Assembly (NCBI GenBank): GCA_019136325.1
Contig: JAGVUJ010000072.1
Coordinates: forward strand, 1-36,962
Reading direction: 5' to 3'
Length of the DNA: 36,962 bases
Origin: Deltaproteobacteria bacterium
Lineage (GTDB): Bacteria > Desulfobacterota > Syntrophia > Syntrophales > Smithellaceae
A program made the position numbers and the translations under genes. Under the pieces are notes generated by a model, which saw only the letters and a program-made list of their open reading frames with translations, did no database searches and was not told where the DNA came from. Of this stretch, positions 1 to 36,962 are shown in pieces. The stretch's first letter is position 1, and the number at the start of each line of letters is the position of its first letter.

Positions 1-319
1 TGTAGAAGCGTGCCGAGGTTCCTACAGGCCTCGTTAAACAGGTAGGAAACATATAATCGCAGACAACTACGATTACGCTTTAGCCGCTTAAGTCGGCTAA
101 CGTTCCACCCGGTTCTCCTGTCGGCCGGAATGGAACGTCATTTAGACAGGATAGCCAAACTTTTTGCCTGGGGAAGGGCGGCGAATCCTTACAGGATAGC
201 GCGGGGAGATCCGGCCTTAGGGAGCAAACCGGCGCGAAGGTTATAAAACGAAGGCTACGCACGTAGAAGCTCCAGCGGAAGGTTTTCGGACGCGGGTTCG
301 ACTCCCGCCGCCTCCACCA
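1..319 (+). ncRNA. ssrA: tmRNA (transfer-messenger RNA), 5' end cut off by window
   Basis: tmRNA rescues stalled ribosomes by adding a degradation tag. Seen directly: a resume codon GCA at 59-61 opens a tag reading frame A-D-N-Y-D-Y-A-L-A-A that ends at TAA 89-91. The RNA ends with a tRNA-like T arm (GGGTTCGACTCCC, about 293-305) and an acceptor strand ending in CCA at 317-319. Tags ending in ALAA are typical of proteobacteria. The 5' acceptor half (usually starting GGGG) lies before base 1, so the gene is incomplete here only because of the window edge. A 102-codon frame on the opposite strand is a by-product of RNA structure and was not called. Confidence 0.95.
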
Positions 320-378
320 GAAGGTAATCCAACAACATCCAAAGAAGTACAAAAACCCGTTAGAAATAGCGGGTTTTT
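296..378 (+). repeat. Left copy of tmRNA-3'-end direct repeat (attL-like)
   Basis: This 83-base stretch, from the T loop of the tmRNA through CCA and the following terminator, recurs at 1765-1847 with four substitutions and one single-base deletion. tmRNA 3' ends are well-known integration targets for tyrosine recombinases, so the two copies look like the ends of an integrated element. This copy keeps the intact CCTCCACCA end and a paired terminator stem, so it is the functional one. Confidence 0.8.
351..377 (+). terminator. Rho-independent terminator of ssrA
   Basis: AAAACCCG, a nine-base spacer and CGGGTTTT form a short stem followed by a run of T. It lies 32 bases after the tmRNA CCA end. 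Confidence 0.75.
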
Positions 379-420
379 TCTTGTTCATTGGACACTTTGT
401 CTATGATTCATATATTATTA

Positions 421-456
421 CAAGATAAGTCTAGTAAAAATAGTAGACTTGTCTTG
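421..456. promoter_or_regulatory. Inverted repeat just upstream of the ATPase gene
   Basis: Arms 421-433 and 444-456 are complementary over 13 bases with a single G-T wobble, around a 10-base loop. The repeat ends 7 bases before the first possible start codon and has no T-run, so a terminator is unlikely. It could be an operator for autoregulation or an mRNA hairpin that blocks initiation; the sequence alone cannot decide. Confidence 0.5.
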
Positions 457-462
457 TAAAAT

Positions 463-1638
463 ATGTATAATGCGCTTATGGCCAAATTATATGAAAGATC
501 CTTTGTGACTCAACTGGAGCAGCGCTTTTCAGTGGGCCAGCCACTGATTCAAGTGCTGGTTGGTCCGCGCCAAGTCGGGAAAACAACGGGGATTCAACAA
601 CTTTTAGCCCGTTATCCCAACGCTACCCATTATGCCAATGCCGATGATATTTTGACGACGGATCGCACCTGGCTTCTGGAACAGTGGCAAAAAGCGTCGC
701 TCTCCGGAAAAAAGACACTGCTGGTGATTGACGAAATTCAAAAAGTTGCAAACTGGTCGGAAACCATAAAATCTTTATGGGACAGAGCACCCAAAACATT
801 GCGTGTGATTCTTTTGGGATCCAGTTCATTGCAGTTACAGAAAGGACTTTCGGAGAGCCTTGCCGGCCGTTTTGAATTAATCAAAACTTATCAGTGGACA
901 TATGAAGAAATGAAACGCGCTTTCAAATACAACCTGGAGCGTTATTTAACCTATGGCGGTTATCCGGGAGCAGTCACCTTTGAAGACGATTATGACCGAT
1001 GGTATGCCTATTTGAAAGACTCCATCATTGAAGCAGTTGTCGGCAAGGATATTCTACATAACCATAAGGTTGGCAATCCTGCTCTGTTTCGTCAGGCATT
1101 CGAAATATTGTGCCATTACCCGGCGCAAGAAATTAGTTATACCAAGCTGCTGGGACAACTTCAGGACAAGGGGAATACTGATCTGGTTAAATATTATATT
1201 GAGCTTTATTCCGGAGCATTTCTTATTCATTCGCTGGAAAAATATTCAACAAAGAGTCATTTGACACGGGGATCAAGTCCCAAAATACTGATTTCCTGCC
1301 CCGCCTTATATGCGATGAATGAAGGGCCGCATGTTCTTAATGATCCGGAAAAAAGGGGACGAATCTTCGAGGCTGCGGTAGGCGCTCAGCTTCTTCAACA
1401 GCCCGGCAAGCTTTATTATTGGCGCGAGAAGCAGGAAGAGGTTGATTTTGTATACACCTATCAGGGACAACTTTATGCCGTGGAGGTCAAATCCGGCAGG
1501 CGTAAATTGTCCCGGGGCTTAAATGTCTTTACGAAAAAGTATCCGAAAGCGTATCCTGTTATAATCACGCCGGACAATTATGCCGCGTTTTCAGAAAACC
1601 CACGGAATTTTCTGAACGCGATGATCAATCAAAAATAA
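463..1638 (+). CDS. AAA+ ATPase with DUF4143 C-terminal domain
   Basis: A P-loop ATPase of the widespread archaeal/bacterial family that pairs an AAA_14 domain with a DUF4143 domain. Walker A is GPRQVGKTT (residues 34-42) and Walker B is LLVIDE (86-91). The C-terminal region has YYWREKQEEVDFV followed by AVEVKSGR, the E-V-D...E-V-K pattern typical of the nuclease-like end of this family. Length (391 aa) fits the family. The biochemical role of these proteins is poorly known; many sit on mobile or accessory DNA. Start is uncertain: ATG at 463 or the in-frame ATG at 478 (MAKLYER), neither with a clear ribosome-binding site. It is the only gene between the two tmRNA-end repeats, with a 13-bp inverted repeat directly upstream. 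It is intact, so it was either recently acquired or is maintained. Confidence 0.85.
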   Translation: MYNALMAKLYERSFVTQLEQRFSVGQPLIQVLVGPRQVGKTTGIQQLLARYPNATHYANADDILTTDRTWLLEQWQKASLSGKKTLLVIDEIQKVANWSETIKSLWDRAPKTLRVILLGSSSLQLQKGLSESLAGRFELIKTYQWTYEEMKRAFKYNLERYLTYGGYPGAVTFEDDYDRWYAYLKDSIIEAVVGKDILHNHKVGNPALFRQAFEILCHYPAQEISYTKLLGQLQDKGNTDLVKYYIELYSGAFLIHSLEKYSTKSHLTRGSSPKILISCPALYAMNEGPHVLNDPEKRGRIFEAAVGAQLLQQPGKLYYWREKQEEVDFVYTYQGQLYAVEVKSGRRKLSRGLNVFTKKYPKAYPVIITPDNYAAFSENPRNFLNAMINQK

Positions 1639-1691
1639 ACCCGATCAGACTTTTCACCAAAATGAAGTCACGAATAGCAAATATGCAACAT

Positions 1692-1711
1692 GGGGGTATA
1701 TTGGGGGGTAT
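1692..1711. other. Tandem G-rich GGGGGTAT motif near the right repeat
   Basis: Two closely spaced G5-6 TAT units lie 54 bases before the right tmRNA-end repeat. The position would suit a recombinase arm site or the remnant 5' end of an integrase gene: ATG at 1690 reads M-G-V-Y-W-G-V and then stops. No integrase domain is visible, so this is only a suggestion. Confidence 0.25.
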
Positions 1712-1764
1712 GAGGAAAAAGATGAACTTAGATAAGTCAATAATTCAAAATAGTTATAGAAAAT

Positions 1765-1847
1765 GTTCGACTCCCGCCGCCCCACCAGAAGGTAATCCAA
1801 CAAAATCCAAAGAAGTGTAAAAACCAGTTAGAAATAGCGGGTTTTTC
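1765..1847 (+). repeat. Right copy of tmRNA-3'-end direct repeat (attR-like)
   Basis: Second copy of the 296-378 sequence: T loop, CCGCC(T)CCACCA end, spacer and terminator stem. It has lost one T in the acceptor strand, and one stem base of the terminator is changed (CCCG to CCAG), so it is not a working tmRNA end. No other tmRNA sequence precedes it. It marks the far boundary of the 1.5 kb cassette. Confidence 0.8.
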
Positions 1848-1877
1848 ATTGATATATGCACCTGAAAAAGGAAACTT

Positions 1878-2447
1878 GTGAATGATGATATGAAAATAAT
1901 TATTGAAGACAGAATTCCTCATCAAGACGAATGTGAAGAGATGATGATCCGATATTCGATGTTGCCGAATATTGTTGATCACTCCCGCCAGGTTATGCGT
2001 GTTTGTCTGGCGATTACGGACAATCTTCATAAAGGCATTTCGGTAAATAGAGGACTGGTCATTGCTGCCGCATTGCTCCATGATATTACCAAGACACGGT
2101 CGCTTCAAACGAAAGAAAAGCACGCTTGGTCCGGTGGAATTCTTCTGCGAACGCTGGGATTTCCACGTATTGCTGAAATTGTCGAGCAACATGTAACCCT
2201 CTCTGATTTGAAGCTTGACGGACAAATCGAAGAAAGAGAAATCGTCTACTACGCCGACAAACGGGTCATGCATGACCGGGTGGTGAGCATCCATGAGAGA
2301 GTGGAAGACTTAATACGAAGATATGCTACCGGAGAAGATATTCGCAGACGCATTATGCAAAACAAAGAGCAAACACTGGCGGTTGAACGGAAAATTGCCC
2401 GATTTATGAAAATCGACATCAATGAAGTTATCAGGTCGATAGGTTGA
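1878..2447 (+). CDS. HD-domain metal-dependent phosphohydrolase (HDIG-type)
   Basis: A 189-aa single-domain HD protein. The metal-binding pattern is visible: H35 (VDHSRQV), H68-D69 (LLHDITK), H82, H105 and D127 (YYADKRV). Families with this layout hydrolyse phosphate mono- or diesters of nucleotides, often as phosphodiesterases, but the substrate cannot be read from sequence. The GTG start at 1878 is chosen because AAGGAAA (1867-1873) lies just upstream; the ATG at 1890 has no such site. It begins 30 bases after the attR-like repeat, so it is probably the original chromosomal neighbour of ssrA. Confidence 0.8.
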   Translation: MNDDMKIIIEDRIPHQDECEEMMIRYSMLPNIVDHSRQVMRVCLAITDNLHKGISVNRGLVIAAALLHDITKTRSLQTKEKHAWSGGILLRTLGFPRIAEIVEQHVTLSDLKLDGQIEEREIVYYADKRVMHDRVVSIHERVEDLIRRYATGEDIRRRIMQNKEQTLAVERKIARFMKIDINEVIRSIG

Positions 2448-2721
2448 GGATTCCCGTTTTTATAGAGAATCGTGAATGATTGAACTCGGGAATAATGTCA
2501 TGATCAGTAAGAAAGTAATGATACCTCTTCATTAAAGGCGCCGGCGATCATTTATTCCATCCGGAAAAAGGATGAAAGAAGTTCTGCCCTAAAACGTTCT
2601 CCACTTTGATGAACTCCAGGACATCCATCGTGGAAATCCTGTTGACGGGAAAGACGGTGTCTCTTATAATCTGCTTAAACGTGATCATTCAAATTTAAAA
2701 AAGCAATGAAACGGAGGATCT
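2448..2721. other. Intergenic; possible 46-codon minus-strand ORF at 2548-2688
   Basis: Nothing certain is seen here. On the minus strand an ATG at 2688 opens a 46-residue frame (MITFKQIIRDTVFPVNRIST..., ending FFHPFSGWNK) with protein-like composition, but without a recognisable ribosome-binding site. It may be a small gene, a gene remnant or chance. On the plus strand the region only supplies the ACGGAGG site for the next gene. Confidence 0.25.
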
Positions 2722-3096
2722 ATGGAAAATCTTTTTGATAAAATCAAAGGAAACCTGAAAAAAGGAATGGAAGAGGGTATTGCCGTCTTGCGTGAAGGAG
2801 CAAGCGTTGTATCCGTGAAAATGAACGAGCTTTCGGAAGAGGGAAAAAGACAATATAAGATGTTTAATCTGAATGTGAAAATACAGGACCAGATGAAAGA
2901 AATGGGCAGTATTGCCTATGCTCTCATCGATGCCGGAAAGAGCCTTGATCAGGATAAGAAGCTCAAGGCAGTTTACGCGAAAATCAAAAAACTTGAGTGG
3001 CAATTAAGTAAAATCGAAGGCGGCAAAAAAGCAAAAACAGCCGTTTCTAAAAAGACAGCCAAAAAAGCAGCCGCCGGGAAGCCGGTCAAACAATAA
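2722..3096 (+). CDS. Small coiled-coil protein with Lys/Ala-rich tail, unknown function
   Basis: 124 aa, not assigned to a known family. Residues 1-90 are highly charged and helix-prone (LFDKIKGNLKKGMEEGIAVL at the start; KLKAVYAKIKKLEWQLSKIE near residue 90), suggesting a coiled coil. The last 25 residues are a Lys/Ala repeat (KKTAKKAAAGK) like histone-H1-type or nucleoid-binding tails. No signal peptide or membrane segment is present. A strong ribosome-binding site (CGGAGG) lies at 2711-2716. A nucleic-acid-binding or structural role is possible but unproven. Confidence 0.7.
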   Translation: MENLFDKIKGNLKKGMEEGIAVLREGASVVSVKMNELSEEGKRQYKMFNLNVKIQDQMKEMGSIAYALIDAGKSLDQDKKLKAVYAKIKKLEWQLSKIEGGKKAKTAVSKKTAKKAAAGKPVKQ

Positions 3097-3219
3097 TAAA
3101 TTTGTCTCAACTTTTACAGAGCAACGGTTAAATTTATACGTTTGTAAATTTGAATGATGACAGAAACCGGGACTTTTTTGTGAATTGCCGGTGTCGCTAA
3201 GTAAAATCAATAAACGCCA

Positions 3220-4707
3220 TCAGTAGATATTACAAAGTCCTTCGCCTATAAATTCCCAGTGTTTCAAGTAATCCAGACGTTCTTTTTCTTCCATCATCGT
3301 ATCAATATCGGCTTTTGTCTTTAATGCATAGTTCCGATAAAATCTTCTGAAGATTTCGACCTCATCATCTTTTTTTATAAACAAATCCTGAAAACTTTTT
3401 ATAGATACTGGATTTGTCATTTTCACTTCGTAGACGGGTCTTTTCCCGATATACACATTTCTGCCGGCATTCAATGCGACTTTCACGCTCTGTTCATCAC
3501 CGCCCTGTCTTTCTGCCGTTAACTGCGGTGAGAAATAGACGATGATGAGATGATACTGATTGAAATCAATATGATTCAAAAGCGAGTGATGAACGAACAA
3601 ATCGTTTTTGTTTTCGTCGAAAAACCATAATTTTTTCCAACGCGTGTTTTTTTGAAATATTTTTACGAGTTTTTCGATATTGGCAGGCGTTTCCTCAATT
3701 TTCAATCCTCTGATAAAAAGCGATTCGGTCAATCCTTCATATCCGTTCCTCACATGAGACAGAAATCTTTCCTTGTACGCCTTTTTTTGAAATCTGTGTT
3801 TGTAGATTGCGCAGCAGTAATTAATGTTCAGTCCGATGTTACGGTCAAGGGCGTATCTCAAAATCCTCAATGCCGTCATTTCCGATTCCAGAACGGGAAT
3901 GTCGGGCTGGTGCAAAAACGTGTAGTGACGATCGATAAATTTCTTATAACAATATTGTGTGGCAAATAATTGATGTAAATTCAAATGCGCCACGCCTATG
4001 TCTTTCATTCGGGGTAGGCATCTTTTGAGGATTTTATAATCTTCCGGAATGACGGGAATTTCAACTGTAACCGTATCAATGATGCCGGCAGCAAACTCTA
4101 CGGCATTCAAATCATACTTTCTCGCTGCGATGTCAAACCGCACTTCGTTAAGGCCGGCTTTTTTCAGGGCGATCAACTTTTCCTTATTCACTAGATCGCC
4201 GTTTGAGTACATCCAGATATAGATTTCGCTGCCGATTCTTTCTCTGATTTTTCTGATATACGTCAGTATTTTCTCATACTGCAGCAGAGGTTCTCCGCCG
4301 GAGAAACTGACACCCTTAAATTTGAATGTTTTTAAATAATCGACGTAATCGTCCGGATCATCAAAGTGAATGCCAAAATCCGTTGGCGGTTGATTTTTTT
4401 TATTTTCCCTGTCCTGAGGGCAAAAAAAACAATTTGCCGTGCACAGGGAGCCAATAAAAAGGCACGACCATCCGCCGCCGCCGCAAATCATGCATCCCTC
4501 GGACAATTGCCCAAGAGTAATTTTATTTCCCAGAAAATTACTGGTCGTTCTGCCGGCAATAGATTGAAGCAATCTGTTTCTTTGAAGATGGGCCTTTTTT
4601 GCTTCTTCTTCCGAGAGCCACTTCATGTCATGATAAGCCCAACCGATATTTTCCCTGGCATACTGAAGGTCGATTTCCTTATTCCTCATATCGGTTTCCG
4701 CTTCCAT
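3220..4707 (-). CDS. Radical SAM enzyme, putative RiPP maturase
   Basis: Radical SAM proteins cleave S-adenosylmethionine at a [4Fe-4S] cluster to start radical chemistry. The cluster motif is C89-x3-C93-x2-C96 (CTANCFFCP), and the SAM-binding GGEP follows at 137-140. Just before the motif lies an unusual extra cysteine set, C72, C75 and C82 in SEGCMICGGGGWSCLF, which could hold a second cluster. A CC pair (INYCCAIY) lies in the C-terminal half, but there is no classical SPASM domain. Length is 495 aa. The gene follows the PqqD-like gene by 5 bases, and a short repeat-bearing peptide gene stands at the head of the same strand. This is the standard arrangement of a radical-SAM RiPP operon, so peptide modification is the likely role. 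The exact reaction is unknown. The second in-frame ATG (residue 7) is an alternative start. Confidence 0.8.
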   Translation of the reverse strand: MEAETDMRNKEIDLQYARENIGWAYHDMKWLSEEEAKKAHLQRNRLLQSIAGRTTSNFLGNKITLGQLSEGCMICGGGGWSCLFIGSLCTANCFFCPQDRENKKNQPPTDFGIHFDDPDDYVDYLKTFKFKGVSFSGGEPLLQYEKILTYIRKIRERIGSEIYIWMYSNGDLVNKEKLIALKKAGLNEVRFDIAARKYDLNAVEFAAGIIDTVTVEIPVIPEDYKILKRCLPRMKDIGVAHLNLHQLFATQYCYKKFIDRHYTFLHQPDIPVLESEMTALRILRYALDRNIGLNINYCCAIYKHRFQKKAYKERFLSHVRNGYEGLTESLFIRGLKIEETPANIEKLVKIFQKNTRWKKLWFFDENKNDLFVHHSLLNHIDFNQYHLIIVYFSPQLTAERQGGDEQSVKVALNAGRNVYIGKRPVYEVKMTNPVSIKSFQDLFIKKDDEVEIFRRFYRNYALKTKADIDTMMEEKERLDYLKHWEFIGEGLCNIY

Positions 4708-4712
4708 TCAAA

Positions 4713-5024
4713 TTAATTCGGGGGGATCGCAACAAGTATTTTTTTCTTCAGGAGTTTCCGCACAAAATCGGTTACATCCTTCTCAATCACTTTAGCGGGT
4801 GTTTCAAATTCGGACGCCAAAACAGCGATGATACTTTTCAGATTTCTTCTTCCATTCAGTTTTTTCCATACACGCTGTCCTGTTGCGTTCAGAATGTAAG
4901 GTTTATTTTCAGTATCGCCGGTGCCGGACGTCAGGGGAATGATGACGATAGAATTTTCCACTGTGCGCATCACGATGTCATCGGATGGGGCATAAACATC
5001 ATCCGGGGAGACTTGTTTTTTCAT
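4713..5024 (-). CDS. PqqD-like RiPP recognition element protein
   Basis: 103 aa. PqqD-family proteins are small winged-helix chaperones that hold the leader of a ribosomal peptide and present it to the radical SAM partner. Typical family features are visible: NKPYILNATGQRVWKKLNG (residues about 40-58), then a helix and a hydrophobic segment (SIIAVLASEFETPAKVIEKD) ending in DFVRKLLKKKILV. It is coded 5 bases upstream of the radical SAM gene, hence co-translated, and 150 bases downstream of the putative precursor gene. A weak AAGGT site precedes ATG 5024. Family assignment rests on pattern, not on a search. Confidence 0.8.
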   Translation of the reverse strand: MKKQVSPDDVYAPSDDIVMRTVENSIVIIPLTSGTGDTENKPYILNATGQRVWKKLNGRRNLKSIIAVLASEFETPAKVIEKDVTDFVRKLLKKKILVAIPPN

Positions 5025-5083
5025 AAATGGACCTTACGCGGGAGTTGACAGGTTTGTGACAGAACGGTACAATTAACTATTTA

Positions 5084-5113
5084 GCCGGTTGAAAATGGAA
5101 ATTTACAACCGGC
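5084..5113 (-). promoter_or_regulatory. Hairpin between precursor and PqqD genes
   Basis: GCCGGTTG (5084-5091) pairs perfectly with CAACCGGC (5106-5113) around a 14-base loop. No T-run follows on the minus strand, so it is unlikely to stop all transcription. In RiPP operons such a hairpin often keeps precursor mRNA more abundant than enzyme mRNA. A second, smaller inverted repeat (GTATTG-GAT-CAATAC) lies at 5132-5146. Confidence 0.45.
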
Positions 5114-5174
5114 CTGTAAGCAAACCTCATTGTATTGGATCAATACCTCGATATAAAAATCGTCTATTGACCTG

Positions 5175-5348
5175 TTATATCAAGGTAGAAGGTGTCGGAG
5201 GAACACCTTTGGCGTACACCGTTCTTGCAGGTGCGGGAGGAACTCCCAAACCATTCAGTGCTTTTGCTCTCCGGTCCGTACCGGTGTTTCTTTTACTTTG
5301 CGCCGTTACGCTGATATCCGGTTTTTGCCACTGGTTGTTTTTCTTCAT
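5175..5348 (-). CDS. Putative RiPP precursor peptide with GVPPAP / GVPPTP repeats
   Basis: A 57-residue ORF read directly from the minus strand. It begins MKKNNQWQKPDISVTA, has a basic Lys/Arg-rich middle, and then carries two repeats of a Pro-rich motif: LGVPPAPARTVY and AKGVPPTPSTLI, the second at the C-terminus. It has a strong ribosome-binding site (AAGAGGAG, 6 bases before ATG) and a near-consensus promoter 30 bases further up. It heads a minus-strand unit with PqqD-like and radical SAM genes. A leader plus repeated C-terminal core is the classic design of a ribosomally made, modified peptide. There is no Cys in the peptide, so thioether formation is excluded. Epimerisation, C-C or C-O crosslinking or another radical modification would be candidates. 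The role is inferred from context and repeat structure. Confidence 0.7.
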   Translation of the reverse strand: MKKNNQWQKPDISVTAQSKRNTGTDRRAKALNGLGVPPAPARTVYAKGVPPTPSTLI

Positions 5349-5384
5349 TGATTTCTCCTCTTTTTGATAAGAAATTATTGGTAA

Positions 5385-5413
5385 TTTATAATAAGCAAAA
5401 CATTATATGTCAA
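5385..5413 (-). promoter_or_regulatory. Sigma-70-like promoter of the precursor gene
   Basis: On the minus strand TTGACA (5413-5408), a 17-base spacer and TATAAA (5390-5385). Transcription would start near 5378, about 30 bases before the precursor start codon. Confidence 0.65.
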
Positions 5414-5424
5414 GAATATATTCA

Positions 5425-5440
5425 TCGATAGATGTATCGA
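5425..5440. promoter_or_regulatory. Palindrome upstream of the precursor promoter
   Basis: TCGATA-GATG-TATCGA, a perfect 6-bp inverted repeat 11 bases upstream of the -35 element. The position suits an activator-type operator. No regulator gene is adjacent. The rest of 5441-5655 shows no gene or clear element. Confidence 0.4.
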
Positions 5441-5655
5441 ATGGCGTATATGCTTTTAAGGAACACGCCGTAACATTTTGCATACATCATCTCTATTGTT
5501 ACGTCGATATTGCAATTCTACACGACGGACGGGCAGTTGGACATTATTGAACGGTTGGGAGAATTCATTCGTTTCCCCCACTCCCCTTATTCGACGTCGT
5601 GATGTGTGTAATGGAATCAAAACCGGATGTTCGTTTCATGATAATGCTTTTTTTT

Positions 5656-5699
5656 ATAATAAAAACCCCCCTCAAGTCGTCCAGACCTTGAAGGGGGGT
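5656..5699 (-). terminator. Strong terminator after the small membrane-protein gene
   Basis: Arms 5665-5676 (ACCCCCCTCAAG) and 5687-5699 pair with one bulged base. On the minus strand the stem is followed by TTTTTATTAT. It lies 79 bases downstream of the stop codon at 5778 and isolates that gene from the RiPP-like locus. Confidence 0.75.
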
Positions 5700-5777
5700 C
5701 TCCTCTGGGTTAACAGATCATGTTCTTATGATAAATGGATTTCCAAGTATCCGTATTTTATGATTCTGTTTGTATAT

Positions 5778-5940
5778 CTAGCTCACAATTGTTTTCACCG
5801 TTTCGATGACCGGGTTGGTGAACAGCGCCATCAGAATGGTGTAGAGCGCGAAGATCCCGACCACTTCACCGACATACATCTTGTCATATTTGCGTTTCAG
5901 AGAAACAAGAATCAAATGCTGTTGCCATTGTTTTTTTCAT
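5778..5940 (-). pseudogene. Small single-pass membrane protein gene with a 1-base frameshift
   Basis: A strong site GGAGGT stands 8 bases before ATG 5940. The start frame (MKKTMATAF...) stops after 18 codons. If the A7 run directly after the ATG had six A, the frame would continue MKKQWQQHLILVSLKRKYDK, followed by a membrane-like segment MYVGEVVGIFALYTILMALF and the end VIETVKTIVS, 53 aa in all, with a terminator 79 bases on. The intact downstream frame, good signals and terminator say this was a real gene. The extra base may be a sequencing error, phase-variation slippage at the homopolymer, or decay. I do not recognise the family. Confidence 0.55.
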
Positions 5941-6071
5941 GATCTGTTACCTCCGTTTGCCTGTATTTGCATTTAAAATAATGAAAATATCGTGCCAGGT
6001 TATTGTAAAGAAACAAAAAATATTCTATCTGCATGAAATATATACATAATCATAAAACGATGAAATGATGC

Positions 6072-6087
6072 GGATGAATATTCATCC
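6072..6087. promoter_or_regulatory. Perfect 16-bp palindrome
   Basis: GGATGAATATTCATCC is self-complementary without a spacer, as expected for a dimeric regulator site. Confidence 0.35.
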
Positions 6088-6163
6088 TTATTTTTCCGTT
6101 TGATTAACGATGAATCGTTCAATCCGTTGAACGAAATGTGAAGATTTAATGATGCCAATGATT

Positions 6164-6181
6164 CATTGACCGCGGTCAATG
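6164..6181. promoter_or_regulatory. Perfect 18-bp palindrome
   Basis: CATTGACCGCGGTCAATG is completely self-complementary. Together with its neighbours it suggests a transcription-factor operator or a structured short RNA upstream of the gene at 6343. Confidence 0.4.
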
Positions 6182-6184
6182 CAG

Positions 6185-6208
6185 CCCGTCATGTCTCACG
6201 GGATTTTT
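6185..6208 (+). terminator. Terminator-like hairpin with T-run
   Basis: CCCGT (6185-6189) pairs with ACGGG (6198-6202), followed by ATTTTTT. The stem is short (5 bp). No coding gene ends upstream on the plus strand, so it might end a small RNA or a leader transcript arising within 6000-6180. Confidence 0.4.
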
Positions 6209-6342
6209 TATATCGTTTTAAAATCTGCTTATTGTTTTTCTAAGAAAAATAATGACGAAAAAACAAAAATTACAGAACTCCAGATTAATATGTGATATAG
6301 GGCTGACGTTTAATTAAAAGAATGGCGATGGAGGGATAATTC

Positions 6343-7032
6343 ATGAAACCGAATGACGTTCATCAGATGCTTCGAAATATCGGAGTGACGAATCTTCATC
6401 ACGCAAATACCGTGACCACAAGCAGTACCTTTCTGGAACAGGGCGGTTTATTATCCCGCAGTTTCGTTGAAGATTATCATTTAATTCAAACCCCTCTGTA
6501 TTCCGACGCCGAAAATAAAAATCATAACGTCTGGGAATGGATATTCCTTGATCATGTTGACATACATACGCAAACCGGTCGAAATAAAGGCCATAATCAA
6601 TATGGCCCTGTCTTGTTTGTTTTTCATCTTGATTTGCTTCTGGGACTGCCTCCGGGATCGGAGGTGTTCGTGACCCGGTATAATTTCCTGTACTGGCAAA
6701 GCCAGCACCATGATCAGAAATGGACCCGGACATCGGGAGAGCTGGCCAGAAATATTAATCTGGGTGATTTAAATAAGATTATTGTAATCAAAACACCGTC
6801 CGGTAAAATTGATTTTCCATCCCGTCAGGTGCAGATTATTCTGGATGAGCCTCAAAGAAATATTTCAACAGGAGAAAATGCATACCTGCACGCTGAAAAG
6901 AAACTCAGGAAGGCGGCCACAACCGGTAAAATTGACGCGTTTATTGAAAAGCGTCAATGCAATGAAGGATGTATTTGTTTGAAAAAATACGCCACAAAGC
7001 TTCAAAAACATTTCGATCTTTGTTACAAGTAG
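6343..7032 (+). CDS. Unknown protein, 229 aa, with Cys-rich C-terminus
   Basis: Not recognised with confidence. The N-terminus (LHHANTVTTSSTFLEQGGLLSR) superficially resembles the opening of ADP-ribosyltransferase-like toxins of the DarT/DUF4433 type (H-x-x-x-hydrophobic...GGLLS), but the later catalytic motifs cannot be identified. The middle is rich in His and aromatic residues (WEWIFLDHVDIH, YNFLYWQSQHHDQKW). The C-terminus has clustered cysteines (CNEGCICLKKY...FDLC) that could bind metal. No signal peptide or membrane segment is present. A strong GGAGGG site supports the start. The gene is monocistronic, with a palindrome-rich region upstream, and converges on the UbiA gene. Confidence 0.65.
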   Translation: MKPNDVHQMLRNIGVTNLHHANTVTTSSTFLEQGGLLSRSFVEDYHLIQTPLYSDAENKNHNVWEWIFLDHVDIHTQTGRNKGHNQYGPVLFVFHLDLLLGLPPGSEVFVTRYNFLYWQSQHHDQKWTRTSGELARNINLGDLNKIIVIKTPSGKIDFPSRQVQIILDEPQRNISTGENAYLHAEKKLRKAATTGKIDAFIEKRQCNEGCICLKKYATKLQKHFDLCYK

Positions 7033-7109
7033 AACGCTGTTTTTCGCAACCGGTCGTGTAAATGTTGACCGCATTTTCTGAAGGGCCTGGACATCATCCC
7101 ATCCGGGAA

Positions 7110-8021
7110 TCAGTTCAAGAATAGTCCGCCGGCAATGTATCCCACTGCGATCAATGCCTGTGTCAGCAATACAAGCACGACGTTTTTCTTCAGCGTATCC
7201 AGTAACACATCTTTTTCATCATAACGAAGTGAGCCTTTAATTACCCGGATGGCAAGGGGGAATGTTGTCAGGGACAAAAGAGTGAAAACAGGCATGTAAT
7301 GATACATGACCGCCCAGATGATCCAGACATAAACTAACAACGTTACGAATGAAAAAACCCAGGCTGATTTTTTCTTCCCGATGACAATTGGCAAGGTTCG
7401 CCTTTTGACGGTCATATCTGCTTCAACGTCCGGGAACTCGTTGATTAAAAGAAGATTATGCACCAGAAAATATGAAGGCATTGAGGCGATGAAAGCCGTC
7501 GGGGTATATTCATTTGTGTGAACGAAATAAGCGCCCAGAACAGGCAGGATGCCCAAACCGAGGCCGGGCGACCATTCGGGGTAACCCATCTTCAAGATGA
7601 GAGGCGTATAAAAGATGATGAGAAAAATTGCCAGCAGAAGCAACGGCAGCAGCATCCAGCCGCTTTTCAGGATGAAGAAAACGGCTATAGGAATCAGGAT
7701 GATAATACAGATAATGCCCAACCGCAGACTTTCTCGGACCGTTAGTGAACCGTCCGGTACGGCGCCGCTCCCGCCGCTGAAAGGAGTGCGACTGGTTCTA
7801 AAATCCAGACCGCTGCGCGCGTCGAAATAGTCGTTGAAAATATTCACCGCCGCATGAGCAATCATCAATCCGATTGTCGCGAGAACTGCATATCCGATGT
7901 TGAAGGGCGAACCGTAGCGGACGGATTCATACCAGGCAACGGCAGCGCCGAGAATACCCAGGATTAGAGCTAAAATCAGAAAAGGAATGCGAATAACGGT
8001 TATGATGCCTTCCAGTTTCAT
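7110..8021 (-). CDS. UbiA-family prenyltransferase (MenA-like)
   Basis: An integral membrane enzyme family that transfers prenyl chains from prenyl diphosphate to aromatic or other acceptors, for example in menaquinone synthesis. Both Asp-rich diphosphate/Mg-binding motifs are present: NIFNDYFDARSGLD (residues 60-73) and NEFPDVEAD (194-202). About eight hydrophobic segments fill the 303 aa, as usual for the family. The gene is last in a minus-strand group with a SAM methyltransferase, a combination seen in quinone and lipid biosynthesis. The acceptor cannot be told from sequence; the 1,4-dihydroxy-2-naphthoate type is the closest guess. Confidence 0.85.
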   Translation of the reverse strand: MKLEGIITVIRIPFLILALILGILGAAVAWYESVRYGSPFNIGYAVLATIGLMIAHAAVNIFNDYFDARSGLDFRTSRTPFSGGSGAVPDGSLTVRESLRLGIICIIILIPIAVFFILKSGWMLLPLLLLAIFLIIFYTPLILKMGYPEWSPGLGLGILPVLGAYFVHTNEYTPTAFIASMPSYFLVHNLLLINEFPDVEADMTVKRRTLPIVIGKKKSAWVFSFVTLLVYVWIIWAVMYHYMPVFTLLSLTTFPLAIRVIKGSLRYDEKDVLLDTLKKNVVLVLLTQALIAVGYIAGGLFLN

Positions 8022-8125
8022 TGTATCGGTTCATCATCCTTCAAATTAAATTCGTCAGCTTGGCTCTTTAACAAAGTATTCATGTTTCTGGCAAGGAAAT
8101 AATGAAAATGAATGTTGGACAGGTA

Positions 8126-8821
8126 TTATTTCCAGGCTTTGATAATCACATACGGACAGGCAGACACCCGTCGGCATTCGATATTGATGAAACCTGCCTG
8201 ACGAACGGTGCGGGACAGTTGATCCTCTGTAAAACTCTGCCCGAAAATCACATTGCGCAGCCCCCAGAAATTAAGCCACTCCGGAACAAAGGGGATCGGA
8301 AACCGTTGGACAAAGGACCGGAGGTCTTCATCAGAGGCACCCCGGTCGGTTTCTGAAATCATCAGGCATCCGCCCGGTTTGAGAACGCGATGTATTTCTT
8401 GCAGACCCCGGTGAGCATCGGGCCAGTGTTTGATGGATCCGACGCTGACGACTGTGTCAAAGGAAGAATCGCTGAACGGCAGCGACATGGCATTGTTTTG
8501 TTGAAAGGAACAATTGGATATCTGCTTCTGTCTGCGGTACTTTTCCGCCTTAATGACCTGCATCGGAGAATAGTCAATGCCTGTAATTCTGGATTGAGGA
8601 TTTCTGGATCCAAGCAATATCGATATGTAGCCCCGTCCGGCTCCCACCTCGAGGATGTGCTGAGTTTCCCGGATGGTCAGGTTTTCAGCGATATATTCAT
8701 AAAGATCGGAAATGACGTCATAAATGCGCTGGTTGTACAGGGAACCCATGACGTCCCAGACGATGCGCATGTCGCGTAAACGGGTTAACAGTCTAACCGT
8801 CAGCGAGTGCGGATTTGTCAT
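8126..8821 (-). CDS. Class I SAM-dependent methyltransferase
   Basis: 231 aa from the chosen start. The Rossmann-type SAM fold is visible: motif I HILEVGAGRGYISILL, the acidic end of strand 2 in ITGIDYSP, motif IV-like FDTVVSVGSIKHWPD, and LKPGGCLMISE for strand 5. A longer frame opens at 8956 but would overlap the stop of the upstream gene. ATG 8821 (MTNPHSLTVRL) has AAGGAAA in front and is preferred. It is coded between yjbQ and the UbiA prenyltransferase. A UbiE-like role on a prenylated quinone is possible from context only. Confidence 0.8.
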   Translation of the reverse strand: MTNPHSLTVRLLTRLRDMRIVWDVMGSLYNQRIYDVISDLYEYIAENLTIRETQHILEVGAGRGYISILLGSRNPQSRITGIDYSPMQVIKAEKYRRQKQISNCSFQQNNAMSLPFSDSSFDTVVSVGSIKHWPDAHRGLQEIHRVLKPGGCLMISETDRGASDEDLRSFVQRFPIPFVPEWLNFWGLRNVIFGQSFTEDQLSRTVRQAGFINIECRRVSACPYVIIKAWK

Positions 8822-8888
8822 CGGATAATTTCCTTTTAAGTTGATAATACCTTCATATCCAAAATACGATTCTCTTAATTTCAACCGT

Positions 8889-9308
8889 TTATTGGCCAAT
8901 AATTTGTACGATGATTTCCCGGTGTCGTTTTCGGTTGTCGAAGTCGATGAAGACAATCTGCTGCCACGTTCCCAGCGTCGGCCTGCCGCCGACCAGTGGA
9001 ATCGTCAGAGATGGTTTCATCACTGCGGCACGGACATGCGAAAATCCGTTTCCGTCTCCCCATCGCTCATCGTGCCGGTAAGGGATGTCCGATGGGGAGA
9101 TCCTTTCGAGGGCTTTCTTCAAATCATGCAGTACGCCGGATTCATACTCAATGGTCGTCACCGAGCCGGTTGAGCCGGGACAAAAAACACAAATCAGCCC
9201 GTCGGACATGGATGCACCTTCCAGAATGGAAAGAACCTGGGGAGTGATATTGACAATATCGTTAAACCCCTGGGTCTGAAGTTTAATCGTTTTTGTAGCA
9301 ATCATCAT
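8889..9308 (-). CDS. yjbQ: YjbQ / UPF0047 family protein
   Basis: 139 aa, full length for this small, widely conserved family. Some members have weak thiamine-phosphate-synthase activity, but the true role is unsettled. Hallmarks seen: CPGSTGSVTTIEYESG, YRHDERWGDGNGFSHVRAA and IPLVGGRPTLGTWQQIVFIDFDNRKRHREI, close to the family C-terminus. The usual GNGHSH reads GNGFSH here, so one of the conserved His is replaced by Phe. It lies 13 bases downstream of the membrane-protein gene on the same strand. Confidence 0.88.
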   Translation of the reverse strand: MMIATKTIKLQTQGFNDIVNITPQVLSILEGASMSDGLICVFCPGSTGSVTTIEYESGVLHDLKKALERISPSDIPYRHDERWGDGNGFSHVRAAVMKPSLTIPLVGGRPTLGTWQQIVFIDFDNRKRHREIIVQIIGQ

Positions 9309-9321
9309 GAGACGAGCTTTT

Positions 9322-9819
9322 TTATTTTTCTTCCTTTAAAATTGCGGAGACGATCCGGTTAATGCCCAGAATGCCCAGAATAAATATGACGCCGACAACA
9401 AGTTCAATGGCCATCCAGACAAAAGGCGAAACCGTAGCCGCGGGCCGGGCAATTGCGGAGACGAGAAAAAACATGAAGGCGTAACTGTTAAAGACGTAAG
9501 GAAGGGCATCCTTCAAAAGAACAATTGCATAGACGAACAGGCCGATGAAAAGCAGCTTGGCGGCTTCATGTCCCATAACGGGCATCAGGACGTCGATGAA
9601 CAATTCGCTGAGAACAACGCACAGGATGCCGGCAAGTCCGCCGATCAGAATGTGTGGTGCCTGCTGGATGTCTTCATGCACCACAAAAAAGAAAATCATC
9701 ACCATAAAGGCCGGCCAGGCGGGAAGAGGAACGGCGGCCATAATGATTTCAAAAATGATGATGAAAGCCACCAGTAGAAAACCGAAGAGAACGCTTTTTT
9801 TCGTAAATATTTTAGCCAT
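9322..9819 (-). CDS. Small integral membrane protein (DUF1097-like?)
   Basis: 165 aa with about five hydrophobic segments (around 10-32, 37-48, 54-75, 85-105 and 135-155). The pattern of short helices with a GGLAGILCVVLSELF segment recalls DUF1097/YcdZ inner-membrane proteins, but this is a weak match by eye. It is first of a four-gene minus-strand run ending in the UbiA prenyltransferase. No catalytic motif is visible. Confidence 0.6.
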   Translation of the reverse strand: MAKIFTKKSVLFGFLLVAFIIIFEIIMAAVPLPAWPAFMVMIFFFVVHEDIQQAPHILIGGLAGILCVVLSELFIDVLMPVMGHEAAKLLFIGLFVYAIVLLKDALPYVFNSYAFMFFLVSAIARPAATVSPFVWMAIELVVGVIFILGILGINRIVSAILKEEK

Positions 9820-10070
9820 CTATCCCTACCGAATCCTTAATGTTTTGAGAAGAAGAATAAGGAATTCAACAGAATTTGTCAAGGAGAGAGGAAAGATGCG
9901 GAATAGAATTTATTTTTAAAAAAAGAATTTTATGCTACATAATAGACGAAACAGGCCATTACGAATCTTCAGCAAAGAAATAGATAATTTTTTTATAGAG
10001 ACATGGAAGATTAGAGAATCCCGGCAAACATTTTCAGCACATCTTAAAAAAATCAGGGGAGGCGTCGGAT

Positions 10071-10556
10071 ATGAAATTACATTCTTGGTTGTTATTGATT
10101 ATCCTGGCGGCCATGGCAGCGTTTTCCGCCTTAAACTGGAGCACCTTTGTTTCGCCGACAAACTTATCGCTCGGTTTCACATCGGTGCACATGCCGCTGG
10201 GGCTGGTGATGCTGGGCATACTGGTATTGATCGTCATGTTATGCCTGATGTTTGTGGTGTATATCCAGGCCAAAGCGCTTCTGGAATCCCATCAGCACGC
10301 AAAGGCATTGAAGGCTCAGCGGGAGCTTGCGGATCAGGCGGAATTGTCGCGTTTTACCGAATTGCGAAACTATCTGGAGAGCCAGTTGCGGGCACAGGAA
10401 GCCAAAAATTCGGAATTGAAAACGAACATTCTTACGCGCATCGAGCAGCAGGAAAACCATCTCCGCACCGCAATCGAAGAAGCAGGCAATACGCTTGCCG
10501 CCTATATCGGGGAAATGGATGACCGTCTGGGGAAAAAATCAGACGGCGGCTCGTGA
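10071..10556 (+). CDS. LapA-like membrane protein with cytoplasmic coiled coil
   Basis: 161 aa. Two N-terminal membrane segments (6-22 and about 43-66) are separated by a short loop containing NWSTFVSPTNLSLGF, which fits the LapA/DUF1049 pattern. They are followed by a long charged helix (about 70-155: LESQLRAQEAKNSELKTNIL). LapA proteins assist envelope/LPS assembly in proteobacteria. A GGGGAGG site precedes ATG 10071. The gene stands alone on the plus strand; the hairpin downstream serves the opposite strand. Confidence 0.7.
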   Translation: MKLHSWLLLIILAAMAAFSALNWSTFVSPTNLSLGFTSVHMPLGLVMLGILVLIVMLCLMFVVYIQAKALLESHQHAKALKAQRELADQAELSRFTELRNYLESQLRAQEAKNSELKTNILTRIEQQENHLRTAIEEAGNTLAAYIGEMDDRLGKKSDGGS

Positions 10557-10595
10557 TGGGTTTTTATCTTGCAGGCATGGCCTGAATCGCACGAC

Positions 10596-10632
10596 AAAAA
10601 AACAACCTCTTCCTTTCGGGAAGAGGTTGTTC
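10596..10632 (-). terminator. Terminator of the short minus-strand peptide transcript
   Basis: AACAACCTCTTCC (10601-10613) and GGAAGAGGTTGTT (10619-10631) form a 13-bp stem. On the minus strand it runs straight into TTTTT (10600-10596), while on the plus strand no T-run follows. It therefore ends transcription from the 10865-10838 promoter, about 26 bases after the micro-ORF stop. Confidence 0.75.
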
Positions 10633-10657
10633 AAGAATCGATTTATCGTTCGGATAA

Positions 10658-10705
10658 TTAAGTGCCGCCAGTATCATTTGGAGGACAACATTCTAAAATT
10701 TTCAT
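10658..10705 (-). CDS. Micro-ORF MKILECCPPNDTGGT
   Basis: A 15-residue ORF with an excellent ribosome-binding site (AAGGAG, 8 bases before ATG), inside a short transcript bounded by its own promoter and terminator. Its sequence lines up with the last 16 residues of the 54-aa peptide coded at 12344-12508 (MKISWGCPPGGGGDAV): M-K-I at the start, Cys-Pro-Pro at positions 7-9 and a Gly-rich end. A degenerate sister copy lies 60 bases upstream. This is not noise-like: three related copies within 2 kb. It could be a leaderless modified peptide, a signal or a regulatory leader. Function unknown. Confidence 0.55.
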   Translation of the reverse strand: MKILECCPPNDTGGT

Positions 10706-10764
10706 GTCTTTTCTCCTTCGATGTTGAATTGAGTTGGAATTTAAATCTCCACGTGAAGGTGAAT

Positions 10765-10804
10765 TTACGTTCCGCCTGCAGGGGGACCGCTTTCAAAATT
10801 TTAT
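10765..10804 (-). pseudogene. Degenerate sister copy of the micro-ORF
   Basis: After AAAGGAGAGG, the same layout recurs: AT(-)AAAATTTT(-)GAA, then codons reading S-G-P-P-A-G-G-T-stop. Restoring one base at each of the two gaps would give MKILESGPPAGGT, parallel to the intact copy. As it stands the ATG is lost (ATA) and the frame is shifted, so it is probably not translated. A TTG-initiated alternative frame exists but has poor spacing to the ribosome-binding site. Confidence 0.45.
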
Positions 10805-10837
10805 AGTTCCTCTCCTTTCGATTTGATGGTTGGCGAT

Positions 10838-10865
10838 ATTATAGTTGATTTGAAGAATTTATCAA
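10838..10865 (-). promoter_or_regulatory. Promoter of the micro-ORF transcript
   Basis: On the minus strand TTGATA (10865-10860), a 16-base spacer and a perfect TATAAT (10843-10838). The transcript from about 10830 to the terminator at 10596 would be roughly 230 bases. Confidence 0.7.
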
Positions 10866-10981
10866 CGGGGAAAATGATTATGGATTTCAATTCTGTTTAT
10901 ATTGAAGATGTTTCAAAGATATAAAATGATAAATGTTTGGTTTAAGATCAAGACATCCGCAAATTCGGATTCTGATCAGAA

Positions 10982-12232
10982 ATGAACGTTATGAACACCA
11001 ATTTGACCGATCAACAGGCAAGGACAGCCTACCTGGAACAACATTACGGCAAAGACATTCTGCCGCTGTCGGCATTCGAACAAACCATGCCGGGATCGGA
11101 GCCGATAGAAATTCTCTTCTTTTATAAGAAAGACACGCCTGTATCAAAATTGCGAGAAAGTCTTTTAAAAACCATTGAGCATTATAATCTGTTTTCCAGC
11201 CGCCTGATCATGACCGATCGGGATAAATTTGCGTTGCAGTACTGCACGGATGGCGCCTTGGCCGTTGTTCTGCCGTCTCTGGATAAAAAATTCGACGAGA
11301 TTGAGATCGACGAAATCAAGAGCAGAATGGTGCATGTCAAAACGTTGCCGGGCGAGCCTCTGTTGGCCGTAACGGGCATACCCGTCCGGGACGGCATATT
11401 CGGCGGAATCAGTTGTTCGCATACGGTGGCCGATGGCATTTCCTTGATGCTGTTTCTTTATGCGTGGATGTGCATCACAGAGGGCAAGCCCTTTTTGCTT
11501 CCATCCGGACAGAAATTGTTTCAGGGCCAACCGGTTCGCTCCATCGATATCGACAAGGTATTTACCCCGCCTTTGTCGAAACTGAGCGACGTTATTCAAA
11601 AGCGAGTCAAAAGAGCCGCCATAAAAACCTATGCGAAAAGGGAATATTTTTCGGAAGAATTTCTTCGGGATATGAAAGACAGAGCAAAGGCGGAAAACGA
11701 AAAATACAGCATTTCCGACAACCAGATTATCACGGCTTATTTACTGAAAAAGTATCACAGCGTAATGATGCCGAAAACGGACAGAATCGTGTTGAGAACG
11801 CCCGTCAATTTCCGCGACATTCATCCGGATATCGATCCACTTTACATCGGCAATGCGCAGTATTATTGTGTGACCATCTATGAAAAAGACGAAATCGATA
11901 ATATGTCGGTTTACGACGTCGCCTTCCGCCTGAAAGAATCCATTTCCCGCATGCGCAATGAAAATTTTCTGAAAGAATTGTCCCAGCTCTCGACATACGG
12001 CATAGAAATAAAAACCGGTCTGTTCAAAAACGATCCTCCGGGCAATATGGACGCGGACATCCTTTCCAGCAACCTGACGCATCTTACCGATCTCGAAGCG
12101 ATGGGCGTCGGCTCGGATGTCGGCAGCGTTTTATCCATCACCCTGGCATATTACAAAACAAACTTTATTATCCTGAAAGAAAAAAGCGGCAAACTATTTG
12201 CGGAAATTTCAAGCATGTACCCCTTTATTTGA
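10982..12232 (+). CDS. BAHD / condensation-domain-like acyltransferase
   Basis: 416 aa. This superfamily (BAHD transferases, NRPS condensation domains, PapA-type enzymes) transfers acyl groups from CoA or carrier proteins to alcohols or amines. The catalytic HxxxD is seen as H147-TVA-D151 in GGISCSHTVADGISL. The flanking layout is typical: a beta-hairpin, FGGISCSH, then a helix with LFLYAWM, and later a second lobe with RTPVNFRDIHPD. The second BAHD signature DFGWG is not recognisable (DLEAMGVGSDVG at that place), so the active-site channel differs. No carrier protein is coded nearby. The gene is followed 111 bases later by the 54-aa peptide, making a peptide substrate a possible reading. Start is ATG 10982 or 10991; no clear ribosome-binding site. 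An O/N-acyltransferase of a secondary metabolite is the alternative. Confidence 0.7.
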   Translation: MNVMNTNLTDQQARTAYLEQHYGKDILPLSAFEQTMPGSEPIEILFFYKKDTPVSKLRESLLKTIEHYNLFSSRLIMTDRDKFALQYCTDGALAVVLPSLDKKFDEIEIDEIKSRMVHVKTLPGEPLLAVTGIPVRDGIFGGISCSHTVADGISLMLFLYAWMCITEGKPFLLPSGQKLFQGQPVRSIDIDKVFTPPLSKLSDVIQKRVKRAAIKTYAKREYFSEEFLRDMKDRAKAENEKYSISDNQIITAYLLKKYHSVMMPKTDRIVLRTPVNFRDIHPDIDPLYIGNAQYYCVTIYEKDEIDNMSVYDVAFRLKESISRMRNENFLKELSQLSTYGIEIKTGLFKNDPPGNMDADILSSNLTHLTDLEAMGVGSDVGSVLSITLAYYKTNFIILKEKSGKLFAEISSMYPFI

Positions 12233-12269
12233 GGGAATCTGCAATCCTGAAAAGCCAGCCATATTTTGA

Positions 12270-12297
12270 TTGACAAAAAATATAAATCTTTTATCAT
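12270..12297 (+). promoter_or_regulatory. Promoter of the 54-aa peptide gene
   Basis: TTGACA (12270-12275), 16 bases, TATCAT (12292-12297). It lies after the acyltransferase stop, so the peptide has its own transcription start near 12304 besides any read-through. Confidence 0.6.
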
Positions 12298-12343
12298 TTC
12301 AAAAGATATGAATAAAACAATAATGATGAGAAAGGAGAATATT

Positions 12344-12508
12344 ATGGAAAATTTAAATGGTGTTCCTCCGAAAAGAGCCATCGATCAGAATTTATCAGGA
12401 GATGTGATTCGTGAGCCTTATGCCTATTATGAAGTGCCCATCGAAGACGAAACAGTAATGAAAATATCATGGGGGTGTCCTCCCGGCGGCGGTGGCGATG
12501 CTGTTTAA
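12344..12508 (+). CDS. Putative modified-peptide precursor (54 aa, C-terminal GCPPGGGGDAV)
   Basis: ATG 12344 has AAGGAG 6 bases upstream, a promoter in front and a perfect 18-bp terminator 82 bases behind. The peptide starts MENLNGVPPKRAID, continues with an acidic/aromatic middle (REPYAYYEVPIEDE) and ends VMKISWGCPPGGGGDAV. The ending matches the micro-ORF at 10658-10705, and the GVPP near the N-terminus matches the precursor at 5175-5348, down to a shared 13-base stretch GGTGTTCCTCCGA. The last 16 residues look like a core and the rest like a leader. Neighbouring acyltransferase, formyltransferase-like and ligase-like genes are candidate tailoring enzymes, and the PqqD/radical SAM pair 7 kb away is another. 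No matching known family comes to mind. Confidence 0.65.
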   Translation: MENLNGVPPKRAIDQNLSGDVIREPYAYYEVPIEDETVMKISWGCPPGGGGDAV

Positions 12509-12590
12509 AAGATCATCGGTCCGTTAAGCAGGAAGATCCGATGTCTGCGGATGACTGATGAATGACAATCCTTGAGGAGCAGAAAAAAAT

Positions 12591-12630
12591 AAACAAAAAG
12601 CAGAGCCGTTTCCGGCTCTGCTTTTTGTTT
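12591..12630 (+). terminator. Strong terminator after the 54-aa peptide gene
   Basis: A perfect 18-bp stem (12591-12608 with 12613-12630), loop TTTC, ending in CTTTTTGTTT. It separates the peptide from the formyltransferase gene, which must then use read-through or its own promoter. Confidence 0.85.
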
Positions 12631-12685
12631 CAATCATGGTCTGATGAATTATTGGGGAAAAGAGAACAACCGGAGAAACAACAAG

Positions 12686-13681
12686 ATGCATCGCGTGGTT
12701 ATTTTTGCCAATACGGTGTGGGGTGTTCCGTCTGTTCTTATCAAAGGCACGCTGGCTGCAATATCCAGACGTGCGGATTTTGATCTTGTTGCCATTTGCC
12801 TTCCGGAAAGACCGTCGACCTCAAAAATATTTATATACAGCATGTTGTATACGGCTGTTATCAACCTCAGATCTTTTATGAACCCGGCCATAAAAAGAAA
12901 ACATCGATCTCTTCATCCGATCCCTGTATGTCGTTTAGCCCGAAAATATCGCTTTGAACTGGTCATCCCTCCGCTGGGCAACATTAACGATCCGGTTTTT
13001 ATTGCATATCTGCGAGACAAGATCAGACCGACTATCGCTTTGTCATTCTATTGTCTCAGGAAATTCAGTCCTTCATTACTGGCAACTTTTCAATATGCAG
13101 TAAATTATCATAACAGCTTTTTGCCAAAAAACAGGGGACGCAACGCAACGTCATGGTCTCTCTATCAAGATGAGCCATACAGCGGGTTTACCTTTCATTA
13201 TATGACGGCGGAATGGGATGCCGGCCGTATCCTGGTTCAGGAAAATCTGCCGGTGAGGTCTGATGATCATCTGTCTGATCTGGAAATGGAAAAAGCCACT
13301 CAAGCGGCACGCTATATTCCTCAGATTCTTCAAATGGTTTCCGAGGGGGTCGATGGCGAATCGCAAAAGGGAGCAGGGAGTTACCATTCGTGGAAGGACT
13401 GTCTGTCGCTATCCGCCATCGCAGATCCTTCTTCTCTTTCAAAAATGGAACTCATGAAAAGACTGAAGTCTTTTGAAAAGCTGGATATACAATTTTCAGG
13501 CCGATGGTATGAGGTTACTGGAATTAGAGAAGTGAAGAAGGGACTTGAAAATAAAGAAAAATTTACGTTTATGACATCGGATGGATCTCTGATGAAAGCG
13601 GTTCATTTCTTGTATCTTCCGTATGGATTGTATTGGATATATCAGCATATCAAACATCTTGTCATGACACCCGATAAATAA
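12686..13681 (+). CDS. Formyltransferase-fold protein (Fmt/PurN-like)
   Basis: 331 aa from ATG 12686 (GGAGA 9 bases upstream); a longer frame from 12644 lacks a good site. The formyl-tetrahydrofolate-dependent transferase fold is recognised from the catalytic triad N140-x-H142 (VNYHNSFLPKNRGRN) and D178 (MTAEWDAGRILVQE). These match the usual N-x-H-x-S-L-L-P...D-x-G-x-I pattern. The N-terminal VVIFANTVWGVPSVLIKGTL resembles the Fmt nucleotide-fold start. It is not the housekeeping tRNA formyltransferase: the sequence is divergent and the genomic context differs. Such stand-alone enzymes formylate amino sugars, amines or peptide N-termini in secondary pathways. A terminal membrane-like helix (FLYLPYGLYWIYQHI) is unusual. 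Confidence 0.7.
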   Translation: MHRVVIFANTVWGVPSVLIKGTLAAISRRADFDLVAICLPERPSTSKIFIYSMLYTAVINLRSFMNPAIKRKHRSLHPIPVCRLARKYRFELVIPPLGNINDPVFIAYLRDKIRPTIALSFYCLRKFSPSLLATFQYAVNYHNSFLPKNRGRNATSWSLYQDEPYSGFTFHYMTAEWDAGRILVQENLPVRSDDHLSDLEMEKATQAARYIPQILQMVSEGVDGESQKGAGSYHSWKDCLSLSAIADPSSLSKMELMKRLKSFEKLDIQFSGRWYEVTGIREVKKGLENKEKFTFMTSDGSLMKAVHFLYLPYGLYWIYQHIKHLVMTPDK

Positions 13682-13782
13682 AATATTAGACTATTGGCTG
13701 TATTTAGTATACAAAAACTACATTATATTTATCTTCGATGCTTTTTTTTATTTTCTTGAAAAAAGATTCTTGGTTGTGTTAA

Positions 13783-15291
13783 GTGACCAGCATTTTTCGG
13801 GGAGGTTTCAAGGCCATTCATCTCATTAACTTACTGGACGACGCGGTTCAAAAACACGGTGAGCGTACCGCCCTAATCAGCGATAAGCAGTATATTACTT
13901 ACGGACAGTTAACCCGGGCTGTCAATGCGGTTGCCGGATTAATACGGAAATCAGGAATCGGCAAGGGTGATAAAGTAACGGTCATGCTCCCCAACATTCC
14001 GGAGTTTGTTTACTCTTACTTCGGCATTGTCAAAAACGGCGCGGTGGTTGTACCGATTAATCCGTTAACCACGCCGTCGGAATTGATTTATCTTCTGAAT
14101 AATTCGGATTCGAAGATTCTGATAACGCAATCCGTTCAGATTAAAAAATTTAACGAAATCAAAGATCAACTTTTATCCTGCCGGCAGGTGATTGCCGTTG
14201 ATGCCTTAAATCAGGGAGAAGAACCTTTTCCGGGCGCCGATTCACAAGGCTCGTCCTTTATTCCGGTGAACATCAAACCGGAAGATCCGGCGGTCATGAT
14301 ATATACTGCGGGTTTGACGGGAAGACCTTTGGGCGCCGTGCTGACGCATCACAATTTGTATTCACAGGCTGTTGTGACTCAAACTATTGCGCAAAGAGCG
14401 CCAGATGATGTCGCGCTGGCGCTGATCCCGCTTTTTCATGCTTTCGGAGCCACGGCCAATATGCTTCTGTCGATTCGTGCCGGTTGTTCCATTGTGATGA
14501 TGGACCGGCTGACCATGGATGGTCTCTTCAGCGCGATAGAAAGAGAAAAAATCACTTACATATCGGCCGTACCGCGTCTGTTTATGGGAATGATTTTTTA
14601 TGAAAAGGCGTCCAAGTACGACACGAGTTCTTTGAAACTATGCGTGACCGGCGGATCGGCGATGCCGGCGGATTTCATGCATGTATTTGAAGAAAAATTC
14701 AATCTCAAGCTTTTGGAAGGTTACGGATTAACGGAAGCGTCGCCTGTATGTTCTTTTAATCGATTCGATCAGGTTTACAAACCGGGATCCATCGGCACGG
14801 CGATAACGGGCGTGGAAATCAAAATCGTTGACGATGAGGGAGGTGAACTGCCCCGCAATCAAATCGGCGAATTGGCCGTTAAGGGAGAGAATGTCATGCA
14901 GGGCTATTATAAGAATGAAGCGGCAACGGCCGCAGTCATCAGAAACGGCTGGCTGCACACGGGCGATCTGGGCCGGATGGATGAAGATGGCTACATTTTT
15001 ATTACGGGGCTCAAGAAGAGGATGATCATCACCAGCGGATTTAACGTTTATCCGCGCGAAGTGGAAACGGTGCTGAATGCGCATCCGGCGGTGAAAGCCG
15101 CCAGGGTATCGGGCAAGCAAGACCTGATGCGCGGTGAAATCGTCAAAGCCCATGTGGTTTTGAACGAGGGAGAAAACATCGACGAAAAAGAAATTATCCG
15201 TTACTGTAAAACCTATCTTTCCAATTACAAAGTTCCGCGTGAAATAGAATTTGTGCGGGAAATATCAGCGACGATGGATATCGAGTATTGA
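13783..15291 (+). CDS. AMP-forming acyl-CoA synthetase homologue, key lysines missing
   Basis: 502 aa of the ANL superfamily (acyl-CoA synthetases, NRPS adenylation domains, luciferase). Core motifs are clear: LEGYGLTEASPV, WLHTGDLGRMDEDGYIFITGLKKRMIITSGFNVYPREVE. Two catalytic elements deviate. The P-loop usually reads YTSGTTGxPKG, but here it is YTAGLTGRPLGA (174-185), losing the Lys. The C-terminal A10 motif (PKTxxGK) is replaced by ISATMDIEY and the protein ends there, so the adenylation Lys is gone. Either the enzyme is inactive or repurposed, or it is decaying. The start is also odd: the GTG at 13783 has no good site, while GGGGAGGT lies just before an ATT codon (13816) where relatives usually begin. 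It follows the formyltransferase gene on the same strand. Confidence 0.8.
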   Translation: MTSIFRGGFKAIHLINLLDDAVQKHGERTALISDKQYITYGQLTRAVNAVAGLIRKSGIGKGDKVTVMLPNIPEFVYSYFGIVKNGAVVVPINPLTTPSELIYLLNNSDSKILITQSVQIKKFNEIKDQLLSCRQVIAVDALNQGEEPFPGADSQGSSFIPVNIKPEDPAVMIYTAGLTGRPLGAVLTHHNLYSQAVVTQTIAQRAPDDVALALIPLFHAFGATANMLLSIRAGCSIVMMDRLTMDGLFSAIEREKITYISAVPRLFMGMIFYEKASKYDTSSLKLCVTGGSAMPADFMHVFEEKFNLKLLEGYGLTEASPVCSFNRFDQVYKPGSIGTAITGVEIKIVDDEGGELPRNQIGELAVKGENVMQGYYKNEAATAAVIRNGWLHTGDLGRMDEDGYIFITGLKKRMIITSGFNVYPREVETVLNAHPAVKAARVSGKQDLMRGEIVKAHVVLNEGENIDEKEIIRYCKTYLSNYKVPREIEFVREISATMDIEY

Positions 15292-15387
15292 TAGCTTTTC
15301 CTTCGGTATTGCTGAACATTTTTATGTCCTTCTTGACACCTGATTTTATTATTCATATCATTCCACAACAAAGGGGACATTTTATCG

Positions 15388-16323
15388 GTGAACCAGACGA
15401 CGGGACCTGATTCCTGGGGAAAAAATTTCATTGTCATCATGGCTCTTGCCGTTATGGCCTTTGCCGTTGTTACAAATCTGCCGCGGCTGTTTGATTTTTT
15501 TGCTGCGGAAAATTTTTCCAACTACCGTGTCGCGCTGGAGAGCAACGAACGGATCGGCATAAAACGGCCCTTTATCCCCCAGGAGAATCTAAACGCGGAA
15601 TCCGTCATTCATTTGACCAACAGGGCGAGGGAGGGCAATGGGTTGCCGCCGCTTCTGGAAAATCACCTGCTGAACGCTATTGCTCAAGCCAGGGCGAACG
15701 ACATGCTGGAAAAACAGTATTTTGCCCATATTTCACCCACCGGCCAACAGGCTTCGGATCTGGCGCGGGAATTTGGCTATGCGTATAAGATTATCGCCGA
15801 AAATATTGGCAGCGGTCATTTCTACACCAATCAGAAGATAGTTGACGGCTGGATGCAGAGTCCCGGCCACCGAGAAAACATTCTCTCTTCGGATGTCCGG
15901 GATATGGGTGCCGCCGTGATCAGAGGGAATATGAAAGGCAAGGAAACCTATGTTGCCGTTCAGATATTCGGCCTCCAATCACCGCCGGTTGCACACAATA
16001 ATTGTGTTGCGCCGTCAGAAAATCTCAGCCGTGATATCGAAATGAAAAAAGCGGAGATCACCTCTCTTCAGGACCAGCTTGTCCGGCTGAAAAATGAACT
16101 GGACACGGACCAGGAATCCATCGAACGGGATAAAAAATACACCTTCGAAGACACACAAAGGATTCAGAAAATTAACGAAAAAATCCATGTTTTCAATGAG
16201 AAGAGTCTCTGGTATAACCGTCTCGTGGCCGAGGCAAAAGCCAAGACGACAGTCATGGAATCCATGGTCGATGAATATAACAGAAAGTTGCAGGATTATA
16301 ACCAATGCCGCAACGCTGATTGA
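15388..16323 (+). CDS. CAP/SCP-domain protein with coiled-coil tail
   Basis: 311 aa. An N-terminal membrane segment or signal anchor (13-29: NFIVIMALAVMAFAVVT) is followed by a CAP domain (about 72-200) with the family patterns HLTNRAREGNGLPPL, YFAHISPTGQ, AENIGSG and SPGHRENILSSDVRDMGAAV. The rest (about 205-305) is a coiled coil (EITSLQDQLVRLKNELD). CAP proteins are extracytoplasmic with varied roles. The GTG start at 15388 is supported by AGGGGA 10 bases upstream. The protein is probably anchored to the inner membrane facing the periplasm. Confidence 0.85.
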   Translation: MNQTTGPDSWGKNFIVIMALAVMAFAVVTNLPRLFDFFAAENFSNYRVALESNERIGIKRPFIPQENLNAESVIHLTNRAREGNGLPPLLENHLLNAIAQARANDMLEKQYFAHISPTGQQASDLAREFGYAYKIIAENIGSGHFYTNQKIVDGWMQSPGHRENILSSDVRDMGAAVIRGNMKGKETYVAVQIFGLQSPPVAHNNCVAPSENLSRDIEMKKAEITSLQDQLVRLKNELDTDQESIERDKKYTFEDTQRIQKINEKIHVFNEKSLWYNRLVAEAKAKTTVMESMVDEYNRKLQDYNQCRNAD

Positions 16324-16348
16324 CAGTATAAACATATGAGGTGAAACG

Positions 16349-16903
16349 ATGAAATATTTTGCTCCGGCTGAAAAATATATCATGGAAAAATCGGACTCCA
16401 GTTTCCTCATCGGATTGTTTGCCTTCCTTTATTTCACATCGCAGATTATCATTGGTTCGATCTTGCATAAAGTCGGCACGCTTGACGCGCTGGCTCTACA
16501 GACAACGCTTTGCAGTGATAAATTCAAAGCCATTGTTCTGGAGTGGATGGCCTCCGGCAGGATCGGATTTTATTATCAGCATTTCTATTTGGATTTCATT
16601 CATCCCGTCTGGTACAGCATTTTTCTCGGTTTACTGATAGCCCGGGCATTTAAAATGAACAACGTCAATCCGAAATTCAACGGGGTTGTTCTGATGCCGT
16701 TCGTTGCGGGACTTTGCGACATATTTGAAAACACGATGCATGTGTATTTTCTCGCAGACCTCGACCGGGCAACACCCTGGCTCGTTGCTCTTTCCGGCCT
16801 AGCGACCAATACCAAGTGGATTTTATCCTTATCCGTAACGGCGATGGCCATTGTGCTGATCGCGTATTGGATTGTAAAGAAGTTCATCATAAAAAAGCTG
16901 TAA
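16349..16903 (+). CDS. Four-helix membrane protein, unknown function
   Basis: 184 aa with hydrophobic segments at about 19-40, 88-105, 112-130 and 158-178. A central region (YYQHFYLDFIHPVWYSIFLGL) is rich in aromatic residues, and conserved-looking Cys/Asp/Glu stand in AGLCDIFENTMHVYF. GAGGTG precedes the ATG. It is coded 25 bases after the CAP protein and 28 before the FAH hydrolase, so all three are probably co-transcribed. No family was recognised. Confidence 0.7.
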   Translation: MKYFAPAEKYIMEKSDSSFLIGLFAFLYFTSQIIIGSILHKVGTLDALALQTTLCSDKFKAIVLEWMASGRIGFYYQHFYLDFIHPVWYSIFLGLLIARAFKMNNVNPKFNGVVLMPFVAGLCDIFENTMHVYFLADLDRATPWLVALSGLATNTKWILSLSVTAMAIVLIAYWIVKKFIIKKL

Positions 16904-16931
16904 ATAACCGATAAATAAGGCATGTGCCATT

Positions 16932-17942
16932 ATGAAGCTTTTGAATTTTCAGTACGGTTCCGAGGAGACGGCGTTGTTCGGCGTCGTCATCGAAAATTAT
17001 GCGGTTTCCTTTGAAACGCTAATGCGGAAAACCGGACAAAAGCACGAAAAACTTGTCAATATTGATTCATACTTGGAAAATCTGCCCTCCAGCGAAGATG
17101 AGGCCAGAGAGCTTCTGCGGTATGGAGAGACATGTCTTTCATCTTTGAGCGATACGGAAAAGATTCCGCTGGAGATGGCGAAGATACTTCCGCCGGTTGC
17201 CGTTCCCCGTGCGTTGATTGATTTCGGGCTGACGCCGCGGCATCTCGGCAATTCCGCGGCAACCATGGTCCGCCGCGAATTCGGCATGCTGGGCCGGATT
17301 ATTGCACCGGTTGTTAAAAAAAGAATAAGCGCAGCCTCCGGCGGGAAAATGCTCTATTATAAATGCAACCATAATGCGATAATCGGCGATGGCGATACCA
17401 TTCACTGGCCGGTTTACTCATCGTATCTGGATATTGAACCGGAGCTGGCGATCATTACGGGAAATGAAAATAAACCGATAGCCGGTTACACGATTTTCAA
17501 CGATTCGTCGGCACGCGACGTCCAGTTCTGGGAAATGATCGGAACCGGCCCGGCGCGAAGCAAGGATTTTGACCACAGCAAGGGACTGGGACCGTTCATT
17601 GTTACGCCTGATGAAACCGGGGATCCTCTCGCGTTGAATGTCAACGTGAAAATAGGTGAACGGTTTGAATGGAAGGGAAGCACCTCGGAATATTCTGATC
17701 ATCCTGAAAAAGCACTCGAATATATGAAAACCGTTTTCACGCCTTTGCCGGGAACGGTCATCGGGCTGGGAACCATTCCCGATTGTACCGGCCTGGACAA
17801 CGATTTATGGCTGAATCCCGGAGAAAAGATAGAAATCATTTTCGACAAACTCGGAGTGTTGCGGCAGAACACGCCGGACGTTTTGGGAAAGCTTAAACCA
17901 TCGCGCTGGGGCAATAGAAAAGAATTGGAAACGTTCTACTGA
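16932..17942 (+). CDS. Fumarylacetoacetate hydrolase (FAH) family protein
   Basis: 336 aa. FAH-fold enzymes hydrolyse, decarboxylate or isomerise beta-diketo and related acids using a divalent metal. The fold's metal site is visible: DIEPELAII (E-x-E) and the later Asp in SSARDVQFWEM, with KDFDHSKGLGPFIVTP and the C-terminal LNPGEKIEIIFDKLG typical of the family. The N-terminal 90 residues form the usual variable domain. Substrate unknown; in this setting, breakdown of aromatic or dicarboxylic acids is plausible. Its last 7 bases overlap the convergent TIM-barrel gene. Confidence 0.85.
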   Translation: MKLLNFQYGSEETALFGVVIENYAVSFETLMRKTGQKHEKLVNIDSYLENLPSSEDEARELLRYGETCLSSLSDTEKIPLEMAKILPPVAVPRALIDFGLTPRHLGNSAATMVRREFGMLGRIIAPVVKKRISAASGGKMLYYKCNHNAIIGDGDTIHWPVYSSYLDIEPELAIITGNENKPIAGYTIFNDSSARDVQFWEMIGTGPARSKDFDHSKGLGPFIVTPDETGDPLALNVNVKIGERFEWKGSTSEYSDHPEKALEYMKTVFTPLPGTVIGLGTIPDCTGLDNDLWLNPGEKIEIIFDKLGVLRQNTPDVLGKLKPSRWGNRKELETFY

Positions 17943-18682
17943 GTTTTGATGAAATCTTCCAGCGTCTGTTTGGTTCGAAGCATGTCTTTGATTTTAACTT
18001 CAGTGGTTACGGTTGAGTTGTACCCCCTGTTGATGAGCGCCTTAAAAATCGCCTGATAATTCACACGGCCTTCACCCAGCGCCAGATGAAGATCATCTTT
18101 CACCGTTTTGCCGCCGCGATTGTCGTGCGCGTGTATATGCGCGATTCTGGGAAAATGCTCTTCGATAAAACGAAAAGAGGTGTTTTGCCTGCTCAGAAGC
18201 TGAGCGTGTCCGATATCCAGGGTCATCCGTAAATCGGGAATCGCATCAAATGCGGGCGCAAAGCTTTCAGCGCGCTCGCTTAAATTTTCAATGCAGACGG
18301 TGATGTCGCAGTCACGACCATCATCTACAATGCGTTTAAGTATCTCCAGCTTTCCGCGAATTAAGTCGGTCGATGCCCAGCGTTTATCCATCCAGAAGTG
18401 AAGCGTCGCTTTATGAATGCCGAGTTGTCTTGATATTTTCATCAGCGCCTGGATGCGGGGAAGGAATTTATCCCGCAGTATTTTGACATCGAAAGGATTG
18501 TCCTCGTTGGGATAATGGGCAAGGAATTCCGTGCCACAGGCGTTTTTCATGTCGAGAAGTCGGTCAAGCCAGGCGGACACTGTCTGAGGATCGTCTAGAG
18601 AAATTTCTATAAAGGGCAAATCCAGTTTACTTACAGCAATCGCTTCATCCAAATTGTGGGCTCTGCCGCCGATAATAATCAT
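17936..18682 (-). CDS. Sugar-phosphate isomerase/epimerase-like TIM-barrel protein
   Basis: 248 aa of the xylose-isomerase-like/AP-endonuclease-2 superfamily. Features: LPFIEISLDDP near the N-terminus, KATLHFWMD, VCIENLSERAESF (metal-ligand Glu), MTLDIGHAQLL (Asp and His), HIHAHDNRGG and the final TTEVKIKD (Glu). All four expected metal-site strands are present, so it is probably active. The substrate cannot be assigned. It converges with the FAH gene, overlapping by 7 bases. Confidence 0.8.
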   Translation of the reverse strand: MIIIGGRAHNLDEAIAVSKLDLPFIEISLDDPQTVSAWLDRLLDMKNACGTEFLAHYPNEDNPFDVKILRDKFLPRIQALMKISRQLGIHKATLHFWMDKRWASTDLIRGKLEILKRIVDDGRDCDITVCIENLSERAESFAPAFDAIPDLRMTLDIGHAQLLSRQNTSFRFIEEHFPRIAHIHAHDNRGGKTVKDDLHLALGEGRVNYQAIFKALINRGYNSTVTTEVKIKDMLRTKQTLEDFIKTQ

Positions 18683-18713
18683 ATAGCTGCATTGACGGGG
18701 AAGTCATGCGTAT

Positions 18714-19631
18714 TTAAATTCTTCCTTCCCGCTTCAACCTCTCCATAATATTTTGCAGTTCAGGCAGTTTCAGCGTTGCCGATTTTTCACCCTCCAGAAT
18801 TGCTTCGTTAAATTTATCCATGTCGGTGGCGCCGATGTTTCTCATGTTGGGACGGATGACGATGTCAGCATTCTTAATCTGGTATTCGGCAATTTTGGAG
18901 TACATGATATCCACGGATTTTTTCATCGAATCAATCATTCCCTCCGGTACGGTTCTCACGATCCCTCCGGAGATATCCACGGCAATGACGATGTCGGCGC
19001 CATTGCGGCGGGCAACATCAACGGCCACAGGGCTGACCACGCCGCCGTCCACATACGTGATATTGCCGATTTTAAAGGGCTGAAAAACGGCCGGCACGGA
19101 ACAACTGGCGCGTACCGCCATGCCGGTGTTTCCCCGGGCAAAGACAACTTCATCACCGGTGGCGATATTGGTGGCTACGGCATAGAAGGGAATCTTGAGT
19201 TTCTCTATGGGAATATTTTTTACATGGGCATTGATGAAATTTTCCAGTTTGTCGCCCTTAATCAGTCCGCCGCTCCATATTTTCCAGTCATAGTCGATGA
19301 CCTTGTCACTGTCCATCTTTAGCGCGATTTCCTGCAATTGAAAAGCCGATTTGCCGGAAGCATACAAGCTGCCGACCAGACTTCCCGCGCTTGTTCCCAC
19401 GACCATATGAATGGGGATCCTCTGTGCTTCAAGAACTTTGAGCACGCCGATATGCGCGAAACCCTTGGAGCCGCCGCCGCCCAGCACAACAGCTATTTTT
19501 GCCGGCTTAACGGGGGAAGGGGAGAAGAACCGTGTTATCGAACAGGCGCAAAGCGCTGACGTTAAAACAAGGATCAACAGATAAAGAGCATATTTTGTAT
19601 AACGACGCAAACTCAATATTTTCCGGAACAT
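18714..19631 (-). CDS. Patatin-like phospholipase, probable lipoprotein
   Basis: 305 aa. A Ser-Asp dyad hydrolase of the patatin/RssA type. The oxyanion loop GGGGSKG (51-57), nucleophile elbow GTSAG (79-83, Ser81) and DGG (in YVDGGVVSP) are all seen. The N-terminus has a hydrophobic stretch ending LCAC (Cys30), which fits a lipobox, so it is probably membrane-anchored in the periplasm. AAGGAT stands 6 bases before the ATG. The natural lipid substrate is unknown. Confidence 0.88.
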   Translation of the reverse strand: MFRKILSLRRYTKYALYLLILVLTSALCACSITRFFSPSPVKPAKIAVVLGGGGSKGFAHIGVLKVLEAQRIPIHMVVGTSAGSLVGSLYASGKSAFQLQEIALKMDSDKVIDYDWKIWSGGLIKGDKLENFINAHVKNIPIEKLKIPFYAVATNIATGDEVVFARGNTGMAVRASCSVPAVFQPFKIGNITYVDGGVVSPVAVDVARRNGADIVIAVDISGGIVRTVPEGMIDSMKKSVDIMYSKIAEYQIKNADIVIRPNMRNIGATDMDKFNEAILEGEKSATLKLPELQNIMERLKREGRI

Positions 19632-19890
19632 TTCTACATCCTTCAGTGAAATCGGTTCTTTTATTAAACTTCTTTACCGTCTTTGTCAAATTATATGACA
19701 TGAATTGAAAAACCGATATTTGTTGTTTGTATTTATGAAAATCCGTGATATAAAATAAATTAATCATTTAAATTATGAATACCGTGATCCTTCTGAAGAA
19801 CAATAAGCATGTCTAAACCCATGGACACGCTGTCTCAATAACATCGTCTTTAAAGCTGTTGTTTAAAAATATCACAAAAGAGGTGATACA

Positions 19891-22062
19891 ATGAAAACAA
19901 TTGCTGAAACAGGCTATAAAAAGGATGAAAAGAAGGATTTTACGCCGGAAGAATTTGCCAAGGCGAAAACCACCTGCGATTTTGTTATAGAACTTACCAA
20001 AGCCATATCCCGAAGCGGTTATTATGATGCCCATCATCCGGTTTCACAGGAAGTCAAAAAAGGACTCTATGATGCTTTTAAAAACGCGCTGGGTGGCTCT
20101 TCTGAAATCATGCTGACCTGTCATGACGTTGAAGATCAGGTTGATGTCCATATCAGCGGGATTCTTGACGAACCGTTCAATATCAGAAAATTGACGCAAT
20201 CCAATACGTCGGACTTGTTTGTCCCTAAGCTGAAGGATTACTTCGAGAGAAAAAGTCTAAATAGCTTCGTCATCAAAAAAGACATTACGGCAGAGCATTT
20301 TGAGTCCTTCATCGACGTGATGAGCGAACCGATTGCCGATTCTGCAGATACGTCGAAACTTGGAGAATACCTGACCAAATCGCTTGTTGATTTGGGCATT
20401 ACCGAAGTATCCACCATCTTCAAAACCGATATTGTGCTTTCCAGAGGAAAACTTCCCTGGCGGGTATCAATCATCTTGCGTCGTCTGGCCAAGGATCTGA
20501 AAGTGGTGCCAATGTTTCGTCACGCTTCTGAAGAAAAAATGAAAGTGATAAAGAAACAGATCGTGGAAGACATCATCCGTCCTCTCAACAATTTTGATCT
20601 GCTGAAAGATCTTATTATTAATTGCGACATCATCATTGATCATATCACTCATTTTATGGAAATCGATGAACTGGGGGAACTGATTATCAGCTCTTTACCG
20701 GCGGATACGGTTATACCTGTCGCCGCGGCTGTTTTTGAGATTTATCAGAGCAACATGGCCGAAGGGTCGTCAGGAGAAGACGAGAACGCATTTCAGAAGA
20801 GAAACATTTATCTGGTTAAAGTTCTTAAAATAGCCGCACGAAGAATCCATTCCGAGCGCATACCGAACCTTAAAAATCTTTTTGAACAACTCTATGAACA
20901 TCAGATTATTGATGACGAGATGCTGCCGGCGTCAATGCGTTCCGACAGGGAAAGCAGCCTGCTGGCTAATGAAGTGATCTCCAGACTGGATGCTTATCTG
21001 GAAAATTCATTAAATGTAACCTCGCAGCAAGACATGGAGGCGCTCGGAGATATTTTTAAAAGGGTCATGCCGGAATGGGTCAGGATGAGAAAGTGGGATG
21101 TTATCGCCCGGATCATAAAGGCCATGAACGATTTATCTTTACGACATGAAGAAATGATCAGCGAATCCGAATGGCTTGCGGAGATGCCGGATTCTCTTTT
21201 CGAAGGGGCGGAGGACGTTATCGTCGATGCATACGTTAACGCCGATAAAGATTTGAGAAAAGAAATCGGTGACGTTTTGCTGCAATTAAAATCGATGGGC
21301 ATAAAAATAGTTGATGTAATGATCGACAAATCGAAAGATCCGGATGTTTTAAAAGGCATTGTAGAAATTCTTTCCCGGAAGGGTGAATTCGCGAGGCAGT
21401 GGGCAATAGATGTCCTCGATCATCGGAATCAATCCCTGACCATTCTGAATACCGCTCTGCTGGCGATTGTCCATGTTGGTCATGGTGCCGATATCGAACT
21501 GGTTCGGAAATTTACCAAACATTCCAATTCAAGCATCCGCGCGAGAGCGTTGACAACCATGGTAAAAATGAATCAGGAAGATGCCAGTGAAGCCGTCATG
21601 GAAGCGTTGAACGACGGAGAGGAAAAAGTGCGGAATCAGGCTGCCAGTCTGATTGAACACGACTTGTTTCTTTCCGGCGAATCGATCAATAAGCTTTTGC
21701 TGTTTCTGAGGGAAAAACTGCGCAAAAAAGACATGGCCGCCAGTGAAACGACATTTGTATGCGGTTTATTGAAAGCCACGAGTCATCTCCGAGATTGTTC
21801 AAATCAGGCGTGGGAAAATGAAATGATCGGAATCGCTTCCGATTTGCTGAATGAGAAAAAAGGTCTGCTGAAATTCATCAAAACTGAACCGACCAAAGAA
21901 CGCATGGATATGCTGTGCGCCTGCTCCTCTGCTTTGGGAAAAGCCGGCGGAATAAAATCTGTCGAATTCTTGAAAACCCTTGCCGATCACAGTCATCCCG
22001 TTATATCGAATGCCGCTAAAGAGGCCATGGCCGAGTTGAAGAACAAATCCGTCAATAAATGA
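19891..22062 (+). CDS. Large HEAT-repeat protein, unknown function
   Basis: 723 aa, no signal peptide. The N-terminal part has a segment LTKAISRSGYYDAHHPVSQE, a module common at the start of deltaproteobacterial HEAT-repeat and signalling proteins (Y-x-x-HHP). The C-terminal half consists of alpha-alpha repeats (about 470-720), for example SSIRARALTTMVKMNQEDAS and HPVISNAAKEAMAELKN, typical HEAT/PBS-lyase-like units. GAGGTG supports the start. It probably acts as a protein-binding scaffold. The next gene, convergent, is a c-di-GMP sensor, but no direct link can be shown. Confidence 0.7.
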   Translation: MKTIAETGYKKDEKKDFTPEEFAKAKTTCDFVIELTKAISRSGYYDAHHPVSQEVKKGLYDAFKNALGGSSEIMLTCHDVEDQVDVHISGILDEPFNIRKLTQSNTSDLFVPKLKDYFERKSLNSFVIKKDITAEHFESFIDVMSEPIADSADTSKLGEYLTKSLVDLGITEVSTIFKTDIVLSRGKLPWRVSIILRRLAKDLKVVPMFRHASEEKMKVIKKQIVEDIIRPLNNFDLLKDLIINCDIIIDHITHFMEIDELGELIISSLPADTVIPVAAAVFEIYQSNMAEGSSGEDENAFQKRNIYLVKVLKIAARRIHSERIPNLKNLFEQLYEHQIIDDEMLPASMRSDRESSLLANEVISRLDAYLENSLNVTSQQDMEALGDIFKRVMPEWVRMRKWDVIARIIKAMNDLSLRHEEMISESEWLAEMPDSLFEGAEDVIVDAYVNADKDLRKEIGDVLLQLKSMGIKIVDVMIDKSKDPDVLKGIVEILSRKGEFARQWAIDVLDHRNQSLTILNTALLAIVHVGHGADIELVRKFTKHSNSSIRARALTTMVKMNQEDASEAVMEALNDGEEKVRNQAASLIEHDLFLSGESINKLLLFLREKLRKKDMAASETTFVCGLLKATSHLRDCSNQAWENEMIGIASDLLNEKKGLLKFIKTEPTKERMDMLCACSSALGKAGGIKSVEFLKTLADHSHPVISNAAKEAMAELKNKSVNK

Positions 22063-22101
22063 AAAAATGCCATCCGTTGATTTTTCGTCATTTCCGGGAG
22101 A

Positions 22102-24996
22102 TTATTGATGAGATGAGGGACTGTGCTTGCGCAGCAAATCGGCGAAATCGTCGGCTTTTACCGGCTTGCTGAAATAAAAACCCTGCATTTCGTCACAAAC
22201 GTGTTCCCGCAGGTAATTCTCCTGCTCTATGGTCTCCACTCCTTCAGCGACAACGGTAAGACTGAGCGTTTTTCCCATGGTGATGATCGCTTCAGTTATG
22301 GCTTTGTCCTCCGAATCCTGCGGAAGATTGCGGATAAACGATCTGTCCACTTTCAGGGTGTCTATCGGAAAGTGTTTAATTTGCGCGAGGGAAGAATACC
22401 CCGTGCCGAAATCGTCAATCGCCAGCCGTACACCCATGTCCTTGATTTTAGTCAGCAGTTGAATGAGCTTTGAAGGGTTATGCATGACCATGCTTTCCGT
22501 TATTTCGAGCTCCAGAAGATTCGGCGCCATGCCTGATTCATCCAGCACCGTTTGAATGTCTTTGAGCAGGTTCTCATCAATCAACTGGCGGAGAGATAAA
22601 TTGACAGCCATGCAGACAGGAGGCAGATTCTGTTTTTGCCATGCCATGTTTTGCGCGCAGGCTGTTTTCAGCACCCATTTGCCGATGGGCACGATTAATC
22701 CGGTTTCCTCGGCGATGGGAATGAACTGGGTGGGGGTTACCGTGCCCAGATAGGGATTGTCCCATCGAAGCAGAGCCTCAACGCCTGTGATTTCATTGGT
22801 CTTGAAATCGAGTCTGGCCTGATAATACAGATAAAGTTCGTTGCGTTCCAGCGCACGGCGTAAATTTGTTTCAATGGAAAGACGTTCATTGGATTGCGTT
22901 TTAATTTCCTTGGAATAGAACTGGAAATTATTTTTGCCTTCCTCTTTGGCGAAATACATGGCGATGTCGGCATTTTTCATCAATGACTGCTCATCCTGAC
23001 CGTCTTTGGGGAAGATGCTGATACCGATACTGGCGGTAACGCGGCATTCTTCTCCCATGATAACCATCGGCTTGATGGCGGCGGAAAGAATCTTGTGCGC
23101 AACGATTGAGACCTGGTCAACATCGTTAAAATCTTCTATGAGGATTACAAATTCATCGCCGCCCAACCGACCGACAACATCGACGCCCCTCAGGGCTTGC
23201 CTGAACCGTCGGGCAATTTCCTGAAGGAGCATATCTCCCGCCTCGTGGCCGAGAGTGTCATTGATGATCTTGAAACGATCCAGATCGATGAAGAACACGG
23301 CCAGTTGTTTCTTGTGGCGCTTGGAGGAAAGAATGGCCTGATTCAAAAGCTGATTGAACATTAAACGATTGGGCAATCCGGTTAGAGCGTCATGCGTTGC
23401 CATGTAGTTTAATTCCTGCTCGATGCGTTTGCGCTCGGTAATGTCTCGAATGACGCCTTTGAATCCCAGCGGATTGCCGTGAGAGTCTTTTTTCAGCGAC
23501 ACGGAAGCCTCGATGTATTTTTTTGTTCCGTCTTTTCTGATAATCAGCCAGTCAAATCCTTCAGTCGGTTGACCGGTCTTGAAAACGTTGTTGAAAGCCA
23601 GAAAAACTTTTTTTGAATTTTCCTGATCGGAAAATTGTCTGTAATTTGTTCCTTTAAGGTCTTCTCTGGCACACCCGGTAATCCGGCATAATGAATCATT
23701 GAAAAAGGTGAAGTTTCCGTTAAGATCGACTTCAAAGTAGGCTTCCTGAATATTTTCGAGAATACTTCTGTATTTTTCCTCGCTTTCACTGAGGGCTTCG
23801 AGCGCGGCCTCTTTCTGGAATTCGGCTTGCAGGCGTTCGGTCACATCGTGGGTAAATCCCTGAAATCCGATGGGCTGGCCTGATGCATCTTTCTTCAGAT
23901 ATATCGAGGCTTCGACGTATTTTCTGGTTTTGTTTTTCCGGATGATCAGCCAGTCGAATTCCTTGACGGGTACTCCGGTTTTATAAATTTTATTAAACGT
24001 ACGAAACACTTCTTCGGCGGAATTTTTGTCGGTATATCTCCTGTAATTCATTCCCATCATTTCTTCTCTGGAATAACCCAGAAGCAGACACGTCGAATGA
24101 TTGAAAAAGGTGAAATTGCCGGCCAGATCAACTTCAAAAAATCCCTCTTCGATATTTTCGAGAATGCTTCTGTATTTTTCCTCGCTCTGACGAAGCGCTT
24201 CTTCCGCCTGTTTATGTTCCGTTTTATCTCTGACGATGCCTCGGAAAGCGACGGTGCGGCCTGTGGAATTCTTGATCAGGGATATGGATGTTTCCAGATG
24301 TTTCCGTTGCCCGTCTTTCGTTAATATGACATATTCAAATTCTTTTTCCGGCACGCCGGTCTGGAAGACCTTGTTGTATTTTGTATATATTTTCTCGGCA
24401 TTTTCTTTGTCCATCACATCACGATAATTCATTTTCAGCAATTCATGGCCTTGATAACCGTGCATTTTGCTGATGGCATCATTAAAGAATATAAAGTTTC
24501 CCTGAAGATCCAGTTCAACGTAACCATCTTCGATGTTTTCAATAATGGCTCTGTATTTTTCTTCGCTCTGTCTTAAGGCCTCCTCGGTAATTTTGCGTTC
24601 CGTGATGTCCAGGAAACTTCCCAGTGCGGCCGGTTTACCGTTATAAACAATGGGTGAGACTGTTTCCAGGATCGACCTCAGTTCCTTGTTCTTATTGATG
24701 AATCTGAATTCATACGGTTCGACGCTTTCTTTTTTTAAACATTTAATGGCTTCTTTTCTGACTTTTTCTCTGTCTTCCGGGAAAATGTTATTCAGGGCTA
24801 AGGTTCCCATCAGGTCTTCATCAGAATAACCGGTGATTTTTTGAAACAAGTTGCCGATATAAACAAATTTTTTATCCTGAACGATGTATATTCCAACACC
24901 GGCTTTTGCAATGATTTCTTCCGATAGAAGAGAAGGATTGTTTTCGGAGAATGCCGACTCTTTTTTTTTGACGGCATTTTTACGTTTTGTAGGCAT
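22102..24996 (-). CDS. PAS-PAS-PAS-PAS-GGDEF-EAL c-di-GMP signalling protein
   Basis: 964 aa from ATG 24996 (GAGGT 9 bases upstream); a longer frame starts at 25053. Four PAS domains fill about residues 25-525, each followed by a PAC-type ending (DITERK, DKTEHK, DVTERL, DITERK). The three later ones are near-repeats (EEKYRSILENI...). The GGDEF domain has intact RLGGDEF and an inhibitory I-site RGVD five residues before it. The EAL domain has EALLRW, NLSLRQL, ELEITES, IDDFGTGYSSL and EGVE, so both synthesis and breakdown of c-di-GMP look possible. No membrane segment is present, so it is a cytoplasmic sensor whose PAS ligands are unknown. Confidence 0.93.
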   Translation of the reverse strand: MPTKRKNAVKKKESAFSENNPSLLSEEIIAKAGVGIYIVQDKKFVYIGNLFQKITGYSDEDLMGTLALNNIFPEDREKVRKEAIKCLKKESVEPYEFRFINKNKELRSILETVSPIVYNGKPAALGSFLDITERKITEEALRQSEEKYRAIIENIEDGYVELDLQGNFIFFNDAISKMHGYQGHELLKMNYRDVMDKENAEKIYTKYNKVFQTGVPEKEFEYVILTKDGQRKHLETSISLIKNSTGRTVAFRGIVRDKTEHKQAEEALRQSEEKYRSILENIEEGFFEVDLAGNFTFFNHSTCLLLGYSREEMMGMNYRRYTDKNSAEEVFRTFNKIYKTGVPVKEFDWLIIRKNKTRKYVEASIYLKKDASGQPIGFQGFTHDVTERLQAEFQKEAALEALSESEEKYRSILENIQEAYFEVDLNGNFTFFNDSLCRITGCAREDLKGTNYRQFSDQENSKKVFLAFNNVFKTGQPTEGFDWLIIRKDGTKKYIEASVSLKKDSHGNPLGFKGVIRDITERKRIEQELNYMATHDALTGLPNRLMFNQLLNQAILSSKRHKKQLAVFFIDLDRFKIINDTLGHEAGDMLLQEIARRFRQALRGVDVVGRLGGDEFVILIEDFNDVDQVSIVAHKILSAAIKPMVIMGEECRVTASIGISIFPKDGQDEQSLMKNADIAMYFAKEEGKNNFQFYSKEIKTQSNERLSIETNLRRALERNELYLYYQARLDFKTNEITGVEALLRWDNPYLGTVTPTQFIPIAEETGLIVPIGKWVLKTACAQNMAWQKQNLPPVCMAVNLSLRQLIDENLLKDIQTVLDESGMAPNLLELEITESMVMHNPSKLIQLLTKIKDMGVRLAIDDFGTGYSSLAQIKHFPIDTLKVDRSFIRNLPQDSEDKAITEAIITMGKTLSLTVVAEGVETIEQENYLREHVCDEMQGFYFSKPVKADDFADLLRKHSPSSHQ

Positions 24997-25116
24997 GTCC
25001 AATGTACCTCGGCGTAGGAATAGAATCTTTGTAAAAGCAATGCGCTTAAGCAAAGCAAATAACTTATATCAAAAGGATAAGAGTCCTGGTTTCAGATATC
25101 AGACGCCGGGGAGATT

Positions 25117-25494
25117 TCATTCCCGGACCGCAATAGCCTCTATTTCAATCAGCGCTCCCCTCGGTAATACGCTGGCTTCTACCGTTGAACGGGCCGGAGG
25201 ATTATCCGGGAAAAAAACGGCATACACTTCATTAACCGCCGGAAAGTCTTTTATATTCTTCAGAAATATGGTTGTCTTGACGATATGGGACAAGTCCAGA
25301 TCCGTTTTTCTCAGAATATTCCGGATGGTGAGAAGAATTTGACCGGTGGCCTTTTTGATATCGCTGATTATTTCTCCCGTTTCCGGATCAACCGGAAGCT
25401 GTCCGGAAATAAAAATCATGTCATTGGCTTCGACGGCTGCGGAATAAGGCCCGGATACCCCAAATTCACTTGACGCAATGATTTTCTTTTTCAT
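25117..25494 (-). CDS. ridA: RidA family enamine/imine deaminase
   Basis: 125 aa, full family length. RidA removes reactive enamines/imines made by PLP enzymes. The substrate-binding Arg102 (PPARSTVEASVLPRGALIEIEAIA) and catalytic Glu near the end are present, as is GPYSAAVEANDMIFISGQLP. It lies 41 bases upstream of the nadA stop on the same strand, probably one transcript. RidA protects PLP and NAD-related metabolism, so the pairing is sensible. Confidence 0.92.
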   Translation of the reverse strand: MKKKIIASSEFGVSGPYSAAVEANDMIFISGQLPVDPETGEIISDIKKATGQILLTIRNILRKTDLDLSHIVKTTIFLKNIKDFPAVNEVYAVFFPDNPPARSTVEASVLPRGALIEIEAIAVRE

Positions 25495-25535
25495 AATGTT
25501 GTTCCCAAAATTTTTATATGCAAAACCTGGTCGCT

Positions 25536-26441
25536 CTATAATGTTTCGAGCATTCTTTCTATGGAGCGTCTTGCTTTGTCGGCAATATCGGGGGAGACGG
25601 TAATTTCGTACGAGAGATTTTCAAGCGACCGGAGGACTTTCTCCAGAGTTATTATTTTCATGTCTGTACAGATTGCTTTTTCCGAGGCGGGATAAAAAAT
25701 TTTATCCGGATTTTCTTTTTTGAGTCTGTGAATGATTCCGGTTTCCGTGCCGATGATAAATTCTTTTTCCGTGGAATTTTTGATATATCTGCTCATGCCT
25801 TCGGTGGACGATACGATGTCTGCCAATTCGGTGACGACGGATTTACATTCGGGATGAACAATGACCCTGGCCCGGGGATGACGACTTTTTGCCTGAAGGA
25901 TATGTTCCGGTAAAATATCCGCGTGAACGGGGCAGTATCCCTCCCAGATAATAAAGCTGCATTGCGCCGTCGAGGATACATACTGTGCCAGATTCCGGTC
26001 GGGAACAAAAATGATTTCTCTGTTGCCGGTGGAAATCTTCTGCGCCATCTTCAACGCGTTGGCGGACGTGCAGCAGTAATCACAAAGCGCCTTGACCCCG
26101 GCTGATGAGTTCACGTAGCACATCGTAACAGCACGAGGGTATCTTGCCTGCAGAGTTTTTAAACCTTCCGGATCGATCATGTCGGCCATCGGGCAACCGG
26201 CGTCTTGATCGGGGAGCAATACGATTTTTTGCGGGGATAATATTTTAGCGGTTTCCGCCATAAAATGAACGCCGCAGAATACGATGATCTCGGCACTTGT
26301 TTTTGAAGCTTCAATGCTGAGTCCCAGTGAGTCGCCGACAAAATCGGCAATGTCCTGAATTTCAGGAGGTTGGTAATTATGTGCCAGGATAACGGCATTT
26401 TTTTCTTTTTTGAGCGCTTTAATTGCCTCGGTGATTCCCAT
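25536..26441 (-). CDS. nadA: Quinolinate synthase
   Basis: 301 aa. NadA condenses iminoaspartate with dihydroxyacetone phosphate to quinolinate, the first dedicated intermediate of NAD synthesis, using a [4Fe-4S] cluster. The three cluster cysteines are at C108 (MCYVNSSAGVKA), C199 (VHPECKSVV) and C258 (KAICTDMK). The substrate motifs HNYQPPEIQDIADFVGDS (21-38) and GTETGIIHRL are intact. Oxygen-sensitive NadA fits an anaerobe. No nadB or nadC is in the window. Confidence 0.95.
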   Translation of the reverse strand: MGITEAIKALKKEKNAVILAHNYQPPEIQDIADFVGDSLGLSIEASKTSAEIIVFCGVHFMAETAKILSPQKIVLLPDQDAGCPMADMIDPEGLKTLQARYPRAVTMCYVNSSAGVKALCDYCCTSANALKMAQKISTGNREIIFVPDRNLAQYVSSTAQCSFIIWEGYCPVHADILPEHILQAKSRHPRARVIVHPECKSVVTELADIVSSTEGMSRYIKNSTEKEFIIGTETGIIHRLKKENPDKIFYPASEKAICTDMKIITLEKVLRSLENLSYEITVSPDIADKARRSIERMLETL

Positions 26442-26620
26442 TGCGTTTCCCGCCGTCGATCATTTCAGTGAAAGACATCATTTGTTTTGACGGCGATTAA
26501 ATCAGAAAAAAATCATTTGTCAAGAATTAAGAAAAGCCGTTGATGGACTGGTTTTTAATGAAAATGTCGAAGAAACATCTTCAGAATGATTCCGGCCATG
26601 TTATTCCTGGACCTTTGGAA

Positions 26621-27733
26621 TCAATTATTTTGGTTAAAGATAAAGAGCTTCTCGCCGGGCGACAATTTCTGATTCACGCTGGAGATATCGTTCCAGATCA
26701 TGATTGCTTTTACCGATACATTTAAGCTTTTGGCGATGGTATAGATGTTGTCTCCTCTTTTGATCGTATAGACCGATTTTTCTTTTTCCTCCAGCCATTG
26801 TTTCAGCCGGGTCTCATATCTTTCGGAGAAACGATCTGCAGCCCCCCGGGGAATTAAAATAACGTGCCGGCCTGCAGGAAGGTGATATTTTTTCAAGTGA
26901 GGGTTCAGGTCTTTAATCATCTTAAAATACGTATTGGCTGCCTGGGCGATGACATGAATCGGCACGGGGTAATCTGACGATATTTCCACCTGATCGAATT
27001 GCAGCTGATGGTAGAGATCTTCCCGCGACAGATAAAATCCATATTTTTGAGGATCGGATAAAATGATCTTGGCGGCCAGAATTCTGAAAATATATCTCTG
27101 CGTTTCCTGGTTCAGGTGCAGTTGATAATATGTGTTCACTCGCTGCATCAGCATTTCCGTTTTCAAGCCGTCCTCACCCATATTATAGGCCGCTGCGGCA
27201 AGGGTCCAGGAGTCGAAAATCAATCGAAGGTCTTTCAGGTAAGCAATGGCCGCATTGGTGGAAACAAAGAAATTTCGACGTTCATCGATATCATCGTTAA
27301 TGGTCATACGGTATTTGTTTCCGGTGCTTTCGATAAACTGCCAGAAACCGACCGCTCCTTTGTGAGATGCCGCCAGAGGTTTCAGGGCGCTTTCCGCGAT
27401 GACGATGTATTTCAGATCGTCCGGAAGGCGATTATCCCTCAAAACTTTTTCGATATAGGGAAAATAACGGTTGGCGCGTTTCAGCCATAAAATGACGTCA
27501 TCGCTGTTTTGAAGAGAAACAAGCAATTCTCTTTCCAGTCTTTCCTTAACATCCGGTTCGTGTAAAGGGACTTTTTCGTTGCAGAAGGTAAGGGGCTCTC
27601 TGATGTTCAGCGCATCCACGAGTGATTGTCCCACCGATTTCTGCCATCCGATCTGCGCTTCCGCTGAAATCGTGACGGTCATCATGACAGCGACCGCTAG
27701 CATGACGCCCCATAATCTACCCTTGTGATTCAT
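26621..27733 (-). CDS. MltD-like lytic transglycosylase with LysM domain
   Basis: 370 aa. It cleaves peptidoglycan with formation of 1,6-anhydro ends. A signal peptide (about 1-26, ending ISAEA) leads to the periplasm. The SLT domain spans about 95-240, with catalytic Glu114 in YIVIAESALKPLAASHKGAV and GFWQFIESTGNKY. One C-terminal LysM (about 322-367: YTIKRGDNIYTIAKSLNVSV) binds glycan. A GGGAGAA site precedes the ATG. MltD often has more LysM repeats; here there is one clear copy. Confidence 0.9.
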   Translation of the reverse strand: MNHKGRLWGVMLAVAVMMTVTISAEAQIGWQKSVGQSLVDALNIREPLTFCNEKVPLHEPDVKERLERELLVSLQNSDDVILWLKRANRYFPYIEKVLRDNRLPDDLKYIVIAESALKPLAASHKGAVGFWQFIESTGNKYRMTINDDIDERRNFFVSTNAAIAYLKDLRLIFDSWTLAAAAYNMGEDGLKTEMLMQRVNTYYQLHLNQETQRYIFRILAAKIILSDPQKYGFYLSREDLYHQLQFDQVEISSDYPVPIHVIAQAANTYFKMIKDLNPHLKKYHLPAGRHVILIPRGAADRFSERYETRLKQWLEEKEKSVYTIKRGDNIYTIAKSLNVSVKAIMIWNDISSVNQKLSPGEKLFIFNQNN

Positions 27734-27877
27734 GGCCGTTTCTCCCGTTGTTTGCCGTTTATGTACTAAGGCGGAAAGAGTTTGTCAAACGAATAAACGA
27801 CTCGGTTGCGGGGTTGAAAATGGCAAGAACAATGGTTTCTTCTTGTCAATGCCGGGTGATGGTGTTATGAAAAAAAC

Positions 27878-29416
27878 ATGAATAAACTGCTGGGTAAAAA
27901 AAATCGTTCGCTGTTTTCTGCGAAAGATGTCCGACAGATAGAACGTTTCGGACTTGATCTGCAATCCGTGGAAAAACAACTTTCGATGCACCGGCGCGGC
28001 CCCACATTCATAAAATTGAACAGGCCCTGCGCGGTTCATGACGGAATATTTTCTTTTTCAACCGCACAACAAAGGCGATTTATTTCCCTGTATGAGCAGA
28101 AATCCGGCCAATACACATTGCAGAAATTTGTTCCCGCATCGGGAGCCGCCAGCCGCATGTTCAGCGAATGGTTCGCCGTCGGAAGCAAAGGAAGTTTCGG
28201 ATCAAAGTCGCTGGATGAACGTTTTATCCGATATCTTGAGCAGCTTCCGTTTTATGATCGGATTGCCGATAGCAGGAAGGGTGGGACGCTGCTTAAAGAG
28301 AAGAATATCGGTGGTTTATTAAAATATATTTTATCTTCCGATGGCCTTCATTTCGGAAAATATCCGAAAGCGCTTGTTCCTTTTCATCGATATCATTCAA
28401 AAGACATTCGCACGCCGATGGAAGAACACATTGCTGAAGCCGCTCTTTATACGGTCAACAAAGGGAATGAAAGTTCAATTCATTTTACGCTTGCTCCCGG
28501 TTTTAAATCATCCGTAATCGGATTCCTGAAGGCGGTCATTCCGCGTTATTCGGCAAAAAATAAGATAAGATATAAAATATCCTTGTCGCTCCAGGCATTA
28601 TCCACCAAGACCATTGCGCTCGATGAAAATCAGTTGCCTTTCCGGGATGAAACAGGGAAAATCATTTTTCGTCCAGGAGGTCACGGTGCCCTCCTGGGTA
28701 ATCTAAACAGGCTGGATGCCGATTTTATATTTGTTCGCAATATCGATAATATTGCTCCGGAAACGCTTTGGGGGAAAATTATTCCCTACAGAAAAATGCT
28801 CGGCGGACTGGCTATCTCGATGCGGGAAGAAATTATTACGCACATCCGGCAACTGAAAAATAATAATATTCGTCGTTCGCAGTTGGATGAAATAATTATT
28901 TTCTGTTCGGACCAATTGAACATCGTGTTTCCCCATAGTTTTTTAAGGCTATCCAGGACGGAGAAAATAAGGACTCTTTTGTCTGTATTGAATCGCCCGT
29001 TACGTGTTTGCGGTATGGTGAAAAATGAAAATCACCCCGGAGGAGGTCCATTTTGGGTTGAAGAAAAGGACGGAACGCAAACCCTTCAGATTGTGGAAAA
29101 CGCGCATGTGAATATGCGGGAAAAAGATCAGGCCGATATCTGGTCGGGAGCCGGATATTTTAATCCGGTCGATATGGTGTGCTGTATAAAGGATTATCGG
29201 GGCAAACGATTCAATCTCCGGACGTTTGTGAATCACGATACGTATTTGATTACTTCAAAACATGAGAAGGGCCGTGAACTCAAAGCATTGGAAGTTCCGG
29301 GGCTATGGAACGGGTCCATGGCTTACTGGAACACAGTTTTTGTCAGATTGCCGGTCATCGTTTTTAACCCTGTCAAAACCGTTTACGATCTTTTATGTCC
29401 CGGGCACCGGGTTTGA
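27878..29416 (+). CDS. DUF4301 family protein
   Basis: 512 aa. The family signature LQKFVPASGAASRMFSEWF (about 81-99) and later VCGMVKNENHPGGGPFWVEE and AHVNMREKDQADIWSGAGYF are clearly present. DUF4301 proteins are uncharacterised, although the fold has been compared to nucleotidyltransferases because of the conserved GxGxR/M-like loop and the PGGHGALLGNLN segment. No membrane segment is present. It is coded divergently from the transglycosylase. The ribosome-binding site is weak. Confidence 0.8.
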   Translation: MNKLLGKKNRSLFSAKDVRQIERFGLDLQSVEKQLSMHRRGPTFIKLNRPCAVHDGIFSFSTAQQRRFISLYEQKSGQYTLQKFVPASGAASRMFSEWFAVGSKGSFGSKSLDERFIRYLEQLPFYDRIADSRKGGTLLKEKNIGGLLKYILSSDGLHFGKYPKALVPFHRYHSKDIRTPMEEHIAEAALYTVNKGNESSIHFTLAPGFKSSVIGFLKAVIPRYSAKNKIRYKISLSLQALSTKTIALDENQLPFRDETGKIIFRPGGHGALLGNLNRLDADFIFVRNIDNIAPETLWGKIIPYRKMLGGLAISMREEIITHIRQLKNNNIRRSQLDEIIIFCSDQLNIVFPHSFLRLSRTEKIRTLLSVLNRPLRVCGMVKNENHPGGGPFWVEEKDGTQTLQIVENAHVNMREKDQADIWSGAGYFNPVDMVCCIKDYRGKRFNLRTFVNHDTYLITSKHEKGRELKALEVPGLWNGSMAYWNTVFVRLPVIVFNPVKTVYDLLCPGHRV

Positions 29417-29433
29417 TGAAGCCATCTTGATCG

Positions 29434-30405
29434 TTAAATAATCCATCGTTGACAGTCTTCTTGTGTCGCCGGGGATGCCGTTAACTTTTCTGCGATATTG
29501 TTCTTCATGCAAATAACGTTCGTTTGAACATCAGGAGGCGCATCGCTGTAGCGGACGCACAGGGCGGAGGCAATGATTTTATCGGACTCCGCGCCGTTGG
29601 GAACCAGCACCAGGGGGCCGGGGAAATGAGCCATGTTGAAAATCAAATCGCCGGGAACAATCAGTTTTTTCAGCGCTTCATTGTCAGCACGGTTTCTGCC
29701 GACGATGATCTTGCATTGATTGCTGATACGAAAATGACGGCCGTATTTCAGTAATTCATAATCCCGTATGTCCGGCGCAGCCTGATGAGCAAGTAAATCG
29801 CGTAAACGCCTGGAAAAGATTGGGTCGGTCAGCAGGCAGCCTCCCGCCGGAGGAGCGTAATTAACGATACCGAAGTCGGCTGCAAGTTGCATTTGCTGTT
29901 TTCGTCCCCGTCCCTGAATGGCAAGCATTTTTGATCGATCGACAAGTTTTTCTCGTTCCGCCTTTATGGGATCCAGAAGAATGGCGCTAAGCGGACGTAA
30001 AATATAATCCTGATAGCCGGAGTTTTTGGCGACAACGTATAGCGATTGTTTGTTTTGTGACATCGGACGCTGCCCCAAAACTTCTCCGGTCAGAATGAAG
30101 TCTCTTCCGGTTTCTTTCATCCTCCTGCCCGCAATATGAAGCATCAAGGTGTGGCAGTCTATGCACGGATTCATGTTTTTCCCGTAACCGTAACGCGGCG
30201 CTTTGAGCATCTGCAGATGTTCGGACGTAATATCCTGAATTTCCAGAGGCAGATTGATTTGCCGACTGGCGGCCAGTGCTTTTTGGGCGTCAAAAAAAGG
30301 TGTGGTAAAACTCAAACAGAGGACATCAACGTTCTGCCGGCGGATTAACTCTGCCGCCAGGATGCTGTCCAATCCGCCTGAAAAAAGAGCGATAGCTTTG
30401 ACCAT
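29434..30405 (-). CDS. ThiI-like PP-loop ATPase (tRNA thiolation type)
   Basis: 323 aa. The N-terminal PP-loop SGGLDS (9-14) activates a substrate as adenylate. A C-x-x-C-H motif (NPCIDCHTLM) and GEVLGQRPMSQ are as in ThiI/MnmA-like tRNA sulfur transferases. The C-terminal part (about 220-300: GRHFRISNQCKIIVGRNRAD) looks like an NFACT-R (DUF814) RNA-binding domain, a fusion common in anaerobic bacteria. It lacks the THUMP domain of E. coli ThiI. AAGGAA lies before the ATG. Probable tRNA 4-thiouridine synthesis or related thiolation. Confidence 0.8.
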   Translation of the reverse strand: MVKAIALFSGGLDSILAAELIRRQNVDVLCLSFTTPFFDAQKALAASRQINLPLEIQDITSEHLQMLKAPRYGYGKNMNPCIDCHTLMLHIAGRRMKETGRDFILTGEVLGQRPMSQNKQSLYVVAKNSGYQDYILRPLSAILLDPIKAEREKLVDRSKMLAIQGRGRKQQMQLAADFGIVNYAPPAGGCLLTDPIFSRRLRDLLAHQAAPDIRDYELLKYGRHFRISNQCKIIVGRNRADNEALKKLIVPGDLIFNMAHFPGPLVLVPNGAESDKIIASALCVRYSDAPPDVQTNVICMKNNIAEKLTASPATQEDCQRWII

Positions 30406-30585
30406 AAATATTCCTTAGAAAATACTTTTAGGGGGGAAATTTGTCTTTCTGTGAAGCACGATTCAATAAAAACAAGATTGACCCATGGATAATTTTACAT
30501 CGATTAAAAAAAGAAACAATCGAAGCAGATTTGGGGTAACGATTTAGTCGGTTATGAGGACGTCTCCGGAATGTTATAAAATAAA

Positions 30586-32298
30586 TTAATATCGGGCTAT
30601 CTGGACGGACCATACCTCTTGCAGTAATCCGCGCAATCCGGGATCCATATCGAAATTAACAACGTATAGATTTTCGTTAATTTTAGTGCCGTTGAATTTT
30701 AAGGCATAAGGCGCCTGGTTTTTTTCCGGACCGGCAAAGGTGTGACTGCCGTAATGAAAAGGGATGTCCAGGCCACTTAGAATATTAGCCAGAATGTTCT
30801 TAGGCGAATCGCCATCGCTGATGAAGATCGTGTCATGACCGGCCTGTTTTAAAGCATTGATAAACTGCTGAGAAAGCGATTGAGAGTAAATGACATATTT
30901 TTTGTTTTCTTTGCTGATCAGAACATCCGCCTTCAGGGAAAGATTAAACCCATCCTTTACAGAGTCGAAGATTTGGATCTCCACATCTTTTTCGGCATTC
31001 AGCCCCAGATGTGTGGCCAGCGCGTAGGAAAAATCCTTTGCCGTCGTCGTCGGGAAAACGGAAACCGGCGGCAGAGAGTACAACTCTTCGGGTTTCCCCA
31101 TCATGCCGGTCTCTTCTGAAAATTCAGTTATGATTAATCCATTTTTCTGGGCATAGTTTTTGATTGAATTGGGCAGCAGCAGATTATTGTCATAAATCAG
31201 GCGCAAACCCTGGATAATGGATTGCGATTGTTGCCCGGGGATGGGTTTGACAATTAACCAATCGACCGTGACCTCGACCGGCGGCAGCGCTCCAAAAGTC
31301 AATGGCCGTTCACTTTTAATGAGGTTATATTTTTTTGTGGCGCTCATGATTTTTTTCAGGATACCGATCGTGTCGTCATTGATATCCGCCTTTACCAAAT
31401 GATAATTTTTCCAATTATTCGAAATTATCTTTTTTAAATTTTTATGAGCCCTGTTTTCCAGATCAAGAAAGACCGTGGTGTTGTCGTCAAATTCGATGAG
31501 CGGCATTTTAGAGCAATCGATGGTAATTTGTCCCGCCTGAGGAAGAGGGAGATAATAATTGCCGGTTGCTGTGAACGTTCCGTTCATCTGGGTGATAATA
31601 TGTTTGAGCAGAGCAAGGTGCACTTCCGGCGGCATGCTTTTCTTGTCTTTGATTTCGATGATCTTTTCCGCTTGAATGGATTTTCCTGATAATTCTTCCA
31701 TGGCATCAGTCCGAAGTACTGTTTCATCAGAGGATTTAACGAACACGGTTTTTCCGGGAAGTTTTATAACGGTTCCGGCAAAAATTCTATTAATGTTTCT
31801 AACGCGGGGATTGATGGCTTTAATGGTCCGAATCATCCGGGGGATGCCGGTCTCGGCGACTTTATACTCACGTCGAACGATTTTGTATAAAGTATCTCCT
31901 CTTTTTATCGTGTAATATACGTTTTTAGGCGAAGGGCTTTTTTCAACGGAAGTCGAGACGGTTTTAGATTTGGAGGAATCGTCTGCCGTTGACGGCTTTC
32001 CGGGAAGAAAGACGGATTGGCCGACTTCCAGATTGTTAATATCGGGTATGTGAGGATTGAGTTCCTTAATAAGCTGATAGTTTGTCAGGATGTCTTTTTC
32101 CGTTGTGCCGGGGATTTGTTTGATTATATTTAAAAGAATATCTCCCTCTTTAACGGTGTAAGTGTATAGGTTTTTTCTGGCGATGGCGGTTTTCTTCAGC
32201 TTGATCTGCACCGTATCTTCATTCGCCGCGTCAGCATGATAAACCAAGGCAATGGAAGCAAACACAATGATCAGAACCAAAACGTACCGTTTAAACAT
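30586..32298 (-). CDS. Exported LysM-domain protein
   Basis: 570 aa from ATG 32298 (GGGGAAG upstream); a longer frame from 32358 lacks a site. The signal peptide (MFKRYVLVLIIVFASIALVYHADA) marks a periplasmic or surface protein. Two LysM domains follow: about 45-100 (YTVKEGDILLNIIKQIPG) and about 125-180 (YYTIKRGDTLYKIVRRE). The remaining 380 residues have no recognised domain. Peptidoglycan binding is expected; the rest may be structural. Confidence 0.8.
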   Translation of the reverse strand: MFKRYVLVLIIVFASIALVYHADAANEDTVQIKLKKTAIARKNLYTYTVKEGDILLNIIKQIPGTTEKDILTNYQLIKELNPHIPDINNLEVGQSVFLPGKPSTADDSSKSKTVSTSVEKSPSPKNVYYTIKRGDTLYKIVRREYKVAETGIPRMIRTIKAINPRVRNINRIFAGTVIKLPGKTVFVKSSDETVLRTDAMEELSGKSIQAEKIIEIKDKKSMPPEVHLALLKHIITQMNGTFTATGNYYLPLPQAGQITIDCSKMPLIEFDDNTTVFLDLENRAHKNLKKIISNNWKNYHLVKADINDDTIGILKKIMSATKKYNLIKSERPLTFGALPPVEVTVDWLIVKPIPGQQSQSIIQGLRLIYDNNLLLPNSIKNYAQKNGLIITEFSEETGMMGKPEELYSLPPVSVFPTTTAKDFSYALATHLGLNAEKDVEIQIFDSVKDGFNLSLKADVLISKENKKYVIYSQSLSQQFINALKQAGHDTIFISDGDSPKNILANILSGLDIPFHYGSHTFAGPEKNQAPYALKFNGTKINENLYVVNFDMDPGLRGLLQEVWSVQIARY

Positions 32299-32473
32299 CA
32301 AAATCTTCCCCCTGTTGCAGTTATTAAAATCATGTCTGTGCTTTGGAAAATACTTCAATTAGCAATAAAAGTCAATCTCTTATATGGATTTGATGAGAAG
32401 AAAGCAGAGAAACTTCGGCAGAAAATAAAATTAATTTTGACGAAAAAGTTGGAGAATGAGCCTGAAATAAAAA

Positions 32474-33343
32474 TCAAACGACTTTTTTCATGGCGGCAAT
32501 GGCCACTTCAATTTGATCGTCCGACGGCTCCCGGGTGGTGATCTTTTGCAGCATTAATCCCGGCCAGCTTAAAATCTGCACCAGTCTGGAATGTTTGTAT
32601 TTGCCGGTAAACCGGATGGCTTCGTACGAAATTCCTGAAACAACGGGAAGCAGCATAATTTTATAAAGAACTCTGTGCAGAAAATCGGGACGTCCCAGCA
32701 AAGAAAACACCAGAATGGACACAATCATCACGAAAAGAATAAAACTCGTTCCGCAGCGCGGATGGCGGGTTGAATAATTTTTAATATTTTCCACGGTAAG
32801 CTCCTGGCCGTTTTCCCAGGCGAAAACGGTTTTGTGCTCGGCGCCGTGATACATGTAAACACGTTTCATATCCTGCATGAGGAGCGTCGCCGCCAGAAAA
32901 CAAAGGAACATTCCCAGACGGACACAACCTTCCAGAATATTTAGAAGCAAAAGATTATCTACGTAGAATTTTATTTTGGTGAAGAAAAACGCCGGCACGA
33001 CGACGAAGAAGAAAATCGCAATCGAGAAACTTATCAAAAGAGAAAGATACATTTCCCAGTCTTTTGGTTTTCTTTCCTCTTCAGACAGCGCCACGTCGGC
33101 GGAAAACATCAGGGCTTTAAATCCGACAATCATCATTTCAAATAAGGTGATTGTTCCGCGGATAAACATCCATCCGAGAATTTTATGGCGTTTGGTCAGG
33201 GGAATATATTCCTGTTCCTGAAACACGATTTCGTTATCGGGTCTTCTGACGGCAGCCGCTATTTTGTTGCCGTGGCGCATCATGACGCCTTCGATCAGCG
33301 CCTGTCCGCCGGCAATGTCTTCTGGTTGGGGTTTTGATGGCAT
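32474..33343 (-). CDS. DUF1385 family membrane protein (YqhQ-like)
   Basis: 289 aa. Family hallmarks: GGQALIEGVMMRHGNKIAAAVRRP at the N-terminus, MYHGAEHKTVFAWENG in the middle, STRHPRCGTSFILFV and ISYEAIRF. About five membrane helices are visible. DUF1385 proteins are widely conserved but uncharacterised, often near release-factor or ribosomal genes, which are not seen here. Confidence 0.9.
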   Translation of the reverse strand: MPSKPQPEDIAGGQALIEGVMMRHGNKIAAAVRRPDNEIVFQEQEYIPLTKRHKILGWMFIRGTITLFEMMIVGFKALMFSADVALSEEERKPKDWEMYLSLLISFSIAIFFFVVVPAFFFTKIKFYVDNLLLLNILEGCVRLGMFLCFLAATLLMQDMKRVYMYHGAEHKTVFAWENGQELTVENIKNYSTRHPRCGTSFILFVMIVSILVFSLLGRPDFLHRVLYKIMLLPVVSGISYEAIRFTGKYKHSRLVQILSWPGLMLQKITTREPSDDQIEVAIAAMKKVV

Positions 33344-33480
33344 AAAGTTTATTCTTCACATTTTTGGAAGTGTCTTTATAGCATTTACCCTGTAGTGTCA
33401 AATTATGATTTCAAATTCCCTGTTGCAAGATAAGCGTCGAATGATATAATAATTTAATACGCGAGAAAAAGGAGATGACG

Positions 33481-33699
33481 ATGGCACAAATGAGCTCGTC
33501 CGATTTGTTTATCAAGGAATATCAGGATCGTTTTGAAAAGAAAGTCAGGGAAAATGAGATTGCTTCTTTGGAACACTGGAAAGCCCAGTTGGACAAGGTC
33601 GTCGCCATGAGACCGGACGGCGTTGCATCCATGCAATTGCACTTAACAAAAATATCGGAAATGATGGCAAACAGAATCAAGACGTTAAAGAAGGAATAG
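33481..33699 (+). CDS. Small conserved-looking protein, unknown function
   Basis: 72 aa from ATG 33481, chosen because AAGGAG ends 7 bases upstream; the ATG at 33475 would be too close. The protein is charged and helical (LFIKEYQDRFEKKVRENEIA, SMQLHLTKISEMMANRIKTL). It ends 1 base before the start of the HD-protein gene, so the two are translationally linked. No motif is recognised. Confidence 0.7.
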   Translation: MAQMSSSDLFIKEYQDRFEKKVRENEIASLEHWKAQLDKVVAMRPDGVASMQLHLTKISEMMANRIKTLKKE

Positions 33700-33700
33700 C

Positions 33701-34276
33701 ATGGACAGTATTGCTGATTTTTTATTTGAAGTGGGTATGCTCAGCAGGACGCCGCGCAGTGGTTATCAGTTTCTGGGCAGCGGCAGGGAATCGGTGGCCG
33801 AACACATTTTACGCACGGCATTTGTAGGATATGCGCTGTGTAAAATGGATAAATCTCTTGACGAACTCCGGGTGTTGAAAATGTGCATCCTTCATGATTT
33901 ACCGGAAGCCCGCACCGGAGATATGAATTATGTCAATAAAAAATATGTTCATGTGAATGAAGAAAAAGCGGTTCTGGAATTAACGGAAAGTCTTTTTTTC
34001 GGCGCTGACATCAAGGACGCTATTGACGAGTTCAATCACAAGGAGACAAAAGAATCGTTAACGGCACGCGATGCCGATCAAATCGCTCTGATTTTGCAGT
34101 TGAAAGAGTGCGGAGATCTGGGCAATAAATACTCCGAGGAGTGGATCAATTATGCCGTGCAGAGGTTAAGCACGGAAAACGGCAAAAAACTGACGGAAAA
34201 AATTATTACAACGGATTCCTCCCTGTGGTGGTTTAAAGATAAAGGAGACTGGTGGATCAACGGGAACAGCGCCTGA
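33701..34276 (+). CDS. HD-domain hydrolase, YfbR/5'-nucleotidase-like
   Basis: 191 aa. The HD pattern H35 (SVAEHILRTAF), H65-D66 (CILHDLPEARTGD) and a distal Asp (LTARDADQIALIL) match the YfbR/HDDC2 deoxynucleotidase-like family, with the tell-tale HDLPEA-x-x-GD. Such enzymes dephosphorylate 5'-deoxynucleotides; the substrate here is inferred. It is coupled to the preceding 72-aa gene. Confidence 0.85.
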   Translation: MDSIADFLFEVGMLSRTPRSGYQFLGSGRESVAEHILRTAFVGYALCKMDKSLDELRVLKMCILHDLPEARTGDMNYVNKKYVHVNEEKAVLELTESLFFGADIKDAIDEFNHKETKESLTARDADQIALILQLKECGDLGNKYSEEWINYAVQRLSTENGKKLTEKIITTDSSLWWFKDKGDWWINGNSA

Positions 34277-34292
34277 AAATCATGTCTCGATA

Positions 34293-34748
34293 GTGATCAA
34301 TTTTATGACCGGTAAAATTGGCTGCTCTGTAATTTTTGTGATTATATTTCTCATCTTCAATCTTGTTTCCTGCCTCGGAGATGTGGGCCGTACCGTCATT
34401 TTGCAGCCTGATCGCTTCAAACGGTCTTACGAAGCAAAAGAAAAAATTATTCTCCGGGCGGCTGCCCGCGTCTTCAGAGAAAAGAACATGGGAGCCAATG
34501 TTATGATCGATGACGATCATCAGCGGATCGATTCCGATTATATTGTTTCCGGAAACTGGCGCACCAGGGTCGTGGCCGGCACAAAAAAAATCAACTGGAA
34601 GGAATCCGAGTTAACTATTTCCGTTATAACGGAAAAGCATACTCCCCATGGATGGGAGTTGCGCAGACTTTTACAAGAAGCTCAATATGATAATTTATTC
34701 AGTGTCATTGATTTGAAAATTTACGAAGAAATGTCCAGGTATGAATAA
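34293..34748 (+). CDS. Probable lipoprotein, unknown function
   Basis: 151 aa if started at GTG 34293, or slightly shorter from ATG 34305; neither has a good ribosome-binding site. The N-terminus has a hydrophobic signal (CSVIFVIIFLIFNLVSC) ending in the lipobox LVSC. The mature part is charged and has no recognised domain (EAKEKIILRAAARVFREKNM, DYIVSGNWRTRVV). Probably an outer- or inner-membrane lipoprotein in the periplasm. It follows the HD gene by 16 bases. Confidence 0.65.
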   Translation: MINFMTGKIGCSVIFVIIFLIFNLVSCLGDVGRTVILQPDRFKRSYEAKEKIILRAAARVFREKNMGANVMIDDDHQRIDSDYIVSGNWRTRVVAGTKKINWKESELTISVITEKHTPHGWELRRLLQEAQYDNLFSVIDLKIYEEMSRYE

Positions 34749-34772
34749 TTCATAATTCCAAAAGGAGGTAAC

Positions 34773-35177
34773 ATGACTGCTAAAAACAAAGTGTCGACCA
34801 TGATGGAAGAATTCAAAAATTTTGCTTTAAAAGGTAATGTTGTTGATCTTGCCATCGGTGTTATTATCGGCGCCGCCTTTGGTAAAATCATTGATTCTCT
34901 GGTGAAACACATTATTATGCCTCTGGTCAGTGTTGTTATACCCGGTGAACAGGGATATCTGGCCTGGAAGTTGATCATCAACGGCAAGGAAGTTCCTTAC
35001 GGGCTGTTTATCGGAGAGGTTGTAAACTTTTTCATTGTTGCGCTGGCTTTGTATATTTTCATTGTCAAATTTATAGGCATGATCATGAAGAGTAAAGAGG
35101 AAGAAGCTGCGGCGCCGGCGGTCCTGACGAAGGATCAGGAATTGCTCACGGAGATCAGGGAACTGTTGAGGAAGTAA
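34773..35177 (+). CDS. mscL: Large-conductance mechanosensitive channel
   Basis: 134 aa, typical length. MscL opens under high membrane tension to release solutes. N-terminal FKNFALKGNVVDLAIGVIIGAAFGKIIDSLV is the conserved gating helix; the second membrane helix is about 88-107 and the C-terminal coiled-coil helix (DQELLTEIRELLRK) is intact. A perfect AAAGGAGGT site precedes ATG. Confidence 0.97.
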   Translation: MTAKNKVSTMMEEFKNFALKGNVVDLAIGVIIGAAFGKIIDSLVKHIIMPLVSVVIPGEQGYLAWKLIINGKEVPYGLFIGEVVNFFIVALALYIFIVKFIGMIMKSKEEEAAAPAVLTKDQELLTEIRELLRK

Positions 35178-35203
35178 GAAACAGTTTTTTTATTTGTCAT
35201 TCC

Positions 35204-35243
35204 TTAAGCTTGGGCAAAGATATGAATATTTGCCCAAGCTTAA
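35204..35243. terminator. Perfect 15-bp inverted repeat between convergent genes
   Basis: TTAAGCTTGGGCAAA (35204-35218) pairs exactly with 35229-35243 around a 10-base loop. It lies between mscL and the convergent gene at 35269 and probably stops or protects both transcripts. T-runs are weak on both sides. Confidence 0.6.
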
Positions 35244-35268
35244 ATATCCGGTGATTTTTAAAACAGGT

Positions 35269-35454
35269 CTATTTGCCTGCTCGGCTCTCGCGAAAGAAAT
35301 TCGTTAAAAAATCGGTATCTTTGGGTGATAGATCGAATTTGAAAATCGCTTTCTCGATGAGTTTTTGTAAGGGCTCATTCTCCGTTTCCAGATTCGTCGA
35401 TATCCATTTGATTGCTTTTTGTACATTTTCCGCTTCCGGCATAATTGTAGCCAT
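35269..35454 (-). CDS. Small protein of unknown function
   Basis: 61 aa (MATIMPEAENVQKAIKWIST..., ending FLTNFFRESRAGK). A strong AGGAGG site 9 bases before ATG 35454 supports translation. It is helical, acidic and without membrane segment or cysteine. It is monocistronic on the minus strand between the two convergent plus-strand units. No family was recognised. Confidence 0.7.
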   Translation of the reverse strand: MATIMPEAENVQKAIKWISTNLETENEPLQKLIEKAIFKFDLSPKDTDFLTNFFRESRAGK

Positions 35455-35605
35455 GAATAAATCCTCCTGATTTTATTTTAGAAGTTGCATTTTATCATGT
35501 TAAAAATCTTGTCTCATGTATTCATATACTATAAATTAACAAAGAAATTAATTTATTTTTTTCAATTCTTTAAAAGAAAAATTTTCTATGGAGGAGGAGT
35601 TGTTT

Positions 35606-36184
35606 ATGAAAAAGTCTTTTGGCGCTAGAACTTTAATTTATCCGGCGCCCGTATGACTGATCGGACCCTACGGTAAAAAGGGTGATCCTGATGCTGCTAC
35701 CGTAGCCTGGGCGGGGATTTGCGGTTCGGAACCGCCCGCCGTGGCCATTTCCCTCAGAAAATCACGGTATAGCTATGAAAACATTCTCCATAGAAAAGCT
35801 TTTACGGTGAATATTCCTTGCGCCGATCAGGTTGTCATTGCTGATTATTGCGGCCTGGTCTCGGGCCGGAAAGCGGATAAATTCGCCGCCGCGAAAATTA
35901 CCGCCGTCCGGAGCGAGAAAGTCGATGCCCCTTATATTGATGAATGTCCCATGGTTGTCGAATGTAAATTAATTGCACATGTCGAAGTCGGAATTCACGT
36001 CCATCTGATTGGTAAAATATGTGATGCGAAGGTGGATGAGTCGTTGATCGCAGAGGATCATTTGCCCGATATCATGAGAATCAAGCCCTTGATATATGCT
36101 CCGGAAAGAAGATCGTATCGCACCATGGGGCCCTGCCTGGCGGAAGCTTTTTCTTCCGGTAAAAAAATTTTAAATGATCATTGA
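35606..36184 (+). CDS. Flavoredoxin-like flavin reductase domain protein, interrupted by in-frame UGA
   Basis: Flavin-reductase-like (FMN-binding split-barrel) protein, 192 codons plus stop. ATG 35606 has a strong GAGGAGGAG site. The frame reads MKKSFGARTLIYPAPV, then TGA (35654-35656), then LIGPYGKKGDPDAATVAWAG and on to the normal family end IKPLIYAPERRSYRTMG...SSGKKIL. Homology is continuous on both sides of the UGA. Either a Trp (TGG) or similar codon mutated to stop, or the UGA is read as selenocysteine. Immediately after it a hairpin can form (35659-35687: GATC-GGA-CCCT, 9-base loop with GG, AGGG-T-GATC), in a place where bacterial SECIS elements sit. Downstream starts (GTG 35741) would lose the N-terminal strand. 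The next gene is rubrerythrin, consistent with an oxidative-stress role. Confidence 0.75.
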
Positions 36185-36237
36185 TAAGTTCCGAGAGAGT
36201 GTTTAATATATTTAAAAGCAACGAAAGGAGATGAAAA

Positions 36238-36816
36238 ATGGCAAAGTCGATTAAAGGAACCAAAACGGAGAAAAATTTACTGGCATCTTTTGCCGGTGAG
36301 GCTCAGGCAAGAAATCGTTATACTTTTTTCGCCAGCGCCGCAAAAAAAGAGGGATATGAGCAGATTTCACGATTTTTTCTAGAGACGGCGGAGAATGAAA
36401 AGGAACATGCCAAAGTATTTTTCAAATATTTGGAGGGCGGAGAAGTCGAGATTACAGCTTCTTATCCCGCGGGAGTTATCGGGGATACAAAAAGCAATTT
36501 GGAAGCAGCGGCTGCGGGTGAAAACATGGAGTGGACTATTCTTTATTCCGACGCGGCCAAAGTAGCCAGAGACGAAGGCTTCCCAGAAATAGCCCGCTCT
36601 TTTGAACAGATAGCCAAGGTAGAGATGTTTCATGAAAATAGATATCGCAGACTGGCGGAAAATATAGCCAAGAAAGAAGTCTTTAAGAAGAAGGCATCCG
36701 TCAAGTGGCACTGCATAAATTGCGGTTACATTTATGAAGGAGAAGAGGCTCCGAAGGAGTGTCCGGCTTGTAAGCATCCGCAGGCGTATTATGAAGTCCT
36801 TGCCGAAAATTACTAG
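36238..36816 (+). CDS. rbr: Rubrerythrin
   Basis: 192 aa. A non-haem iron peroxidase protecting anaerobes from hydrogen peroxide. The four-helix diiron domain shows FAGEAQARNRYTFF and ETAENEKEHAK, with a second Glu pair further on (KVEMFHENRY). The C-terminal rubredoxin-like domain has two CxxC pairs: CINCGYIYEGEEAPKECPAC. The order is classical (diiron, then rubredoxin). AAAGGAG precedes the ATG. The stop codon TAG is itself the first base triplet of a 25-bp repeat (see below). Confidence 0.96.
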   Translation: MAKSIKGTKTEKNLLASFAGEAQARNRYTFFASAAKKEGYEQISRFFLETAENEKEHAKVFFKYLEGGEVEITASYPAGVIGDTKSNLEAAAAGENMEWTILYSDAAKVARDEGFPEIARSFEQIAKVEMFHENRYRRLAENIAKKEVFKKKASVKWHCINCGYIYEGEEAPKECPACKHPQAYYEVLAENY

Positions 36817-36838
36817 TGAGATAAGCTGAGAGCGAGCG
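36814..36838 (+). repeat. 25-bp direct repeat, copy 1 (overlaps rubrerythrin stop)
   Basis: A 25-base sequence starting at the rubrerythrin TAG is repeated exactly at 36938-36962, 124 bases later. Both contain AGCTGAGAGCGAGCG, part of a GAGCGA/GAAGCG-rich region. Confidence 0.7.
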
Positions 36839-36865
36839 GAACGAAGCCCGAAGCGTAAGTCGAAC

Positions 36866-36894
36866 TATCCCCCTGAGCGAAGCGAATGGGGATA
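36866..36894. other. Hairpin within the terminal repeat region
   Basis: TATCCCC (36866-36872) pairs with GGGGATA (36888-36894). The loop CTGAGCGAAGCGAAT shares the GAGCGAAGCG theme of the flanks. It may be a terminator or part of a dispersed intergenic repeat unit. Confidence 0.4.
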
Positions 36895-36937
36895 ATGCGT
36901 TCATTAAGATTTTTTTCTGCAGTGAAGTAAGTGAGGA

Positions 36938-36962
36938 TAGTGAGATAAGCTGAGAGCGAGCG
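36938..36962 (+). repeat. 25-bp direct repeat, copy 2 (window edge)
   Basis: Exact copy of 36814-36838 that runs to the last base of the window, so it may continue beyond. Two copies 124 bases apart, with a GAGCG-rich and hairpin-bearing spacer, look like tandem units of a dispersed intergenic repeat. Confidence 0.7.

Follow-up and report, generated by a model that had tools for sequence, protein, structure and literature searches.

Among the described systems, the spliceotides of Pleurocapsa (PlpA/PlpX/PlpY) pair a radical SAM enzyme with a stand-alone RRE, and PlpXY removes tyramine (-135.0757 Da) at X-Tyr-Gly, with MYG and LYG as natural sites (PMC10533398, excerpt). In the tags tried in FtsZ, acceptance was seen for two YGLPI forms but not for most, and neither YGVVFP form was accepted (PMC10533398, excerpt). 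PlpX is a SPASM enzyme, and the leaders of this group are nitrile-hydratase- or Nif11-like (PMC11002830, excerpt). PqqD-family RREs act in trans in PqqA/D/E and in lasso-peptide systems (TbiB1, PbaB1), where the motif [Y/W]xxPx[L/V/I/A/F/Y] is described for lasso and PQQ leaders (PMC13381572, excerpt) and W/Y/LxxP/L/I recognition sequences are given for the PqqD, FusE, McjB and StsC groups (PMC12710340, excerpt). In the poly-cyclopropylglycine system TvgA/TvgB, a short Val-holding repeat, TVGG, is modified by the radical SAM enzyme TvgB, and the excerpted text names tvgABCDE without a PqqD-like protein (PMC9062424).

The locus described here lies in a window of 36,962 nucleotides, the whole stretch of DNA that was analysed, and reads as a three-gene RiPP cassette with a multi-copy core, to which we assign a probability of about 0.8. 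This reading is very probable because of the conserved leader, the core present in 1-3 copies, the RRE-type leader motif and the TbiB1-related PqqD-like protein; the figure covers the RiPP framework, which is shared by a rival reading with a known C-H modification, and the chemistry stands outside it. The locus resembles the spliceotides in its radical SAM enzyme and stand-alone RRE and in the X-Tyr-Gly found in the cores of the window peptide's relatives, whereas the peptide of the window itself lacks X-Tyr-Gly (LNG and VYA stand there in its two repeats), the window enzyme has no SPASM match and the leader is of a short WxxP type. It shares with PqqA/D/E and the lasso RREs a PqqD-family RRE in trans and a [Y/W]xxPx[hydrophobic] leader, but enzyme and core are different and the PqqD-like protein falls below the PQQ equivalog cut-off; with TvgA/TvgB it shares the repeat core and the radical SAM maturase, but not the repeat itself. 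The logic (RRE, radical SAM enzyme, repeat core) is a known one, and the enzyme and core fit none of the classes compared here. The statement in the preliminary description that no known class comes to mind was too quick, since relatives of the peptide carry X-Tyr-Gly repeats as in spliceotides, although the enzyme is not of the splicease type. The features of the cassette are as follows.

5385..5413, minus strand, promoter-like site TTGACA-N17-TATAAA, 11/12 against the sigma-70 consensus, a consensus match only
5175..5348, minus strand, putative precursor peptide gene, 57 aa, with relatives P0122-P0125 and a GAGGAG RBS
5313..5330, minus strand, predicted leader recognition motif WQKPDI, residues 7-12, with W-Q-K-P-D identical in 5/5 precursors
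5229..5258, minus strand, core repeat 1, LNGLGVPPAP, residues 31-40, with Asn in place of the consensus Tyr
5190..5219, minus strand, core repeat 2, VYAKGVPPTP, residues 44-53, with Tyr-Ala
5084..5113, minus strand, hairpin with 8-bp perfect arms between the precursor and PqqD genes, seen in the sequence
4713..5024, minus strand, PqqD-family RRE protein, 103 aa, PF05402 at 52.8 bits against a cut-off of 23.4 (5.1e-14)
4462..4494, minus strand, extra Cys motif GCMICGGGGWSC, residues 71-82, C72-x2-C75-x6-C82, Cys invariant in 85/85
4420..4443, minus strand, radical SAM cluster motif CxxxCxxC, C89-x3-C93-x2-C96, residues 89-96, invariant in 85/85
3220..4707, minus strand, radical SAM enzyme, 495 aa, PF04055 at 54.1 bits against a cut-off of 29.5 (2.7e-14)

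According to the ORF list of the window, the peptide gene (5348-5175) is followed by the PqqD gene (5024-4713) and the radical SAM gene (4707-3220) on one strand throughout, separated by 150 and 5 bases; this linkage of precursor, PqqD and radical SAM genes was seen in one locus, the window. The RBS lies 6 nt 5' of the peptide ATG, and a standard promoter scan, which accepts only T as the last base of the second hexamer, omits the 5413-5385 site. The preliminary description had read a 57-residue ORF with a promoter, a strong RBS and two C-terminal GVPPxP repeats as the head of a unit with a PqqD-like and a radical SAM gene, the latter with an extra Cys set just ahead of its CxxxCxxC, and had taken the whole for RiPP maturation; the sequence features were borne out, the promoter as a promoter-like site, and the RiPP reading is well supported by the conserved leader, the variable-copy core, the RRE-type motif and the strand and order of the genes. 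In the proposed mechanism, the peptide would consist of a ~26-residue leader followed by tandem [LIVP]-Tyr-[Gly/Ala]-x-Gly-Val-Pro-Pro-x-Pro units as its C-terminal core, and the RRE would grip the leader and, we infer, present the core to the radical SAM enzyme. The enzyme, with a SAM cluster on C89/C93/C96 and perhaps a second [4Fe-4S] on C72/C75/C82/C298, would then act on the repeats, while a protease and an exporter, none of which was found nearby, would come from elsewhere. A Pfam scan of 35 window proteins, a subset of the ORFs, yielded no second radical SAM gene, RiPP-type peptidase or transporter that stood out, and no lasso-type Asn-synthetase-like cyclase or B2 protease.

Judged by its sequence, the 57-aa ORF is a member of a real peptide family. 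With the window peptide as the only query, P0122 (E 7.7e-17) was the single relative found besides the window's own entry, and a profile of the two added P0123, P0124 and P0125 (E 7.8e-34 to 2.1e-19); the four relatives, all predicted proteins, in the order P0122 to P0125, have 78, 77, 79 and 60 aa, and P0124, judged from its letters, appears to change frame past its first repeat. The leader segment K2-D11 (KKNNQWQKPD) is identical in all five aligned precursors, the window's included. Over the first 30 residues the relatives share 17-20/30 identities with the window peptide, and beyond residue 30 they share 17/27, 16/27, 10/17 and 15/27 aligned positions (P0122-P0125). The peptide has no match in Pfam or NCBIfam to E 1. 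Neither it nor its relatives contain Cys, which upholds the earlier exclusion of sactipeptides and ranthipeptides, there being no core Cys for a thioether. The nitrile hydratase-like or Nif11-like leader type was likewise set aside, given the short WxxP leader and the absence of a Pfam or NCBIfam match to E 1.

The WQKPD[IL] of the precursors fits both published RRE leader motifs (PMC13381572, PMC12710340, excerpts). Within the first 30 aa, the pattern W.KP.[ILM] occurs in 4/1835 ORFs of 30-130 aa from 15 stretches (the window and L022-L035), namely the window peptide and small ORFs in L024, L032 and L033 near PqqD/radical SAM genes; all four lie <=1200 bases from a PqqD gene, compared with 150/1835 ORFs overall (hypergeometric P 4e-5), a value to be read with the pattern narrowed after the leader was seen and L032-L035 selected for holding PqqD. 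The broad [WY]..P.[LVIAFY] showed no significant enrichment near PqqD in the window and L022-L035 (5/31 matches near, P 0.10).

At the DNA level, the GVPPxP pattern occurs twice in the 36962 bases, both times inside the peptide ORF, compared with an expected mean of 0.01 and with two occurrences in 0/100 shuffles, for a pattern picked after the repeat was seen. The conserved unit in the relatives is longer than GVPPxP and reads [LIVP]-Y-[GA]-x-GVPPxP, containing Tyr-Gly or Tyr-Ala. The five precursors hold 11 repeat copies, 1-3 per sequence, those of the relatives being as follows.

P0122: LYGLGVPPIP, LYAMGVPPAP, IYGKGVPPEP
P0123: LYGLGVPPAP, LYGMGVPPRP, IYGEGVPPRP
P0124: LYGLGVPPIP
P0125: LYGVGVPPAP, PYGVGVPPVP

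Tyr is present in 10/11 repeats and the final Pro in 11/11, and the residue after the Tyr position is Gly in nine and Ala in two; Tyr-Gly itself occurs in 8/11, as [LIP]YG in P0122-P0125, and Tyr-Ala in two. Since the copies were collected by every GVPP in the five sequences, the constancy of GVPP is built into the count, and the copies, being homologous, do not amount to independent observations.

The best solved relative of the window's PqqD-family protein is TbiB1 (9.3e-07 over residues 14-98), a lasso-peptide RRE with structures 5v1u and 5v1v solved with leader peptides, and this homology supports a role as the RRE holding the leader through W7-x-x-P10-x-I12. The PQQ PqqD equivalog was not reached (TIGR03859, 39.1 bits, cut-off 46), and the GeoRSP and SynChlorMet models of the PqqD family (TIGR04302, TIGR04248) gave 27.5 and 23.9 bits against cut-offs of 100.

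The radical SAM enzyme has 1531 homologues at E<=1e-3 among 7996 candidates scored, and the closest, P0001 (489 aa, 92% identity), begins at window Met7, which makes 4689 the probable true start. Seven Cys are invariant in 85 sequences (C72, C75, C82, C89, C93, C96, C298), and C72, C75, C82 and C298 are perhaps the ligands of an auxiliary Fe-S cluster, the cluster itself being predicted from this conservation. The AF2 model is of high confidence (pLDDT 94.1, pTM 0.90). A Pfam scan to E 1 yields Radical_SAM and Fer4_12 only, with no match to SPASM, and no nif11-type maturase model is among the best 25 of 38 NCBIfam matches. Among the matches listed, none reaches a curated NCBIfam cut-off, and the best is HxsC of the His-Xaa-Ser system, though at 36.6 bits against a cut-off of 267.9 and over the radical SAM core only. 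By these profile comparisons the enzyme fits no named family. We know of no characterised member of the large radical SAM family to which it belongs, and the cassette names a likely substrate for that family.

At E<=1e-20 the enzyme was found in 5/285 Omnitrophota and 6/400 Chloroflexota genomes. The five Omnitrophota relatives (L022-L026) have 39-46% identity, with one partial at 35%. A phmmer search with the window PqqD found none in L022, L023, L025 and L026, where both enzyme flanks are visible, and one ~6 kb from the enzyme in L024, where the upstream side ends at the contig end, so that adjacency is judged in four Omnitrophota loci and not five. Near the Chloroflexota relative L002 (51% identity), no PqqD was found on the visible 2.5 kb upstream. 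The Omnitrophota loci in which no adjacent PqqD was found indicate that the link between this enzyme family and PqqD is not universal; of the conservation beside PqqD/radical SAM pairs on which the preliminary description had staked its reading, that of the small ORF itself was seen, and the four enzyme relatives with both flanks visible showed no adjacent PqqD. Radical SAM/B12 enzymes lie nearby in L024, L025 and L026, whereas neither L022 nor L023 resembles a RiPP locus.

Several of these neighbourhoods hold candidate cassettes of other kinds. PqqD, a small ORF with a W-x-K-P-x-[ILM] leader and a radical SAM gene occur together in L032 (10519-13251), L033 (2745-4277) and L024 (4778-6222), all from Omnitrophota genomes and different from the window's cassette, two with Cys in the core. 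A 47-aa ORF in L025 (876-1019; MRRKKIVPVKKSKKLYKTPEIEKVRV...) with a YKTPEI leader (YxxPx[I]) lies ~2.5 kb from the enzyme, near a B12 radical SAM gene and an ORF resembling an S26 peptidase by eye. The Omnitrophota cluster at L026 2037-11041 combines several radical SAM genes with a precursor-like, Cys-containing ORF of 67 aa (2283-2486), 6 kb from the remote homologue (35%) of the window enzyme. Chloroflexota enzyme relatives of 28-31% identity (L027-L031) stand beside molybdopterin oxidoreductase and TatA/TatC-like genes, by eye, and are possibly maturases of the neighbouring enzymes.

Two explanations would take the enzyme or the peptide out of the cassette. That the RiPP pair consists of the peptide and PqqD, with a radical SAM protein of wider use downstream by chance and not as the (only) maturase, agrees with the breadth of the family and with the copies found without PqqD beside an ETF-domain protein (L022) and downstream of a radical SAM/UPF0004 gene (L023); this is improbable in view of the shared strand and the 5-base gap to PqqD, and no second radical SAM protein was found among the 35 window proteins scanned, but upstream, at 2-4 kb and in the same orientation, there are genes for a methyltransferase and a UbiA protein. 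PPxP motifs stall ribosomes, and the ORF, which contains them and is followed by a hairpin in the 150-base gap, might instead be a regulatory leader peptide controlling the downstream genes. However, a peptide can stall ribosomes without a conserved W-x-K-P leader and without 1-3 tandem units, and the hairpin is weak (-36.1 kcal/mol for the 161-nt region, z -1.80, with 9/200 shuffles equally good); this explanation is very improbable.

Within the RiPP cassette, the main competition concerns the chemistry. A known, non-splicing C-H modification by the same enzyme (a Tyr crosslink, cyclopropylglycine from Val, or epimerisation) is a serious contender, with a chance a little under one half. In these repeats, which were defined by GVPP, GVPPxP varies no more than Tyr does, repeat 1 of the window retains GVPPxP without Tyr, TvgA offers a precedent in its short Val repeat (PMC9062424, excerpt), and the structural matches include the RiPP enzymes SuiB, SkfB, ChlB and EpeE. 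Tyr with a small next residue is likewise kept in 10/11 repeats, however, the structures align mostly over the radical SAM barrel that such enzymes have in common, which does not separate chemistries, and SuiB and SkfB have SPASM/twitch domains (PMC8326336, excerpt), for which the window enzyme shows no match. The reaction is most likely centred on the repeat Tyr, because Tyr stands in 10/11 repeats (Tyr-Gly in 8, Tyr-Ala in 2). Splicease-like tyramine excision at X-Tyr-Gly is our best precise guess, although a doubtful one, and a non-SPASM radical SAM splicease with an origin separate from PlpX, excising tyramine at each [LIVP]-Tyr-Gly/Ala of a short precursor with several cores, is equally speculative; otherwise, the reaction would be a crosslink or another C-H modification. 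The LYGLGVPP of the relatives has in common with the PlpXY tags the Tyr-Gly, a hydrophobic residue ahead and prolines behind, but its Tyr-Pro spacing is that of YGVVFP, which failed in FtsZ (PMC10533398, excerpt), so the spacing lends splicing weak support. Against splicing stand the three repeat copies without Tyr-Gly (two with Tyr-Ala, one with no Tyr), both of the window's among them. Because the motif is repeated, a single mass spectrometry experiment could read out the chemistry. If splicing occurs, anaerobic bacteria would, by a non-SPASM splicease, make peptides bearing several alpha-keto-beta-amino residues; this would point to two separate origins of backbone tyramine excision and provide a compact new enzyme/tag pair. 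If not, the cassette would hold a new modification of Tyr-Gly/Val-Pro repeats.

Elsewhere in the window, genes for a PF02458 transferase, an 80-aa ORF, a PF00551 formyltransferase-like protein and an AMP-binding ligase stand in a row on the plus strand (10982-15291), perhaps as another small biosynthetic cluster; the 80-aa ORF (12266-12508, plus strand) contains LNGVPPKR and has the C-terminal end WGCPPGGGGDAV. A tmRNA gene (1-319, plus strand; Rfam RF00023, 154.9 bits) is cut at the window start.
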